64,000 bases of DNA from Mesorhizobium sp. ES1-4 (GTDB lineage: Bacteria > Pseudomonadota > Alphaproteobacteria > Rhizobiales > Rhizobiaceae), in contig NZ_JAIUGV010000005.1 of assembly GCF_020164745.1 (NCBI RefSeq), positions 124,001 through 188,000 on the forward strand, given 5' to 3'. The notes under the pieces are model-generated. The model saw only the letters and a program-made list of their open reading frames with translations, made no database searches and had not been told where the DNA came from. Shown here in pieces: positions 1-64,000 of this stretch. A program made the translations under genes and the position numbers. Within the stretch, counting starts at the first letter, position 1. Each line of letters opens with the position of its first letter.

Positions 1-705
1 ATAGCGCAGCCAGTGCTCCTCGCGCACAATCTGGCGGCCGAGCTTGTGCTGCTCGCGCTCTTCCTCTTCCAGCACCAGGTCGCGCCATTCCTCGAAATGG
101 CCAAATCCCTTGTCCAGCCTGCGGGTCTGGCCACGGTCGAGCCAGACGGTGGCGCGCGAAACGCGTTCGAGGAAGCGGCGGTCGTGCGAAATCACGATGA
201 GCGCCGAAGAGGTCCGGACGAGCTCTTCTTCCAGCCATTCGATAACAGACAGATCGAGATGGTTAGTCGGCTCATCAAGCAGCAGGATATCGGGCTCGGG
301 CGCCATGACGCGGGCAAGAGCGGCGCGCCGGGCCTCGCCGCCGGACAGGTCGCCCGGCCGTTCCTCGCCCGACAGGCCGAGATGCTCCATCAGGTAGCTG
401 GCGCGGTAGGTGTCGTCGGCCGGCCCGAGCCCTGCCTCGACATAGGCGCGCACAGTGGCAAAGCCGTCCATGTCCGGCATTTGCGGCAGATAACGCACCG
501 TTGCCGAAGGCTGGCGGAACACCTCGCCGTCCTGCGGTTCGATCAGGCCGGCGGCGATCTTGAGCAGCGTCGACTTGCCGGACCCGTTGCGGCCGACCAG
601 TGCGATCTTGTCGCCGGCCGAAGCGGTCAAGGCGGCGCCGTCGAGCAGCGGCGTGCCGCCGAAGGTCAGTCTTATCCCGTCGAGATTGAGAAGAGGCGGG
701 GCCAT
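1..705 (-). CDS. ABC-F family ATP-binding protein, 3' part outside window
   Basis: First 235 codons of a cytoplasmic ABC-F type ATPase (tandem ABC domains without membrane segments; the family acts on ribosomes in translation or antibiotic protection). Domain 1 is complete: Walker A GRNGSGKST at residues 38-46, signature LSGGEARRAAL from residue 120, Walker B ILLLDEPTNHLDL near 140-152. The EPTNHLDL form is typical of ABC-F. Translation then enters the charged linker (EEEEREQHKLGRQ) before the window edge cuts the gene. The ATG lies 1 bp beyond the stop of the thiamine pyrophosphokinase gene, so the two are probably co-transcribed. Which ABC-F subgroup (Uup, EttA, YheS, YbiT) cannot be decided without the C-terminal half. 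Confidence 0.9.
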   Translation of the reverse strand, partial: MAPPLLNLDGIRLTFGGTPLLDGAALTASAGDKIALVGRNGSGKSTLLKIAAGLIEPQDGEVFRQPSATVRYLPQMPDMDGFATVRAYVEAGLGPADDTYRASYLMEHLGLSGEERPGDLSGGEARRAALARVMAPEPDILLLDEPTNHLDLSVIEWLEEELVRTSSALIVISHDRRFLERVSRATVWLDRGQTRRLDKGFGHFEEWRDLVLEEEEREQHKLGRQIVREEHWLRY

Positions 706-706
706 G

Positions 707-1351
707 TCAGCTTTCGGGCAATGGATGGGGATGGGCGAGCAGCAGCGCGCGGCCGTGGCCCAGCGCGATGTCGAGGCGGCCCTTGACCTCATTGGAAATG
801 GTCAGCGACGAGCCGAAAGCCACCTTGACCCTGTCGAGCGGCCATTTGGCGCCGGTGACGGTCAGGCCGGAGAGTTCGGAAAAGCCGAGAATCGAAAACA
901 GCGTGCCGTCGGGATAATCGAAGCCGGCCCTGCCTAGCAGCAAGGGGACGCCTTCCTGGGCGCCGCTGGTCAAAAGCACATCCGTTCCGGCCTCGGCCAG
1001 CCGCAGGCCAAGCGCCAGATGCAGGAAGGCGTGGTCGGCGCGCTTGCCGCCGAAGGCGCCCGCCAGCACAAGGCGGGTCGCGCCGCGCTCCAGTGCGGCT
1101 GCTATCGCCAGTTCGCCGTCGGTCTTGTCCTTTTCCGCCGGAAAGGTTTGGCGCGGCACGGCGGCGAGGTCGGCTGGGAGACCAGCCGGTACCGAATCGA
1201 AATCTCCGACCCAAAGTTCCGGCACAAGGCCAAGCAACCTTGCATGGCCGATGCCGGCGTCGGCGGCGATGACGCGCGAGCCTTCGACCTGGCGGTCGAG
1301 CCGGGGCGTGCGGATGAGATCGCCGCCAAGCAGAATGGTGAATGTGCTCAT
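707..1351 (-). CDS. thiN: Thiamine diphosphokinase (thiamine pyrophosphokinase)
   Basis: Cytoplasmic enzyme that converts thiamine plus ATP to thiamine diphosphate plus AMP. The 214-residue length is normal for the bacterial TPK family. Recognisable parts are the N-terminal segment ending [25 protein letters not shown] (shown here only as landmarks AADAG and GDFDS), the Lys/Asp-rich [11 protein letters not shown] segment, and GGKRADH in the middle; these build the ATP- and thiamine-binding sites. It is divergent from the riboswitch-controlled thiamine transporter thiBPQ, so import and activation genes are adjacent. The riboswitch is on the opposite strand and does not lie in this gene's leader. 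Confidence is high from motifs and context together. Confidence 0.9.
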
Positions 1352-1440
1352 ATCCCGTCGCCCTTACCAGCCCGGCACGGGAAACGGAAGGCGGCAAACT
1401 CCCACTTGCGCGGGTCATCGGCCCGGCTTATGTGTCGAAA

Positions 1441-1545
1441 CGCTCTAACGGGGTGCCGGACGCGAATTTCGTGGACCGGCTGAGAGGCAGTCTCGCCAAC
1501 CCGCTGAACCTGATCCGGTTTGTACCGGCGGAGGGATTAGACGTT
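1441..1545 (+). promoter_or_regulatory. TPP riboswitch (THI element) upstream of thiBPQ
   Basis: Contains the conserved THI-box words in order: GGGGTGCC near 1450, CTGAGAGGC near 1480, ACCCGCTGAACCTGATCCGG at about 1499-1518 and GGCGGAGGGA near 1528-1537. These are the P2/P3 and P4/P5 signature segments of the thiamine pyrophosphate aptamer. It sits about 50 bases before the thiB start, which suggests control of ribosome access or early termination when TPP is abundant. I see no clear U-tailed terminator after it, so translational control is the likelier mode (inference). Confidence 0.93.
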
Positions 1546-1596
1546 TCGGACGATCCGACGCCTCAATTCCTTTCAACGCGAACGAAGGAGGCGCCG

Positions 1597-2595
1597 ATGC
1601 GCACGTTTTTATATTCTCTCATCGCAGCCACGGTGGCGACCCTGTCCGGACCGGCTTTGGCCAAGGACAAGCTCACCATCTACACTTATGAGAGTTTCAC
1701 CGCCGACTGGGGTCCCGGTCCCGTGGTCAAGAAGGAATTCGAGGCCGAATGCGGCTGCGATGTCGCGTTCGTCTCGGTCGCCGATGGCGTGGCGCTGCTC
1801 AACCGCGTCAAGCTGGAGGGCGCCTCGACCAAGGCCGATATCGTGCTCGGCCTCGACACCAATCTCACCGCCGATGCAAAGGCCACCGGCCTGTTCGCAC
1901 CGCATGGCGCGGTGAGCGACGTCACGGTGCCGGGCGGCTGGAGCGACGACACTTTCGTCCCCTTCGACTATGGCTATTTCGCCGTCGTCTACGACACCGA
2001 AAAGCTGAAGATGCCGCCGAAAAGCCTGAAGGAGCTGGTCGAGGGCAGTGCCGACGACAAGATCGTCATCCAGGATCCGCGCACCTCGACACCCGGCCTC
2101 GGCCTGCTGTTGTGGGTGAAGTCGGTCTATGGCGACAAGGCGCCGGAGGCCTGGGCCAAGCTCAAGACGAAGGTGCTGACCGTGACGCCGGGCTGGAGCG
2201 AGGCCTATGGACTGTTCACCAAGGGCGAGGCGCCGATGGTGCTGTCCTACACCACCTCGCCGGCCTACCACATGGTCGCCGAGAACACCGAACGCTACCA
2301 GGCCGCGTCCTTCGAGGAGGGCGAGTATCTGCAGATCGAGGTCGCCGGCATCACCACGACCGGAGCCAAGAATCCGCTGGCGCAAAAATTCATGACCTTC
2401 ATGACCGGGCCGAAATTCCAGGATGCCATCCCGGAAACCAACTGGATGTTCCCGGCCGGCAAAACCGACAAGCCGCTCAACCCAGCCTTCGACAAACTGG
2501 TCAAGCCGACCAAGACCTTGCTGTTCAGCCCTGAAGTGGTCGCGGCCAACCGGAAAGCCTGGGTCGATGAATGGCTGGCGGTGATGAGCAAATAG
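1597..2595 (+). CDS. thiB: Thiamine ABC transporter, periplasmic substrate-binding protein
   Basis: Periplasmic binding protein for thiamine/TPP, 332 residues. A Sec signal peptide of about 22 residues ends in GPALA before [12 protein letters not shown]; the TIYTYESF opening and the [12 protein letters not shown] segment are typical of ThiB/TbpA proteins. The start at 1597 is chosen because AAGGAG lies 7-8 bases upstream and because translation from here gives a proper signal peptide; the frame stays open further upstream into the riboswitch, which cannot be coding. First gene of thiBPQ, under the TPP riboswitch. Confidence 0.94.
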
Positions 2596-2603
2596 GCAAC
2601 GCG

Positions 2604-4229
2604 ATGGCGCTGGCGCATCCCACGGACCCTCGTGTCGGCGCCGGCATCATGGCGCTTGCCGCAATCGCGCTGCTGATCGGCGGCGCGTTTGCCGGGCTGC
2701 TTGTCGAAGGCGCTGGCGACCTTTCCGGCGCCTGGGCAGCGTTCGATCCGTACCTCCTGCGCGTCGTGCGTTTCACGCTCTGGCAGGCGGCTCTGTCGAC
2801 GCTGCTCTCGGTCGGGCCCGCCCTGTTCGTGGCACGCGCGCTGTCGCGGCATCCCCATTTCCCCGGCCGCGCCTTCATCCTGCAGCTCTTCGCCGTGCCG
2901 CTGGCGCTGCCGGCGATCGTCGCCGCGCTCAGCATCCTAGCGCTCTATGGCCGCGCCGGCTATTTCGCCGGCCTGTTCAGCGCGATTGGCGGCCAGGGCT
3001 GGCCCGGCATCTACGGCCTGTCCGGCATTCTCGTTGCCCATGTCTTCTTCAACCTGCCGTTGGCCACAAGATTGTTCCTGGAGGCACTGCAAACCATTCC
3101 CTCGGACCAGTGGCGGCTGGCGAGCCAGCTCGGCATGGGGGCGCGGCCGGCGTTCCGGCTGATCGAATGGCCGACGCTGCGCGCAGCCTTGCCTGGCGTC
3201 GCCGGACTTGTCTTCATGCTCTGCATCACATCCTTCACCATCGTGCTGACGCTCGGCGGCGGGCCGGCCGCGACCACGCTCGAAGTCGGCATTTACCAGG
3301 CATTGCGCTTCGATTTCGATCCGGCGAGGGCTGTCGCGCTGACATTGCTGCAGATCGGCTTGACCTTCATCGTGGTGCTGGCGCTGGCGCGGCTGGGCGC
3401 CAATGTCACCGGCGACGCCAGCCTGCCGGTCGCGCCGCGCCGCTATCTCTCCGTCGACAGGACCGAGGCCTCGCTGAACGCCACGCTCATCGTTCTGGCT
3501 TCGCTCTTCGTGGCCGGGCCGATGGCGGCGACCGTGGCGGCCGGATTGGGCGCCGATCTCGGCCGGCTGGCCGGCGAGGCCACGGTCCGGCAGGCGACGC
3601 TGACCAGCGCCGTGCTGGCCTTCCTGTCGGCGCTGCTTTCGGTGATGCTCTCGCTGGCGCTGACCGTGGCGCGCCGGGCGCTGGTGCTGAACCGCCGCTC
3701 CGGCCCGAGAACACTGCTCGAACATGCAACCGATACCGGCGCCGGCTTCGTGCTGGTGGTGCCGCCGATCGTCATCGGCGCCGGCTGGTTCCTGCTGCTG
3801 CGCCATGTCGGCGATGTCTTTGCCATCGCCCCGATCATGGTCGTCACGGTAAATGCCGTCATGGCGATGCCTTTCGCGCTGCGCGCCGTCCGTCCCGCCT
3901 ACGATGCGGCAAGCGAGCGTCACGAACGGCTCTGCGCGCAGCTCGGCATTTCCGGCCTGGCAAGGTTGCGGCTTGTCGACTGGCCGTCGCTGCGGCGGCC
4001 GCTCGCCACGGCCTTTGCTTTCGCCATGGCGCTGTCGCTTGGCGATCTCGGCGTCATCGCCTTGTTCGGCAGTGATTCCGTGCAGACATTGCCCTATCTC
4101 CTCCTGGCGCGCATGGGCAGTTACCGCACGCAGGACGCCGCCGGCCTGGCGTTGTTGCTTGGCCTCGTCTGCCTGGCACTGGTGCTGGCCGCGGACCGAC
4201 TGGGAAAGGGGATGGCCCGCGATGTCTGA
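2604..4229 (+). CDS. thiP: Thiamine ABC transporter, fused double permease
   Basis: Inner-membrane permease of the thiamine importer, about 541 residues with two BPD_transp_1 domains in one chain and roughly twelve hydrophobic segments, as usual for ThiP. The two EAA-type cytoplasmic loops that contact the ATPase are visible as LASQLGMG (first half) and LCAQLGIS (second half). The ATG at 2604 is 8 bases after the thiB stop; an in-frame ATG at 2571 would overlap thiB and is less likely. The 3' end overlaps thiQ by 8 bases, indicating translational coupling. Confidence 0.92.
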
Positions 4230-4998
4230 CAAGGCCGCCGACGGCAAGGGTGTTCCGGTGCGGCTGGACAAGGTTTCGTTTAGTTATGGCGAGGCATTGT
4301 TCGCCTTCGATGTCGAATTCGCCGCGGGAGAAATCACCGCCATCCTGGGGCCGAGCGGCTCGGGAAAGTCGACGCTGCTCAATCTGGTGGCCGGGTTCGA
4401 AACGCCGGGATCCGGCCGCGTGCTGATCGGCGGAGCCGATATCAGCGGCGAGCCGCCGGCCGTGCGGCCGGTGTCGATGGTGTTTCAGGAAAACAATCTT
4501 TTCGCCCATCTTTCCGTCGAGCAGAATGTCGGGCTCGGCCGTTCGCCATCGTTGCGGCTGGCCGATGCCGACCATGCCGATATCGCGGAGGCGCTTGCGC
4601 GCACCGGCCTTGCCGGCAAGGAGAAGCGGCTGCCGCGCGAACTCTCGGGCGGTGAGCGCCAGCGCGTCGCCCTGGCTCGCGTGCTGGTGCGTGACCGCCC
4701 GGTGCTGCTCCTCGACGAACCCTTCGCCTCGCTAGGGCCCGCCCTGCGCGACGACATGCTGGATCTGGTTTCCGGCCTTCATGCCGAGCGTGGCATGACG
4801 GTGCTGTTCGTCACGCACCAGCCGCAGGATGCCCGCCGCGTCGGCCAGAAGGTGGTGTTTCTGGACAACGGCGCCGTCGCCGCCACCGGCACCACGGACG
4901 ATTTCTTTGCCGGGGCTGGTCCGGAGGCGTTCCGGCGCTACATCGGTGCGGGTGCTGGGGATGCCTTATCACGAGATATTGCCCGGAAGCGGACATAA
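4222..4998 (+). CDS. thiQ: Thiamine ABC transporter, ATP-binding protein
   Basis: ATPase of the thiamine importer, 258 residues. Walker [10 protein letters not shown] at 43-51, Q-loop VFQE near 88, signature [11 protein letters not shown] at 141-151, Walker B VLLLDEP at 161-167 and the switch His in FVTHQPQD. The start at 4222 overlaps the thiP stop, and the SDKAADGK opening is followed at once by the first beta-strand of the ABC fold. The frame is open upstream only because it shadows thiP. About 227 bases without a convincing gene follow before the M48 protease. Confidence 0.94.
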
Positions 4999-5225
4999 TT
5001 TACGCTCAAACCGGCCCGAGGCGATGTGGCGCTTGCTTGCCATGACTGGAGTAGTGTGGCTAGGTCCGCTCGAAACCGGTCCGGCGCAGTCCGTGATTTG
5101 CCTACAGCATCCGCCGTACGCCGAGGGTCGCGTACGGAAGTCGTAGCAGTTTATTTGCGCTTGACGTGGTCACGCGCAGGACCTGAAAGGAAGCCGTCCT
5201 GACGATAGGCGTTGACAAGCTACGA

Positions 5226-6695
5226 ATGAATCCGCTGGCGCGCTTTCTGGCGCTGGCGGGTTTTGCCGTGGCGCTGGCAAGCTGCCAGATGTTCACACCT
5301 CCGGAGATCCAGGAATCCGGCTTCCAGCCGTCCGACAAGCCGATCACGGTCGACAATGTCGCCGCCAACAACAAGCTCGCGGAACTCGCCAAGGCACAGC
5401 ATCCGCGCATCCTGGCGACCTATGGCGGCGAGTATTCCGATCCCAAGCTCGAGCGCATGGTCGCCAAGGTCGTCGGCAACCTGACCGTGGTCTCGGCGAA
5501 CCCGACCCAGACTTATCGCATCACCATCCTCAATTCGCCCAACGTCAACGCCTTCGCGCTGCCGGGCGGCTATCTCTACATAACGCGCGGCCTCTTGGCG
5601 CTGGCTAATGATTCGTCCGAGCTTGCCGCCGTCATCGCGCACGAGATGGGCCACGTCACGGCCAATCATGGCTTGCAGCGCCAGCAACTGGAAGCCGAGG
5701 AGGGCCTGGCGACGAAGGTGGTCTCGGATGTGCTTGGCGACAGCCCGACAGCCAAGGCGGCGCTTATCCGTGGCAAGCTCCGGCTGGCGCAGTTCTCGCG
5801 AAACCAGGAACTGGAGGCGGACGCCATCGGCATCAAGTCGATCGGCGAGGCCGGCTATGACCCTTATGCCGCCGGCCGCTTTCTGCAGTCGATGTCGGCC
5901 TACACCGATTTCCGCTCGATCAGCGGCGCCACGGACCCCAGCCTCGACTTCCTGGCCACGCATCCCAGCACGCCCCAGCGCATTGATCTGGCGCAGCGCC
6001 ACGCCCGCCAGTTCGGCGCGCCCGGCGTGGGCACGCGCGACCGCGATTCCTTCCTCGCCGGCATAGACGGCCTGCTCTATGGCGACACGCCCGATGAAGG
6101 CTATGTGCGCGGCGAGACCTTCTTGCATCCGCGCCTTGGCGTGTCGTTCACGGTGCCGGACGGTTTCGTCATCGACAATTCGGCGGCGGCGGTTACGGCA
6201 ACCGGGCCCGGCGACATCGCCATCCGCTTTGACGGCGTGTCGATCGACAAGAACCGTGCCTTGACCGACTATATCAGAAGCGGCTGGGTGGCTGGCCTCG
6301 ACGACAGCACCGTCAAGCAGGAAACGATCAACGGCAACGAGGCTGCGACGGCGCATGCAGGCGCGTCAGGCTGGCAGTTCGACATCGCGGTGATCCGCGC
6401 CGGCGGCCAGGTCTACCGGTTGCTGACCGCGGCCCCCTCCGCCAGCACTTCGCTGGACACGGTGGCGCGCTCGGTCAGCGGCTCCTTCCGCATCCTGAGC
6501 CCGGCTGAAAAAGCGGCGCTGAAGCCACTGCATATTCGTGTGCTCACCGTGCAGCCGGGACAGACCATGGGCTCGCTTGCCGCGCAGATGGTGGGCGTCG
6601 ACCGCAAGCTCGACCTGTTCCGGGTGCTCAACGCGCTGTCGCCGGGGGCCGCTGTTTCGGCCGGCGACAAGGTCAAGATCGTTACCGACAAATAA
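5226..6695 (+). CDS. M48 family metalloprotease, lipoprotein with LysM-like tail
   Basis: Predicted cell-envelope zinc protease of 489 residues related to BepA/LoiP-type M48 peptidases, which act in outer-membrane protein quality control. N-terminal lipoprotein signal with lipobox LASC (Cys20). Zinc site HEMGH at 139-143, with the third ligand in ELEAD at 195-199. The last ~50 residues (VLTVQPGQTMGSLAAQM ... GDKVKIV) look like a LysM-type peptidoglycan-binding module. Convergent with rpoH2, 14 bases between the stops, so envelope stress and heat-shock control could be linked, but the sequence does not prove it. Confidence 0.88.
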   Translation: MNPLARFLALAGFAVALASCQMFTPPEIQESGFQPSDKPITVDNVAANNKLAELAKAQHPRILATYGGEYSDPKLERMVAKVVGNLTVVSANPTQTYRITILNSPNVNAFALPGGYLYITRGLLALANDSSELAAVIAHEMGHVTANHGLQRQQLEAEEGLATKVVSDVLGDSPTAKAALIRGKLRLAQFSRNQELEADAIGIKSIGEAGYDPYAAGRFLQSMSAYTDFRSISGATDPSLDFLATHPSTPQRIDLAQRHARQFGAPGVGTRDRDSFLAGIDGLLYGDTPDEGYVRGETFLHPRLGVSFTVPDGFVIDNSAAAVTATGPGDIAIRFDGVSIDKNRALTDYIRSGWVAGLDDSTVKQETINGNEAATAHAGASGWQFDIAVIRAGGQVYRLLTAAPSASTSLDTVARSVSGSFRILSPAEKAALKPLHIRVLTVQPGQTMGSLAAQMVGVDRKLDLFRVLNALSPGAAVSAGDKVKIVTDK

Positions 6696-6709
6696 GTGCT
6701 GTTACGGGA

Positions 6710-7573
6710 TTAGGCGGCAGTCGCCATGAATTCCGGGTTCTGCTTCACCAGCGCGACCTTGAGCTTTTCCATGGCACGCACCTCGATCTGGCGGACGCGT
6801 TCCTTGGAAATGCCGAGCGTCTCGCCAAGTGCCTCCAGCGTTGCGCCCTCGTCGGTCAGCCGGCGTTCCTCGATGATGCGGAGTTCGCGGGCGTTGAGAG
6901 CGGCGAGAGCTGCTTTCAACCATAGCGCACGGCGCGCGACGTCGATCTTGTTGCCGACAATCTCGTCGGGCAGGGGATCGTCCGAGACCAGGAAGTCCAT
7001 CCGCTCGGTGGCACCCGCATCGTCGGCAAGCGGCACGTTGAGCGAGGAGTCGGGGGCCGAAAGCCGTGAATCCATCATCTCTACATCAGCTTCGGAAACC
7101 CCGAGTGCAACCGACACCTCGCGGTAGAGCGTCTCGTTGGAGAGCGGTTCGGCCCCGTTCGCGAGCCGGGCACGCAAGCGCCGGAGATTGAAAAACAGGG
7201 CCTTTTGCGCCGAACTGGTGCCTCCGCGCACGATCGACCAGTTGCGCAGGATGTAATCCTGCATCGAAGCGCGAATCCACCACGTCGCGTAAGTCGAAAA
7301 CCGCACCTCGCGCTCGGGCTCGAAGCGGGCGGCGGCCTCCAGCAGACCGACATGGCCTTCCTGGATCAGGTCGCCGAGCGGCAGGCCGTAATGACGAAAT
7401 TTCGAGGCCATTGAAATGACCAGGCGCATATGGGCGACAGTAATGCTGTGCAACGCGTTCTGGTCGTTGTCCTCTTTCCAGAGCAATGCCAGCCGGTGCT
7501 CCTCGTCGCGCTCGAGATACGGAGCCCTCATTGCCGCGCGGACCATGACCCGACCTGCCGTGTCTTCCATCAT
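6710..7573 (-). CDS. rpoH: RNA polymerase sigma factor RpoH (sigma-32), RpoH2-type
   Basis: Alternative sigma factor of 287 residues. Region 2 contains DLIQEGHVGLLEA (core binding) and FSTYATWWIRA (-10 recognition and melting). The RpoH box QKALFFNLR at 123-131 is diagnostic for heat-shock sigma factors. Region 4 ends in TLEALGETLGISKERVRQIE. The ATG at 7573 is preceded by AGGAG about 8 bases upstream; the next codon is also ATG. Sequence style (RAAM.APYL..EEE at the N-terminus) resembles rhizobial RpoH2 rather than RpoH1, from memory. Rhizobial RpoH2 is usually linked to general or oxidative stress. Confidence 0.9.
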   Translation of the reverse strand: MMEDTAGRVMVRAAMRAPYLERDEEHRLALLWKEDNDQNALHSITVAHMRLVISMASKFRHYGLPLGDLIQEGHVGLLEAAARFEPEREVRFSTYATWWIRASMQDYILRNWSIVRGGTSSAQKALFFNLRRLRARLANGAEPLSNETLYREVSVALGVSEADVEMMDSRLSAPDSSLNVPLADDAGATERMDFLVSDDPLPDEIVGNKIDVARRALWLKAALAALNARELRIIEERRLTDEGATLEALGETLGISKERVRQIEVRAMEKLKVALVKQNPEFMATAA

Positions 7574-7845
7574 AAGGCGCTCCTGGTTCAGGCGGTGCGG
7601 ATGACAGGCCCGGCTTGAAATGACGGCGCCGCGCCCTACAACAGCCAAACTGCCATGCGCGGGAAAGGTTCCGCTGGCGCGGGCGGGCGGTCTACGACGA
7701 CCGGGCAATTACGGTACGACTGCCCGGAAGGGTAATGCGGCAAGATTGCTCCTGCTGGAGTATTTGATTTCTGAAAACAGCCCTGTTTGGAATGTAATTC
7801 CTTATTTTTCCGAGCTGCATCTGTCATTTTCCACCCTCACAGCAT

Positions 7846-7860
7846 GCCTGATGATCAGGC
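7846..7860. promoter_or_regulatory. Perfect palindrome before cystine-type ABC operon
   Basis: GCCTGATGATCAGGC is an inverted repeat with 6-base arms and a 3-base spacer. It ends 21 bases before the start codon of the substrate-binding protein. Position and symmetry suit a repressor operator, but no regulator gene is adjacent and the binding protein is unknown. Confidence 0.4.
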
Positions 7861-7881
7861 CAAGGACGGGATCACATAAAA

Positions 7882-8655
7882 ATGAAATGGCTCAAGTCGC
7901 TTATCATCGCCGGAACGCTGCAGGCCCTGGCGGTCGCATCGGGCCATGCCGGCGCCAATCTCGACCAGATCAAGCAGGCCGGCGTCATCAAGATCGGTAC
8001 GGAAGGCACCTACGCGCCCTTCACCTACCATGATGCCTCCGGAGCGCTGGTCGGCTTCGACGTCGAAATCGCCAAGGCGATCGCCGACAAGCTCGGCGTC
8101 AAGGCGGAGTTCCTCGAAGGCAAGTGGGACGGCCTGATCGCCGGCCTCGACGTCAAGCGATATGACGCCGTCATCAACGAAGTCGGCATCACGGATGCCC
8201 GCAAGGCCAAGTACGCTTTCTCCGATCCCTACATCGCCTCCAAGGCGGTGCTGATCGTGCGCGGCGACAACACCGACATCAAGAGCTTCGCCGACCTCAA
8301 GGGCAAGAAGGCGGCGCAGTCGCTGACCTCCAATTTCGGCAAGCTGGCCGAATCGAATGGCGCCGAATTGGTCGGCACCGATGGCTTCGACCAGTCGATC
8401 CAGCTGCTTTTGACCGGCCGTGCCGACGCCACCATCAACGACAGCCTGTCGTTCCTCGACTTCAAGAAGCACAAGCCTGACGCCAATGTGAAGATCGCCG
8501 CCCAGGAAGAGAATGCCGATTATTCCGGGGTCATCGTGCGCAAGGGCGATCCGGAGCTGGTCGCGGCGATCAACAAGGCGCTGGCCGACATCAAGGCCGA
8601 CGGCACCTACCAGAAGATCGCGGACACCTATTTCGGCCAGGACGTCTCGAAGTAA
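7882..8655 (+). CDS. Amino-acid ABC transporter substrate-binding protein, cystine type
   Basis: Periplasmic SBP_bac_3 protein of 257 residues. Signal peptide of ~23 residues ends ASGHA. The family opening GVIKIGTEGTYAPFTYHD, the DVEIAKAIADKLG segment and the C-terminal ...KIADTYFGQDV match cystine/polar amino-acid binding proteins (FliY/TcyA type). It is the first gene of a three-gene importer with the permease and ATPase that follow. The actual ligand cannot be fixed from sequence; cystine is the best family guess. Confidence 0.87.
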   Translation: MKWLKSLIIAGTLQALAVASGHAGANLDQIKQAGVIKIGTEGTYAPFTYHDASGALVGFDVEIAKAIADKLGVKAEFLEGKWDGLIAGLDVKRYDAVINEVGITDARKAKYAFSDPYIASKAVLIVRGDNTDIKSFADLKGKKAAQSLTSNFGKLAESNGAELVGTDGFDQSIQLLLTGRADATINDSLSFLDFKKHKPDANVKIAAQEENADYSGVIVRKGDPELVAAINKALADIKADGTYQKIADTYFGQDVSK

Positions 8656-8790
8656 TTTCAGGAAGAGGGCCGGCTGCCGGTCCTCGCAATATCGAGCGGC
8701 GAGCGTCTTTGACGGCTCGCCGCTTTTGTCGTGATATGGCTGACGCATTCGCGCTTCGATGACGCCGCTCGTCCATCCGGAGGATACTTC

Positions 8791-9471
8791 GTGCCGCACT
8801 GGCTGCAACTGATGCTGGATTCGCTGCCCTCGCTGCTGTGGGCCGCGTTGATCTTCACCGTGCCACTGACGCTACTGTCTTTCGTGCTTGGGCTGACGGT
8901 GGGGCTGGGCGCGGCGCTCGGCCGGTTGTTTGGCCCGAAGCCCGTGGTGGCGCTCGTGCGCTTCTATGTGTGGATATTCCGCGGCACGCCGCTGCTGGTG
9001 CAACTGTTCCTGATCTTCTACGGCCTGCCTTCGGTCGGCATCCTGCTCGACGCCTTTACCGCTGCGCTGATCGGCTTCACGCTCAACATCGGCGCCTACA
9101 CGTCGGAGATCATCCGCGCGGCGATAGGCTCGGTGCCGAAAGGCCAGTGGGAAGCCGCCTATTCGATCGGCATGACCTGGAGCCAGGCGATGCGGCGCAC
9201 CATCCTGCCGCAAGCCGGCCGGGTGGCGGTGCCGCCGCTCTCGAACACCTTCATCTCGCTGGTCAAGGACACGTCGCTGGCCGCCGCGATAACCGTGCCG
9301 GAGATGTTCCAGGCGGCGCAGCGCATTGTCGCCACCACCTATGAGCCATTGATCCTCTATGTCGAGGCGGCGATCCTCTATCTGGCGATGAGCTCGGTGC
9401 TTTCGGCCTTGCAGACGCGGCTGGAGGGGCGGCTTAACCGCTATGGCGGCTTCCTGGAGGCACGCTCATGA
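8791..9471 (+). CDS. Amino-acid ABC transporter permease, cystine type
   Basis: Inner-membrane permease of the His/Glu/Gln/Arg family, 226 residues with about five hydrophobic segments. Family landmarks are YVWIFRGTPLLVQLF, the EAA loop EAAYSIGMTWSQAMRRTILPQA and SLVKDTSLAAAI. A GTG start at 8791 is preferred because GGAGG precedes it by about 8 bases; an in-frame ATG at 8731 would add 20 polar residues. The gene is 136 bases after the binding protein and overlaps the ATPase gene by 4 bases. Confidence 0.88.
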   Translation: MPHWLQLMLDSLPSLLWAALIFTVPLTLLSFVLGLTVGLGAALGRLFGPKPVVALVRFYVWIFRGTPLLVQLFLIFYGLPSVGILLDAFTAALIGFTLNIGAYTSEIIRAAIGSVPKGQWEAAYSIGMTWSQAMRRTILPQAGRVAVPPLSNTFISLVKDTSLAAAITVPEMFQAAQRIVATTYEPLILYVEAAILYLAMSSVLSALQTRLEGRLNRYGGFLEARS

Positions 9472-10238
9472 TCGGCCTTGCCAACATCGGAAAGCGCTTT
9501 GGCGACAATCTCGTGCTGAAGGGCGTGACGGTCGCCATCGCCGAGGGCAGCGTCACCGCGCTGGTCGGACCCTCGGGTGGAGGAAAAAGCACGCTGCTGC
9601 GCTGCATCAACCTCTTGGAAATCCCGACCTCGGGCACAGTGCGGATCGGTGACGAAACCCTCGAGTTCCGCCCGGGCGTGAGGGTGCCCACGGCGGACAT
9701 CAGGCGCCTGCGGCTGCAGACCGGCATGGTGTTCCAGAATTTCCAGCTGTTTCCGCATCGCACCGCCATCGAAAATGTCATGGAAGGCCTGGTCACCGTG
9801 CTCGGTTGGTCATCCCAGAAGGCGCATGAACGGGCGCTCGCGCTGCTGGAGAAGGTCGGCATGGCGCACAAGGCGGATGCCTGGCCGGCCACGTTGTCGG
9901 GCGGCCAGCAGCAGCGCGTGGCGATCGCCCGGGCGCTGGCGCCGTCGCCGAAGGTGCTGTTGTGCGACGAACCGACCTCGGCGCTCGACCCGGAGCTGGC
10001 GCAGGAGGTGGTCGATGTGCTGGGTCAACTCGCCAGCGAGGGAACGACCATGGTGATGGCGACACATGATCTGCGCCTGGCCTCCAAGATCGCCCAGGAA
10101 GCGGTGTTCCTCGATGCCGGCGTCATCGTCGAGCAGGGGCCATCCGCCACGCTGTTCGGCAATCCGGAGCGCGAGCGGACCAAGCGGTTCATCGCCACGC
10201 TGAAACAGGAGGCCGCGGACAAGGAGGCCGGCGCATAG
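9468..10238 (+). CDS. Amino-acid ABC transporter ATP-binding protein
   Basis: ATPase of 256 residues that energises the preceding permease. Walker A GPSGGGKST at 34-42, Q-loop MVFQNFQLFPH, signature LSGGQQQRVAI, Walker B VLLCDEPTSALDP and switch His in MATHDL are all intact. It overlaps the permease by ATGA, showing translational coupling. A strong bidirectional terminator follows and separates it from convergent carD. Confidence 0.92.
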   Translation: MIGLANIGKRFGDNLVLKGVTVAIAEGSVTALVGPSGGGKSTLLRCINLLEIPTSGTVRIGDETLEFRPGVRVPTADIRRLRLQTGMVFQNFQLFPHRTAIENVMEGLVTVLGWSSQKAHERALALLEKVGMAHKADAWPATLSGGQQQRVAIARALAPSPKVLLCDEPTSALDPELAQEVVDVLGQLASEGTTMVMATHDLRLASKIAQEAVFLDAGVIVEQGPSATLFGNPERERTKRFIATLKQEAADKEAGA

Positions 10239-10268
10239 AGCGGTAATCCGCGGCACTCCCCAGAAACG

Positions 10269-10297
10269 AAAAACCCGGCGCGTGGCCGGGTTTCGTT
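10269..10297. terminator. Bidirectional intrinsic terminator
   Basis: Hairpin AAACCCGGC-GCGTG-GCCGGGTTT (arms 10271-10279 and 10285-10293), flanked by A-rich sequence on the left and TTTCGTT on the right. It lies between the convergent ABC ATPase and carD genes and can serve both strands. Confidence 0.8.
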
Positions 10298-10317
10298 AAC
10301 GCGTGAAGGCGAAAAGC

Positions 10318-10899
10318 TCAGGCAGCTTCTTCCTGCTCGGCTTCCTCGTTGTCGGCCTTGGCGCCGCGCTTGGGGCCTTTGTTGAGGTTGACCTCGATCA
10401 AGCGCACGGCTTCGGTTTCCGACATGCGGTTGACCGCCGCGATCTCGCGGGCCATGCGGTCGAGAGCCGCCTCGTAGAGCTGGCGTTCGGAATAGGACTG
10501 CTCGGGCTGGTTGTCGGCGCGGTAGAGGTCGCGCACGACTTCCGAGATCGAGATCAGGTCGCCCGAATTGATCTTCGCGTCATATTCCTGGGCGCGGCGC
10601 GACCACATGGTGCGCTTGACGCGGGCGCGACCCTGCACGACCTTCAGCGCGCGCTCGACATAGTCTTCCTCCGACAGCTTGCGCATGCCGATGGAGGTCG
10701 CCTTGGCGACCGGCACCTTCAGGCGCATCTTGTCCTTCTGGAAGTCGATGACGAACAGTTCCAGCTTGTGGCCCGCCACTTCCTGCTCATCGATAGAAAC
10801 GATCTGGCCGACGCCATGCGCCGGATAGACGATGTACTCGCCGGTCTTGAAACCGTGACGCGCGGCTGTGGACTTCTTCTGCGGGGTTATCGTTGCCAT
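10318..10899 (-). CDS. carD: CarD/CdnL-family transcriptional regulator
   Basis: Cytoplasmic RNA-polymerase-binding protein of 193 residues. The N-terminal CarD/TRCF interaction domain runs from about residue 15 (FKTGEYIVYPAHGVGQI) to 75; the rest is helical DNA-contacting domain with WSRRAQEYDAKINSGD, and the C-terminus is acidic and Lys-rich. In alphaproteobacteria CdnL stabilises open complexes at rRNA and other growth promoters. The ATG at 10899 is chosen because residues upstream are low-quality and the MATITPQKK start fits the family. The gene is followed by the terminator at 10269. Confidence 0.9.
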   Translation of the reverse strand: MATITPQKKSTAARHGFKTGEYIVYPAHGVGQIVSIDEQEVAGHKLELFVIDFQKDKMRLKVPVAKATSIGMRKLSEEDYVERALKVVQGRARVKRTMWSRRAQEYDAKINSGDLISISEVVRDLYRADNQPEQSYSERQLYEAALDRMAREIAAVNRMSETEAVRLIEVNLNKGPKRGAKADNEEAEQEEAA

Positions 10900-11267
10900 T
10901 ACGCCCTGAACTCCTTGTTGTGGGCCGGCGGCGGTGCCGGCTGAACTCACGTGATCGGGGTCACCGATCATTAGCCGCACAACAGATGAACCCACCGGAA
11001 AAGCCGGACCGGCAAACCGCATGAATTGCGACCGCCTGGCCCAGATCGCTCTGGTCCGGAATGGGATTTTCACCTTTCAGTGATTTGGGGCGTCTGCGCC
11101 ATAAATCGACGTTGTGTCACCGGCATGTTTCGTTGATGTAACACAAAAAGTCGGAAGAATCAAGGTTTTGCTGCGTAAGCGGAGGCCATAACCGATCGCC
11201 GCCTGTCAAGGCGGTTAATCCGACCTACCTGTTACGCTGCGTCATACAAACCTTTACAGCGGCGTTG
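10900..11267. other. Intergenic region between fdxA and carD
   Basis: No gene is supported here. It should contain the carD promoter. A hairpin CCGCC-TGTCAA-GGCGG at about 11199-11214 lies past the fdxA stop and could help end fdxA transcription, but it lacks a U-run on that strand. Confidence 0.5.
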
Positions 11268-11606
11268 TCAATCACCTTCGCCGGGCTCGGCGGAGAAGTA
11301 TTTCTCGAACTTGCCGGCCTCGCCATCATAGGTCTTGGCGTCGGCCGGTGGCTCCTTTTTGGCGGTGATGTTGGGCCATTTCTCGGCATATTCGGTGTTG
11401 ATCTGCAGCCATTTGTCGAGGCCGGACTCGGTGTCGGGCTTGATCGCGTCGGCCGGGCATTCCGGTTCGCAGACGCCGCAGTCGATGCACTCGTCGGGAT
11501 GGATGACGAGCATGTTCTCGCCTTCGTAGAAACAGTCGACCGGACAGACCTCGATGCAGTCCATATATTTGCATTTGATGCAGTTGTCGGTCACGACATA
11601 GGTCAT
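11268..11606 (-). CDS. fdxA: Seven-iron ferredoxin FdxA
   Basis: Cytoplasmic [3Fe-4S][4Fe-4S] electron carrier of 112 residues. Cysteines at 9, 12, 17, 21, 25 and at 40, 43, 46, 50 form the two cluster motifs ([14 protein letters not shown] and [12 protein letters not shown]). The C-terminal extension rich in Lys and Pro is normal for FdxA, which is about 110 residues. The start at 11606 is fixed because the first Cys motif begins at residue 9. Part of the minus-strand row helicase, S4 protein, fdxA, carD, an order I recall as common in Rhizobiales. Confidence 0.94.
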
Positions 11607-11839
11607 CGGTCGGCTCCGGACGTCCCGTTTTTGTTGGCTTTTTCCGTGAGGTAACGCCTTTATCGGTCGCTTGCAAGGGTAGCAATTCCCGGTAGTGTCG
11701 GCGTTTGAGAATGGAATTCCAGATGGACGATGCCGCAAACGCCCGGCATGCCTCGCGGATCGTCCCGTTCGCCGGTCCGGTTTTGCTTTTTGTGTCCCGT
11801 TGCCCCCGGCAAATACAAACCGCATTGGTCGAGAGGGCT

Positions 11840-12226
11840 TCAATCTTCGTCACGCAATCGGTCGGTCTGGCGACGCTCTTTTTTGGTCGGGCGGCCGCTG
11901 CCCGCCTCACGCAGCGCCGGAATAGCATCGGGAAGCACGTCGCCCTTCGGTGCGGGCGGCGGCGACATGTCTTCATAAAGCGTACGGGCTTCTTCGGCGG
12001 GGCCGCGCCTTACACCCGCGCCGAGCACCTTCCAGACGAAGATGCGCCGGTCGAGCGTGATGGTCAGCACGTCGCCCGGCTTGACCAGATCGGAAGCCTG
12101 CGCTGCTTTGTCGCGATTGATGCGGACGCGGCCCGCTACCACCAACTTGGCCGCCAGCGAGCGCGACTTCACCGCGCGCGTGAAGAACAGCCATTTGTCG
12201 ACGCGCTGGCGGCCTTCAGCAACCAT
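11840..12226 (-). CDS. S4-domain RNA-binding protein (HslR-like)
   Basis: Small basic protein of 128 residues with an S4 RNA-binding domain at about 8-65 ([20 protein letters not shown]...GRVRINR). Its relatives include HslR/Hsp15, which binds stalled 50S subunits carrying nascent chains. The C-terminal half is charged and ends [14 protein letters not shown]. It lies just downstream of the helicase gene on the same strand, separated by a palindromic repeat, so a shared role in RNA handling is plausible but inferred. Confidence 0.88.
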
Positions 12227-12238
12227 CGACCCGAGCCG

Positions 12239-12334
12239 GACCTAAAGCGTGTCGCGTCTGCGACGCGCTTCAGGTCCTTGTCCGATGCATGCCGTTGTCG
12301 CAAACCCGGGTCTACCATTGGGTGACATGCATTA
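12239..12334. repeat. Palindromic intergenic repeat, overlaps helicase stop
   Basis: Left half: imperfect hairpin with arms CCTAAAGCGTGTCG (12241-12254) and CGACGCGCTTCAGG (12262-12275), 12 of 14 pairing. Right half: ATGCATG near 12285 and CATGCAT near 12327-12333 pair over a GC-rich loop. The helicase stop (TTA on this strand, 12332-12334) lies in the right edge. I recognise the general form (AAAGCG...GACATGCAT) as a dispersed rhizobial element, from memory. Confidence 0.65.
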
Positions 12335-15300
12335 CTTCTTCAACTGGTCGCGCAAGGCGGCGAGCTTGGCGAACGGCGAGTCCGGGTCGAAACGCACCGG
12401 GCGCTCCTCACGCGGCTTGGGCTGGAAGGCGGGCTTTCCGCCTCCCTTTTCACGATCGGCCCCCTTGCCTTCCGGCCTGCCGCCCTTCCAGTCTGGCCGG
12501 CCTTCGCGGCGCTCGGGGCGATCGCCCTGCGGGCGGCCGTCGCGGCGCTGCTCGCCTTCACCTTGCGGCTTGGGTTTGAACTTGGAGCGGTCGAAACGCG
12601 GCTTGCCCGTGCCGTCGCGGCGTCCCTCATGGGCGGGGCGGTCTGCGGGCGTGCCTGTCGCCTGTTCGCCGCCGGCATCTGCCGATGCGTTGCTTCGGCC
12701 GCGCGCTTGTCCGTTTTGGGGGCGGTTGTTGCGGCCGTCGCGATGGCGCGGACGTTGGTCAAAGCGACCTTGGCGCCACAACAGGATCGGCTTTGGCGCT
12801 TCGGCTTCCGGCGCGGGTTCGCCGGCGACTTCCTGCACTGCAACCGGTTCGGCGGCATCCGTCGGCGCGGAGGCCTCGACGGTTGGCTCGGTCGCCACGG
12901 CTGCCTGCGTGGGCGTGGCGTCAGTCTCGGCTTCAGGTTCGGCCGTTGGTTCAACCGGCGCCGACTCGGCGGGTTCAACAGCGGCTTCGGCTACAGGCGC
13001 TTCTTCATCCGCGACTTCAGCCGTGGCTTCCGTCTGCTCCTGCACGACAGCTTCCGCTGGCGCGTCCGCCACGATTTCGGCTGGCGCGTCTGCCGCGACT
13101 TCGGCTGGCGCGTCTGCCGCGACTTCGGCTGGCGCGTCTGCCACGACTTCGGCTGGCGCGTCTGCAGCGACCTCGGCTGCAACCTCCGTCTGCGCGGCGG
13201 TTGCCGCGTCCGGCACCAGTTCCGATTCCTCGGCGGCCGGCGATGCTGCCTCTTGCGCTGCCCTGGCCTGTTCCGCGCGGGCTGTCTCTTCGGCTGCCTG
13301 CCTGGCCGCGGCGGCTTCCCGCGCGGCGGTGTCCTGCGCTTCCAGCCGTGCCTTGACTTCCACCGCCGGCTTCGGCTCCGCGCGATAGCCGAGACCCTTG
13401 AGGATCTCTTCCATGTCGTCGGCGGTGGCGCCGAGGATCGACATCATCGGCGGCGTCACCATGAAGGACTGGCCGTCATAGGCGCCGTCCGGGCGCTGGC
13501 CGAGGCCGGGCTTCCAGTTGGTCGCCGGGCGGATCAGGTCGGCCAGCCGCTCGAGAATGTCGATGCGCACGGCGCGGCGGCCGAGATTGCGGTAGCCGGC
13601 AAGCTTGTAGAACGCCTTGTCGAAGGCCGGATCGATGACCACCGAGGTACGGCCCGATGCCAGCGCATGGACGACGTCGCCGAAGCCGGGCTTGTCCTTG
13701 CCATCGTTCTTCAGCGCCCACAGCAAGGTCACCAGTCCGGCGGGGGCCGGCTTGATCAGCGCCGGTACGAAGACGTGGTAGGCACCGAAGCGCACGCCGA
13801 GCCGGCGAAGTGCCGCGCGGCCTTCCTGGTCGAGCGACTTCATTTCCTCGGCGATGTCGCGACGGTTGAGGAGGCCGAAATTCTCGACGAGCTGGAAGGC
13901 GATGCCGCGCCCGATGCCGGAAATCTGCTCGGCATTCTTCAGGTCGACCAGCGGCTTCAGCAGGGATTCGATCTGGAAATTGACAAAACGTTCGGCGCGC
14001 GCGGCGACCTTGTCGCGGGCCGGGCCGGTAAGCTGTTCGTCGGCCAAAAGCACCAGGCGTGGCTTCAGCGCATCCTCGCCCGAAACCAGCGTGCCGATCG
14101 GCGCACCGATCCAGCGCAGCGTGCCGTCGGAACCGAGCGCGAGATCGCCATTGGCGCAGGCGCCGAAGCGCTCCGCACGTGCATCGAATTCGGCGGCCAG
14201 CGCCTTTTGCGCGGCCGTGCGCACGGCCTTGGCGTCCTCGCCGCCGGCGGTCTGGTCGGCGGTGAAGCGGAACCCCTGCAACTCGCCGACGTGATGGCCT
14301 TCGACAAGGACGGTTCCGGTAGGGCTGATTTCGGCTTCAGGCATGGTATTTTCTCTAAGGCGCCGCATGAGGACGGAAGTCCTGCGGTCTACGAAGCGTT
14401 TCGTCAACCGCTCATGCAGCGCATCCGACAATCTGTCTTCGATTTCGCGCGTCTTTTCCTGCCAGTGTGCCTGATCGGCCAGCCAACCGGGCCGGTTCGA
14501 CACGAATGTCCAGGTGCGGATCTGGGCGATGCGGTGCGACAGCGTGTCGATGTCGCCCTCGGTGGTGTCGGCGCGGCGCACCTGCTCGGCCATGTAGTTC
14601 TCGTCGACATGGCCATGCCGGGCGAGGTCCATATAGATCGAGGCGATGAGGTCGGCATGCTGGGCGGGCGCAATCTTGCGATAGTCCGGCAGCGCGCAGG
14701 CTTCCCACAGCAGCGCCACGCGCTTGGCGTTCGTCGCCAGCGCGCGGATGCCTTCGTCGCGAGACAGATGCTCGAGCGCTTGTGCATCGACAGCCGGCAG
14801 CGCGCGCGTCAGGCCCTCGACCGGAGCGTTGGTTTCGATAGAGCGCTTCAGGGCATCGAGGCTGGCGAAATCGAATCGGGCGGTACGCCACTGCAGCACC
14901 TTCACCGGGTCGAATTCATGGCTCTCGATCTTCTGGACCAGATCCTCGTCCAGCGGATCGACCTGGCCGGTGACGCCGAACGTGCCGTCGCGCAGATGCC
15001 GGCCGGCGCGGCCGGCGATCTGGCCGAGCTCGGCGGCCGTCAAGTTACGGTACTGGTAGCCGTCGAACTTCCGGTTCTGGGCAAAGGCGACATGGTCGAG
15101 ATCGAGGTTGAGCCCCATGCCGATCGCGTCGGTGGCAATGAGATAGTCGACATCGCCCGACTGGAACAGCGCCACCTGGGCATTGCGGGTACGGGGCGAC
15201 AGCGCCCCGAGAACCACCGCCGCACCACCCTGCTGGCGGCGGATGAGCTCGGCGATGGCGTAGACCTCATCGGCGGAGAAGGCGACGATCGCGGTGCGCC

Positions 15301-15823
15301 GCGGCAGGCGGGTCAGTTTCTTGGAGCCGGCATAGGCCAGATGCGACAGCCGCGGCCGCGTCACCACCGAAACGCCCTTCAACAATCGCTGGAGAATGCC
15401 GTGCATGGTGGCCGCGCCGAGCAGCAGCGTTTCCTGGCGGCCACGCAGATGCAGGATGCGGTCGGTGAAGATATGGCCGCGCTCGAGGTCTCCGGCCAAT
15501 TGCACCTCGTCGATGGCGACGAAGGCGGCGTCGGTCTCGCGCGGCATGGCTTCGACGGTGCAGACCGAATATCTGGCGCCCGGCGGCTGGATCTTCTCCT
15601 CGCCGGTGATCAGCGCCACCTTGTGGGCGCCGACCTTCTCGCAGACGCGCGTGTAGACCTCCCGGGCCAGCAGTCTCAGCGGCAGGCCGATGACGCCGGT
15701 TTCGTGCGCCACCATGCGCTCGATGGCGAGATGGGTCTTGCCCGTGTTGGTCGGGCCAAGCACGGCAGTCACGTCGCGGCCCGACAGGATCAGCGGCTCG
15801 GTGTGTTTGTGCTGGATGTTCAT
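12332..15823 (-). CDS. Suv3-like ATP-dependent RNA helicase with low-complexity tail
   Basis: About 1163 residues. An SF2 Suv3-type helicase core occupies the N-terminal third: Walker A GPTNTGKTH at 23-31, motif II DEVQ at 105-108, motif III AATM near 137-140, and motif VI QIAGRAGRH at 268-276. The DEVQ box and following Suv3 C-terminal-like region match mitochondrial SUV3, which with RNase degrades RNA. Residues beyond about 820 are Ala/Glu/Pro-rich with an internal tandem repeat, then a Lys/Arg/Gly-rich segment (RPERREGRPDWKG) that probably binds nucleic acid, and a conserved-looking end (PDSPFAKLAALRDQLKK). ATG 15823 is chosen since upstream codons do not resemble protein; no strong SD is seen. 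Confidence 0.87.
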   Translation of the reverse strand: MNIQHKHTEPLILSGRDVTAVLGPTNTGKTHLAIERMVAHETGVIGLPLRLLAREVYTRVCEKVGAHKVALITGEEKIQPPGARYSVCTVEAMPRETDAAFVAIDEVQLAGDLERGHIFTDRILHLRGRQETLLLGAATMHGILQRLLKGVSVVTRPRLSHLAYAGSKKLTRLPRRTAIVAFSADEVYAIAELIRRQQGGAAVVLGALSPRTRNAQVALFQSGDVDYLIATDAIGMGLNLDLDHVAFAQNRKFDGYQYRNLTAAELGQIAGRAGRHLRDGTFGVTGQVDPLDEDLVQKIESHEFDPVKVLQWRTARFDFASLDALKRSIETNAPVEGLTRALPAVDAQALEHLSRDEGIRALATNAKRVALLWEACALPDYRKIAPAQHADLIASIYMDLARHGHVDENYMAEQVRRADTTEGDIDTLSHRIAQIRTWTFVSNRPGWLADQAHWQEKTREIEDRLSDALHERLTKRFVDRRTSVLMRRLRENTMPEAEISPTGTVLVEGHHVGELQGFRFTADQTAGGEDAKAVRTAAQKALAAEFDARAERFGACANGDLALGSDGTLRWIGAPIGTLVSGEDALKPRLVLLADEQLTGPARDKVAARAERFVNFQIESLLKPLVDLKNAEQISGIGRGIAFQLVENFGLLNRRDIAEEMKSLDQEGRAALRRLGVRFGAYHVFVPALIKPAPAGLVTLLWALKNDGKDKPGFGDVVHALASGRTSVVIDPAFDKAFYKLAGYRNLGRRAVRIDILERLADLIRPATNWKPGLGQRPDGAYDGQSFMVTPPMMSILGATADDMEEILKGLGYRAEPKPAVEVKARLEAQDTAAREAAAARQAAEETARAEQARAAQEAASPAAEESELVPDAATAAQTEVAAEVAADAPAEVVADAPAEVAADAPAEVAADAPAEIVADAPAEAVVQEQTEATAEVADEEAPVAEAAVEPAESAPVEPTAEPEAETDATPTQAAVATEPTVEASAPTDAAEPVAVQEVAGEPAPEAEAPKPILLWRQGRFDQRPRHRDGRNNRPQNGQARGRSNASADAGGEQATGTPADRPAHEGRRDGTGKPRFDRSKFKPKPQGEGEQRRDGRPQGDRPERREGRPDWKGGRPEGKGADREKGGGKPAFQPKPREERPVRFDPDSPFAKLAALRDQLKK
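13057..13176 (-). repeat. Five 24-bp tandem repeats inside helicase gene
   Basis: Five in-frame copies of a 24-base unit starting CTGGCGCGTCTGCC on the plus strand, at 13057, 13081, 13105, 13129 and 13153. Copies 2 and 3 are identical; the others differ by a few bases. They encode the octapeptide DAPAEVAA with variations. The unit number is likely to vary among strains by slippage. Confidence 0.9.
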
Positions 15824-15994
15824 CGGCTCGGAAATAAGGCTTTCTGGCCTCTCGTTGTCGGGAGCGTGCCTGGACGGCGCGTGTGACAGCCGACACATAG
15901 GGATTTCGGGCGCGAAGCGAAAGCGGAATGTTCCAGCCGGGTTCCGACGACGCCGTGTCAAGCCGCGGATCAGTCCCAGTTTAACAGTTGGAAC

Positions 15995-16363
15995 GAGTCT
16001 GGAACGAATCGGCGACGAATCGCTGACTCCGGCAGATTCAGCTTTTGTTCACGGCTAGATATGGATTTTGAGACCGTGAGTCTCACCACATGCTGAATCG
16101 CCGAACTGGCCCGTTTTATGCTAGGGAGCCTTGCCGTTAACTTTTGCCGGAAAACGAGGGGAACGGTCCGGTACGCTCCGCTCAAGATTATGAAATTGTT
16201 AATCTTTCTGAATCGGGGGTAAAGAAATTGCAGGCGATTCCTGCTCATTAACGTTAAGTTCCGCTCAAAGCCGGAACGAATCGGCGACGAAACAGCGCCA
16301 ACCGCATTTTCCCTTTTTGTTCCGCCGATATCATTGTTGTGAACAGCTTATCCACCGAGAATC
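15995..16363. promoter_or_regulatory. Dense cluster of CcrM methylation sites (GANTC)
   Basis: GANTC occurs at 15995, 16006, 16017, 16025, 16035, 16078, 16095, 16210, 16236, 16278 and 16359. A random expectation of 1 per 256 positions gives about 1.4 in this length. The first five are spaced 11, 11, 8 and 10 bases, close to one helical turn. CcrM methylates this word in alphaproteobacteria and GcrA reads it at cell-cycle promoters; clusters also occur at origins. Confidence 0.75.
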
Positions 16364-16379
16364 CACAGGCTTACTCACA
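16348..16379 (+). other. DnaA-box-like words
   Basis: TTATCCACC at 16348-16356 matches the consensus TTATCCACA in 8 of 9 positions. GAATCCACA at 16359-16367 and TTACTCACA at 16371-16379 each match in 7 of 9, all in the same orientation, next to an AT-rich segment. Weak individually; the clustering is what makes them noteworthy. Confidence 0.4.
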
Positions 16380-16557
16380 GGTTCCCGGACAGGCTTCACC
16401 CACGCCCCCTTCAACCTTGCGCGCCGGATGGGGCATCGCGCCACAGCTAAGCCTTGCGAGGCTTCACGCGTCATTTTGAGCGGACCAGTTTACCGGTCCG
16501 CCTGTCACAGGGCACGAGTCGATCCTCAATCCCGGCCCGGGGTGAGAAGAAGACGCC

Positions 16558-17283
16558 TCAGGCCAGGTACTGGCCGCCGTTTGCCGTGAGGGTCGAGCCG
16601 GTGATGAAGCCGGCATCATCGGAAGCGAGGAAGACGACGCAGCGCGCGATCTCTTCCGGCTCGCCGAGGCGGCCGACCGGGATCTGCGGGATGATGCGCT
16701 CGTTGAGCACCTTCTCGTCGATTGCCTTGACCATCTCGGTGGCGATGTAGCCTGGGCAGATGACGTTGACGGTGATGCCCGCGCGGGCGCCTTCCTGGGC
16801 AAGCGCCTTCGAGAAGCCGATGTCGCCGGCCTTGGCCGCGGAGTAATTGACCTGACCCGCCTGGCCCTTCTGGCCGTTGATCGAGGAGATGGTGATGACG
16901 CGGCCGAACTTGCGGTCGCGCATGCCGCCCCACAGCGGATGCGTCATGTTGAAGACACCGGACAGATTGGTATCGATGACCTCTTTCCACTGCTCGCGCG
17001 TCAACTTGTGGAACATGGCGTCGCGGGTGATGCCGGCATTGTTGACCAGCACCGAGACCGGGCCGAGGTCGGCCTCGACCTGCTTGATGCCGGCGGCGCA
17101 AGCGTCATAGTCGGCGACCGACCATTTGTAGACCGGAATGCCGGTCTCGGCCTTGAACTTCGCCGCCGCGTCGTCGTTGCCGGCGTAGTTCGCGGCAACC
17201 GAATAACCGGCATTCTTCAAAGCGATCGAGATCGCCGCGCCGATACCGCGCGATCCACCCGTGACGATTGCAACCTTGGTCAT
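16558..17283 (-). CDS. phbB: Acetoacetyl-CoA reductase (PHB synthesis)
   Basis: NADPH-dependent SDR of 241 residues that reduces acetoacetyl-CoA to (R)-3-hydroxybutyryl-CoA, the second step of polyhydroxybutyrate synthesis. Cofactor motif TGGSRGIG at 8-15, NNAG at 81-84, catalytic Ser134, Tyr147 and Lys151 (YSAAK). QKGQAGQVNYSAAKAG is characteristic of PhbB/PhaB. It lies directly downstream of phbA on the same strand, with a hairpin between. The PHB synthase phbC is not in the window. Confidence 0.94.
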   Translation of the reverse strand: MTKVAIVTGGSRGIGAAISIALKNAGYSVAANYAGNDDAAAKFKAETGIPVYKWSVADYDACAAGIKQVEADLGPVSVLVNNAGITRDAMFHKLTREQWKEVIDTNLSGVFNMTHPLWGGMRDRKFGRVITISSINGQKGQAGQVNYSAAKAGDIGFSKALAQEGARAGITVNVICPGYIATEMVKAIDEKVLNERIIPQIPVGRLGEPEEIARCVVFLASDDAGFITGSTLTANGGQYLA

Positions 17284-17338
17284 GCGTTTCCCCTTTTGAT
17301 ATCGCCCTGTTGTCGGGCTTGGCAGGCACTGGATGTGA

Positions 17339-17361
17339 AACGGGCGGCCCAGCCGCCCGTT
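17339..17361 (-). terminator. Hairpin between phbA and phbB
   Basis: AACGGGCGGC-CCA-GCCGCCCGTT, a perfect 10-bp stem with a 3-base loop, just after the phbA stop. On the minus strand it is followed by TCACATCC, not a U-run, so it may stabilise or partially attenuate the phbAB transcript rather than end it. Confidence 0.55.
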
Positions 17362-17373
17362 CAGTCTTCTTTG

Positions 17374-18552
17374 TCAGAGCGCTTCGATGCACATTGCGAC
17401 GCCCATGCCGCCACCGATGCACAGGGTGGCCAACCCTTTCTTGGCACCGCGTCGACGCATCTCGAAGACAAGCGTGTTGAAGATGCGGGCGCCGGAGGCG
17501 CCGATCGGATGGCCGATGGCGATGGCACCGCCATTGACGTTGACGATCGAGGGATCCCAGCCCATGTCCTTGTTGACGGCGCAGGCCTGTGCGGCGAAGG
17601 CTTCGTTGGCCTCGACCAGGTCGAGATCACCGACCGACCATCCGGCCTTTTCCAGAGCGCGCCTCGAGGCCGGGATCGGCCCGGTGCCCATGATCGCCGG
17701 GTCGACGCCGGCGGTCGCCCAGGATGCGATGCGCGCCAGCGGGGCGATACCGCGCCTGGCGGCTTCCTCCTCGCTCATCAGCAGCGCGCCGGCCGCACCG
17801 TCATTGATGCCGGAGGCGTTGGCGGCGGTCACCGTGCCGTCCTTGTCGAAGGCCGGCTTCAGCTTGATCATGGCATCGATCGTGGCGCCGTGGCGGATGT
17901 ATTCGTCCTGGTCGACAACCGTATCGCCCTTCTTGCCCTTTATGGTGAAGGCGACGATCTCGTCCTTGAACTTGCCGGCCTTCTGCGCGGCCTCGGCCTT
18001 GTTCTGCGAGGCCAGCGCGAACTGATCCTGATCATCGCGGGTGATCTGGAACTGGCGGGCGACGTTCTCGGCGGTGTTGCCCATGTGGTAGCCATTGAAG
18101 GCGTCCCACAGCCCGTCCTTGATCATGGTGTCGATCATCTTGTAGTCGCCCATCTTGACGCCGGCGCGCAGGTGCTCGGCGTGCGGCGACAGCGACATGG
18201 ATTCCTGGCCGCCGGCGATGATCACCTTGGCGTCACCGGTGGCGATCTGCTGCATGCCGAGCGCGATGGCGCGCAGGCCCGAACCGCAAACCTGGTTGAG
18301 GCCCCAGGCGGTGGTCTCCTTGGGCAGTCCGGCAAGGATCGAGGCCTGCCGGGCCGGGTTCTGGCCTTGCGCGGCGGTCAGCACCTGGCCGAGGATGACC
18401 TCATCGACCTCGGCCGGTTCGACGCCGGCACGCGACAGCAATTCCTTGATGACGACTGCGCCAAGTTCATGCGCGGGCGTGGCGGCGAAGGCGCCGTTGA
18501 AGGAGCCGACGGCCGTGCGCGCGGCGCTGGCAATGACGATGGAATCGGACAT
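17374..18552 (-). CDS. phbA: Acetyl-CoA acetyltransferase (beta-ketothiolase)
   Basis: Thiolase of 392 residues that condenses two acetyl-CoA to acetoacetyl-CoA, the first PHB step. Active-site residues are present at their family positions: Cys89 (NQVCGSG), His348 (GHPIGASG) and Cys378 (CIGGGMG), as in the Zoogloea enzyme. Upstream it shares a divergent control region with phaR that holds CTGC/GCAG palindromes. Downstream is phbB. Confidence 0.96.
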
Positions 18553-18695
18553 TTTCTTCTCCAGACTTCAAGGGTGTTGTTGAGCCGTTGAGGACTTTTC
18601 TTGCCCTTTCCCAACCCCAAGTCAAACCGGAAATCGGCATGGCGCGCATGCGCCGCAAGCAGGGCATGCATCGTGGTGCCGGCGGTCTGGCCGGT

Positions 18696-18755
18696 GCTGC
18701 GCAGCATATTTAGCCTGCCATGCAGCATTATATGATCCCGCACTGCACAAACTGC
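18696..18755. promoter_or_regulatory. Candidate PhaR operators between phbA and phaR
   Basis: GCTGCGCAGC (18696-18705) and CTGCCATGCAG (18715-18725) are perfect palindromes with CTGC and GCAG arms, and GCACTGCACAAACTGC lies at 18740-18755. From memory, PhaR of Paracoccus binds CTGC-N3/4-GCAG. The sites lie in the divergent phbA/phaR gap, which fits autoregulation of phaR and possible control of phbAB. Confidence 0.6.
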
Positions 18756-18848
18756 TTGGAATTATGAGGCTTTTGCGCATATCCTCAAAAAAGGCGCAAT
18801 CGTTACCGGCTGCTTACTCAAGCGCGCCGGTGTCCGGGGAGGATGCAG

Positions 18849-19457
18849 ATGGCCGCAAAAGACGACCCGATCATTATCAAGAAATACGCCAACCGCCGCC
18901 TCTACAATACGGGGACGAGCACCTATGTGACGCTCGAGGATCTGGCCGAGATGGTCAAGAAGGGCGAGGAGTTCACGGTTCAGGACGCCAAGACCGGTGA
19001 CGACATCACCCATCCAGTGCTGACCCAGATCATTTTCGAACTGGAGAACAAGGAGGGGCAGAACATGCTGCCGATCCCGTTCCTGCGCCAGCTGATCGCC
19101 TTTTACGGCGACCAGATGCAGATGATCGTCCCGAGTTTCCTCGAACAGTCGATGATCGCCTTCTCGAAGGAGCAGGAGCGGTTCCGCGAGCAAATGAAGG
19201 GCGCCATCGGCAAGTCGCCGCTGGATGTAATGAAGATGGCGACGCCGATGAAGGCGCTGGAAGAGCAGACCCGCCGCAACATGGAAATGTTCCAGAATGC
19301 GATGCGGCTGTTCACGCCATTTCCGCCGGCCGGCTCCGCACCCGCCGCTGCTCCTGCCGAGCCGGCCAGGAAGGAAACGCCGGAAAAGCAGGACGATCTG
19401 CAACAGTTGAAGGACCAGATCGCGGCCATGCAGCGCAAGCTCGACACGATGTCGTAA
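18849..19457 (+). CDS. phaR: Polyhydroxyalkanoate synthesis repressor PhaR
   Basis: DNA- and PHB-binding regulator of about 202 residues. The PHB accumulation regulator DNA-binding domain is at about 8-70 (IIKKYANRRLYNTGTSTYVTL), followed by the PHB_acc region (GQNMLPIPFLRQLIAFYGDQMQ), a Pro/Ala linker and a C-terminal coiled coil (LQQLKDQIAAMQRKLD). PhaR represses phasin and its own gene until it binds PHB granules. ATG 18849 is preferred over ATG 18843 because GGAGG (18838-18842) gives a 6-base spacing. Divergent from phbAB. Confidence 0.94.
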   Translation: MAAKDDPIIIKKYANRRLYNTGTSTYVTLEDLAEMVKKGEEFTVQDAKTGDDITHPVLTQIIFELENKEGQNMLPIPFLRQLIAFYGDQMQMIVPSFLEQSMIAFSKEQERFREQMKGAIGKSPLDVMKMATPMKALEEQTRRNMEMFQNAMRLFTPFPPAGSAPAAAPAEPARKETPEKQDDLQQLKDQIAAMQRKLDTMS

Positions 19458-19477
19458 GCGCACGGCGCTCACGCAAT

Positions 19478-20617
19478 CTATGGCAACAACCCCTCGTAGC
19501 GGCCGCGCGGCCGGATGACGCTGCCGCTTACGATCTGTTCGACCATGTGCGCGGCCCAACCGATGCTGCGCCCGAGTGCGAACAGGAGGAACGGCGCATC
19601 GCGCGGCAGGCCGAGGACGCGCGTCAGAACGGCCAACGCAAAATCTATGTTCGGTTGGGCGCCGGTCGCGGCAATGGCGGCGGTTTGCAGTGACCGCAAT
19701 GTCTCGTCGGTGTTCCCGATGGCTGCCAGAAGTGCCGTGGCCCGGGGATCACCCTCGGGATAGAGCTGGTGGCCGAAGCCCGGCAGTGGCCGGTCGTGGC
19801 CTAGCCAGCGCCGGATCGCGGCATCGGCGCCGTGCCGCGCCGCATCCTCGGCGAGTTGCATCACCGCCTCGCCTGCGCCGCCGTGCCGTGGGCCGGACAG
19901 TGTCGCCAGGCCGGCAAGCAGACACGCGGCGGGCGAGGCTCCTGTCGAAGCCGCGACGCGGGCCGCGAAGGTCGATGCGTTAAGTTCGTGATCGGCGAGC
20001 AGGACGAGGGCGCGGCGGATTGCTTCCGCGCCGCGGTCATCGACCGACCAGCCCCGCGCCAATCGCTGGTGCACCGGGTCCGATCCCGCCGCGGCACCGA
20101 GGGCGCCAGCCAGCACGCCGATCGCGTGCGAGGCATCGGTGCAAAGCGAGGCGGCACTTCGTCCAAGAGAAGGCCGCGCATGGCCGGCAAGCAAGGCGAG
20201 TTGCGCAAAGGCCGGGGCGCGGCCGATCTGGGGCGATGCATCTGGTGGCGCTTCGAAACGGACCGGCTCAGGCAAGGCCCAGAGCAGGCCGGCTGTCCCT
20301 TCCAGCGTAGCATGGTCGGACAGGGCAACGGCGTCCCGGCCCCGATAGACGAGACGGCCGTGCCAGACGGTCGAGATCGCTGTGACAATCGACGGCTCGC
20401 CCCAGGCGATCGCGCTTTCGGCGATGGCCGAGGGGCTGCGCCCGCGCGCCCTTCGCGTCGCCAGTGCCGCGATGTCGTCGGCGCGGTACTGGCTGCGGCG
20501 CGGATCGTCCCGGTCCGGACGCATGCCGATGCGCCCGCGACTGACATAGGCATAGAGCGTCTGCGGCCTCACCCGGAGCCTTTGCAGCGCCTCTTCACGC
20601 GACAACCATTCGGACAT
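19478..20617 (-). CDS. Citrate synthase-like protein with N-terminal helix-turn-helix
   Basis: 379 residues. Residues 1-55 form an excisionase/MerR-like helix-turn-helix (LSREEALQRLRVRPQTLYAYVSRGRI), followed by a compact citrate-synthase fold from about 80. Catalytic-type residues are present: His245 (GPRHGGA), His283 (GFGHQLYPEGDPRA) and Asp325 (NIDFAL); the His210 motif DHELNAST is also intact. The domain combination suggests a DNA-binding protein that senses CoA esters or oxaloacetate, or an enzyme that controls its own expression. It is divergent from a second citrate-synthase-like gene, its likely target (inference). Confidence 0.85.
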   Translation of the reverse strand: MSEWLSREEALQRLRVRPQTLYAYVSRGRIGMRPDRDDPRRSQYRADDIAALATRRARGRSPSAIAESAIAWGEPSIVTAISTVWHGRLVYRGRDAVALSDHATLEGTAGLLWALPEPVRFEAPPDASPQIGRAPAFAQLALLAGHARPSLGRSAASLCTDASHAIGVLAGALGAAAGSDPVHQRLARGWSVDDRGAEAIRRALVLLADHELNASTFAARVAASTGASPAACLLAGLATLSGPRHGGAGEAVMQLAEDAARHGADAAIRRWLGHDRPLPGFGHQLYPEGDPRATALLAAIGNTDETLRSLQTAAIAATGAQPNIDFALAVLTRVLGLPRDAPFLLFALGRSIGWAAHMVEQIVSGSVIRPRGRYEGLLP

Positions 20618-20628
20618 GTCGGTCCTTA

Positions 20629-20655
20629 TATTGATTTAGTTGATCAAGATTGATG
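20629..20655. promoter_or_regulatory. Candidate operator between divergent citrate synthase genes
   Basis: The 92-base gap contains a perfect 8-base palindrome TTGATCAA (20640-20647) with two further TTGAT words at 20630-20634 and 20650-20654. The repeated TTGAT half-site and central position suit binding by the adjacent HTH-citrate synthase protein, which is untested. Confidence 0.4.
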
Positions 20656-20709
20656 CCTATGTTGCCCACCCTTATCTCTCAGGGCGAAAAGCTTCAAGGA
20701 GACAAGACC

Positions 20710-21798
20710 ATGGCGAACGGGCTCGATAACGTTGTTGCGGCCGAAACCGTGCTGTCCGACGTCGACGGTCTGGGTGGCCGCCTGACGATCCGCGGCCATT
20801 CCTTGCCGGAACTGGCCGGGCGATGGAACTATGCCCAGATCGTCCAGCTGCTGCTGGACGGGTTCTTCGACGATCTGCCGGGGGACGCCGAAATGGCGGC
20901 AAGGCTGGGCGAGGCACGCGTCGAGGTCTTCGACCGACTCGCGCCTGCGCTGCCCTTGCTGGCACCGCTCGATGTCTACAGCGCCATGCGCGCCGGCATG
21001 GCCTTGCTGCCGGACGGCGAAACGTTGACGGACGCCTTGCGGCTGATCGCTGCGCCCGCGGTGCTGACGCCGGCCCTGCTGCGCCTGCAGCGCGGCGATC
21101 AGTCGATCGCCCCCGACGGCAAGGCAGATCATGCCGCCGACATGTTGAGGATGCTCAGGGGATCCGTTCCCTCACCGGCATTGGCAAAAGCGCTCGACAC
21201 CTATCTGGTGACCGTCTGCGACCATGGCCTCAACGCCTCGACCTTCGCCACCCGCGTTGTCGCGTCGACCTTGGCCGGCCTGACATCCTCGGTGCTGGCG
21301 GGCCTCGGTGCGCTCAAGGGGCCGCTGCATGGCGGCGCGCCCGGTCCTGTCATCGAGATGCTCGACGCCATCGCCGTGCATGGCGACGCGGCCGGCTGGC
21401 TGCGCGAGGAGATCGCGCGTGGCGAACGCATCATGGGCTTCGGTCATCGCATCTACCGCGTGCGCGATCCGCGTGCCGATGTGCTGAAAGCGGTGGTGCG
21501 CGAGCTTGGCGGCGAGGGCGACACCGGCCGCCGGCTGGCTTTCGCCGAGACGGTCGAGCAGACCGCGCTCGAGGTGCTTCGGATCGCCAAGCCGCAGCGC
21601 CCGCTGCAGACCAATGTCGAGTTCTACACCGCGCTGGTGCTGGAGGCGGCGGGATTTGCGCCGCAGGCCTTCAGCAACGTCTTTGCCGCCGGGCGCGTTG
21701 CCGGCTGGGTCGCGCACGCACGCGAGCAGCAGACGACCGGACGGCTGATCCGTCCGCAATCGCGCTATGTCGGCCCCGTGCCGGACCTCGTCGCCTAG
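20710..21798 (+). CDS. Citrate synthase/2-methylcitrate synthase-like protein
   Basis: Short citrate-synthase-family protein of 362 residues. DHGLNASTFATRV (His172), GPLHGGAPG (His207) and GFGHRIYRVRDPRAD (His246) are intact. The position of the usual catalytic Asp is Glu304 (TNVEFYTAL), a conservative change that could alter substrate choice. ATG 20710 follows AAGGAG at 8-9 bases; the open frame upstream is non-coding. Ends at an intrinsic terminator. Substrate could be acetyl-CoA, propionyl-CoA or another acyl-CoA; I cannot tell which. It is probably not the main housekeeping gltA, which is longer. Confidence 0.85.
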   Translation: MANGLDNVVAAETVLSDVDGLGGRLTIRGHSLPELAGRWNYAQIVQLLLDGFFDDLPGDAEMAARLGEARVEVFDRLAPALPLLAPLDVYSAMRAGMALLPDGETLTDALRLIAAPAVLTPALLRLQRGDQSIAPDGKADHAADMLRMLRGSVPSPALAKALDTYLVTVCDHGLNASTFATRVVASTLAGLTSSVLAGLGALKGPLHGGAPGPVIEMLDAIAVHGDAAGWLREEIARGERIMGFGHRIYRVRDPRADVLKAVVRELGGEGDTGRRLAFAETVEQTALEVLRIAKPQRPLQTNVEFYTALVLEAAGFAPQAFSNVFAAGRVAGWVAHAREQQTTGRLIRPQSRYVGPVPDLVA

Positions 21799-21814
21799 CT
21801 CCGCGCCTAATCAG

Positions 21815-21848
21815 AAAAGCCTCCGCGCTTACTGCTGCGGGGGCTTTT
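21815..21848 (+). terminator. Intrinsic terminator after citrate synthase gene
   Basis: Arms AAAAGCCTCCGC (21815-21826) and GCGGGGGCTTTT (21837-21848), one mismatch, followed by CGC. The poly-T is part of the stem. Placed 17 bases after the stop codon. Confidence 0.75.
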
Positions 21849-21918
21849 CGCATGGCCGAAATTTCATGTGATCACGCGACCGTGTTCGTGTTCTTGCCTT
21901 GGTCCATCCTTATATGCT

Positions 21919-21937
21919 GCACTGCAACATAAACTGC
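21919..21937 (+). promoter_or_regulatory. PhaR-like site upstream of patatin gene
   Basis: GCACTGCAACATAAACTGC resembles GCACTGCACAAACTGC in the phaR upstream region (18740-18755): same GCACTGCA and AAACTGC blocks with a 3-base longer spacer. Both follow a TTATAT-type AT-rich hexamer by about 10 bases. Confidence 0.5.
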
Positions 21938-21999
21938 CGGCAACCGCTTCCTTCCGACGACGTTGGGGCAGGCCGGCGCATTGGTATGACAGGAACGCC

Positions 22000-23130
22000 A
22001 TGACGAAGAACGACAAGGCGGAGGAAAAGAAGAAGATCAACATCGCTCTCCAGGGCGGCGGCTCGCACGGCGCCTTTTCCTGGGGCGTGCTCGATCGGTT
22101 GCTGGAAGACGGCAGGTTGGAGATCGCCGCGGTGTCCGGTACCAGCGCCGGCGCCATGAACGCGGTAGCATTGGCTGACGGTTTCGTGCGCGGCGGGGTC
22201 GAGGGGGCGCGCAAGAAGCTGGACGATTTCTGGCACGCGGTGGCGGCGAAGGGGCGGTTCAGCCCGGTGCAGCGCACGCCGTGGGATGTCGCCTGGGGCA
22301 ACTGGTCGATCGAGAACACGCCGGGCTATCTCTTCTTCGACACCATGTCGCGGGTGTTTTCGCCCTATGTCGCCAACCCGCTCGGCCTCAACCCGTTGCG
22401 CGACGTGGTCGCCCGCGAGATCGATTTCGGGAATGTTCGCGCCTGCAAGTCGATGGAACTGTTCGTCTCCGCCACCAATGTCGAGACAGGCCAGTTGCGG
22501 GTTTTTTCCGATGGCGAGATCGATCTCGACACGGTGATGGCCTCGGCCTGCCTGCCGCAATTGTTCCGCGCCGTCGAGATCAAGGGCGTGCCCTACTGGG
22601 ATGGCGGCTATGGCGGCAATCCGGCGCTCTATCCGTTCTTCAAGACGGCGGCGACCGAAGACGTGCTTCTGGTGCAGATCAATCCGGTCGTGCGCGAGGG
22701 AACACCAAGAAGCGCCAACGAGATCCAGAACCGCATCGACGAGATCACCTTCAATGCCGGCCTGCTGCGCGAGTTCCGCTCGATCGCCTTCGTCAAGGAA
22801 CTGATCGCCGCCGGGCGACTGCCGCATGGCGAATATCGCGACATCCGCATGCACCGCATCGATGCCGACGAGGCGTTCAAGGATTTGTCGGCGTCGTCCA
22901 AGGTCAATGCCGAATGGGCGTTTCTCGCCTATCTGCGCGACCTCGGCCGCACCGCGGCCAGCGATTGGCTGGAGGAGAATTACGACGCCGTCGGCAGCCA
23001 AGCGACGCTCGATCTCTCGGGCGAACTCGACGACGGCTTCAAACCGGTACACGGTCCCGCACCCGGCCGCCGGGTGAAGGAGTTTCTCGCCGTTCGTAAG
23101 AATCCGCAGGCGGAGCGTCGACGAGCCTGA
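22000..23130 (+). CDS. Patatin-like phospholipase family protein
   Basis: 376-residue serine acyl hydrolase. Oxyanion-hole motif GGGSHG at 19-24, nucleophile Ser49 in GTSAG (47-51) and catalytic Asp201 in DGGYGGN. No signal peptide, so it is probably cytoplasmic. Substrate may be a phospholipid or another ester; its place beside phbAB/phaR and the shared upstream motif raise the option of a PHB-granule-associated hydrolase, which is inference. ATG 22000 is preceded by AGGA at 6 bases; the frame extends upstream into promoter sequence. Confidence 0.88.
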   Translation: MTKNDKAEEKKKINIALQGGGSHGAFSWGVLDRLLEDGRLEIAAVSGTSAGAMNAVALADGFVRGGVEGARKKLDDFWHAVAAKGRFSPVQRTPWDVAWGNWSIENTPGYLFFDTMSRVFSPYVANPLGLNPLRDVVAREIDFGNVRACKSMELFVSATNVETGQLRVFSDGEIDLDTVMASACLPQLFRAVEIKGVPYWDGGYGGNPALYPFFKTAATEDVLLVQINPVVREGTPRSANEIQNRIDEITFNAGLLREFRSIAFVKELIAAGRLPHGEYRDIRMHRIDADEAFKDLSASSKVNAEWAFLAYLRDLGRTAASDWLEENYDAVGSQATLDLSGELDDGFKPVHGPAPGRRVKEFLAVRKNPQAERRRA

Positions 23131-23942
23131 ACCCGCCGACGCCGACTCCCGCAGGCGGCGCTGCCGGCAGTCATGAGCGGGTCTTCCTCCGGAGCGGCGC
23201 GCAGTCCAGCGCCGCCGGCACGACGGCAACCCTGGCGTGCGCAGGAGCCGTCATCATGCTGACGTCTGCTGCCACTGACGATCGGATGACGCCGATCCCG
23301 GGGCGTTCCGGGGCGTCGGCCGCGACGCTCGATATAGAATTGCGAATGGAACGATATAGCCCCGGTGTTCCCGCACCTGTCTCGCGCCGAGCCCGATGTC
23401 TCACGCGTCAGGACACGACGATCCGGACGAGCGCGTTGGTGGTTGAGCATTTGGTTTGGCGTCGGCGCATTGCGCTCGGCGCGCCTGAGCCGAAGGCGCT
23501 TCTATGGCTCTTTTCATAGCGATTCCAACATTTTGACCGAGTGTCGTGGCGCCGCTGCCATTGTCCCTTGCCGGTCGTATTGACGCGGATCGGTGGTCCG
23601 CGCCTGCGCTTCAATCAGCGAAGCGATGCGGATCGCGGCCATGTTCGGCAGGCGGTCCATGGCGAGGGGCTGGTCGCCCGTGACCGCTGTTTCAGCGTCA
23701 GATCGTGAGCCGGCGAGATGCTTCGTCGAGCAGCCCGGCAAGTCAGGAAGGGCCGCTCACGGCAGCCACGCCTTGCCCGGCCGCGCAATGCTGTTGCAAC
23801 TTTCGGACTATATTGCGATGCAACTTTGATGTAGAAGCGCGCTCGCCTATCACGGCAATTTGAAGATGGTCAGGCGCGCACCCATATCGGCGACGCGCCA
23901 GCGCTACGAAGGCGCGGTGCTGGCCGAACCCGCAGTGGAAAA
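23131..23942. other. 812-bp intergenic region upstream of RND operon
   Basis: I find no open frame with codon use or motifs like a real gene; short frames here lack homology that I can recognise. The region may hold the remains of a lost regulator gene, since RND operons usually have a neighbouring TetR or MarR gene. The last part contains the direct repeats listed separately. Confidence 0.5.
23795..23827. promoter_or_regulatory. Direct repeat upstream of RND operon
   Basis: TGCAACTTT occurs at 23795-23803 and 23819-23827, 24 bases apart, flanking TATATTGCG. The layout suits a tandem-bound regulator over a promoter. The cognate regulator is not in the neighbourhood. Confidence 0.4.
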
Positions 23943-25124
23943 ATGACGATGCCTAAAATCAGGTTTCACAAGCTTGCAGCCATTGTTGTGCTCATCGGTT
24001 TCGCCGCGTGGATGGGGACAGGCGAGTTCTCGTCCGTCGGCAGCGTAGCGGCCGACAAGGCCAAGGCCGCCGAGGTCGAACAGGGCAAGACACCGGACGC
24101 GGGCAAGCCGAAGACGGCGGAAGCCGAACCCAAGGCGCCGTTGCGCACCGTCGCGGTAGTGACACCGCCGCGCAAGACCTATGCGCGCGCGATCCGCATT
24201 TCCGGGTTGACCGAGGCCGACAAGCGCGCGGTGCTGGCAACCCGCGTCGCCGGCATCATCGACAAGCTGCCTGTCAAGCAAGGCGATCACGTCAAGACGG
24301 GCGATCTGGTGCTGATGCTGGCGGCGGAAGAAAAGCTCTCGATGGTCGACAACGCCAAGCAGCTTGTGGTGCAGCGCACGGCCGAGCTTGATGCCGCCGA
24401 GCGGCTGGCCAAGACCGGCAATTTGCCCAAGCTGCAACTCGATACCGCCCGTTCCAATCTGACCCTGGCGCAATCCCAGCTGGATACCGCGCAGGCAGAG
24501 CTCGACCGCAACGAAGTGAAGGCGCCTTTCGACGGCGTCATCGATCGGGTGCCGGTGGAACTGGGCAGCTCCATCATGCAGGGCGGCGAGGTGGCGACCA
24601 TCCTCAAGCTCGATCCGGTGATCGCCCGCGGCGAGGTCAGCGAGCGCGACCTTGGCTATCTCAAGATCGGTGACAAGGCCAGCGTCCGGCTCGTCGGCGG
24701 CCAGACCGTCGAAGGCACCGTGCGCTATATCAGCCGCGACGCCTCGTCGGCGACCCGCACCTTCCGTATCGAGATCGCCATCCCCAATGCCGACGGCTCC
24801 GTGCCGGCCGGCATGACGGCGGAAATCGGGCTCAGCGCATTGCCGACCGACGCCGTCATGCTGCCGCGCTCGGTGGTGACGCTCGACGACAAGGGCGATC
24901 TGGGTATCCGCGCCGTCGGCAAGGACAACAAGGTGGCGTTCTTCCCGATCGACCTCGTCGACGACACGCCGACCGGTCTTGTGCTTGGCGGTATTCCTGC
25001 CGATGCGCGCATCATCGTCGCCGGCCAGGAACTGGTGAAGGAAGGCGATGAGGTCCAGCCGGTCGAGGCCGACCAGGCGACCATAAACAAGCTGATCGGC
25101 GAAGCCACCGCCGGCACGCAGTAG
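23943..25124 (+). CDS. RND efflux periplasmic adaptor subunit (HlyD/MFP family)
   Basis: Membrane fusion protein of 393 residues. One N-terminal membrane segment (LAAIVVLIGFAAWMG), then a Lys/Pro/Ala-rich linker to about 65, beta-barrel and lipoyl halves (VAGIIDKLPVKQGDHVKTGDLV and KAPFDGVIDRVPVELGS) around a coiled-coil hairpin rich in Ala/Gln. It links the inner-membrane pump to an outer-membrane channel. Start 23943 or 23949 (second Met) are equivalent. Followed after 79 bases by the pump gene; no outer-membrane factor gene is present, so the TolC partner must be elsewhere. Confidence 0.91.
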   Translation: MTMPKIRFHKLAAIVVLIGFAAWMGTGEFSSVGSVAADKAKAAEVEQGKTPDAGKPKTAEAEPKAPLRTVAVVTPPRKTYARAIRISGLTEADKRAVLATRVAGIIDKLPVKQGDHVKTGDLVLMLAAEEKLSMVDNAKQLVVQRTAELDAAERLAKTGNLPKLQLDTARSNLTLAQSQLDTAQAELDRNEVKAPFDGVIDRVPVELGSSIMQGGEVATILKLDPVIARGEVSERDLGYLKIGDKASVRLVGGQTVEGTVRYISRDASSATRTFRIEIAIPNADGSVPAGMTAEIGLSALPTDAVMLPRSVVTLDDKGDLGIRAVGKDNKVAFFPIDLVDDTPTGLVLGGIPADARIIVAGQELVKEGDEVQPVEADQATINKLIGEATAGTQ

Positions 25125-25203
25125 CGCAAGGGGCGCCGACGCCGGGCCTTGCCCGGCGACGTCGGTCCGTCGCCACTCCCGAAAGCAACAGCAGGCACAA
25201 GTC

Positions 25204-28200
25204 ATGGATATCGTCAGACTCGCAATCAACAATGCCCGCCTGACCATCTCGGTCCTGGTCTTCCTGCTGATCGCAGGCTGGGTCGCTTATCAGTCGACGC
25301 CAAAGGAAGCGGAGCCCGACGTTCCGATTCCGATGATGTATGTCAGCCTGATCTATCAAGGCATTTCGCCGGAGGATTCGGAGCGTCTGCTGCTGCGACC
25401 GATGGAAAGCAAGCTGAAAAGCCTGAAAGGTCTCAAGGAGATGCGCTCGGCCGCCTTCCAGGGTGGCGGCTATGTGCTGGTCGAGTTCCAGCCGCAGACC
25501 AACCTGGCGACGGCGCTGCAGGATACACGCTCCAAGGTGCAGGACGGCAAGGCCGACCTGCCGCAGGCCGCCGAGGAACCCGTCGTCACCGAGGTCAATA
25601 TTTCCGAGTTTCCGGTGCTCGTCGTCACTCTGTCCGGCGAACTGCCCGAGCGCGTGCTGGCGGCCGCGGCGCGCGAACTGCGCGACCGCATCGAGGAAGT
25701 GCCCGGCGTTCTGGAGGGCTCGCTGCAGGGCTCCCGCGACGATCTCGTCGAGGTCGTGATCGATCCGATGAAACTGTCGTCCTATGGCTTGCAACTCGAC
25801 CAGCTGATCGGCGCCGTCGGCGCATCCAACAGCCTTGTCGCCGCCGGCAACATCGAAGGCTCGCAAGGCAAATACGCCGTCAAGGTGCCGTCGCTGATCG
25901 AGACGCCCGAGGACGTGGCGGCACTTCCCGTGGTCGCCGGTCCGAATGCCGTGGTGCAGGCCAAGGACATTGCGACGATCCGCTCGACCTTCGCCGACGC
26001 CACGACGATCACGCGTCTCAATGGCAAGCCGGCCATCGCCATCGAAGTCAAGAAGCGTATCGGCGCCAATCTGATCGACACGCTGACCAAGGTCAGGGAG
26101 GTGTCCGACACCTTCGTCAAGACCATGCCCGAGGGCATGCACGTCACCTACACGCAGGACAAGTCCGTCTTCGTCAATCAGCTGCTCGGCGATCTGCAGA
26201 ACCACGTGATGATCGCCGTGATCCTGGTGTTCATCGTCATCCTCTACGCGCTGTCGGGGCGAGCCTCGCTGCTCATCGGCCTGGCCATTCCTTCATCCTT
26301 CCTGATCGGCATCCTGCTGCTGGCCATGATGGGCTACACGATCAACATGATCGTGCTGTTCAGCCTCATCCTGGCGGTCGGCATGCTGGTCGACGACGCC
26401 ATCATCGTCACCGAGTTCGCCGAACGACGGATGAGCGAGGGGATGCCGAAGCAGGAAGCCTTCGCGCTTGCCGCCAAGCGCATGGCCGGTCCGGTCATCG
26501 CCGCGACGATGACGCGCATCGCGGCCTTCTCGCCGCTGCTGTTCTGGCCGGGCATCATCGGCGATTTCATGAAGTACATGCCGATCACGCTGATCGTCAC
26601 GCTGTCGGCCTCGATGCTTTATGCGCTGGTCTTCGCACCGACGCTGGGTGCGATTTTCGCCAAGGCGCCACAGCATCACGAGGACGACAATCGCGACGGC
26701 TGGTACATGGCCGTCGTCAAGCAAGCGGTACGCTTCCCCATCACCGTGATGGTACTCACCGTGGTCTTGCTTGCGGGCATCTTCGTTGGCTATTCGAAGT
26801 ATGGCGCGGGTGTCGAGTTCTTCCCGAGCGTCGAACCCGACTATGGCCTGCTCTATGTGCATGCCCGCGGCAACCTTTCGCTGGCCGAAATGGACACGGC
26901 GACCAGGATTGCCGAAAACCGGCTGCTCGGTTGGCCGGGCGTGAAATCGGTCTATACCCGCGTCGGCAAGTCCGACGGCGGCGGCCAGGACGTGCCCGAA
27001 GACGTCGTCGGCGTCATCCAGTACGAGTTCATCGACTGGCGCGAGCGCAAATCGGCGAACCAGATCCTCAACGACCTGCGCGGCGTCATGGCCGGCATTC
27101 CCGGCGTCGATGTCGAGGTTCGGGTGCCGGAAGCAGGTCCGCCGACCGGCAAGCCGATCCAGATCAGGCTTTCTGCAGTCGACCCCCAGGGGTTGGACGA
27201 GAAGGCGCGCGCCGTCGCCGCGCGCATCGCCAAGGTGCCCGGCGTCATCGACATTTCCGATGGCCTGCCGCCTCCCGGCGTCGACTGGGCACTCGAGGTC
27301 GACCGTGCCAAGGCTGCCCAGTATGGCATCAGCCCGACCTCGGTCGGGACGGTGGTGCAGCTCGTTACCAACGGCCTGAAGCTCTCGGAATACCGGCCTG
27401 CCGGGGCCGACAAGGCGGTCGATATCCGGCTGCGCCTGCCGGAGGACCGGCGCACGCTGTCGACGCTCGACGAGCTCAGGGTGCAGACCTCGCAGGGGTC
27501 GGTGCCGATCTCGAACTTCGTCGTGCGCAAGGCAAAACCGAGCGTCGGCGTCCTCAACCGTATCGACGGCGCCCGCACCGTGGTCGTGCAGGCCAATGTC
27601 GCAGCCGGTGCCCAGGTCGCCGCCATCCAGCAGGAGGTCACCAAGGCCGTTGCCGACATGAATCTCGGCAGCGGCATCCGCTGGAAGCTGGCCGGCTCGA
27701 ACGAGGACAGCGCCGAAGCCAGTGCCTTTCTCAGCAAGGCCTTCGGTGCCGCGATCTTCCTGATCTTCCTGGTGCTGCTGGCGCAGTTCAACAAGTTCAC
27801 CAGCGTCTGGCTGGTGCTGTCATGCGTGGTCATGGCGACGATCGGCGTGTTCCTCGGACTGCTGATAACGGGCGAGACATTCGGCATCGTCATGTCGGGC
27901 ATCGGCGTCATCGCTCTGGCCGGCGTGGTGGTGAACAACAACATCGTGCTGATCGACACTTACGACCGGCTGCGCGAGGAAGGCTGGGACAAGATGGACG
28001 CGGTGCTGCAGACTTGCCGCGAGCGTGCGCGCCCCGTCGTGCTGACGGCGGTGTCGGCCATCCTCGGCGTGCTGCCGATCGCCTTCGGCCTTGGCCTGGA
28101 AATCTTCCATCACGAGACGACGATCAACGCGCCGTCGACGCAATGGTGGATTTCGCTGTCCTCGGCGATCGTCTTCGGCCTGTCCTTCGCCACGGTGCTG

Positions 28201-28380
28201 ACGCTGGTGGTGACGCCGTCGATGCTGATGGTGTTCACGCGCGCCAAGATCAAGCCCGGAGCGCGGCGCGGCTGGTTCAGCCGGCTGTTCCGGCGCGGCA
28301 AGGGCGAGATCTTGTCGGACGCGCCGACAGCAAACGCAGGCGCCGAGCCGACGATCGCCTTCCCGAAAGCCGCCGAATAG
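25204..28380 (+). CDS. RND family efflux transporter permease subunit
   Basis: Proton-driven inner-membrane pump of 1058 residues. Typical layout: TM1 near the N-terminus (LTISVLVFLLIAGWVAYQ), large periplasmic loop with porter-domain repeats, TM block from about 335 with GMLVDDAIIV (the paired Asp of TM4 used in proton relay), second periplasmic loop, and a second TM block ending with LTLVVTPSMLMVF. Sequence style suits AcrB/MexF-like hydrophobe exporters or the wider HAE family. Substrate is unknown. A terminator follows at 28403. Confidence 0.94.
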   Translation: MDIVRLAINNARLTISVLVFLLIAGWVAYQSTPKEAEPDVPIPMMYVSLIYQGISPEDSERLLLRPMESKLKSLKGLKEMRSAAFQGGGYVLVEFQPQTNLATALQDTRSKVQDGKADLPQAAEEPVVTEVNISEFPVLVVTLSGELPERVLAAAARELRDRIEEVPGVLEGSLQGSRDDLVEVVIDPMKLSSYGLQLDQLIGAVGASNSLVAAGNIEGSQGKYAVKVPSLIETPEDVAALPVVAGPNAVVQAKDIATIRSTFADATTITRLNGKPAIAIEVKKRIGANLIDTLTKVREVSDTFVKTMPEGMHVTYTQDKSVFVNQLLGDLQNHVMIAVILVFIVILYALSGRASLLIGLAIPSSFLIGILLLAMMGYTINMIVLFSLILAVGMLVDDAIIVTEFAERRMSEGMPKQEAFALAAKRMAGPVIAATMTRIAAFSPLLFWPGIIGDFMKYMPITLIVTLSASMLYALVFAPTLGAIFAKAPQHHEDDNRDGWYMAVVKQAVRFPITVMVLTVVLLAGIFVGYSKYGAGVEFFPSVEPDYGLLYVHARGNLSLAEMDTATRIAENRLLGWPGVKSVYTRVGKSDGGGQDVPEDVVGVIQYEFIDWRERKSANQILNDLRGVMAGIPGVDVEVRVPEAGPPTGKPIQIRLSAVDPQGLDEKARAVAARIAKVPGVIDISDGLPPPGVDWALEVDRAKAAQYGISPTSVGTVVQLVTNGLKLSEYRPAGADKAVDIRLRLPEDRRTLSTLDELRVQTSQGSVPISNFVVRKAKPSVGVLNRIDGARTVVVQANVAAGAQVAAIQQEVTKAVADMNLGSGIRWKLAGSNEDSAEASAFLSKAFGAAIFLIFLVLLAQFNKFTSVWLVLSCVVMATIGVFLGLLITGETFGIVMSGIGVIALAGVVVNNNIVLIDTYDRLREEGWDKMDAVLQTCRERARPVVLTAVSAILGVLPIAFGLGLEIFHHETTINAPSTQWWISLSSAIVFGLSFATVLTLVVTPSMLMVFTRAKIKPGARRGWFSRLFRRGKGEILSDAPTANAGAEPTIAFPKAAE

Positions 28381-28402
28381 ACGGGCTTCCGATCCGACTG
28401 GC

Positions 28403-28433
28403 AAAGGCCGCCTGGAACAACCGGGCGGCCTTT
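28403..28433 (+). terminator. Intrinsic terminator after RND pump gene
   Basis: AAAGGCCGCC and GGGCGGCCTTTT pair around a 10-base loop (arms 28403-28412 and 28424-28433), followed by GCATTTTCCC. Strong GC stem ending in Ts, 23 bases after the pump stop codon. Confidence 0.85.
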
Positions 28434-28499
28434 TGCATTTTCCCCCATGAGCAACGCAAAGCGTTGTCTTGCAAGCAAACGCGGAGCGGGGACTCTCAC

Positions 28500-28658
28500 A
28501 TGCCGATCAGCACCATCGTCATCATCGTCCTGATACTTGTCCTCATCGGCGCGGTTCCGGCCTGGCCGCACTCGCGATCCTGGGGTTATGGACCTGCGGG
28601 CATCATCGGTGCGGTGCTGGTGATCGTCCTGGTGTTGCTGTTGATGGGGCGGATCTGA
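28500..28658 (+). CDS. DUF3309 small membrane protein
   Basis: 52-residue hydrophobic peptide: first membrane segment at 4-19, a short polar loop with AWPHSRSWGYGP, and a second segment to the C-terminus ending LLLMGRI. The WPHSR.WGYGP core is the DUF3309 signature. Function unknown; such proteins are common in rhizobia. It follows a terminator, so it probably has its own promoter. The short upstream sequence CGGAGCGGGG may serve as ribosome site. Confidence 0.88.
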   Translation: MPISTIVIIVLILVLIGAVPAWPHSRSWGYGPAGIIGAVLVIVLVLLLMGRI

Positions 28659-28689
28659 ACGGTCAGCCCATCCACGGCCGCGACGAGCC

Positions 28690-29649
28690 TCAGGCAGCTT
28701 CCGCGGCGCCATTCACGGTAGCGATGCCGATGTCATCGAGCGCCTCGGCGACCGCCTGATCGAGCGGCGTGTGGGGGATTTCGCCAATAATGCTCTCCAG
28801 CCGCGTCGAAGCGAGCCGGTGCGGCTCGAAACGCAGGTATGACATCGAGACGATCTCGCGCCACATCGCCACGAACGGGCTGCCGGCGCGCAGCACCCAC
28901 CAGGGCATCGCCGTCATTTTCAAGGCATGGCCGACGGCCTTTTCGGCGGCGGCCTTGATCTCAAGGTCGGTGACGGCATGGCCCGGGAAGTTCAGCGCCT
29001 CATAGAAGCCGAGCCTGTCGAGATTGCGGGCCAGCGCGACAAAGCCGACCGCGAAGTCCGGCAGATAGGCCCATTCATGCACGAGATCAGCCGGCCCAGG
29101 CGCGGTGTAGATGCCCTTGTTGATCTTGGCGGCGACGACCAAGTCGAACCATGAGCCGCTGCCGGTGCCGCCGAAGAAATCGCCGGCGCGCAGAAGGATG
29201 GTGCGCACCCGGCCGGCCTCGGCCTCGCGGCGGAACAATTCCTCCATGGCGCAGCGAATGCGGCCTTTTTCCGTGGTCGGGTGGAAAGGTGTGTCTTCCG
29301 TGATCACCGCCGGCATTGGCGAGCCGTAATTGTAGACGGTGCCGGGGAAGAGATGCAGCGCACCATTGGCATGGCAGGCGGCCATGACGTTCCGCGCCAT
29401 CGGCAGGCACTTGCCCCAGTCGGTGTAGATCGGGTTCAGGCCGTTGAAGACGATGTCGACGCCTTGCGTGGCGCGGATGAGGGAAAGGCGGTCCAGTGCA
29501 TCGCCGGCCACCGCGGTGGCGCCCGCAAGCTCAGCCGGCACCTTACCGGTGCGGGTGACGGTGCGGACGTCGAAGCCGGCGTCGATGAAGGCTTTGGCAA
29601 CGACGCGGCCGAGCCGGCCGTTGGCGCCGAGGATTGCGATCTTGGTCAT
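28690..29649 (-). CDS. NAD(P)-binding extended SDR / epimerase-like protein
   Basis: 319-residue Rossmann-fold protein with GANGRLG at 8-14 for NAD(P) binding. The later YNYG segment (GTVYNYGSPMP) occupies the place of the YxxxK motif but has no Lys four residues on, so it is an atypical member. It contains PTTEKGRIR after the active-site region and a C-terminal half of unclear function. It may be a redox enzyme or an NmrA-like sensor. Immediately upstream are two DUF680 genes on the same strand, and a LysR gene is divergent to that group. Confidence 0.8.
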   Translation of the reverse strand: MTKIAILGANGRLGRVVAKAFIDAGFDVRTVTRTGKVPAELAGATAVAGDALDRLSLIRATQGVDIVFNGLNPIYTDWGKCLPMARNVMAACHANGALHLFPGTVYNYGSPMPAVITEDTPFHPTTEKGRIRCAMEELFRREAEAGRVRTILLRAGDFFGGTGSGSWFDLVVAAKINKGIYTAPGPADLVHEWAYLPDFAVGFVALARNLDRLGFYEALNFPGHAVTDLEIKAAAEKAVGHALKMTAMPWWVLRAGSPFVAMWREIVSMSYLRFEPHRLASTRLESIIGEIPHTPLDQAVAEALDDIGIATVNGAAEAA

Positions 29650-29716
29650 TTCAGGTCTCCTTGTTTGAAGCGATGGGTCGAGCCCACCGCTTTCAGGTTG
29701 TTGGAAGGACAGCCGT

Positions 29717-29920
29717 TCAGCGGCTGCCGAAGAGGTCGCGGTTGCTGCCCTTTACGACCGTCTGCTGGCTGCTGTCGGGTTTGCTGATCGACGCGGTCAC
29801 CGACTGGTCGACGGTGGCAACGGGTCGATTGGCGCTGTCCGAGCCAAACTTGTCGCTCCCGGCGAAAGCGGTGCCGGCGGCGATGAGGAGGGCGGCGGTG
29901 GTGATAGCGATCCTGGTCAT
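29717..29920 (-). CDS. DUF680-type small exported protein, copy 1
   Basis: 67 residues with a Sec signal peptide (MTRIAITTAALLIAAGTAFA) and a short mature part that begins GSDKFGSDSANRPVATVD and ends GSNRDLFGSR. No Cys and no recognised enzyme motif; function unknown. It is 47 bases downstream of a very similar gene, so the pair arose by duplication. From memory, DUF680 proteins are largely restricted to Mesorhizobium. Confidence 0.8.
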   Translation of the reverse strand: MTRIAITTAALLIAAGTAFAGSDKFGSDSANRPVATVDQSVTASISKPDSSQQTVVKGSNRDLFGSR

Positions 29921-29967
29921 TTGAGTTTTCCTGATTTTGAGGGTTGGATTTGGCGTCGGTGTTGTGA

Positions 29968-30165
29968 TCAGCGGCCGAAAAGGTTGCGGTCGGCGCCGTG
30001 GGGAGCCCGGGTGGTCTGTCCCGGCTTCGATGTGGATGCGGTGGTCGAGCGGTCGACCGTGGCGGCGGGTTGATTGGCAGCGTCCGAGCCAAACTTGTCG
30101 CTGCCGGCGAAAGCGGTGCTGGCGGCAATGAGCATGGCGGTGGCGGCGAGTGCGATCTTGGTCAT
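29968..30165 (-). CDS. DUF680-type small exported protein, copy 2
   Basis: 65 residues, paralog of the gene at 29717-29920. The signal peptide (MTKIALAATAMLIAASTAFA) and the mature start GSDKFGSDAANQPAATVD are nearly the same, and both end in N-[RD]-LFG. Central residues differ. It is the first of the minus-strand row DUF680, DUF680, SDR that is divergent from the LysR regulator. Function unknown. Confidence 0.8.
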   Translation of the reverse strand: MTKIALAATAMLIAASTAFAGSDKFGSDAANQPAATVDRSTTASTSKPGQTTRAPHGADRNLFGR

Positions 30166-30280
30166 GTCAGTTACTCCTGTTGGGTGTTTGCGGTTCGTGT
30201 CGGTGTTTGCAGGGCGAATATGATAGGCTCATCGATGAATTAAAATTGACCATGCACGTAGTTTTGATATTCATTCTTGA

Positions 30281-31195
30281 ATGAGCGAAATCGACTGGAA
30301 TCTGATCAAGAGCTTCGTCACGGTGGCGGAAACCGGCAGCCTGTCGGCCGCCGCGCGAAAGCTGTCGGCCAGCCAGCCGACGCTTGGCCGTCACATCGGC
30401 GAGCTGGAGCAGGCGCTCGGTGTCACGCTGTTCAGGCGCGGGCGGAGCGGCTACGCGCTGACCGAAGCCGGAGCCACGCTGTTTGAACGCGGCAAGGCTG
30501 TCAGCGAGCAGGCGAGCGCCTTTTCACGGCTGGCGCTGGGCTCGGTCGAGGCAATCGAGGGCACGGTGCGCATCGCCGCCAGCGAAGTGGTGGCGGCCTA
30601 TGTGCTGCCGGCCATGATGGCCAGGCTTGGTATCGAGGAGCCCGGTATCGAGGTCGAGATCGTGGCCTCGAACCAGGTCGAGAACCTGCTGCGCCGCGAC
30701 GCCGATATCGCCATCCGCATGGTCAAGCCAGCCCAGAATGAACTGGTCGCGCGCAAGGTCTGCGATATCCCGCTCTGCGCCTGCGCGGCCATATCCTATC
30801 TCGATCGGCGCGGCCGTCCGATGGGGCCGGCGGATCTCGTCGATCACGCGCTGGTAGGCTTCGATCGCAGTGACGAGATTATCCGGGGCTTTACGCAATT
30901 CGGTATCCCGGTCACCCGGGGCAGTTTCCGCTTCAGGGCCGACAACCAGATCGTGCTATGGGAAGCGGTGCGGGCGGGAAACGGCATTGGTCTCGGCCAG
31001 GAGCCGCTGGCCGACCGCGATCCGCTGGTGGAAAAGGTACTGTCCGGCCTGCCACTGCCTGCCCTTCCGGTGTGGCTGGCGATGCACCGCGACGTGCGCG
31101 GCAGCGTGCGCATCCGCCGCGTGGCCGACTTTCTCCATGAGGAACTGAAGCGCTATTCGGCAGGTGCCGCGTCGGGGGCGAATTCGGCGCGGTGA
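30281..31195 (+). CDS. LysR-family transcriptional regulator
   Basis: 304 residues. Winged HTH at about 3-62 (WNLIKSFVTVAETGSLSAAARKL ... TLGRHIGELEQ) and a LysR substrate-binding domain from about 90. The divergent minus-strand row with DUF680 genes and the SDR is the probable target. A TCATCGATGA palindrome lies at 30229-30238 in the shared gap and could be part of its binding site. The 3' end overlaps the convergent MFS gene by 43 bases. Inducer unknown. Confidence 0.9.
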   Translation: MSEIDWNLIKSFVTVAETGSLSAAARKLSASQPTLGRHIGELEQALGVTLFRRGRSGYALTEAGATLFERGKAVSEQASAFSRLALGSVEAIEGTVRIAASEVVAAYVLPAMMARLGIEEPGIEVEIVASNQVENLLRRDADIAIRMVKPAQNELVARKVCDIPLCACAAISYLDRRGRPMGPADLVDHALVGFDRSDEIIRGFTQFGIPVTRGSFRFRADNQIVLWEAVRAGNGIGLGQEPLADRDPLVEKVLSGLPLPALPVWLAMHRDVRGSVRIRRVADFLHEELKRYSAGAASGANSAR

Positions 31196-32334
31196 GCCAA
31201 TCCGGCCATCAGAAGAACGAGGACCAGCAGGCCGGACATGGCGATGAAGATCGGGCCGAAGCTGAAATGCTCGGCGACGAAGCCGATCGCCGACGGTGCC
31301 ACCAGAATGCCGGAATAACCCATGGTGGTGACGACGCTCATGCCGGTGCCCGACGACATGCCTTCCTGATTGCCGCCGGCCGAAAAGATGATCGGCACCA
31401 TGTTGGCGATGCCGAAGCCGCACAGCGCGAAGGCGGCGATGGCCAGCCAGGGCGAGGGCGACAGGCCGGCGATCAGCATGCCGGCGGCGGCGACTACAGC
31501 CGATCCGCGCAGCGTCATCACCGCCCCGAAGCGGTTGCGGACGCCATCGCCAAAAAAGCGCATGATCGCCATGACGCCGGAGAAGGCGGCATAGGCAAGG
31601 CCGGCGACGGCGAGGTCGGCGCCGAGTTCCTGCCGCAGATACAGCGCCGCCCAGTCAAGCACCGCGCCCTCGGAAATCATCGTCAGCAGGGCCATCAGGC
31701 CGATCAGGTAGACCAATGGGTTTGCCGGCAAGGTGAGTTTGTGATGTTCGGCCGCCTGGGGCCTGTTTTCGGCCACGATATGGGGGACCGCCGCCGCGAT
31801 TGCCGCGAAGGCAAGCGCGGTCACCACCAAGGCATGGGCGAGATGGCCATAGTTCTGGATGGCAAAGCCGCCGAGGGCGCCGCCGGCGAAACCGCCGAGG
31901 CTCCAGAAGCCGTGCGAGGAGGACATGATGGCGCGCCCCAGCCGCCGTTCCACCACCACGGCATTGGCATTCATGGCAACATCCATGCCGCCGATCGAGC
32001 CGCCGAAGACGAACATGGCGACGGCCGCCAGCGGCACGTCGGGCGCCAGCGCGACGACCAGCAGGCCGAGGCTGCCGCACAGGCCGAACCAGCGCAGCAC
32101 GGTGCGCGATCCGTGTTTGGAGATCAGGTGGCCGCACCAGGTCATGGCGGTGACCGCGCCGGCGCCGAACAAAAGGATCAGCAGGCCGAGCGTGAATTTC
32201 GAGATGTCCAGCCGCGTCAGGAACACCGGGATCTGCGGCGCCCAGCTGCCGGTCAGGAAGCCATTGGCGAGGAAAATGGCCGCCACGGCCCATCGCCCTC
32301 GAATGGCGGTCTGCATGGCGTTCGAGGCGTTCAT
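31153..32334 (-). CDS. MFS transporter
   Basis: 393-residue permease with about twelve hydrophobic segments. The pattern GRWAVAAIFLANGFLTGSWAPQIP in TM1, the MDVAMNANAVVVERR loop between TM4 and TM5, and the SSSHGFWSLGGFAGG segment are typical of a sugar/fucose-type or YfcJ-like MFS group. Substrate unknown. It is convergent with the LysR gene, with a 43-base overlap of coding ends. Upstream is a 368-base gap with a palindromic repeat. Confidence 0.86.
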   Translation of the reverse strand: MNASNAMQTAIRGRWAVAAIFLANGFLTGSWAPQIPVFLTRLDISKFTLGLLILLFGAGAVTAMTWCGHLISKHGSRTVLRWFGLCGSLGLLVVALAPDVPLAAVAMFVFGGSIGGMDVAMNANAVVVERRLGRAIMSSSHGFWSLGGFAGGALGGFAIQNYGHLAHALVVTALAFAAIAAAVPHIVAENRPQAAEHHKLTLPANPLVYLIGLMALLTMISEGAVLDWAALYLRQELGADLAVAGLAYAAFSGVMAIMRFFGDGVRNRFGAVMTLRGSAVVAAAGMLIAGLSPSPWLAIAAFALCGFGIANMVPIIFSAGGNQEGMSSGTGMSVVTTMGYSGILVAPSAIGFVAEHFSFGPIFIAMSGLLVLVLLMAGLAHRAEFAPDAAPAE

Positions 32335-32702
32335 GGGCGGATCCGGTCAGAAAACGGCTTTGCGCGCCAAATTAGATCGATTCAATTTCTAGTCAAGAAC
32401 CGCGATAGGAAAGTTCTTGGACCAAGGGCAAGCCTTCAAGGAAGCACTTGGAGATTAACGGAGATACTCCTCCAGTCGTCATCCACGGGCGGAGCAAGGA
32501 GCGCAGCGACGCGGCGCAGACCCGAGGATCCATGCCGTGACTTCGAGACATCGCAGCGATGCAGAACATTTCCCGGGTTGCGCCATTACGATCATATTCT
32601 GCACCGCCGTGTTCTTCGGCAGCCGTCACGGCATGGATTCTAGGGTCTTCTCGACGTCGCTTCGCGACTGCTTCGCCCTAGAATGACGACGTTGCAAAGG
32701 CC
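32335..32702. repeat. 368-bp gap with palindromic repeat element
   Basis: No gene. Two nested inverted repeats: ATCCATGCCGTGAC (32528-32541) with GTCACGGCATGGAT (32625-32638), a perfect 14-base match, and TTCTAGGG (32638-32645) with CCCTAGAA (32676-32683) enclosing a GTCGCTTCGCGAC mini-hairpin. The GC-rich word CGCAGCGACGCGGCGCAG lies nearby. Structure suggests a dispersed rhizobial palindromic element; I see no transposase. Confidence 0.7.
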
Positions 32703-33011
32703 TCAGTGATCCGTGGGACGCCTAGCTTCGAATTCAGCCTTCTTGGCGTCCGACGCGTCAGTCTGGTTGAGCGCTTGCCATTCGGCATAGGGCATGCCGT
32801 AGACGATCTCGCGCGACTGGTCCTTGCCGAGGTCGACGCCCTCCGCATTGGCCGCCTCGCGGTACCAGTTGGACAGGCAGTTGCGGCAGAAGCCGGCGAG
32901 GTTCATCAGATCGATGTTCTGCACGTCGCTGCGTTCGCGCAAATGCGTCACCAGCCGGCGAAAGGCGGCTGCCTCGAAGTCGCGCTTCTGCTCGTCGCTG
33001 AGTTCGGTCAT
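32703..33011 (-). CDS. DUF1244 domain protein
   Basis: 102 residues. The DUF1244 signature is FCRNCLSNWYREAA with Cys pair CxxC near the middle, plus GMPYAEWQ. The family is small, cytoplasmic and of unknown function, widespread in alpha- and gammaproteobacteria. The CxxC could bind metal or be redox active, untested. It is 18 bases downstream of the N-formylglutamate amidohydrolase gene on the same strand, so probably one transcript. Confidence 0.85.
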   Translation of the reverse strand: MTELSDEQKRDFEAAAFRRLVTHLRERSDVQNIDLMNLAGFCRNCLSNWYREAANAEGVDLGKDQSREIVYGMPYAEWQALNQTDASDAKKAEFEARRPTDH

Positions 33012-33029
33012 CGTAACATCCTTCCAGCC

Positions 33030-33827
33030 TTATAGCGGCCCGGTGCGCGAGCCGAATTGCTTGACCTCGTGTATATCGGCACGGCGGTCGATCGCGTCAA
33101 CGATCGGGGCCAGCCGTCCGGCCCAGGCGAGAATGCCCTTCTGGTCCGCTATCAGATCCTGGCGGATTTCGATCAGCGCGTGGGCATAACCATTGACGAT
33201 GGCATGCTTGAACATGGTGTCGCCGCGCAGGGCGCCGTCATAGGGCTCGTTGTCGCCGACGACGAGGCCGCCATCGGCGGCGAGCATATCGATCAATGGC
33301 CGGGCTACCCGATCGTCCATGTCCCAGAGGATGCCTACATGCCACGGCCGCTGCCTGCCCTGCATGGCAGGCGTGAAGGAGTGCACCGAGAAGATAAAGG
33401 GCGCCTTGCCGGTGGCTTGCGCCACCGACGCCAGCATGGCGCCGACCGCATCATGATAGGGACGGTAGAAGCGATCAAGCCGCCTTTCGCGCTCCTCCCG
33501 CGCCAGGGGGTAATTTCCCGGAATAATGGTGCCGTCGTAGAGCTGGCGGATGAGGGTTGGATCGTCCTCGCCGCGATTTGGATCGATCAGCAGCCGCGAG
33601 AAATTGGCGAGCACCGCCGGCACGTCCAGCAGGGCGGCCAGTTCGCGCGTCACCGCCTCGACGCCGATGTCATAGGCGATATGGCGGTCGAACTCGGCCG
33701 CCGGCAGCCCCAGGCTGCCATACTCCTCCGGCAGGTCGCGGCGGGCATGATCGGCCAGAAGCACGATGCCCCGCTTGCGGTCGCCCTCGACGATATCGAA
33801 CGGCGCGAAAACTGTGGATCGGGTCAT
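33030..33827 (-). CDS. N-formylglutamate amidohydrolase family protein
   Basis: 265-residue hydrolase of the FGase family, which in histidine degradation cleaves N-formylglutamate to formate and glutamate. Landmarks include LLADHARRDLP (His of a zinc site), NFSRLLIDPNR, and FIFSVHSFTP with a second His. No other hut gene is in the window, so a different N-formyl or related substrate is possible. Likely co-transcribed with the DUF1244 gene downstream. Confidence 0.85.
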   Translation of the reverse strand: MTRSTVFAPFDIVEGDRKRGIVLLADHARRDLPEEYGSLGLPAAEFDRHIAYDIGVEAVTRELAALLDVPAVLANFSRLLIDPNRGEDDPTLIRQLYDGTIIPGNYPLAREERERRLDRFYRPYHDAVGAMLASVAQATGKAPFIFSVHSFTPAMQGRQRPWHVGILWDMDDRVARPLIDMLAADGGLVVGDNEPYDGALRGDTMFKHAIVNGYAHALIEIRQDLIADQKGILAWAGRLAPIVDAIDRRADIHEVKQFGSRTGPL

Positions 33828-34096
33828 TGGCGGAAAATGGTCGTTCGCTGGCTTTCGGGGAGGGTGCTATCGTCATTCCACGAAGACGACGCGTGCGCAA
33901 TGCCGTTGTTTGGCCAAGGTTTCCCGAGAAATCTGGCAAGGGGCGACGGGTCGTGCGCCGGGAGCCTTCCTAAATCGATTGGAATTGGACAAAACGGCGC
34001 GTTGACATGCGCACGGACTTTTCCGAAAAGGGGCGCAGAGAGATGCTGATGTGGTTCTTGAGGGCTTTTGGAATGGGTTGCGCCGGCAGGCAGGGC

Positions 34097-34561
34097 ATGC
34101 GCTCTGCCTTTACCATGCCGCTCCTGGTCCTGGCCGTCGGCGTGTCTGCAATGGTCACGGCCTCGCCGGCGCGCGCCGATTTCCGCGTCTGCAATGCCAC
34201 GCAAAACCTGGTCGGTGTGGGCATCGGCTATCGTGCCAAGGCCGGCTGGATCACCGAGGGCTGGTGGCACATCGAAGGATCGAGCTGCAAGACCTTGATC
34301 GAAGGGCCGCTGTCATCAAGGTTTTACTATCTTTATGCAGAAGACGCAGAGCGCGGCGGACGCTGGGACGGCCCGATCAACATGTGCGTGGCTGAAAAAG
34401 AGTTCAAGATCGCCGGTGTAAGCGACTGCGTAGCCCGGGGCTTCCAGCGCGCCGGATTCCAGGAATATGACACGGGCGAGCAGGCAAGCTGGATGGTCCA
34501 GCTCACCGACGAGCCCGCAACGGGAGGCGCTCCAGCCGCCCCGGGAACGAACAGTCAATGA
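34097..34561 (+). CDS. DUF1036 exported protein
   Basis: 154 residues from the chosen ATG, with a clean signal peptide ending in SPARA. The mature DUF1036 domain includes DFRVCNAT, GYRAKAGW, EGWWHIEGSSC and FYYLYAED, with paired Cys that may form a disulfide. In-frame ATGs at 34043 and 34007 would add an atypical N-terminus. Function unknown. It overlaps the pyruvate kinase gene by 4 bases (ATGA), an unusual pairing that implies co-transcription. Confidence 0.78.
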   Translation: MRSAFTMPLLVLAVGVSAMVTASPARADFRVCNATQNLVGVGIGYRAKAGWITEGWWHIEGSSCKTLIEGPLSSRFYYLYAEDAERGGRWDGPINMCVAEKEFKIAGVSDCVARGFQRAGFQEYDTGEQASWMVQLTDEPATGGAPAAPGTNSQ

Positions 34562-35991
34562 GACGCAGCCGCAAGGTCAAGATCCTAGCCACCATCGGTC
34601 CGGCCTCCTCGTCCGAGGAGATGCTGAAGAAGCTGTTCGAGGCCGGTGCGGATGTCTTCCGCATCAATATGAGCCATACCGACCATGAGCTGATGCGCAC
34701 GCTGGTCGGCCGCATCCGTTCCGTCGAGGAAAAAGTCGGCCGGCCGATCGGTATCCTGGCCGACCTGCAGGGCCCGAAGCTGCGCGTCGGCAAATTCGCC
34801 AACGGCAAGGAAGTGCTGACGCTTGGCCAGACTTTCACGCTCGACGACAACCCGGAGCCAGGCACCTCGACCAGGGTCTACCTGCCGCACCCGGAAATCC
34901 TGCGTTCGGTCGAAGCAGGCCATCGCCTCCTGATCGACGACGGCAAACTCGAGCTGAAGGCGGTGAAGAGCGACGGCAAGTCGATCGTCTGCACCGTCAT
35001 TGCCGGCACGACCATTTCCGACAAGAAGGGCGTCAGCCTGCCCGATACCGACCTACCGGTCGGCGCGCTGACCGAGAAGGACCGGAGGGACCTCGACGCG
35101 GTGCTGGCCACGGGCGTGGATTGGGTCGCGCTGTCCTTCGTGCAGCGGCCGGAAGACCTGGCCGAAGCGCGCAAGATCGCTCGTGGCCGAGCGCTCATCA
35201 TGGCCAAGATCGAAAAGCCGCAGGCCGTCGCCCGGCTGGCCGAGATCATCGAACTGTCCGATGCACTGATGGTCGCCCGCGGCGATCTCGGCGTCGAAAT
35301 GCCGCTGGAGGCTGTGCCCGGTATCCAGAAGCAGATCACGCGCGCCGCGCGCCGCGCCGGCAAGCCTGTGGTGGTCGCCACGCAGATGCTGGAATCGATG
35401 ATCACCGCCCCCGTGCCGACCCGCGCCGAGGTCTCAGACGTTTCGATCGCCGTCTTCGAAGGCGCCGACGCGGTCATGCTGTCGGCGGAATCGGCGGCGG
35501 GCGCCTATCCCGTCGAAGCCGTAGCGATGATGAACCGCATCGCCACCAAGGTCGAAACCGACCCCACCTATGCCGGGATCATCAACGCGCAGCGCTCCGA
35601 GCCGGAAGCGACGGGCGCCGACGCCATTTCGCTGGCAGCGCGCGAAATCGCCGAGACGCTGAAATTGTCGGCGATCATCACCTACACCGCGTCCGGCAAC
35701 ACCGGGCTGCGCGCCGCGCGCGAACGGCCGCAGGTGCCGATCGTGGCGCTGTCGCCGATCCTCAATACGGCGCGGCGACTGTCGCTTTTGTGGGGCACGC
35801 ATTGCGTCGTCTCGCCCGATGCCACCGATCTCGACGACATGGTCAACCGCGCCTGCCGCATCGCGCTGGAAGAAGAATTCGGCAAGCCGGGTGACCGCGT
35901 GATCATCACCGCCGGCGTGCCGCTCAGGACGCCGGGATCGACCAACATGCTGCGCATCGCCTATGTCGGATCCGAAACTGCCGGCCGGTAA
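34558..35991 (+). CDS. pyk: Pyruvate kinase
   Basis: Glycolytic enzyme of 477 residues that makes pyruvate and ATP from phosphoenolpyruvate and ADP. ATIGPAS near the start, RINMSH near 36-41, the catalytic Lys and Glu in MAKIEKPQAV, the MVARGDLGVE metal/K+ segment and ATQMLESM are all present. The C-terminal allosteric domain is complete. Overlaps DUF1036 upstream by 4 bases and the convergent hypothetical gene downstream by 31 bases. Confidence 0.96.
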   Translation: MRRSRKVKILATIGPASSSEEMLKKLFEAGADVFRINMSHTDHELMRTLVGRIRSVEEKVGRPIGILADLQGPKLRVGKFANGKEVLTLGQTFTLDDNPEPGTSTRVYLPHPEILRSVEAGHRLLIDDGKLELKAVKSDGKSIVCTVIAGTTISDKKGVSLPDTDLPVGALTEKDRRDLDAVLATGVDWVALSFVQRPEDLAEARKIARGRALIMAKIEKPQAVARLAEIIELSDALMVARGDLGVEMPLEAVPGIQKQITRAARRAGKPVVVATQMLESMITAPVPTRAEVSDVSIAVFEGADAVMLSAESAAGAYPVEAVAMMNRIATKVETDPTYAGIINAQRSEPEATGADAISLAAREIAETLKLSAIITYTASGNTGLRAARERPQVPIVALSPILNTARRLSLLWGTHCVVSPDATDLDDMVNRACRIALEEEFGKPGDRVIITAGVPLRTPGSTNMLRIAYVGSETAGR

Positions 35992-36497
35992 GCCGTTCGT
36001 TCCCCAGAGAACTGCGCGAGCCGAGGTGACCTGGGGCGACATGCGATCCTGAGCGCCCTTGCCGCGGCTTCCGCGTGGTCTATTCGCTGGAGCAACCGGC
36101 GCGCACGAAGCAAGGCGTCATGGAGGTACTGATCCGGGCCCAACATCTTTCGCCGATTCAATTCCGCTGTGTCGAGCAAGTCGAAATCGACTTTCGCGAT
36201 CGTGCACTGCCAGCCGGCGCTGTGGGACGTCCATGCCCTTTGGTGGTGGTCCAGGAGGCGCTCGCGACCGGAGTAGCCGTGGTAGTCGAAGGCAACGTTG
36301 CCGTTCGTCACATAGACATGGTTTCCGGCAAAACCCTCAGCCGGGATGATCCGTTCTGCGTAAAATCCCTCCAGAGGCGGATGCTTGAGGAAGGTACCGG
36401 CGAGAATGGCGCACGCGCCGTGACCGAAAAAGACGCGGTCCGGCAGCGCCCATCGCTTTTCGGGGTTTCTCTTTATGCCATGTTTCAGGACGTACAT
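35961..36497 (-). CDS. Conserved hypothetical protein
   Basis: 178 residues from ATG 36497. No family that I can name. The chain has a well-formed core (ALPDRVFFGHGACAILAGTFL, EGFAGNHVYVTNGNVAFDYHGYSGRE) rich in Gly, His and aromatic residues, then ERLLDHHQRAWTSHSAGW and a basic C-terminus. No signal peptide or membrane segment. Several His (HGYSG, DHHQR, SHSAG) could bind metal. Convergent overlap with pyk by 31 bases; separated from the alpha/beta hydrolase gene upstream by 46 bases, so the two may share a transcript. Confidence 0.7.
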   Translation of the reverse strand: MYVLKHGIKRNPEKRWALPDRVFFGHGACAILAGTFLKHPPLEGFYAERIIPAEGFAGNHVYVTNGNVAFDYHGYSGRERLLDHHQRAWTSHSAGWQCTIAKVDFDLLDTAELNRRKMLGPDQYLHDALLRARRLLQRIDHAEAAARALRIACRPRSPRLAQFSGERTAYRPAVSDPT

Positions 36498-36543
36498 GCT
36501 GCGCTGATCCCAATGGCGTCTTGCGATGACCGTTTTCGGATGG

Positions 36544-37611
36544 TCAGGTCGGCGCGAGTTCCGCTTCAGGTTCCTTGATGTCGGCGCATTTGCCCACGCC
36601 ATAGGCGTCGGCGGCAATCCGTGCCTCCACCGTCCCTGCGATTGCTTCCAGGTCGATATCCTTGCCGGCGACTTTCTCGATGGCGCCGACGACTAGGTCG
36701 GGGGCGATCCAGTCGGGTTTGTGACCGAGATTGTGCACCCAGACGAGCTCGGCGCCTGATATGTCGCGCACCAGACCAACGGAATGGATATGCGCGTAGA
36801 CGACCTTGTCGCGGTCGCCTGAGATGACCACGGTCGGCGCCGTGATCTCTTTGTAATGCGGTGCGGCACCAAGCGCATAGCGATAGAGCCCGGCGACGTC
36901 GGTGGCGTTGGCGCGAAAGGCCGATGGCCGCAGCAAAAGCGGGATCGAGGCCTCGGCGAGGTAATTGTCCGGCACTTTGTTGGGCGAGAAGACGCAGGTC
37001 GTCGCATCCGCCATCCGCAGCATTCCCGCGGGATAGCTCAGGGTCTCGGAGAACAGCCGGCCGATCACCGGAATGGTGGTCAGGTCGTAGTACCAGGATG
37101 TCGCGCCGCCCGGCCAGGGGTGGCTCGCCGGCGCCAGGAAGATGAGGCCGAGCGTCTTGTCGGCATGCTTTCGGCCGAAAGCCGCCGTCACCACGCCGCC
37201 GAAGGAATGACCGACAATGATGGCCTTGCCGATGCCGAGACGGTCCATCAGCACGGAGATGGTGTTGGCCTGCGCCGACGGATCCTCATTGTTGCCCAGG
37301 CCGCGTCCCGACCAGCCGGCTCCCGGCCGGTCGAAGAACACCATTTCGGCACGGCCTTCGAGCAACGGCCTGAGCGGCAGCATCTGGTCTTTCAAATTGG
37401 CGCTGGCACCATGGATGAAGACGATCGGAGGCAGGTCCGCGCCGGCTGGCGCGGGAATGTGGACATAGTGGATGCGAGCGCCGTCGATGTCGGCGAATTC
37501 GCCGATCGGCGGATCGCGGCGCTCGATCAGCCATGAGCCGACACGGGTCACGCCGACAAGGGCAAGGACAAGCGCCATCAGGAAGGCGAGCGCGGCATAG
37601 ATCAGGTTCAT
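36544..37611 (-). CDS. Alpha/beta hydrolase
   Basis: 355 residues. One N-terminal membrane anchor (LIYAALAFLMALVLALVGV), then an alpha/beta fold: oxyanion motif FIHGASAN at 65-72, nucleophile Ser136 in GHSFGG, acid Asp in ISGDRDKVV and His in NLGHKPDW. The DRPGAGWSGRG segment resembles epoxide-hydrolase or haloalkane dehalogenase relatives. Substrate unknown. ATG 37611 gives the anchor its natural start; the frame upstream is not convincing. Confidence 0.85.
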   Translation of the reverse strand: MNLIYAALAFLMALVLALVGVTRVGSWLIERRDPPIGEFADIDGARIHYVHIPAPAGADLPPIVFIHGASANLKDQMLPLRPLLEGRAEMVFFDRPGAGWSGRGLGNNEDPSAQANTISVLMDRLGIGKAIIVGHSFGGVVTAAFGRKHADKTLGLIFLAPASHPWPGGATSWYYDLTTIPVIGRLFSETLSYPAGMLRMADATTCVFSPNKVPDNYLAEASIPLLLRPSAFRANATDVAGLYRYALGAAPHYKEITAPTVVISGDRDKVVYAHIHSVGLVRDISGAELVWVHNLGHKPDWIAPDLVVGAIEKVAGKDIDLEAIAGTVEARIAADAYGVGKCADIKEPEAELAPT

Positions 37612-37689
37612 GCGGGGATATACGGGCGTGAGGTGGGATTGGTTGTGGGGTAGGGAGTAGGCCAATGCCTATTCCCTACTGCCTATTCT

Positions 37690-38337
37690 TCAAATGCCTT
37701 CGCCGGCAAGCTCTTCCGACAGGGTGGCGACTTGGTTCTGGGCGCTGCGCATCATGGGATAGATGGCCAGCACCTTCTGCCAGGCCTCAAGCGCCGATTG
37801 CTTGTGGCCGGTTTCAGCCATGATCTGGGCCAGGCCCGAAAGCGCGCCGAAATGGCGTGGCTCGAGCTGCAGGGTGCGATCGATGTCGGCCATCGACTTG
37901 CCGTAGTTCTTCATCATGAAATGCACGGTGGCGCGGCGGTTCCAGCCTTCGGCGTAGGTTGGCTGCAAGGTCACCACCTGATCCAGGAAATCGAGCGCGA
38001 CGTCGAACTTCTGGTCGTTCATCGCTTTTTGCGACCACTGCATCATCAGGTCGATCGAGGCGCTGCCGGACTGGAACCATTCGTTCCAGATATTGCCGGC
38101 GATGCGCTCGGCGGCCTTTTCGTTGCGCTCGCGCTTCAGGTCGGAGAACAGCTTGTCGAGCCGGGCCTGTTTCGTCATCGGCGCCGCCGGAGTGTCCGGG
38201 GCCGAGGGCTGGGCATCCGGGGGCGCCGGCTGACCATCCGCGGCTGCCACCGCGATCGGCCGATCACCGGCCTGCGTCGGCAGGGAGATGACGCCGGAAA
38301 CAATGAAAGTCGTCAAAAATGCAAAAAGAATCCGCAT
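37690..38337 (-). CDS. Exported TPR-repeat protein
   Basis: 215 residues with a signal peptide (ILFAFLTTFIVSGVISLPTQA), a Pro/Ala linker, and about three tetratricopeptide repeats from about 80 to 200 (QKFDVALDFLDQVVTLQPTYAEGWNRRATVHF, with YGKSMADIDRTLQLEPRHFGALSGLA next). The TPR array probably mediates protein contacts in the periplasm; the partner is unknown. ATG 38337 is preferred over GTG one codon earlier. Confidence 0.82.
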   Translation of the reverse strand: MRILFAFLTTFIVSGVISLPTQAGDRPIAVAAADGQPAPPDAQPSAPDTPAAPMTKQARLDKLFSDLKRERNEKAAERIAGNIWNEWFQSGSASIDLMMQWSQKAMNDQKFDVALDFLDQVVTLQPTYAEGWNRRATVHFMMKNYGKSMADIDRTLQLEPRHFGALSGLAQIMAETGHKQSALEAWQKVLAIYPMMRSAQNQVATLSEELAGEGI

Positions 38338-38447
38338 CACCCGAGTTTAATCCCGGGCGGCGGAACATCAAAGTGATTTTAGCGTGAGAGGGTCGTCTGG
38401 CCGACAAGCATCAATGGGCGGAGGCAAAAAAGCCTCCGGCCGAAAAC

Positions 38448-38573
38448 TCAGCCCTGGCGCGCCTTGTAGCGCGGGGCGGTCTTGTTGATGATGTAGACGC
38501 GGCCCTTGCGGCGAACCAGCTGGTTGTCGCGGTGACGCGCCTTCAGCGCCTTGAGCGAATTCTTGATCTTCAT
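38448..38573 (-). CDS. rpmJ: 50S ribosomal protein L36, Cys-free type
   Basis: 41 residues, [17 protein letters not shown] opening, ending [13 protein letters not shown]. Length and sequence match the alternative L36 group (YkgO-like). It has no Cys, so lacks the zinc ribbon of the C+ form. Its leader holds a GC hairpin at 38616-38639. It is only found by inspection below the usual gene length cut-off; codon use and family fit are clear. Confidence 0.94.
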
Positions 38574-38615
38574 GGTCTTGCCTGTCGGTGTGGACCCGGT
38601 CGGGGTCGAAATTTT

Positions 38616-38639
38616 AAGGCGCGCCAGAAGACGCGCCTT
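38616..38639. other. Hairpin in rpmJ leader
   Basis: AAGGCGCG and CGCGCCTT (arms 38616-38623 and 38632-38639) with an 8-base loop, 43 bases upstream of the L36 start. On the plus strand it is followed by TTG after TTTT. It could be an rpmJ leader structure or a bidirectional terminator; there is no plus-strand gene upstream to terminate. Confidence 0.4.
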
Positions 38640-38814
38640 TTGAACGGTGGGTGGCTCATAAACGAGGAGCCTTGCCCATGTCAACCGTAAGTCAGCCGCA
38701 AGCGTGCTTCGCGTCCTGATATCATCAAATATCCACCATGTCGGCCCCCGCGGCATTGCGCGACCCTGGGCGGGCTGGGATGATGCCGCAACAATCAGTG
38801 ATTTGGGGGCAAAG

Positions 38815-39234
38815 ATGCGCCGATTATTCCTGTCCGCCTGCCTTGCCGTCCTCGTGGCAAACGCGGCTGCCCGCGCGCAGGAATGCGACCGCTCCGACGA
38901 TAGCCAGCAGATGATGAACATCTGTGCCGGCGAGGACTACCAGGCCGCCGACGCCAGGCTCAACAAGACTTATCAGGGCCTGATCAGCTCCGACGATGCA
39001 GATGAACGGAGGTTGCTGCAGGCGGCGCAGCGGGCCTGGATCGCCTTCCGCGACGCCGAGTGTACACATTCCACGGCCGCCAGCCAGGGCGGGTCCATCC
39101 ATGCGATGGAGGTGTCGCAATGCCTGACCAAGCTGACCAATGATCGCATCAAGCAACTCGCCGCCTCGGCCAATTGCGAGGAGGGCGATGCGGGCTGCGC
39201 CAACTCCGGCGAGGACAGCGACGAGGTGCAATAG
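38815..39234 (+). CDS. LprI-like lysozyme inhibitor domain protein (DUF1311)
   Basis: 139 residues with a signal peptide ending in ARAQ. The DUF1311 fold shows as [33 protein letters not shown] (given only as landmarks MNICAG and ADARLNKTY), then [19 protein letters not shown]. Paired Cys suggest disulfides in the periplasm. LprI-type proteins inhibit lysozyme; this role is by family only. ATG 38815 gives the clean signal peptide. Confidence 0.85.
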
Positions 39235-39240
39235 GCGCGC

Positions 39241-39363
39241 TTGCGATTAGCGTGGTTCAACGTTCGAGAGAATCGCCGACGCGCTCCAACCCTCTCGCTC
39301 CACCTCTTATTTCGCGCAATTCCGGACGGAAAACCGTCACACGCTTTTCCTGGAATCGCTCCA
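39241..39363. repeat. Rhizobial palindromic repeat (second family), copy at purK 3' end
   Basis: CGCAATTCCGGACGGAAAAC starts at 39314 and is followed by ACGCTTTTCCTGGAATCGCT; the same words recur at 51293-51338. Upstream part 39241-39300 resembles a degenerate copy of the 51238-51278 hairpin. The repeat overlaps the 3' end of purK. Confidence 0.7.
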
Positions 39364-40437
39364 GTCGCGGCGGCTGGCGCGGGTGAAGTGGCCCATCTTG
39401 CGGCCGGGCCGGGCCTCGGCCTTGCCGTAGAGATGCAGCATCAGGTCCGGCTCGGCGAGCAGGGCTGGGACGCGCAACACGTCGTCGCCGATCAGGTTCT
39501 CCATCACGCAATCGGAATGGCGGTCGGGGCTGCCCAACGGCAGGCCGGCAATGGCGCGGATGTGCTGCTCGAACTGCGAAACGATACAGGCGGCCTCGGT
39601 CCAATGGCCTGAATTGTGGACGCGGGGCGCGATCTCGTTGGCCAGCAGCGAACCGTCGGCCAGCACGAAGAATTCGACACCGATGACGCCGATATAGTCG
39701 AGAGCCGACAGGATTTTCGTCGCCGCGGCCTTGGCGGCCCGCGCGGTCGCGGGCGCGACCCCGGCCGGCAAGGTCGATGTGTGTAGAATGCCGTCACGAT
39801 GCACGTTTTCGGCCGGGTCGTAGGCGGCGACAGTGCCGTCCAGTCCCCGCGCGGCGATGACGGAAATCTCGCGCTCGAACGGCACGAAGCTTTCCAGGAT
39901 CAGCGGCACATTGCCCATCGCCTCGCAGGTGCCGGCGAACCCGCCGGCTTCCATGTTGCGGAAGACGCGCTGGCCCTTGCCGTCATAGCCCATGCGCCGC
40001 GTCTTCAGGATGCCGCTGCCGCCGAATGCCTTCAGCGCCACCGTCAGGTCGTCGTCGGTATCGACCGGCCGGAAATCGGCGGTGGCGACGGCGATACCGT
40101 TGAGGAATGTCTTTTCGCTTACCCGGTCCTGCGCCACCTCAAGCGCGCGCGCCGGCGGACAGACCGGCACCTTGGCGGCAAGCGCGGTTGCAGCGGCCAC
40201 CGGAACGTTTTCGAACTCGTAGGTGACGACGGCGCTTGCCGCCGCCAGTTCGGCAAGGGCGGCCGGGTCGTCGTAAGCAGCGGTGATCTGCCGGTTGGAG
40301 ACCTGGGCGGCCGGGCAATCAGGCTGTGGCTCCAGCACGATGGTTCGGTAGCCGAGGCGGGCGGCGGCCATTGCCAGCATGCGGCCGAGCTGGCCGCCGC
40401 CAATGATGCCGATGATCGATCCGGCTGGCAGGCTCAC
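39337..40437 (-). CDS. purK: N5-carboxyaminoimidazole ribonucleotide synthetase
   Basis: ATP-grasp enzyme of purine synthesis, 366 residues, that carboxylates AIR to N5-[14 protein letters not shown] at 11-20, the ATP-grasp loop [23 protein letters not shown] and ENLIGD mark the family. Start is GTG overlapping the purE stop (GTGA). The last eight or so codons (WSDSRKSV) are derived from the repeat element, so the C-terminal tail is not ancestral. With purE it forms an operon, reversed gene order relative to many bacteria (purE first). Confidence 0.93.
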
Positions 40438-40931
40438 GGCGTGTCCGTCGGTTCGGCGGCGACCTTGGCGGTCTGCGAGGCGCGCCAGGCATCGAGGCGC
40501 GCGGCCAGCTTGTCGTCGTTCAATGCCAGCACGGCTGCGGCCAGGAGGGCCGCATTGGCCGCACCGGCCTTGCCGATGGCCAGCGTCCCGACCGGGATGC
40601 CGGCCGGCATCTGGACGATCGAGAGCAGCGAATCCTGGCCGGACAGCGCCTTCGATTCCACCGGCACGCCGAACACCGGCAGTGGCGTCATCGCCGCCGT
40701 CATGCCAGGCAGATGCGCCGCGCCGCCGGCGCCGGCGATGATCACCTTGTAACCGGCCGCCTTGGCGCCCTTGGCGAAATCATAGAGCCGGTCGGGCGTG
40801 CGATGCGCGGAGATGATCAGCCGTTTGTGCGGGACGCCCAGTGCCTCCAGCGTTTCGGCCGCCTGGCGCATCGTTGCCCAATCGGACTGGCTGCCCATGA
40901 TGATGGCGACGTCGGCGCGTTGATCGTTCAA
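40434..40931 (-). CDS. purE: N5-carboxyaminoimidazole ribonucleotide mutase
   Basis: Converts N5-CAIR to CAIR in purine synthesis, 165 residues. SQSDW near the start, SAHRTPDR with the catalytic His, and [10 protein letters not shown] and GVPVESKAL are present. The start is a TTG at 40931 placed about 7 bases after GGGGAG; a TTG at 40952 would add seven residues. It overlaps purK by 4 bases. No ATG start is available, as the first in-frame ATG is inside the first strand. Confidence 0.92.
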
Positions 40932-41095
40932 GCTTCTGCTCCCCGGCGACAAAGGCGCGCCTTAGCGGAATTCGCGCGGGGCCGCAAGGACGGGGCTCCA
41001 GTCGTGACGGTTGCCCCGATGCTATCTTGCGCGGCCGAGCTGCGATATAGGCTAACCAATGTCGGCCGGGGGAAGCCGCGCTCGGGGGAAAATCG

Positions 41096-41512
41096 ATGAC
41101 GGCCTACACATTCAACGACAGGCTCTTTGCGTTCGAGGTTTTCGACGACGAGGTCGTGGTTCTTCATGTCACCGAGGGAACGTATTTTGCCTGCGGCGGC
41201 TGGGTGGTCGAGGCCTGGAGCGCGCTGACGACGGGGTGCTCGACGCAACGCATCGTCGATGCTGTCTCGGGGCACTATGGAATTGCCGCCAACGAGATCG
41301 AGCGCGAACTGACCGATCTCACCGCCCGGCTTGAGCAGGAGGCCATCTTTCTGAACGTCGAAGCGGGCGATGTCGATGAAGCGATCGTCACCTTCTCAGG
41401 CCGGCCTTTTCAATCGGCCTCGTTCGAAAAGCATGCCGACATGCAGGATCTGCTGACACTCGACCCGATCCACGACGTCGACCCGAAAAAAGGTTGGCCG
41501 ATCTTGAGTTGA
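41096..41512 (+). CDS. PqqD-like peptide-binding protein with acidic tail
   Basis: 138 residues. The N-terminal ~85 residues have the PqqD-type pattern (LHVTEGTYFACGGWVVEAW, IVDAVSGHYGIAANEIERELTDLTARLEQE): a winged-helix RiPP-recognition-like fold. A 28-residue tail (111-138) follows with MQDLLTLDPIHDVD and GWP, and the chain ends in Ser. The tail lacks Cys and is not a known leader, though a similar D-L-L-DPIH-VD-GWP motif occurs in other PqqD-like proteins in my memory. It is 4 bases before the kinase gene. It has no PQQ biosynthesis genes beside it. Confidence 0.8.
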   Translation: MTAYTFNDRLFAFEVFDDEVVVLHVTEGTYFACGGWVVEAWSALTTGCSTQRIVDAVSGHYGIAANEIERELTDLTARLEQEAIFLNVEAGDVDEAIVTFSGRPFQSASFEKHADMQDLLTLDPIHDVDPKKGWPILS

Positions 41513-41516
41513 GACG

Positions 41517-42584
41517 ATGCCGGTTGCGGAGCTGATCCGGGGGCCGGGGGCGGCGCTGGACTATTTCCTGGCATTCCTGTCGAGGTCGGAGCGTTGTCCG
41601 CCAGTTTCGAAGGCCGCAAGGTTCGGCCGTACGACGGTGATGACGATGTTCCACGGTTTCACGGCTGAGGCAGCCTATGCCGAAGCATTGCGGCCTGCCG
41701 ATGCGTCCGGCTCGGCAGCGTTCACCATCCACGTCATCGACGGCGCCGCCTGCGGGCTGCAACGCCCGCGGCTGTCTTGGACGGCGGCCGATTTCGGCGA
41801 AAAGCGCGTCGTTCCCGCCTGGTCCGATGCCGACACAACCACTTATTTTCTTCGTGGCGAGGATGGATTCGCGGTTGCCGACTGGACCACGCGCCGAGCG
41901 TTCATCTGGCTGCCTTCATCGCGGGCCGTGCCCTGGTACGAACGGGCAGCGCCGTTTCGCTGGTTGTTCGATGGTCTTGCGGCGCGGCTCGGCATGTCGA
42001 CGCTGCATGCGGCCGCGGTCGGGTTCGAGGGCCACGGCGTGCTGATCGCCGGGCGCGGCGGCGTCGGCAAGTCGACCATGGCGCTGGCCTGCCTGGGAGA
42101 CGGGCTGGATTATGTCGGCGACGATTACTGCCTGTTCGACCATCACCAGGAGCCGCGCGTCCACGCGCTCTATTCGACGGCGAAATGGCGGCGGGGGGCT
42201 GCGGTGGTTCCAGCCTGGCTGAACGCGGTGCCAGCCGATGCCGCCGATATGGCGGAGCATAAGAACATCCTGTTTGTCGATCGCCTGAGACAGGATCAAT
42301 TGGTCAAGGAATTGTCGATTGCCGCCATCGTCATCCCCGCGGTCGCCGGCCTGCCGGAACCGGTCTTGCAGCCCATCCCGCCGCAGGTCGCCTTGGCAAA
42401 CCTTGCCGCCAGCACAATCGCGCAGTCCGAACATGACGGCGCAAAGGTAATGCGGGCGATTGCCCGCCTGGCGCGTGCCGTTCCAGCCTACCGCCTGCAG
42501 ATGTCGCGCGATGCCGACGCTTCCGCGGCAGCGATCCGTTCGCTGCTGACGCAGCCGGGTTCGAAAAGCGGAGACGCGCCATGA
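41517..42584 (+). CDS. HPr kinase-related P-loop kinase (HprK-like)
   Basis: 355 residues. N-terminal ~150 residues without a known motif; then a kinase core with His164, Walker A GRGGVGKST at 179-187 and the YVGDDYCLF segment at 199-207 that resembles the HprK acidic site. Relatives include HprK-type enzymes in lasso-peptide and PqqD-linked clusters that phosphorylate peptides or proteins. No HPr gene is next to it. It starts 4 bases after the PqqD-like gene and overlaps the glycosyltransferase by 4 bases, so the three genes form one translation-coupled operon. Confidence 0.83.
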   Translation: MPVAELIRGPGAALDYFLAFLSRSERCPPVSKAARFGRTTVMTMFHGFTAEAAYAEALRPADASGSAAFTIHVIDGAACGLQRPRLSWTAADFGEKRVVPAWSDADTTTYFLRGEDGFAVADWTTRRAFIWLPSSRAVPWYERAAPFRWLFDGLAARLGMSTLHAAAVGFEGHGVLIAGRGGVGKSTMALACLGDGLDYVGDDYCLFDHHQEPRVHALYSTAKWRRGAAVVPAWLNAVPADAADMAEHKNILFVDRLRQDQLVKELSIAAIVIPAVAGLPEPVLQPIPPQVALANLAASTIAQSEHDGAKVMRAIARLARAVPAYRLQMSRDADASAAAIRSLLTQPGSKSGDAP

Positions 42585-44011
42585 GCGAAGCAGCCGTCCT
42601 TCCCTCGCTCAGCATCATCGTTCCGGTCCACAACAACCATCGCTATCTGCCGGCCGCGCTGGCCAGCATCCGGGCGCAGAATGCCGCGGGCTGCGAGGTC
42701 ATCGTGGTCGATGACGGCTCGGAGCCGCCGATCGCGCCGCTGGTGGAGGCTGCGTTCCCCGAAGCGATACTCCTGCGGCAAGCCAATGCCGGGCCGTCGG
42801 CGGCCCGCAATCGGGGCCTGCGGCAGGCCGCCGGCGAATTCGTGGCGTTTCTCGACGCCGACGATCTGTGGCCGGAAAAAGCTCTTGCGTTGCTGGCCAA
42901 GGGCTTTCGCGACGCGCCCGGCGCCGATGTCGTGCAGGGTCATGTCAGGCGTTTCGGCGAGCCGGCAGAAGTCACTGCCGCGGCGCCGGGTATATTCGGA
43001 TCGCCCTATCTCGGCTTCAATGTCGGGGCGCTTATGTCACGACGGGCAGCGTTGTTCGCGGCAGGGCTGTTCGATGAAAGCCTGCGGCAAAGCGAGGATG
43101 TGGTTCTGTTCATCCGCTTGCGCGAAACCGGCGCCCGCCACCTCATCATCCCCGACACGGTGCTGGAGTACCGCCGTCATCAGGACTCGCTGACCGTGAC
43201 GCAGGAGCCGAAGGCTTTGAAGCACGGGGCGGCCGAGAATTGGATCCGGCTGGTGCGCAACAGCCGGCGGCGCACACCGGGCCCACGGGCATCAGCACCG
43301 GCAGCGGGCGGGCCGCGGGTTTCGGTCTTGCTGGTCGTTCGCGACGGCCGCAAATATCTTCCGTCGGCGTTGGCCAGCATCAGGGCGCAGACGCTGGCTG
43401 CCACGGAAATCATCGCGGTTGTCGGGCCCTCCTCCGACGGCACCGCCGACTATCTTCAGGCGCAGGACGATGTTCGCGTCGTTGCCCAGTCGGAAGAAGG
43501 ACTGGCCACGGCGCGCAACCAGGCAGTCGCCGAGGCCGGCGAGCCATTGCTGGCATTTCTCGACCACGATGATCTGTGGCATGAGCGCAAGCTGGAAATG
43601 CAGGCGAAGGCTATAGAATTGTTCGTGATGTCGGCCGCCTGCATCAGCAATTTTCGTCTTGTCGACGACACCGGGTCGCCCGACCCGACTGTTGTCGACC
43701 GGTCGGGTAATACGCTGCCGCGACTGGGCTGGACACCCAGCGCGCTGCTTGTTCACCGCGGCGTCTTCGATCGCGTCGGCGGGTTCGATCCGGCGCTTGG
43801 CATGGGCTGCGATACCGATTGGTTCCGGCGCTTGCGACTATCCGGCACGCCAATAGGCGTCGCCTCTCAGGTGCTGATGGAAAAGCGCCTGCATGACAAC
43901 AATCTCAGCCGCGAGAACGAACGAAACCGGCAAGCGATGTTCCGGATGCTGGGCAAACACCGCGCCGAACTGCGCGCCGCGCGCCTGGCTGGCGACGAGA
44001 CATCCGAATAG
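42581..44011 (+). CDS. Glycosyltransferase with two tandem GT2 domains
   Basis: 476 residues carrying two GT-A type domains. Domain 1 runs from about 8 to 225 with VVDDGSE and LDADDLW at 91-97. Domain 2 runs from about 245 to 465 with LVVRDGRKYLPSALASIRAQ, PSSDGTADY and LDHDDLW at 327-333. Both have acidic DxD motifs so both may be active. No signal peptide. It probably transfers sugars in sequence onto a lipid, polysaccharide or protein. It is coupled to the kinase and PqqD-like genes, which is unusual for a plain polysaccharide gene. Confidence 0.88.
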   Translation: MSEAAVLPSLSIIVPVHNNHRYLPAALASIRAQNAAGCEVIVVDDGSEPPIAPLVEAAFPEAILLRQANAGPSAARNRGLRQAAGEFVAFLDADDLWPEKALALLAKGFRDAPGADVVQGHVRRFGEPAEVTAAAPGIFGSPYLGFNVGALMSRRAALFAAGLFDESLRQSEDVVLFIRLRETGARHLIIPDTVLEYRRHQDSLTVTQEPKALKHGAAENWIRLVRNSRRRTPGPRASAPAAGGPRVSVLLVVRDGRKYLPSALASIRAQTLAATEIIAVVGPSSDGTADYLQAQDDVRVVAQSEEGLATARNQAVAEAGEPLLAFLDHDDLWHERKLEMQAKAIELFVMSAACISNFRLVDDTGSPDPTVVDRSGNTLPRLGWTPSALLVHRGVFDRVGGFDPALGMGCDTDWFRRLRLSGTPIGVASQVLMEKRLHDNNLSRENERNRQAMFRMLGKHRAELRAARLAGDETSE

Positions 44012-44026
44012 GGCGGCAGGGATGCG

Positions 44027-45403
44027 TCACAGCTGCGCGGCTGCCTCCGGCGCGCCGAGACGCATCGCCTCTGCCATCTCCCGATCGGCTTCGTCGTGGC
44101 GATCATGGCGCTTCAGCCAGAGGGCCGTCCAAAAGCGCAGCAGCGGGTCTTCAGGGCATTCGTTGCGCCAATGCAGGATGCCGCCTTCCACCTGAAAGGC
44201 ATCGTCGTCGAGTCCCTGCGCATAGGCTTCCAGAGCGGCGGTGCGGCCGGCATGCCAGTCGATGATGGCGTCCTGGGCCGCAGCCTCATTCCAGTCCTGC
44301 GACAGCAGAAACAGCAGCGATGGGGAGCGCGCCGGCATCGTTGGATCGCCACGATCCAGAAGCCGCCGCTTAGGCCGAGGCATCGTCGCTTCGATTGTCC
44401 GCATCAGCGTTGCGACATGGCGCTCCGCCGAGAACATCGCCAGTGCCGATTGGCGCGCCTCACGGCCAAGCGCCCTGCGTTTGTCCGGGTGACGATGGAG
44501 GTGTTGAATGGCTTCGACGAACTCGTCCTCGCTGCGTGCGACAATGCCGTTCCGGCCATCGATGACGAACCGGACGGGGCCGCCATGCGGCAGGATCACC
44601 GGCGGAACGCCTGCCAGCATCGCCTCCTGCAGGCTCTTGTCGCTCGTCGCGTAGGTCCGCTCGGCCAGCGGGTAGGCAAAGACATCGGATGTCTGCAGCA
44701 CCGAGGCGATGTCCTCGACAAAGCCAAGGCATTCGAACCGCTCGGGCATCGGTGCGCCGCCAATGGCTGCGGCAATGCCCGGATCGAGCACTCCGCCGCA
44801 GATCCGCACCTTGAGATCGGCAATGTCCAGCCGCGCCATCATGTCAATGAAGCGCGGATGCATCTTTCCACGATTGGTCGTACCGATATAGTCGGCGTTG
44901 AAGCCGGCGTGCGGCCGTGGCGTTATCGCGCCAACGCGCTGGTTGTCGACAAGGCCGGGAACCACGCGCGCCGTTTCGAATTCGGTGGCGACCTCCGGCG
45001 GCGGCTTCGCCGTGAAGACCAGCTGCGCCATGTCGGCCAGAAGCCGCCGGTTGAACAACTGCGGCGCGTGCGCGCCGAGGACCTTCACCCAGAGCAGGTA
45101 GCGTGCCGCGGGCAGATCGCCGGCCAGCAGGCGCCAGAAGCGCGGCGTGCTCCAGAAATGCAGCAGCACGACATCGGCGTTGTCGATGCGGGCGATTGTC
45201 GTTTCGCGCCCGGATCCCCGCAGGATTTCGACACCCTGCCGCTTGAGTTCGAGCACGAGCGGCATGTAGTGGTCGGCGGATTGAAGCGTGACCACAACAT
45301 GCCTGATGTCGGGATGGCTGATCCTGGACAGTTTGACGAAGGTGACAAGGCAGCGTGTCGGCCCGCCGGGACCGAGGTTGGGAATGACATGCAGGAGGTT
45401 CAT
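44027..45403 (-). CDS. GT4-type glycosyltransferase with C-terminal extension
   Basis: 458 residues. A GT-B fold from 1 to about 345: MNLLHVIPNLGPGGPTRCLVTF, a nucleotide-sugar site around GGPVRFVIDGRNGIV, and E..AMLAGVPPVIL. The last ~110 residues (from SPSLLFLLSQDWNEAAAQDAI) look like TPR-like helical repeats with repeated Asp/His/Glu-Ala pattern. Such a tail could bind a partner. It is convergent with the GT2 gene, 15 bases between stops, so it may serve the same pathway without being in the same transcript. Confidence 0.85.
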   Translation of the reverse strand: MNLLHVIPNLGPGGPTRCLVTFVKLSRISHPDIRHVVVTLQSADHYMPLVLELKRQGVEILRGSGRETTIARIDNADVVLLHFWSTPRFWRLLAGDLPAARYLLWVKVLGAHAPQLFNRRLLADMAQLVFTAKPPPEVATEFETARVVPGLVDNQRVGAITPRPHAGFNADYIGTTNRGKMHPRFIDMMARLDIADLKVRICGGVLDPGIAAAIGGAPMPERFECLGFVEDIASVLQTSDVFAYPLAERTYATSDKSLQEAMLAGVPPVILPHGGPVRFVIDGRNGIVARSEDEFVEAIQHLHRHPDKRRALGREARQSALAMFSAERHVATLMRTIEATMPRPKRRLLDRGDPTMPARSPSLLFLLSQDWNEAAAQDAIIDWHAGRTAALEAYAQGLDDDAFQVEGGILHWRNECPEDPLLRFWTALWLKRHDRHDEADREMAEAMRLGAPEAAAQL

Positions 45404-45518
45404 CGGATCGCCGGGCGCAGTGATTGCAACCCGCTGAAGCGAGCTCGCTCTGCTATTTCACGAAAGCGCCGCGCGGGCAAACCGCGCCCGGATGATCAAC
45501 GCTCCTTCTGAAGTCCGC

Positions 45519-46427
45519 CTAAACCGCCGCCTTGCGGAAGCGGGCGACGAAGTCGTCGAGTTCGGGCCGCTCCATGTCGGAGATCGCCCAATAGGAGAAG
45601 GCGCCGTCGCTCCAGTGCACCATCGAGAAGCCGCCGGATGAAAGATTGTCCGGTTGGATGATCTTGGCGCCCTGCCGCGGTTCGGCGACCAGCGTGATCA
45701 GGTGCTCGCGGTGGCGGTACACCAGCGCCGGTACCGGGCGGCCTGATATCACCTCTACCCGGCCGCCGACGAGGGCGAAACCGTCCTGGGCAAGGTCCGG
45801 CGCCGGCGGCGACACGCCGATGCGGGCGTCGAGCCACGGCTTGACCGTGTGGCGGTCGGAGGAAGCAATGTCGATCGCACTCGCGGCGAGCAGGCTGCGG
45901 CGATGGCCGCTGGCGACGGCGTCGGCGACGCCGTCTTCCGCGCCGTTGAACATCACCCATTGCGTCGCGCCGCTGGCCAGCACCGCGCTTATCATGATCG
46001 ACGCGGCCATGGCCCGCCAGTCGAATGAGCCGAAGCGGCCTGTTCTTGGCGATGTCCGCGCCCAGGGGCGCATCTCGGCGGTTCGTCTCAGGCCCCTGCC
46101 AGCGTCCGCGATCAATCCCGGTGGCGCCGACGGTGCGCCCATCTGCGGCTCCGTTGCCTCGGCATGCTCCTGCTGCTCGGCGCCGGCCACGCCGATTGCC
46201 GCGATGCGGGCCAGAAAGGCGTCGCTGACGTCCGGGCGCGGCAAGCTGCCGACTGCGCCTCGCAAGGCAAGAATGCGGGCGTGCTCGGCGGCAAGCCGGG
46301 GATCGGCGGCGATGCGACGCTCCGCGGCAAGGGCGGCCGCCGCATCGAGTTCGCCATCGACAAGGGCATGGATCATCAGCCTGATACCTTCAGGATCATT
46401 GGGCAGTCCGTCGTCATGGCCGGTCAT
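45519..46427 (-). CDS. Anti-sigma factor, membrane-anchored
   Basis: 302 residues. N-terminal cytoplasmic anti-sigma domain (MIHALVDGELDAAAALAAERRI with a zinc-site-like composition lacking clear Cys), an Ala-rich linker, one membrane segment at about 141-157 (AMAASIMISAVLASGATQW), and a periplasmic domain of ~130 residues with VEVISGRPVPALVYRHREH. The gene overlaps the sigma-factor gene by 4 bases, the classic ECF sigma/anti-sigma order. The signal it senses is unknown. Confidence 0.87.
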   Translation of the reverse strand: MTGHDDGLPNDPEGIRLMIHALVDGELDAAAALAAERRIAADPRLAAEHARILALRGAVGSLPRPDVSDAFLARIAAIGVAGAEQQEHAEATEPQMGAPSAPPGLIADAGRGLRRTAEMRPWARTSPRTGRFGSFDWRAMAASIMISAVLASGATQWVMFNGAEDGVADAVASGHRRSLLAASAIDIASSDRHTVKPWLDARIGVSPPAPDLAQDGFALVGGRVEVISGRPVPALVYRHREHLITLVAEPRQGAKIIQPDNLSSGGFSMVHWSDGAFSYWAISDMERPELDDFVARFRKAAV

Positions 46428-47098
46428 GGCGCTCTCCCCAGTTCAGATGCCAGCAGGCCGCGGGCACGCGCCAGCCTGGACATCACCGTACCCATCGGCA
46501 CGTCGAGCATGGCGGCTATGTCACGATAGCCGAGGCCGTTGATGTCACGCAGCACCAGCGTTTCGCGAAACGGTCGCGGCAGGGCCGCAATCGCCGCCTG
46601 CAGCGCCGCCGTATCGGCCCTGGCAATCAGGCCCGCTTCCGGGCCGTCTTCGTCGGGCCGGCTGGTGCCATGGGCCGCGGCCATGTCGTCGAGATCGCCC
46701 AAGTCGCCGACAGCCATCACGGCGCGCGGCCGGTTGCGGGCCATCCAGGTGTAGGAGGTGTTGCGCACTATGGTCAGCAGCCAGGCACGGGCATTGCCGC
46801 CGGCATAACCTGATATGCCGGCATGAGCCTTGACGCAGGCGTCCTGCACGACGTCCTCGGCATCGGCTGCATTGCCGGTCAGCCAACGGGCAAGCGCCAA
46901 TGCATCGGCGAGATGCGGCACCACCACCTGGTTGAAGCGCTCTGCCAGGGCCCTCTCGCTCAAAGCAGCACCATGATCCGATACTCCGGAGCGGACAGGC
47001 CGTGCCGCCTCAAGATGCGACGGCGACTTTGTCTTGCTTGCACGAGCAAAGCCTCCGGAAACGGGCGAAATCGCCTGCCGTGCTGAAAGTGAATTCAT
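46424..47098 (-). CDS. ECF-type RNA polymerase sigma factor
   Basis: 224 residues from ATG 47098. Region 2 contains ALARWLTGNAADAEDVVQDACVKAHAGI and a -10 recognition helix; region 4 contains LPRPFRETLVLRDINGLGYRDIAAMLDVPMGTVMSRLARAR, a standard ECF sigma-4 HTH. It has an extended N-terminus of ~50 residues. It is expected to drive its own operon and a stress regulon together with the downstream anti-sigma factor. An earlier TTG start is possible but unlikely. Confidence 0.9.
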   Translation of the reverse strand: MNSLSARQAISPVSGGFARASKTKSPSHLEAARPVRSGVSDHGAALSERALAERFNQVVVPHLADALALARWLTGNAADAEDVVQDACVKAHAGISGYAGGNARAWLLTIVRNTSYTWMARNRPRAVMAVGDLGDLDDMAAAHGTSRPDEDGPEAGLIARADTAALQAAIAALPRPFRETLVLRDINGLGYRDIAAMLDVPMGTVMSRLARARGLLASELGRAP

Positions 47099-47369
47099 CC
47101 GCGTCACCAGTGTCAAGCGCCATCAAAAGGAAGCGCGCCACGGAGGAGGGACTGATGACGATCACGCTCGCCAGCGCGTGACGGCGGCTGGCGCCGTGGC
47201 CGCGCCCGCTGTGCTCGCGATGATGGGGCATGCCGATCTCCTCAACGCCAGCTTGGCGTATGTCGAGGAGACTTGTTGAGGGGTCGAATTATTCCCGCCT
47301 GGCCAAGTCCGGCTGTTCACAGTCGCGTGATCAACCGGTGGTTTCGGCACTGTTGGCCGGTTTTAGCGA

Positions 47370-48575
47370 TCAATCCGGCCAGCGCGATACGCCCGAAGAA
47401 TCCTTGCGGGCGACCTTCATTGCGTCGGCAGGACGGTCCTTCGCGGTCAATACGGCGCGCAAACGTTCGGCGACGATCTCGGCCTCGCCGGGATGTAGAT
47501 TGCAAGGGTCGAGAAAGAAATGGCCGCGCTCGACCTCGTGGTTGCGCACGATGATCGGCGGCGAGCCGGCGGCCAGCGCCGAGGCGAGCCCGGCCGCGGT
47601 GAAGCGGCTCTCCGCCGAGACGAAGATTTGCAGCCGGTCGAGCGGATTGGCGGTCGGGTCTGGAATGATTTTCGCCGAGATGCCCGGCAATTCCCGCAAA
47701 GCGTCCTTCCAGAGATTGAGTGCCGCCTCCTCGCGCTGGCGGATGCCGGCGTGGTCGCGCTTCTCCCAGGCTTCGAGCGCCGCCATGGTGCCGGCGATGC
47801 TTTCCTTGCCGACCTTCATGGCGCGGGCGACGCCGCGGTTCTGCAGATAGGCGGCCCGCACAAGGTCCTTGCGGCCGGTGACGATGCCGCTGGTCGGCCC
47901 GCTCAAGAATTTGTGGCCGCTGTAGATGACGACGTCGGCGCCGCGCGCCAAAAAGCCGCGCAGATCATACTCGGACGCGGCATCGACGATCACCGGCACG
48001 CCCCTGGCGTGACAGATCTCGCAGAACTCCTCCAGTGAGAGCATGCCGTACTGCACGGTGTGATGGGCAACGACGTAGAGGCCCGCCGCCGTGCGCTCGT
48101 TGATCGCTTCGCGCACATGATAATCCTGCGTGACGCTGACCGTGCCGGCTGGCATCACCCTGGCGCCGGCGACGCGGACCGACTGGTCGATCGGCGCGCC
48201 GTAATTGACGATGTGGCCAAGCTGGATGACGACCTCCGATTTGAGTTCCCCGGTGTCGTCGGGCAGGCGCTCGATGGCGAGCAAGCTGGTTCCGGTCATC
48301 GCGCCGGCGATCGCCATGGTGATGCCGCTGGCGCAGCAGGCCGTGATGAAGCCGGCCTCGCCGCCGGTGAGGCGCGCGACGACGGTGCTCGCGGCGCGCT
48401 GCAGGTCGTCCATCTCTACCCATTGCGAGGCCATTTCGGCCATGGCGCTGATTGCTTCCGGGACGATGATCGACGCGCCAAGCGCGGTCATGGTGCCGGA
48501 GACGTTGATGATCGGTCGCAAGCCGAGCCGTTCGCGGATGGTGGTGTTGGAGCCGGTGTCGGAATAGGTTTTCAT
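47370..48575 (-). CDS. PLP-dependent SelA/DgaE-family lyase-like protein
   Basis: 401 residues. Fold-type I PLP enzyme related to selenocysteine synthase SelA and D-glucosaminate-6-phosphate ammonia-lyase DgaE. PLP-binding Lys222 ([13 protein letters not shown]), Asp198 (VDAASEYDL), and the opening [13 protein letters not shown] are clear. The chain lacks the SelA N-terminal tRNA domain, so it is a small-molecule lyase or related. RidA follows, which deaminates reactive enamines that PLP lyases release. It is the last gene of an operon with a polar amino-acid ABC transporter, suggesting catabolism of an imported amino acid or amino sugar acid. Confidence 0.83.
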
Positions 48576-48600
48576 GTGAGCAGATCCCGTGGGTGGCAAG

Positions 48601-49062
48601 TCAGGTGGCGATCTCGACGACCGCTTCGATTTCGACGGTGATGTTTCCAGGCAGCGAGCCGACGCCGACCGCCGAGCGGGCGTGGCCGCCGATCTTGTCG
48701 AAGACATCGGCGAACAGGTCCGAGCAGCCATTGACCACCTTCGGATGGTCGCTGAAGGTCGGCGTCGCGTTGACGAAGCCGAGCAGCTTGACGACGCGTA
48801 CGATGCGGCCGAGGTCACCGGCGGCGGCATGCATGACGGCAAGCAGGTTGAGCCCGGTGAGGCGGGCGTGCTGATAAGCCTGCTCGACCGTCACATCCTC
48901 GCCCACCTTGCCGGTGCAGAGCGTGCCGTCGGCGCGCAGCGGCCCCTGGCCGGAGAGGAAGATCAGCCGCCCGCTCTCGGCATGGGTGACGAAGTTGGCG
49001 ATGGGCGTCGGCGGCTCGGGCAGTGTCAGGCCGAGTTCGGCGAGCCTGAGATAAGGGGTCAT
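48601..49062 (-). CDS. RidA family protein (enamine/imine deaminase)
   Basis: 153 residues of the RidA/YjgF/UK114 fold. [11 protein letters not shown], the [23 protein letters not shown] ending with the substrate-binding Arg, and [12 protein letters not shown] mark the family. It hydrolyses reactive enamines/imines made by PLP lyases, so its place next to the SelA-like lyase fits a protective partner. ATG 49062 follows AGGAG at 8 bases. The ten-codon upstream extension has no support. Confidence 0.9.
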
Positions 49063-49094
49063 GGGTGAAGGCTCCTTGCGTCGGCCGTGCAATG

Positions 49095-49889
49095 TCAGAA
49101 ATGCGAGGCGCGGAAGCGCGCCAGGAAAGTGCGCAGACGTTCGTTGCTGGTCTCCGCCGCGAGGATCTCCTTAGGTGGGCCGACGGCGCTGACTTCGCCA
49201 TCGGCCATGAAGACGATGCGGCTCGAGGCGTCGCGGGCGAATGCCATCTCGTGGGTCACCATCAGCATCGTCATGCCGTCGTCGGCGAGGCTGCGCACCA
49301 CGGCCAGCACCTCGCCGACCAGTTCGGGATCGAGGGCGGAGGTAATTTCGTCGAGCAGCAGGATCTTCGGTTCCATGGCCACGGCGCGGGCGATGCCGAC
49401 GCGCTGCTGCTGGCCGCCGGAGAGTTCGGCCGGCAGGCTGTCGGCCTTGTGGGCGAGGCCAACACGGCCGAGCCAGTGTTCGGCGATCGATCGCGCCTCG
49501 GCCTCCTTCTTTCCCCGCACCTTGGTCAAGCCCAGCATGATGTTGCCTGCCGCGGTCAGGTGAGGGAACAGGTTGAAGCTCTGGAACACCATGCCGGTCT
49601 CGGCGCGCATGGCGGCCAGATCGCGCTCGCTGCGGCGCTGGCGCGTTGCGGTCTCGCGAAAGCCGACCTCCTTGCCGTCGATACGGATCGAGCCGCTGTC
49701 GTAGCTTTCCAGGAAATTGACGCAGCGCAGCAGCGTGGTCTTGCCGCTGCCGGAAGGCCCGATGACGGTCACCACCTCGCCGCGCTTCACCTGAAGGCTG
49801 ACGGAGCGCAACACCTCGACGGCGCCGAAGGCCTTGGAGACGTCACGCATGTCGAGCAGCGCGGGACTGGCGTTTGGGGCTTCGGACAT
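49095..49889 (-). CDS. Polar amino-acid ABC transporter ATP-binding protein
   Basis: 264 residues. Walker A GPSGSGKTT at about 44-52, Q-loop FQSFNLFPH, signature LSGGQQQRVGI, Walker B ILLLDEITSALDP (Ile in place of the usual Pro of DEPTS) and switch His in VTHEM. Resembles GlnQ/HisP ATPases. It is in the same operon as two permeases and the binding protein. Confidence 0.93.
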   Translation of the reverse strand: MSEAPNASPALLDMRDVSKAFGAVEVLRSVSLQVKRGEVVTVIGPSGSGKTTLLRCVNFLESYDSGSIRIDGKEVGFRETATRQRRSERDLAAMRAETGMVFQSFNLFPHLTAAGNIMLGLTKVRGKKEAEARSIAEHWLGRVGLAHKADSLPAELSGGQQQRVGIARAVAMEPKILLLDEITSALDPELVGEVLAVVRSLADDGMTMLMVTHEMAFARDASSRIVFMADGEVSAVGPPKEILAAETSNERLRTFLARFRASHF

Positions 49890-49893
49890 CGTG

Positions 49894-50544
49894 CTATTCC
49901 CGGATGAAGGAGAAACGCCGCTCGAGCCGCCGGCTGGCGAGCGAGAGTGCGTAGTTGACCGCGAAATAAATGAGCGCGCCCAGTATATAGAGCGGCATCG
50001 CTTCATAGGTGCGGCCGATGACCTGATTGATGGCCTGCATCAAATCGGTGATGCCGAGCAGCGACACCAGCGCGCTGCCCTTGACGGCGTCGGTGACGCC
50101 GTTGATCCAGGGCGGCAGGAAGCGCCTGAAGGCCTGCGGAAAGATGACGTAGGTGAGCCGCTGGCGGAAGGTCAGGCCGATCGCCATCGCTGCTTCGGAC
50201 TGTCCTTTCGGGATCGAGCCGACCGCGCCCCTCAGATACTCGATGACTTGCGCCGTCTTGAACAAGGTGAGTGCGCAAACCGCGGCCCAGAACGACGGCA
50301 GGTGCAGCCCGATCGCAGGCAGGCCGTAATAGACGAAGAACATCAGCACCAGGATCGGAATGCCGCGAATGGTGTCCGAGAAGATCCGCACCGCCCACCG
50401 CAACGGGGCGGGACCATAGACCAGGCCGACACCCAGCAGCACGCCCGCGATGAGCGACAGGACCACAACCAGCAGCGAGACCCACAAGGTCACGGCGAAG
50501 CCTTGGGCAAGGAAAGGCACGGCATAGATGATCTGCCCAAGCAT
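49894..50544 (-). CDS. Polar amino-acid ABC transporter permease
   Basis: 216 residues, about five membrane segments, with the His/Glu/Gln/Arg permease motif IFSDTIRGIPILVLMFFVYYG and the EAA loop EAAMAIGLTFRQRLTYVIFPQA. ATG 50544 starts the gene, 4 bases before the ATPase start. With the adjacent permease it forms a heterodimeric channel. Confidence 0.92.
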   Translation of the reverse strand: MLGQIIYAVPFLAQGFAVTLWVSLLVVVLSLIAGVLLGVGLVYGPAPLRWAVRIFSDTIRGIPILVLMFFVYYGLPAIGLHLPSFWAAVCALTLFKTAQVIEYLRGAVGSIPKGQSEAAMAIGLTFRQRLTYVIFPQAFRRFLPPWINGVTDAVKGSALVSLLGITDLMQAINQVIGRTYEAMPLYILGALIYFAVNYALSLASRRLERRFSFIRE

Positions 50545-50545
50545 G

Positions 50546-51211
50546 TCAGCGCGCCGCCCTGAAGCGGCGCTCGACGAGCCGCAGCCCGAAAAGCATGATG
50601 TAACCCGTCACCAGATACATCGCGGTGGTGACCAGGTAGACCTCGACGATGCGGAAGGTGTTGAAGTTGATCCACTGGGCACCGAAGGTGAGTTCGGGCA
50701 CCGAGATGACCGAGGCGATCGAGGTGTCCTTGAACAGCGAAATGAAGGTGTTGGACAGTGCCGGCAGCGTGATGCGCAGCATGGCGGGCAGGCGCACGTG
50801 CAGCAGCCTTTGCCAGGGCGTCAGGCCGATCGCCTTGCCGGCGTCGAGCTGGCCGCGCGGGACAGCATCCAGGCCGGAGCGAAACACCTCGACCAGATAG
50901 GCGCCGCTATAGACCGACAGGGTCAATACGAACGAGGTTGGAGCGCTGTAAGCCAGGTCGACCACGGTCGGAAGGCCGTAGAAGACGAGATAGACCAGCA
51001 GGATCAGCGGCACGTTGCGGATGAATTCGACATAGGCGGCGATTACCGCCCGCACCACGCGTCCGGCCGAGACGTACCAGACCGCGAGCACCAAACCGAT
51101 GACGACGCCGACGGCGATCGAGATCACGGCAAGCTCGAGGCTGAGCAGCAGGCCGCCCCAGAGCTTGTCGAAATGGCGCCAGATCAGATTGAAGTTGAGG
51201 GCATAGCCCAT
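50546..51211 (-). CDS. Polar amino-acid ABC transporter permease
   Basis: 221 residues with about five membrane segments. YVEFIRNVPLILLVYLVFYGLP and the EAA loop (DAGKAIGLTPWQRLLHVRLP) show the family. It is 1 base upstream of the next permease and is separated from the binding protein by a 175-base gap holding strong hairpins, which suggests lower expression than the binding protein. Confidence 0.92.
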   Translation of the reverse strand: MGYALNFNLIWRHFDKLWGGLLLSLELAVISIAVGVVIGLVLAVWYVSAGRVVRAVIAAYVEFIRNVPLILLVYLVFYGLPTVVDLAYSAPTSFVLTLSVYSGAYLVEVFRSGLDAVPRGQLDAGKAIGLTPWQRLLHVRLPAMLRITLPALSNTFISLFKDTSIASVISVPELTFGAQWINFNTFRIVEVYLVTTAMYLVTGYIMLFGLRLVERRFRAAR

Positions 51212-51237
51212 GCGTCCGCCTCGGTGGGAAGGGCGTC

Positions 51238-51380
51238 TAGAGCGGTTCAGTGTTTGCTAGAATCGTTGAACCGCTCTAACTCGTTGTTTTTACGCAATTC
51301 CGGACGGAAAACCGCTACGCACTTTTCTTGGAATTGCTATAGTCGATTGCGGAAGGGCAACAATGCCGCCCTTCCGCAAT
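51238..51380. repeat. Three consecutive hairpins between binding protein and permease genes
   Basis: First: TAGAGCGGTTCA and TGAACCGCTCTA (51238-51249 and 51267-51278), 12-bp perfect arms. Second: GCAATTCC and GGAATTGC (51294-51301 and 51330-51337). Third: ATTGCGGAAGGGC and GCCCTTCCGCAAT (51346-51358 and 51368-51380), 13-bp perfect arms. The first two belong to the repeat family also seen at 39241-39363; the third is a terminator-like stem close to the SBP stop. Such elements can protect the binding-protein mRNA and lower downstream expression. Confidence 0.8.
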
Positions 51381-51386
51381 CCGGGA

Positions 51387-52259
51387 TCAGATGACCGGGA
51401 AGCCGGGGTGACGGGCCGGCGGTTCCTGGCCGAAATAGTCCTTGAAGGCCGCGTCGTAGAGCGCTGATTCATGGCCGAACATGGCGATGGTGAAGGTCTG
51501 GTCGACGAAGGTCAGCCAGTCGAGATCGCCTTGCCGAAGTGCCGCGCCATAAAGCATCGAATACCAGCTCTTGCCGGCATCGAAATATTTGTCGGGATTC
51601 CGCGAGGCGAGCCAGCGCACGGTGGACAGATCGACCGCGGCGGCGTCGGCCCGCTTCGATTCCAGCGCCTGCAGCACGTTGGCCTGGGTGTCGATCTGCA
51701 GCACCTGGGCCTGCGGCAGAGCGTAGTGGACGGAGCTTTCGGCATCGACATTCTGCAGGATGGAGATGCGCGTCGCCGAACCGGCGGCCAGCAGCTTGTC
51801 GAAGGTCTTGTTCTCGGCGGTCGGCAGCGTCAGCAAGGCAACGCCTTCGACATAGTAGGGCCTGGAGAAGTTGATCAGTTGCGAGCGCTGCGCCGTCATC
51901 GTCATGAACTGGATGGTGATGTCGACCTTGTTGGTGGTGACGTTGGGAATGCGCTGCGCCGGGTCCTGCATGACAAATTCGACCTTGGTCGGGTCGTCGA
52001 AAAGGCCCTTGGCCAGAATGCGTCCCATCGTGATGTCCATGCCGACCAGTTCGCCCGCATCGTTTTCGAAATGCCAGGGCGCGTTGGTGCTACCAGTTCC
52101 GACGATCAGCTTGCCGCGGTCGAGCACTGTGCGCAGCAAGCTGTCGGATGCGGCTTGCGCTGCCGCCCTCTGGGCGTCGACGGTTGCCAGCACGCCGGCC
52201 GTCGCAAGTCCCGCCATTCCCAATTTCAGAAAATCACGTCTTCCGGATGTGTCGTTCAC
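51387..52259 (-). CDS. Polar amino-acid ABC transporter binding protein, Tat-type signal
   Basis: 290 residues from a GTG start at 52259, which follows AAAGGAGG at about 6 bases. The N-terminus carries a twin-Arg signal (RRDFLKLGMAG ... AQRAAAQ), an uncommon route for this family. The SBP_bac_3 fold includes KLIVGTGSTNAPWHFE and FMTMTAQRSQLINFS. The ligand is unknown; the operon suggests an amino acid or amino sugar acid broken down by the SelA-like lyase. First gene of the minus-strand operon, divergent from IclR. Confidence 0.88.
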   Translation of the reverse strand: MNDTSGRRDFLKLGMAGLATAGVLATVDAQRAAAQAASDSLLRTVLDRGKLIVGTGSTNAPWHFENDAGELVGMDITMGRILAKGLFDDPTKVEFVMQDPAQRIPNVTTNKVDITIQFMTMTAQRSQLINFSRPYYVEGVALLTLPTAENKTFDKLLAAGSATRISILQNVDAESSVHYALPQAQVLQIDTQANVLQALESKRADAAAVDLSTVRWLASRNPDKYFDAGKSWYSMLYGAALRQGDLDWLTFVDQTFTIAMFGHESALYDAAFKDYFGQEPPARHPGFPVI

Positions 52260-52331
52260 GGCGACCTCCTTTCGTGTTGTGTTCCCCTTTGCACAGGCCA
52301 TACACGCGACAGTGATTATCAAGATTGTCCC

Positions 52332-52368
52332 TTACAAAAGACACATGTATCCTGTACAAGACAGATAC
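52332..52368. promoter_or_regulatory. Candidate IclR operators in divergent promoter region
   Basis: TTACAAAAGACA (52332-52343) and TGTACAAGACA (52353-52363) form an imperfect direct repeat. GTATC and GATAC (52347-52351 and 52364-52368) form an inverted repeat around the second. The location between the operon and the IclR gene fits the operator of this regulator. Confidence 0.5.
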
Positions 52369-52386
52369 TAGCACCAGGAATCGACA

Positions 52387-53175
52387 ATGCAAGATGGCAA
52401 TGCCCCAGCGGTTTCGGCGGGCGAGAAGATGACGGCCTCCCGCGAGAAAGGCCTCAACCGCGTCCTGGAGATACTGGAGTTTCTTCACGCGACTCAGCGG
52501 GCGACGGGCATTGGCGATCTTGCCAAGGGGGTCAATGCGCCACGCTCGACCACCTACACGCTGGTGCGGTTGCTGGTCGATGCCGGCCTGCTGGAAATGG
52601 CCGGCGACGGCAACCGGGTCTATTTCGGCAAGAAGCTCTACCTCTACGGAATGGACTATGTCCGCGGCAACGATCTGTTGCGGCGTGGCCGCCAGGAGGT
52701 CGACCATCTGTCGCGCGAGACAGGCGAGACCTCGGAACTGTGCATGCTGCAGAGCGGCCGCTATACGATCGTTCATTCCAGCCCCGGCTCCAGGCCGTTC
52801 CGCATCAGTTCGGCCACCGGCCTGCAGATACCGCTGCCCTGGACCGCCTCGGGAAGGCTGCTGCTTGCGGGACTGGATAGAGCCGCGATCGAAGCCATGG
52901 TGTCGGACGACGACCTTGTGCTGCCCGACGGCCGCAAGCTGCGGCTCGACGATTTCATCGCCGACATCGCAAAGGCAGGAACGACCGGCTACTGCGTCAC
53001 CTCGGGCCTGGTCGACGCCTATACGAAATGCCTTGCCGTACCGGTCTTTTCAGCGCCGGGCAAGGTGGAGGCGACGATGTGCCTGGTGGTGCCCATCGAC
53101 ACGTCGGAGAAGCGGACCGCCGATCTCATCGGCCTGCTGCGCGTCCGTGCGTCGGGGCTCTCGATCGGCGGATAG
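52387..53175 (+). CDS. IclR-family transcriptional regulator
   Basis: 262 residues. N-terminal winged HTH at about 22-85 (GLNRVLEILEFLHATQRATGIGDLAKGVNAPRSTTYTLVRLL) and IclR effector domain from 100 to the end, with TGLQIPLPWTASGRLLLAG and GYCVTSGLVDAYTKCLAVPVF. Divergent from the amino-acid ABC/lyase operon, which it most likely controls. The effector is unknown but should be the transported compound or its product. Confidence 0.92.
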   Translation: MQDGNAPAVSAGEKMTASREKGLNRVLEILEFLHATQRATGIGDLAKGVNAPRSTTYTLVRLLVDAGLLEMAGDGNRVYFGKKLYLYGMDYVRGNDLLRRGRQEVDHLSRETGETSELCMLQSGRYTIVHSSPGSRPFRISSATGLQIPLPWTASGRLLLAGLDRAAIEAMVSDDDLVLPDGRKLRLDDFIADIAKAGTTGYCVTSGLVDAYTKCLAVPVFSAPGKVEATMCLVVPIDTSEKRTADLIGLLRVRASGLSIGG

Positions 53176-53211
53176 GCTACGGAATGGCGCCGAGCGCGAG
53201 CCGTCCAGGCC

Positions 53212-53415
53212 TCATGCGATGATGTCTGGAATGATCTTGTCTTCCAGTTTCATCAGCCGGTCCTTGAGAACCAGCTTCTTCTTTTTCATGCGCTGGATCT
53301 GCAGCGGGTCGCAGTTCGTGGCGATCATCGCGTTGATCGCGGCATCGAAATCGGCGTGTTCCTGTTTCAGCCGCGAAAATTCGAGGCGAGTATCGGCCTG
53401 TTCCTGATCGGACAT
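53212..53415 (-). CDS. DUF465/YdcH family protein
   Basis: 67-residue protein made of two charged helices (ARLEFSRLKQEHADFDAAINAM and RMKKKKLVLKDRLMKLEDKIIPDI), the DUF465 signature being LK..KLxLKD. Cytoplasmic, probably oligomeric; function unknown. A second DUF465 gene lies on the opposite strand 237 bases away. Confidence 0.86.
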   Translation of the reverse strand: MSDQEQADTRLEFSRLKQEHADFDAAINAMIATNCDPLQIQRMKKKKLVLKDRLMKLEDKIIPDIIA

Positions 53416-53652
53416 TCTCTACCGTCTGCAAGTCTGCGGCGCCCAAAACTGGGCCTGGTTGGGCGGGGGCGGCCATTTACGCCGCCAGCGCGCAGCCCTT
53501 ATCACATTTCACATTGTCGTGGAATGCTACCACGCAGCATTCGACATCGTTGGCGGAAGATGACACACTGTCATTGTGCCGTCACAGATGCGACCTGCGG
53601 TGGACGTGCTTGACGGCTGCAATCGAGGAAACCATGAAAGGGAGAACCAATC

Positions 53653-53832
53653 ATGTCTCTTGCATCCCATCTTGATGAGTTGCAGCGGAAACACGGCGAC
53701 ATCGAACGTGAAATCGATGACGCGATGAACCACCCGTCGGTGGACGACCTGGAAATCGTGAATCTGAAGCGACGCAAGCTGGCACTCAAGGATGCGATTG
53801 AGAAACTGAGGGCGCAACCAACCACGCATTGA
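53653..53832 (+). CDS. DUF465/YdcH family protein, short
   Basis: 59-residue protein, MSLASHLDELQRKHGDIERE, then NLKRRKLALKDAIEKLR. Two charged helices with the family motif LKRRKLALKD. AGGGAG is about 8 bases upstream of ATG 53653. Too short for common length cut-offs, but the sequence and the paralog nearby support it. Divergent arrangement with the other DUF465 gene. Confidence 0.88.
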   Translation: MSLASHLDELQRKHGDIEREIDDAMNHPSVDDLEIVNLKRRKLALKDAIEKLRAQPTTH

Positions 53833-54151
53833 CGCTCACCTGATATAGCCGCCCACTCCTGGCGGACTTCTTTGCCGGCGGCGCCGAGCCGCCGGTGCGG
53901 TGGCTTGATTTTCAGCGCTGCGCCATAAGCCGTCGCTAATGTCCCCCCCCCGGACATGGTTGCCACGCCCGTCGCCGGATCGCACTCGTTAGGCCCCGGG
54001 AGAGGATCAATTGCTGCCGGTGGCGACGTGTCGCCATTGACAAGCCATCTTTGCTCCTCCACCTCATGCCCGGACTTCAGCGCATCGGCCCGGCGCCTGC
54101 TTTGTGCGCCCACGGGGATGCATGGCGCTTCTGAGACAAAAGGCTGCCGGC
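53833..54151. other. 319-bp gap before ispG
   Basis: No gene is supported. A run of nine Cs lies at 53943-53951, a phase-variation-like tract, but it is not inside a recognisable reading frame. The ispG promoter should lie here. An opposite-strand open frame spans the area without codon bias or recognisable motifs. Confidence 0.5.
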
Positions 54152-55405
54152 ATGACCGGATACTTCTCCTTTCCCTTCCCCCGCCGCACCTCGGTCGGCG
54201 TCGATGTCGGCGGCGTGCTCGTCGGCGGCGGTGCGCCCGTGGTCGTGCAGTCGATGACCAACACTGACACGGCCGACGTCGACCAGACGGTCGCGCAGGT
54301 CGCGGCGCTGCACCGTGCCGGCTCCGAGATCGTACGCATCACCGTCGACCGCGACGAGAGTGCGGCCGCCGTGCCGCGCATCCACGAGCGGCTTCAAAGG
54401 CTCGGCATCAATGTGCCGCTGGTGGGTGATTTTCACTATATCGGCCACAAGCTCCTGGCCGATCATCCGGCCTGCGCCGAGGCGCTGGCCAAGTACCGCA
54501 TCAATCCCGGCAATGTCGGCTTCAAGGACAAGAAGGACCGGCAGTTCGGGGCGATTGTCGAAATGGCGATAAAGCACGACAAGCCGGTGCGCATCGGCGT
54601 CAACTGGGGATCGCTCGACCAGGAACTGCTGACCCGGCTGATGGACGACAACCAGGACAAGGGTTTCCCGCTGACGGCGCAGGAGGTGACGCGCGAGGCG
54701 ATCGTGCAGTCGGCGATCCTGTCGGCCGAGATGGCGGAGGAGATCGGCCTTGCCCGCGAAAAGATCATCCTGTCGGCCAAGGTCAGCGGCGTGCAGGACC
54801 TGATCGCGGTCTATACCGAGCTTGCCACCCGTTCCAACCACGCGCTGCATCTCGGCCTCACCGAGGCCGGCATGGGGTCGAAAGGCATCGTCGCTTCCTC
54901 CGCCGCCATGGGCATCCTTTTGCAGCAAGGCATCGGCGACACCATCCGCATCTCGTTGACGCCGGAGCCCAATGGCGACCGCACCCGCGAGGTGCAGGTG
55001 TCGCAGGAACTGCTGCAGACCATGGGCTTCCGGCAGTTCGTGCCGATCGTCGCGGCCTGCCCCGGCTGCGGCCGCACCACCTCCACCGTGTTCCAGGAAC
55101 TGGCCCAGGACATCCAGGCGGACCTGCGCAAGAACATGCCGGTGTGGCGCGAGAAATATCCCGGCGTCGAGAACCTCAAGGTCGCGGTGATGGGCTGCAT
55201 CGTCAACGGCCCTGGTGAATCCAAGCATGCCGATATCGGCATTTCGCTGCCGGGCACCGGCGAGACGCCGACCGCGCCCGTCTTCGTCGACGGCAAGAAG
55301 GCGGCGACGCTGCGCGGGCCGTCGATCGCGGCGGATTTCGAGAAAATGGTCGCCGATTATATCGAACAGAGGTTCGGTCAGGGCGGCAAGGCTGCGGCAG
55401 AGTAG
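54152..55405 (+). CDS. ispG: 4-hydroxy-3-methylbut-2-enyl diphosphate synthase
   Basis: Iron-sulfur enzyme of the MEP isoprenoid pathway, 417 residues, that reduces MEcPP to HMBPP. N-terminal TIM-barrel part ([26 protein letters not shown]) and C-terminal cluster domain with AACPGCGRT and [10 protein letters not shown] supplying the three Cys of the [4Fe-4S] cluster. ATG 54152 is preferred over two in-frame upstream ATGs by family length. Followed 4 bases later by the transglycosylase gene. Confidence 0.95.
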
Positions 55406-55409
55406 CCAG

Positions 55410-56264
55410 ATGCGGCGTTTCCCGTGGGCGACGCTGATTTTCCTCTGCGGCATGGCCTGGTCGACGCTTGCCCAGGCCGATCCGCCGCAATCGGCCAAGC
55501 AGCGGCTGACCGACAAGGTCTGCGACCTGATCCAGGCGTATGCCGACCAGAACGGCCTGCCCAGGGACTTCTTCGCTCGCCTCATCTGGAAGGAAAGCCG
55601 TTTCGATCCCAATGCCGTGAGCCCTATGGGCGCCGAAGGCATCGCCCAGTTCATGCCCGGCACCGCCAAGATGCGGGGGCTAGCCGATTCCTTCGACATC
55701 AACCAGGCGATCCCGGCGTCGGCTAGATATCTCGCCGAAATGAGGACCAGCTATGGCAATCTCGGCCTGGCGGCCGCCGCCTACAATGCCGGTGAGAACC
55801 GGGTGTCGCGCTGGCTGAATGCCGGCGGCTTCCTGCCGATGGAGACAGAAAGCTATGTCTTCGACGTGATGGGCGAGCCGGTCGACAAGTTCGCCGACCG
55901 GGCCTATGCCGGAAAAGTCGAGCCACTCGATGCCAAGCTGGATTTCGCGGTCGCCTGCCGCAAACTGCCGGTGATCATGTCGAAGACCGTGGCGATGGCC
56001 TCGATCAACATCAAGCCATGGGGCGTCCAGGTGGCCGGCAATTTCCGCCGCAGCGCCGCGATCGGCCAATGGCTCAGGGTGCGGAGCCGATTTCCGGCCC
56101 TGCTTGCCGGGCATGATCCGGTGGTGAGCCGGGTGCGCACGCCGATCGGCCGGCGCGGCATCTACGCCGTCAGGATCGGGATCGACGACCGCGCCGCCGC
56201 CAATGTCATCTGCCAGAAACTGCAGAGTGTCGGCGGCGCCTGCGTGGTGGTGCGCAACCGCTAG
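55410..56264 (+). CDS. Lytic transglycosylase (SLT domain)
   Basis: 284 residues. Signal peptide to about residue 23 (AQADPP). SLT domain at about 36-150: catalytic Glu62 in IWKESRFDPNAVS, then GAEGIAQFMPGTA and AAAYNAGENRV. The C-terminal third has a SPOR-like pattern (VSRVRTPIGRRGIYAVRIGI... CVVV). It cleaves peptidoglycan in the periplasm. It lies 4 bases after ispG, likely co-transcribed. Confidence 0.91.
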   Translation: MRRFPWATLIFLCGMAWSTLAQADPPQSAKQRLTDKVCDLIQAYADQNGLPRDFFARLIWKESRFDPNAVSPMGAEGIAQFMPGTAKMRGLADSFDINQAIPASARYLAEMRTSYGNLGLAAAAYNAGENRVSRWLNAGGFLPMETESYVFDVMGEPVDKFADRAYAGKVEPLDAKLDFAVACRKLPVIMSKTVAMASINIKPWGVQVAGNFRRSAAIGQWLRVRSRFPALLAGHDPVVSRVRTPIGRRGIYAVRIGIDDRAAANVICQKLQSVGGACVVVRNR

Positions 56265-56279
56265 CCGAGGGGCCGCTCC

Positions 56280-57032
56280 ATGTTCGACGGATACATCATC
56301 TGCGGCACGCCCAGAACCGGCAGCACTCTGCTGTGCAAGCTGCTGGCGGCCACCGGAACGACCGGCGATCCCCACTCGTTCTACCGGCGGCAGGATGTGT
56401 CGGAGTGGGCCGAGGACTGGCGACTGCCCGCTCGCGGCACTATGGGTGAGCGTGACTTCGAATCTGCCTATCTCAACGCCGCGATCGGTGCCGGCAAGGG
56501 CGGTACTGAAATCTTCGGCATGCGCCTGATGCGGGAGAATCTGGACGAGCTTTCGACAATACTCGACCGGATTTTTCCCGGCCTTGCGTCGGACAAAGCC
56601 CGTTTCGAGAAGGCTTTTGGCCGTGTCCTCTACATACACCTGTCGCGCGAAAACAAGCTCGCGCAGGCTGTCTCCCTGGTCAAAGCACAGCAAACCGGTC
56701 TTTGGCATATCGCCCCGGACGGAAGCGAAATCGAAAGGGTGGGGCCTGCCAAGGAACCTCACTATGATTTCGAGCGCATCAAGGCTGAGCTCGAGGAGCT
56801 GGAAGCCTATGATGGAGCCTGGAATATCTGGTTCGCGCAACAGGGTATCGTTCCATTGCGGATCGGCTATGAGCGCCTTGCCGCCGAGCCGGCCGTGGAA
56901 TTGCTGCGCATCTGCGAAGCGCTGAGCGTCCGTGCGCCGGATGCTGGGCATGTCAAGCCCGGCGTCGCCAAGCTCGCCGATGCGACAAGCCTGCACTGGA
57001 TGCGCCGCTTTCATCAGGACGCAGACGTCTGA
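56280..57032 (+). CDS. Stf0-like sulfotransferase
   Basis: 250 residues. PAPS-binding 5'-loop GTPRTGSTLLCKLL at 9-22 and catalytic-type YIHLSRENKLAQAVS, EPHYDFERIKAE typical of Stf0 sulfotransferases (trehalose 2-sulfotransferase family). Stf0 enzymes sulfate carbohydrates; in rhizobia related enzymes sulfate LPS or Nod-factor-type sugars, so a cell-surface role is plausible. Substrate unknown. It is 15 bases after the transglycosylase, convergent with the histidine kinase gene. Confidence 0.87.
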   Translation: MFDGYIICGTPRTGSTLLCKLLAATGTTGDPHSFYRRQDVSEWAEDWRLPARGTMGERDFESAYLNAAIGAGKGGTEIFGMRLMRENLDELSTILDRIFPGLASDKARFEKAFGRVLYIHLSRENKLAQAVSLVKAQQTGLWHIAPDGSEIERVGPAKEPHYDFERIKAELEELEAYDGAWNIWFAQQGIVPLRIGYERLAAEPAVELLRICEALSVRAPDAGHVKPGVAKLADATSLHWMRRFHQDADV

Positions 57033-57044
57033 GGCGAGATGGGG

Positions 57045-59384
<2,340 letters not shown>

Positions 59385-59496
59385 GCGCAACCCCAACACA
59401 TACGCAGTATTTTAACGGTCGGGATTACGCTTCATTTACATTAACATTTCGTTGGCACGACCACAGATGCACCGAGCAACCCTGTATCGCCCGCCG

Positions 59497-60414
59497 TCAG
59501 CTTTTACGGGTCGCCACGAAGGTCGCGGCGGCCTTCAGCAGGGCCGCCTTCTCGCCATAGGGTTCCAGCAGCGTGTGCGCCTGGCCGACGAGACCGTCGA
59601 GCTGCTTGCGCGCCCAGTTCGCGCCATGCAGCGCCACCAGCGTGCCCTTGCCGGCGGCGGCATCCTTGCCGGTCGCCTTGCCCATCTGGCTGGCGTTGGC
59701 GGTCAGGTCGAGCAGGTCGTCGGCAAGCTGGAAGGCAAGGCCGATCGCTGAGCCGAACTCGGCCAGCCTTTCGCGGTCATCCGATTGCGCGCCAGCCAGG
59801 ATTGCACCCGCCTCGCAGGCGAAGCGGATCAGCGCGCCGGTCTTCATGGCCTGCAGCCGGATGATGCCGGCCTCGTCCGGTCGCGCCTGCTCGGCTTCGA
59901 GATCGAGCTTCTGACCGCCGACCATGCCACCGGCCCCGGCGGCGCGGGCAAGCGCCAGCACCAATGCGGCCCGGCGCTCCGCCGGCAGCGCGGTCGCTTC
60001 GCCGGCGAGAATATCGAAAGAAAGGGTCAGCAGTGCGTCGCCGGCCAGGATGGCGGTGGCCTCGTCGAAGGCCTTGTGCACGGTCGGCTGGCCGCGGCGC
60101 AGATCATCGTCGTCCATCGCCGGCAGGTCGTCGTGGATGAGCGAATAGCAATGCACGCATTCGAGCGCCGCCGCGACGCGCAGCGCCGCCTCGCCGTCGG
60201 CCGAAAACAGCGCCGCACTTTCCATCACCAGGAAGGGGCGCAGGCGCTTGCCGCCATTCAGCACACCATGGCGCATCGCCGCCATCAGGCGATCGGGCCG
60301 CGCGATCTCGCCCGAAAGCGGGCGGTCGTCGAGCAACCGGCGCAGCATCACCTCGACGGCGGCCGCGCGTCTGATGAGCGCCATTTCGAACGCCATTTCG
60401 TCGTCATTCGTCAT
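59497..60414 (-). CDS. ispA: Geranyl/farnesyl diphosphate synthase
   Basis: 305 residues, polyprenyl synthase family. First Asp-rich motif [18 protein letters not shown], and second Asp-rich motif LADDLLD are intact. It elongates DMAPP/GPP with IPP. ATG 60414 gives the correct length; an upstream extension to 60459 is unlikely. Not in an operon with dxs; a palindromic repeat lies between it and mtgA. Confidence 0.92.
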
Positions 60415-60482
60415 GGCCGGGACCGGTAGCGGACACTCAGACGTTGCGCAAGAAGGCAAGCGCCATTATGCCGGAGCGGAAA

Positions 60483-60624
60483 GAGCCCGTTTGGAAACTC
60501 ACCTCCTGCGGTCATCTGAAGGCGTTTTCCGGGGTTCCGGTGCTCACGTACTTGATGTGCGTTCCGCTCCGGTTCCCGAAAACACCATCATTTGGCTCGC
60601 TGGAACGAGTTTCGAAACGCGCTC
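60483..60624. repeat. Palindromic repeat, third family, copy 1 (diverged)
   Basis: Outer arms GAGCCCGTTTGGAAAC (60483-60498) and GTTTCGAAACGCGCTC (60609-60624) pair at 14 of 16 positions. The core TTCCGGTGCTCACGTAC and TCCGCTCCGGTTC is shared with the copies at 61396-61527 and 62505-62650. It lies between ispA and mtgA. Confidence 0.7.
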
Positions 60625-60686
60625 CGTGGCACGGGTTGGGCGGCTTGGCGGAACCGATCGTCGATCATGAGACCGAAAAGCTGGAC

Positions 60687-61397
60687 ATGGCGACGAGATC
60701 GCGCGGCGTGAACCGCCGCGGTCTCAGGCGCTGGGTCCGGCGTGGCATCGTCGTGGCCGCCGTGCTGGCGCTTGTCCCGGTGGTGCTGACCTTTCTCTAT
60801 CTGCCCTCCTTCGTGCATCCGGTGTCGACGTTGATGCTGAAGGATCTGGCGACCTTCTCCGGCTACGACCGGCGCTGGGTTTCCATCGATGACGTGGCGC
60901 CCGTGCTCGCGCATTCGGTGATCATGTCGGAGGACGGGCAGTTCTGCTTCCACCGCGGCGTCGACCTCGGCGAACTCAGGGGCGTCGTCGACGACGCGCT
61001 GGCCGGCGAGGCGACGCGCGGCGCCTCGACCATCACCATGCAGACGGTGAAGAACCTCTTCCTCTGGTCGCGGCCGCTGGCCTCGGTGCGCAAGGTCGTC
61101 GAACTGCCGCTGGCCGTCTATTTCGACGCGGTGATGTCGAAACGGCGCATCATGGAGATCTATCTCAACATCGCCGAATGGGGCCCGGGCATCTACGGCA
61201 TCGAGGCGGCGGCGCAGCACCATTTCGGCATTTCGGCAAAGCAGTTGTCGCGCCGGCAGGCGGCCCTTCTCGCTGTCACCCTGCCCAATCCGATCGCCCG
61301 CAATCCGGCAAAACCCGGCCCTGGCCTCAGACGGCTCGCCAATCTGATCGAGCGGCGCGCCGGCCGCTCAGGGGCCTATGTCGGCTGCCTCGAATAG
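60687..61397 (+). CDS. mtgA: Monofunctional biosynthetic peptidoglycan transglycosylase
   Basis: 236 residues. One N-terminal membrane anchor ([18 protein letters not shown]), then GT51 domain with catalytic Glu in [13 protein letters not shown] and the [11 protein letters not shown] and [17 protein letters not shown] motifs. It polymerises lipid II glycan strands. ATG 60687 is chosen by the anchor. The stop codon TAG lies at the left edge of the next palindromic repeat. Confidence 0.93.
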
Positions 61398-61527
61398 AGT
61401 GTGTCGATGTTCAGGCGATGCCGCCCTGCAAACGGCGGATATCCCCGCCTCCGGTGGTCACGGACGTTCCGCTCGGGTTCTCGGCATCCACCATTTCCGG
61501 CTCGGCCTGACCTGAACCTCAACGCAG
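61396..61527. repeat. Palindromic repeat, third family, copy 2
   Basis: GAGTGTGTCGATGTTCAGG on the left and CCTGAACCTCAACGCAG on the right are near-complementary arms around the same core (CCGGTGGTCACGG...TCCGCTCGGGTTCTCGG). The mtgA stop codon lies at its left edge. Confidence 0.75.
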
Positions 61528-61676
61528 TCCGGCATGGCCGCTGAAAAAAAATCACGGCAGTGCTGGCCAAAGCGGCGTCAGGCGTGTATAGGCACCCGAC
61601 TTTCTCAGATTTAGGCCCCGACATGGCCCTTTCACGAGGGCGGGCGGGGCTTTTGACCATGTAGTGGAGCATATCC

Positions 61677-61859
61677 ATGGCCGTTCCGAAACGCAAAACC
61701 TCTCCGTCCAAGCGCGGCATGCGCCGCTCGGCCGACGCCCTCAAGGCCCCGACCTATGTCGAGGACAAGAATTCCGGCGAAATGCGCCGCCCGCACCACA
61801 TCGACCTGAAGACCGGCATGTATCGCGGTCGCCAGGTGCTGACGCCCAAGGAAAGCTGA
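61677..61859 (+). CDS. rpmF: 50S ribosomal protein L32
   Basis: 60 residues, [20 protein letters not shown] start typical for L32. It lacks the four Cys of zinc-binding L32, so is a Cys-free form, as is the L36 in this window. Ends with a strong intrinsic terminator. No plsX/fabH neighbours, in contrast to the common gammaproteobacterial order. Confidence 0.96.
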
Positions 61860-61885
61860 GCCCAGCTTCCAAGGCTTTGAGTTGC

Positions 61886-61912
61886 AAAAGACCGGCCTCT
61901 GGCCGGTCTTTT
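61886..61912 (+). terminator. Intrinsic terminator after rpmF
   Basis: AAAAGACCGGCC-TCT-GGCCGGTCTTTT, perfect 12-bp stem with a 3-base loop, followed by TGCG. The run of four to five Ts makes it a strong terminator, 26 bases after the L32 stop. Confidence 0.92.
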
Positions 61913-62104
61913 TGCGTTTGGTGACGCCGTGCGTGCCGGCTATTTCAAGCGCTAAGCTTCTGTCTCTCGTTTTCCACGGCCGGGCAACCGGCTGACATGG
62001 TTGTTGCATCCGGTCTTCGACCGTGTTTGCGGCCGCGCACGAAAAATCTTGACGTCGCGCCTGCGGAGCCTTCTACAGAAGGTGCCCCCACATGGAGACG
62101 CCAG

Positions 62105-62506
62105 ATGTTCGGTGCCGTCCCGCTTTTGATCGTGCCTTTCGTGCTCTACAATCTCGGCCTGCTCGGAATATTCGGCGGCGGCGACGATCCATGGGCGAGC
62201 GAGGTGTTCTCGTTCAGGATGATGTCGGGCGGGGTGTTCTCGATGACGCTCGGCGACCTGATGGTGCTGATCGGGCTGATCTTCCTGTTCCTCGAAATGG
62301 TGAAGTCGGCGCGTACGACCACGGCTTCGATCATGGACCATCTTCTGTCGACGCTCGTCTTCGTCGCTTTCCTGGTCGAATTCCTGCTGGTCAAGGGTGC
62401 GGCGCACTCCATCTTCTTCACGTTGATGATCATTGCGCTGTTCGACGTGCTGGCCGGGTTCGCCGTGTCGATGCGGTCGGCCAGCCGCGACATCAATTTC
62501 AATTAG
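62105..62506 (+). CDS. Conserved membrane protein
   Basis: 133 residues with three to four membrane segments (LLIVPFVLYNLGLLGIF; LGDLMVLIGLIFLFLEMV; LLSTLVFVAFLVEFLLV; FFTLMIIALFDVLAGFAV) and charged loops; ends SRDINFN. No family name is certain; small four-helix membrane proteins of this kind are conserved in rhizobia. GGAG at about 7 bases supports ATG 62105. The stop codon lies at the edge of the repeat that follows. Confidence 0.78.
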   Translation: MFGAVPLLIVPFVLYNLGLLGIFGGGDDPWASEVFSFRMMSGGVFSMTLGDLMVLIGLIFLFLEMVKSARTTTASIMDHLLSTLVFVAFLVEFLLVKGAAHSIFFTLMIIALFDVLAGFAVSMRSASRDINFN

Positions 62507-62650
62507 GATGCGTTGATATTCAGGTGATGCCGGCCTGCGAACGGCGGTCTCCTGCGCTTCCGGTGCTCACGTACCCAAACGTACGCTCCGCTCCGGTTCT
62601 CGGAGCCCACCATTCTCGGCTCGGCCTGACCCGAATCTCAACACATCCTA
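62505..62650. repeat. Palindromic repeat, third family, copy 3
   Basis: Left arm AGGATGCGTTGATATTCAGG and right arm CCCGAATCTCAACACATCCT are near complementary, so the element can form a long cruciform or hairpin. The core shares CCGGTGCTCACGTACC and CTCCGCTCCGGTTCTCGG with copies 1 and 2. Its left edge includes the stop of the membrane-protein gene. Confidence 0.85.
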
Positions 62651-62660
62651 GACCGAAGCC

Positions 62661-63092
62661 TCAGCCCGGATCGGCGGTGAAGCCGGCGGCCTCGATGCCG
62701 GCGATGGCGGCTGCCTCGTCATTGTCCGACGTGTCGCCGGAAATGCCGACGGCACCGACAACAGTGCCGTCCGTGTCCCGGATCAGCACGCCGCCGACGA
62801 CCGGCAGCACGCGTCCCCCCGACACGTCGGAAATCCCGGCAACCAGATGCGGACGCTCCTTGGCGAAGGCCTCGACCTTGCGCGAGCCCATGCCGATGGC
62901 CAGCGCGCCGTAGGCCTTGCCGGCCGACATTTGCGGGCGCAGGAACGAAGCGCCGTCCTGGCGTTGGAAGGCGACAAGGTGCCCGCCGGCGTCGAGCACA
63001 GAGACGCCGAGGGGCTTGAGCTTGAGATCGGCGCCCCTGGCGAAGGCGGCATTGATGATCTCGACGGCTTTTTCGAGCGACAGCGCGGTCAT
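62661..63092 (-). CDS. GlcG/HbpS family heme-binding-like protein
   Basis: 143 residues. GlcG/HbpS fold: SVLDAGGHLVAFQRQDGA, RPQMSAGKAYGALAIGMGSR and GVLIRDTDGTVVGAVGISGDTSDNDE. Relatives bind heme or act near glycolate oxidation, but no glycolate genes are nearby. No signal peptide, so cytoplasmic. Function is uncertain. Confidence 0.85.
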   Translation of the reverse strand: MTALSLEKAVEIINAAFARGADLKLKPLGVSVLDAGGHLVAFQRQDGASFLRPQMSAGKAYGALAIGMGSRKVEAFAKERPHLVAGISDVSGGRVLPVVGGVLIRDTDGTVVGAVGISGDTSDNDEAAAIAGIEAAGFTADPG

Positions 63093-63258
63093 GGCAATCT
63101 CCTGTTGAACAGCTCAATCATCGGCGGCCAGCCGGACGAGGCAATCCCGGTTTCGCATGAAAGTGCTTCCCGTGAAGGAGCGGGATGAAGGCGCGCCTAT
63201 CCGCTGGTGCCACGACTTCTCGATTCAGAGTGAGGAATTGGCGGACAGGCCGGGGGCG

Positions 63259-63513
63259 TTACTTCTTCTTGGCGCGGGCCGGCTTCTTGGCGGGTGCGGC
63301 AGGCGTGTTGGCCAGATCTTCGGCTTCCTTGGCGAGCCGCAGCGCCCGCAGCTTGTCGGTCTTGGCCTTGCGCGCGTCGCTCTCGGCGACGTACTCGGCC
63401 ATGGCCTTCTGACGGACTGTCGCCGCCTCTTCCTGCTTCTTGAAGCGCAGATCGGCACGCGCGCGGGCAGTGTCCCTAGAGTTCTCAACCAAGAGTCTAT
63501 CCAATCCCGTCAC
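63259..63513 (-). CDS. Small charged conserved protein
   Basis: 84 residues from a GTG start at 63513: VTGLDRLLVENSRDTARARADLRFK, then a helical Lys/Glu-rich region (KKQEEAATVRQKAMAEYVAES) and a Pro/Ala/Lys tail ending AKKPARAKKK. No recognised domain; the basic tail suggests nucleic-acid contact. The frame remains open upstream without codon bias. It resembles a protein conserved in Mesorhizobium, from memory only. Confidence 0.55.
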   Translation of the reverse strand: MTGLDRLLVENSRDTARARADLRFKKQEEAATVRQKAMAEYVAESDARKAKTDKLRALRLAKEAEDLANTPAAPAKKPARAKKK

Positions 63514-63568
63514 GTGTGATTTCCGTCTCTTGTAGCAGAGCCGGCCTTTCAACGGGGAAAATAGTTGG

Positions 63569-64000
63569 TCAGGCGGCGGGGCTGACGTAAGCGGCCTTTT
63601 CGGCAACCACCGCTTCATAGGCGGCCCGCAGCGTCGCGCGAACAGAAGGGCCGCACGTTTCATCGAGGGGTGTACCGAGGTGCTCATGGCGCAACTCGGC
63701 CATGAATTTCTCCCACAGTGGCGGTCCGCCCTTTTCCAGGAGCTCCGCGCGGATCGAGAGTTCCTCGCTCGTCGGCAGCCAGATGCGGCCCCAGGCGCCG
63801 AGATGGGCCAGGATGGGAACCAGCGTGATGGCCATCTCGGTCAGGCTGTAGATCGCCTTCTGCTTGTGACTGGGGTCGTGCGCCTTGGTCAGCATGCCAA
63901 GCTCCATCAGCCGCTTCAACCGGTCGGCGAGAATGTTGGAGGCAATGCCTTCCATCGATCCATTGAGCAATTCGCGGAAATGGCGCCTGCCGCCGAAAAT
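63569..64000 (-). CDS. HxlR-family transcriptional regulator, 5' end beyond window
   Basis: 143 visible residues of a winged-HTH protein: IFGGRRHFRELLNGSMEGIASNILADRLKRLMELGMLTK is the HxlR domain (landmarks FRELL, ILADRLKRL, YSLTEMAITLVPIL). The family is a single-domain HTH repressor group; here the C-terminal region is longer than usual (another ~70 residues). The start lies past base 64000. Target unknown. Confidence 0.88.
   Translation of the reverse strand: MFGGRRHFRELLNGSMEGIASNILADRLKRLMELGMLTKAHDPSHKQKAIYSLTEMAITLVPILAHLGAWGRIWLPTSEELSIRAELLEKGGPPLWEKFMAELRHEHLGTPLDETCGPSVRATLRAAYEAVVAEKAAYVSPAA

Follow-up and report, generated by a model that had tools for sequence, protein, structure and literature searches.

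A B1-type RRE protein with an apparent built-in leader, coupled to an HprK/PEPCK-fold kinase in Mesorhizobium sp. ES1-4

The cassette and its distribution

The window analysed here is a stretch of 64,000 nucleotides from Mesorhizobium sp. ES1-4 (contig NZ_JAIUGV010000005.1, positions 124,001 to 188,000). It contains a cassette of four genes (Table 1), of which the first two, encoding a PqqD-like protein (T) and a kinase (K), are the main subject of this report. The stop codon of T lies 4 nt before the kinase start, and the GT2 and kinase reading frames overlap by 4 nt. A first-pass annotation had described these four frames, a tail of the form DLL.LDPIH.VD..GWP on T and a Ser at its end, all of which are present where it had placed them. 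It had also noted that PQQ genes, a radical SAM enzyme, a cyclase and a separate precursor are all missing next to the cassette; inspection of the ORFs by eye and motif scans likewise revealed none.

Table 1. Features of the cassette, in window positions
Feature	Position	Strand	Basis
T (gene 1), B1-type RRE with leader-like and core-like C-terminal tail	41096..41512	+	138 aa; Pfam PqqD, AlphaFold2 model, TbiB1 match
RRE domain of T, residues 1-90	41096..41365	+	AlphaFold2 model, structure match, groove residues mapped
Leader-like motif F105-x-x-A-x-F110 (FxxPxL in most relatives)	41408..41425	+	Conservation, model strand, covariation
Core-like tail DMQDLLTLDPIHDVDPKKGWPILS, residues 115-138	41438..41509	+	Motif conservation among relatives
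K (gene 2), HprK/PEPCK-fold kinase	41517..42584	+	355 aa; H164, P-loop G179-S186, D202-D203, K223, K249
Tandem GT2 glycosyltransferase	42581..44011	+	476 aa; Pfam: two GT2 stretches; L026 homologue 61% identical
GT4 glycosyltransferase with C-terminal tail	44027..45403	-	458 aa; convergent; Pfam GT4

A Xanthobacteraceae MAG (locus L026) has the same four-gene module, including the convergent GT4, at 49-61% identity. Among 81 loci, GT2-like sequence was found in 76 and GT4 homologues near T in 9. Six-frame matches to a nucleotidyltransferase model, built from PF14907-type neighbours, occurred in 65 of 82 loci; the same model gave no match in the window cassette, in which no exporter was seen either. 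Inspection of the window ORFs by eye showed no asparagine-synthetase-like cyclase C, and an AsnB-like ORF adjoins T in L030 (by eye). A defence system was rejected, as PADLOC gave zero matches for seven proteins, and so were the mycofactocin glycosyltransferase MftF (TIGR03965, 140.2 against a curated cut-off of 280) and membership of SynChlorMet (ScmC, 25.4 against 125). Full-text searches, whose coverage excludes most subscription papers and all preprints, found no published description of the cassette.

T and K form one coupled system. They are present in the identical 19 of 61 related genomes, with 21 copies of each, and every K adjoins a T. In a wider, hand-chosen set of 49 T genomes, representing 50 of 80 loci, 49 of 53 K have a same-strand T within 5 kb; this distance count used 58 of 69 T rows, the other 11 having scores of at most 57.6 bits and matching the RRE part only. 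Eight full-length K were identified independently of T, and each shares its locus with a T. Distant HprK-like proteins do stand without it: none of 26 weaker matches (L109-L134) had the tail pattern within about 3.2-3.6 kb. Conversely, no kinase was nearby in 7 of 82 loci. Genomes G540 and G541 had no kinase at E <= 1e-30, yet locus L048 of G541 has a 69-bit match. The coupling of the PqqD-like protein to the kinase, proposed in the first-pass annotation, is thus upheld by a test that the annotation had itself named, whether kinase homologues occur in genomes without PqqD-like partners, and the search that it suggested for the tail motif in other genomes was run: a pattern scan gave at least 249 relatives of T, of which the best 80 were kept, and T/K cassettes recur among their neighbourhoods. 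The set occurs in Proteobacteria, Cyanobacteria, Chloroflexi, Bacteroidetes and Nitrospirae, among other phyla.

The RRE fold of T and its C-terminal tail

T is a RiPP recognition element (RRE) of the lasso B1 type. It scores 26.4 bits against Pfam PqqD (cut-off 23.4), and its AlphaFold2 model (pLDDT 87.7) matches TbiB1, a lasso RRE whose structure was solved together with a leader, with Z 11.7 over 84-88 residues at 31% identity; the match to PqqD itself (5sxy) gave Z 8.8. A T profile retrieves TbiB1, PbaB1 (9x90), TfuB1 and LppB (9x8z). Sixteen PbaB1 groove positions, with contacts taken from the accessible text of PMC13381572, were mapped onto T in an alignment of 73 of 82 rows, from which the near copies L044, L051, L069, L072, L074, L078, L083, L093 and L103 were omitted. 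A hydrophobic residue stands at the equivalents of PbaB1 38, 39, 41, 48, 65, 83, 87 and 92 in 71-73 of the 73 T, although some of this conservation may simply reflect the fold. Less well kept are the equivalents of I44, Y69 and V71 (hydrophobic in 48, 58 and 17 of 73), and the hydrogen-bonding residues E75 and Q79 are not kept in most T. The comparison of groove entropy was made on ten hand-picked columns.

Beyond this domain, T ends in a conserved module, [FY]xxPxLxx[YFH]xDMxxLLxLDPIH[DE]V[DE]xxGWP. Numbered from the D of DPIH, F or Y occurs at -18 in 61 of 73 rows, P at -15 in 59, a hydrophobic residue at -13 in 72 and Y, F or H at -10 in all 73. The motif FxxPxL agrees with the leader motif bound by B1-type RREs, given as [Y/W]xxPx[L/V/I/F/A] in the accessible text of PMC13381572. 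The model of T predicts a strand at residues 109-113, immediately after the motif; from residue 121 onward the mean pLDDT is 57-60. In whole-protein searches of 61 related genomes the tail was present in 21 of 21 T copies, which, together with the four-gene module of L026, argues that it is not a chance feature. In 50 genomes all 60 tail matches fell on the 60 T and none on another protein.

The conservation has its limits. The motif of the window T is degenerate (FxxAxF), and the strict motif is absent from 18 of 73 T, as well as from L138, L106 and Mesorhizobium types with S or T there. The conservation of DPIH in L026-L105 is partly ascertained, because the scan pattern itself contained DPIH; L106 has DPVH instead. 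Three variants of T lack the IHxV..GWP half, yet retain the kinase and glycosyltransferases. At 18 residues past the first aromatic, Asp is present in 73 of 73 T, a count that is ascertained in part, and also in the three variants without DPIH.

Further evidence on the tail comes from covariation. In the crystal structure from the linear polyphosphorylated peptide (LPP) system, as given in the accessible text of PMC13381572, D70 of LppB bonds the leader Tyr. At the corresponding column of T, D or E is present in 7 of 9 rows with Tyr at -18 vs 7 of 52 with Phe (p = 2e-4; the table leaves out the 12 of 73 rows that have another residue there), the best of 92 columns for Tyr/Phe covariation, and after collapsing at 50% identity p was 0.007 (D/E/N/Q); the rows share ancestry. 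In a repeat on 26 further T rows outside the alignment, an acidic residue accompanied Tyr in 3 of 4 and Phe in 0 of 12 (p = 0.007), the 12 Phe rows including near copies; 13 rows unfit for the motif pattern were omitted, representing 7 distinct proteins, all but L138 under two locus numbers. Contrary to the trend, Phe is paired with Glu in the window T. Since its FxxPxL matches the leader motif and its Tyr/Phe covaries with the acidic column, T seems to be an RRE whose leader is built in. From the covariation and the one predicted strand we infer that the tail may dock in the groove of T itself.

The kinase

K falls below the cut-offs for HprK families, scoring 29.1 against Pfam Hpr_kinase_C (33.3) and 31 against TIGR00679, the bifunctional HPr kinase/phosphatase (curated cut-off 240). 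The whole model matches PEPCK with Z 16.9 and an rmsd of 4.9 over 295 residues, and its likeness to HprK is limited to about 138 residues (Z 13.7); a plain HprK was rejected. We take TIGR04352 (NCBIfam) to represent the HPr-rel-A system with its HprK-related kinase. K resembles that system in having such a kinase, yet scores 34.8 bits against its curated cut-off of 200; membership was rejected, and the catalogue entry mentioned in the first-pass annotation is a poor fit.

The motif of K and its position in the kinase tree are those of a relative of lasso-cluster kinases. The spacing H164-G179-G182-G184-K185-S186-D202-D203 in K is identical to H148-G163-G166-G168-K169-S170-D186-D187 in BsfK. 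In the tree, a branch (94/95) sets 70 kinase rows apart, their nearest relative is a lasso-cluster kinase (95/86), and a 100/100 branch separates off 12 of the 24 other HprK-like rows. The label TK denotes a score above 150 bits, L026/L223 and L041 were entered twice, the kinases of L265, L111 and L112 were lost at a filter, and bootstrap values were still unsettled; the kinase alignment holds 64 of 69 kinases. The link drawn earlier to RiPP leader binding and to lasso kinases is thus backed by the fold, the groove residues, the covariation and the tree.

Function of the tail and comparison with known systems

The reading we favour, tentatively and at somewhat less than an even chance, is that T is a self-loaded RRE adaptor which switches on the kinase and sugar enzymes, its tail probably not being consumed. 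The B1-type groove would hold [FY]xxPxL of its own tail, in cis or from a neighbouring T. Because its own motif would occupy the groove, T would be permanently "loaded", and the nearly invariant peptide LDPIHxVDxxGWP would be displayed at the place of the core in a lasso or LPP precursor. By analogy with BsfB1, which speeds up the lasso kinase BsfK, loaded T may recruit and activate K and, via K, the nucleotidyltransferase and glycosyltransferases. Homology to PsmK/PsmN suggests phosphorylation of a hydroxyl followed by the addition of a sugar to the phosphate. The tail would be a leader mimic or pseudo-precursor, the acceptor probably being another molecule, whether glycan, lipid or unlinked protein. 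A more specific form of this proposal, which we consider unlikely, is that T is an RRE/pseudo-precursor fusion in which Asp replaces the LPP Ser; T would then mimic a loaded, phosphorylated precursor and permanently activate the enzyme set, now turned from tailoring peptides to making a phosphate-linked glycan. Against this mimicry, with BsfA spacing the equivalent residue would be the Pro after that Asp.

The tail may instead be a true core joined to its own RRE, the enzymes modifying the tail or linker of T to give a phosphoglycosylated protein or a cleaved peptide. That is a rather doubtful possibility, but one with several points in its favour: the order of RRE, leader motif and conserved core, the confinement of the tail to T, and the failure of scans to find a separate precursor. 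Ser or Thr is present within 20 residues ahead of the motif in 71 of 73 T, at -9 in 56 and somewhere from DPIH on in 53; no such position is invariant, however, and 20 of 73 lack both residues from DPIH to the end. The variants that retain the enzymes without the GWP half also speak against it, and no peptidase was found among the annotated shared neighbour families, which are a part of all families. The first-pass annotation had made the C-terminal Ser the kinase substrate and a scaffold for sugars. The window T and its paralogue L003 both end in Ser, and according to the accessible text of PMC9266682 PadeK-type kinases act on a C-terminal Ser. The second of the annotation's own refuting conditions, a tail not conserved up to its final Ser, went against it, for the tail was found to be conserved only to GWP: Ser is last in 10 of 73, the last residue in relatives within the genus is S, T, N or P, and the closest relative, L026, ends in GWPRY with no Ser or Thr from DPIH on. 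The Ser was rejected as a general kinase target, and phosphorylation of T at this residue with sugars then attached there can hardly be correct.

It is improbable that T serves an unlinked precursor elsewhere in the genome, with the tail as an autoinhibitory plug. Discrete lasso and LPP RREs do act in trans, lasso-like clusters lie on another contig of G000, and G537 alone among the T genomes has a lasso B2 match (PF13471) within 5 kb of T, at about 4 kb in L041. B2 matches occur, however, in just 11 of 50 T genomes, and five lasso-like regions (in G000, G560, G562 and G524) carry their own RRE and HprK-like match. The proposed search for short precursor-like frames near T brought up none that exceeded the control or convinced on inspection. 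An LPP-like pattern, YxxPxVLxHQxIxFETxxS, gave 0 strict matches in 82 loci (control 1) and 20 loose ones vs 21 in the reversed-sequence control; a lasso-like motif matched nine of 8133 small ORFs in the 82 loci, none in the window and none convincing by eye; and tail-like small ORFs amounted to two weak stretches (L062, L072), broken by nearby stops. Still less probable is an ordinary surface-polysaccharide locus in which T and K regulate glycosyltransferases and RiPP chemistry is absent. It would suit the frequency of GT2-like sequence and the position of LPP clusters in capsule loci (PMC13381572, accessible text), but leaves the leader-like motif, groove and covariation without an obvious reason.

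In the papers examined, as far as their accessible text goes, the RRE of lasso and LPP systems is discrete, and the leader that it binds belongs to a separate precursor. A built-in leader, if confirmed, retained in many phyla alongside the same kinase, would show how RiPP tailoring enzymes can detach from a consumable precursor, and the RRE/pseudo-precursor fusion, if true, would amount to a set of RiPP tailoring enzymes with no RiPP, across many phyla. The DPIH-GWP tail is a handle for locating some 250 or more unexplained loci, and the set bears on the purpose that tailoring with phosphate and sugar serves in lasso and LPP clusters, which often lie inside capsule loci.

The T/K set resembles lasso and LPP clusters. 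With LPP, as described in the accessible text of Popov et al. 2026 (PMC13381572), it shares a discrete B1-like RRE and an HprK-like kinase in glycosyltransferase-rich loci, which in LPP also hold an uncharacterised NTP transferase and an MsbA-like exporter. The LPP leader is YxxPxV, and LPP has His at motif position 9, where T has Y, F or H. Unlike LPP, T carries an extra tail with the leader-like motif on the RRE protein itself, no separate precursor having been found; no SpI-like peptidase (LppS) is among the annotated shared neighbour families of T loci; and T has Asp at the position of the Ser ending the LPP consensus, 18 after the first aromatic, a Ser that by its spacing would be the LppK target. 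LPP is restricted to Bacillota in that text, whereas the T set occurs in many phyla. The phosphorylated lasso peptides bsf, paeninodin and pseudomycoidin are alike in RRE, kinase and nucleotidyltransferase, and in bsf the RRE stimulates the kinase (PMC10368454, PMC8498205 and PMC9266682, accessible text). They differ in that no lasso precursor was found beside T, the tail is absent from six lasso-type RREs, and the B2 peptidase (PF13471) of G000 lies only on contig C7, apart from T; with no such precursor beside T, the B2 peptidase on another contig and no cyclase recognised when the window's ORFs were read by eye, a lasso peptide cluster was rejected for the window. The ruminal lasso clusters (PMC7533575, accessible text) differ in possessing the lasso machinery, and share the same accessory mix of HPr kinase, nucleotidyltransferase and GT2.

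The module and the coupling of its first two genes

All four genes of the first-pass annotation were present in an ORF and domain check of the window: a PqqD-like protein (T), its partner kinase (K) and two glycosyltransferases.

Genes of the window module, with nucleotide positions in the window
Gene	Product	Position	Strand	Arrangement
T	PqqD-like protein	41096-41512	+	
K	kinase	41517-42584	+	
GT2	tandem GT2	42581-44011	+	
GT4	GT4	44027-45403	minus	convergent to the other three genes

By eye, the neighbours on both sides are housekeeping-like genes. The G+C content of the module is 0.649 vs. 0.641 and 0.659 in the flanks, and that of T by itself is 0.588. A Xanthobacteraceae MAG (L026) holds all four genes, its GT4 likewise convergent, with identities of 49% (T), 55% (K), 61% (GT2) and 60% (GT4). 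This type of T was not found in 36 other genomes of the genus, 18 of which have other types, at most 37% identical to it. We infer that the module is a transferable unit, in which GT4 is included because 9 of 81 loci, from the best 80 of 249 relatives, have a GT4 homologue close to T.

These 249 relatives of T were found by scanning genome_contigs (one genome per species, 84,980 species). The best 80 were retained, from records titled Proteobacteria, Cyanobacteria, Chloroflexi, Bacteroidetes, Nitrospirae, Acidimicrobiia and others. Addition of the window and of a second cassette from a different contig of its genome (L003, with T, K, a pair of GT2 genes and a nucleotidyltransferase of PF14907) gave 82 loci, many cut by contig ends. 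K is near T in 75 of these 82 and a nucleotidyltransferase in 65 (six-frame models, E <= 1e-4); among 81 loci from the best 80 of 249, GT2-like sequence is near T in 76 and an MsbA-like ABC exporter match in 26 (E <= 1e-5). In a third Mesorhizobium cassette type (L017), the tail of T ends in RRELGDS and a frame that appears by eye radical-SAM/SPASM-like is divergent from the cassette (1-1330, minus). L034 (13967-15337) and likewise L063 have a protein of the type I phosphodiesterase family (PF01663) close to the cassette, and upstream of T in L045 (1-8216) there is an NRPS cluster with a 1414-aa frame (condensation, adenylation and carrier domains) and one more large frame.

T and K are coupled. 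The pairing proposed in the first-pass annotation was right: among 61 related genomes, searched with T at E <= 0.001 and with K at E <= 1e-30, the same 19 carry both; each gene has 21 copies there, and the coordinates place every K beside a T. In a wider test of 49 genomes, reached via 50 of the 80 loci, K was present in 47 and T in 49. The kinase was also expected not to occur without its partner, and here 49 of 53 K lay within 5 kb of T on the same strand (34 within 300 bp), counted without 11 weak RRE-only T rows. K is rare within the class and phylum, with matches of at least 218 bits in 3/190 genomes of the class (weaker matches in 26 more) and at E <= 1e-40 in 5/299 genomes of the phylum, four of them from the window's genus. 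T shares the locus of all eight K from these searches; the tail pattern is absent from all 26 weaker HprK-like loci, within the stretch examined around each.

Relatives of T and K

T was modelled with AlphaFold2 at a mean pLDDT of 87.7; the lasso RREs TbiB1 (Z 11.7) and 6jx3 (Z 11.4) match this model better than PqqD does (5sxy, Z 8.8). The solved relatives of T in a profile search are TbiB1, PbaB1, TfuB1 and LppB; the fifth hit, tektin-3, was rejected as a chance match. Six lasso-type RREs in T genomes (24-58 bits) align only to profile position 88-99, and none has the conserved tail.

In K, H164, G179, G182, G184, K185, S186, D202 and D203 have the spacing of BsfK H148 to D187, a motif whose mutants, two of the glycines excepted, are less active according to the available text of PMC10368454. 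The model of the window's K resembles PEPCK as a whole, aligning with it over nearly the full length, N-terminal lobe included, and HprK in its catalytic half. In a tree of 99 catalytic domains, 70 T-linked rows form one side of a branch (94/95), the nearest branch being the lasso-side kinase of L041 (95/86), and 12 HprK-like rows group beyond a 100/100 branch. K is apparently fused to other domains in frames of ~600-880 aa in L034, L057, L059, L060, L086 and L091.

At L041 (4865-11547) a lasso-type RRE, a kinase and a PF14907 nucleotidyltransferase stand directly upstream of a T-K pair; a lasso B2 match is ~4 kb from T. Elsewhere in the window's genome (contig C7), L264 and L265 hold matches to lasso B2 (PF13471), an RRE, an HprK-like kinase and a nucleotidyltransferase; in L264 there is also an ORF resembling a lasso precursor, which contains YETPNL and ends in Ser (within 6739-6897, minus).

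A leader-like motif in the tail of T

Counted gaplessly from the D of DPIH in 73 aligned T, position -18 of the tail is F/Y in 61, -15 is P in 59, -13 is hydrophobic in 72, -10 is Y/F/H in 73, -8 is D in 70 and -7 is M/L in 71; LLxLDPIH[DE]V[DE] follows and, in all 73, GW. The T of L106 has DPVH. The upstream half and GW are free of ascertainment, since the scan was by patterns for DPIH[ED]V[ED][EP] and for residues around FDGE only. Tail matches numbered 60 in 50 genomes, all on the 60 T. Three variants, found via kinase or whole-protein profile, retain YxxPxLxxYxDMxxLLxLDP but end otherwise, and the GWP half is thus dispensable.

Discrete RREs recognize the leader motif [Y/W]xxPx[L/V/I/F/A], and contacts are given from PbaB1 and LppB crystal structures, with LppB D70 bonding the leader Tyr (PMC13381572, Popov et al., 2026, available text). 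When 16 PbaB1 and 14 LppB contact positions from that text were mapped onto T, eight PbaB1 positions were hydrophobic in 71-73 of 73 T, and I44, Y69 and V71 in 48, 58 and 17. Mean entropy was 1.46 bits in ten groove columns of our choosing vs. 2.47 in the remaining RRE columns. Polar residues that partner the first leader residue are for the most part not retained in T, which fits Phe there. D/E occupies the D70 column in 7/9 T with Tyr and 7/52 with Phe (Fisher p = 2e-4; 12 rows with neither residue omitted), the best of 92 columns for this association (next, 0.02); a D/E/N/Q version collapsed at 50% identity gave p = 0.007. Among 26 further rows, some of them near copies, D accompanies Tyr in 3/4 and Phe in 0/12 (p = 0.007); the three are the GWP-less variants, and the fourth has Q. 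The window's T goes against the trend, pairing Phe with Glu, and its motif is FxxAxF. Its model has a strand (109-113) just C-terminal to the motif, pLDDT 95 over 101-110 and low confidence from 121 on. Model and alignment are read as a tail that would dock its own leader-like motif in the groove. T thus seems to be an RRE carrying its own leader.

Role of the tail and comparison with known systems

The kinase had been proposed to phosphorylate the C-terminal Ser of T, which is not supported: 20/73 tails lack Ser/Thr from DPIH onward. The residue 18 places past the motif's first aromatic is Asp in 73/73 T and the three variants, where the LPP (linear polyphosphorylated peptide) consensus, in the available text, has Ser. 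Small-ORF motif scans of the 82 loci (best 80 of 249 plus two) found no separate precursor near T, and lasso B2 has no match at all in 39/50 T genomes. On these grounds we tentatively favour the tail as an adaptor or pseudo-precursor, a reading somewhat short of an even chance; that it is a fused substrate of the cassette enzymes ranks lower and is rather unlikely.

According to the available texts, the bsf kinase is sped up by an RRE (PMC10368454), hexose addition to phosphate in pseudomycoidin is tied to a nucleotidyltransferase (PMC8498205, PMC9266682), and LPP systems comprise RRE, kinase, NTP transferase and exporter (PMC13381572). The T cassette shares such part types and, unlike these systems as described there, yielded no separate precursor. 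By the spacing of BsfA, the equivalent T residue is one after the invariant Asp. The cassette is a real and widespread variant of lasso/LPP-type tailoring systems, of which the literature searched gave no description.
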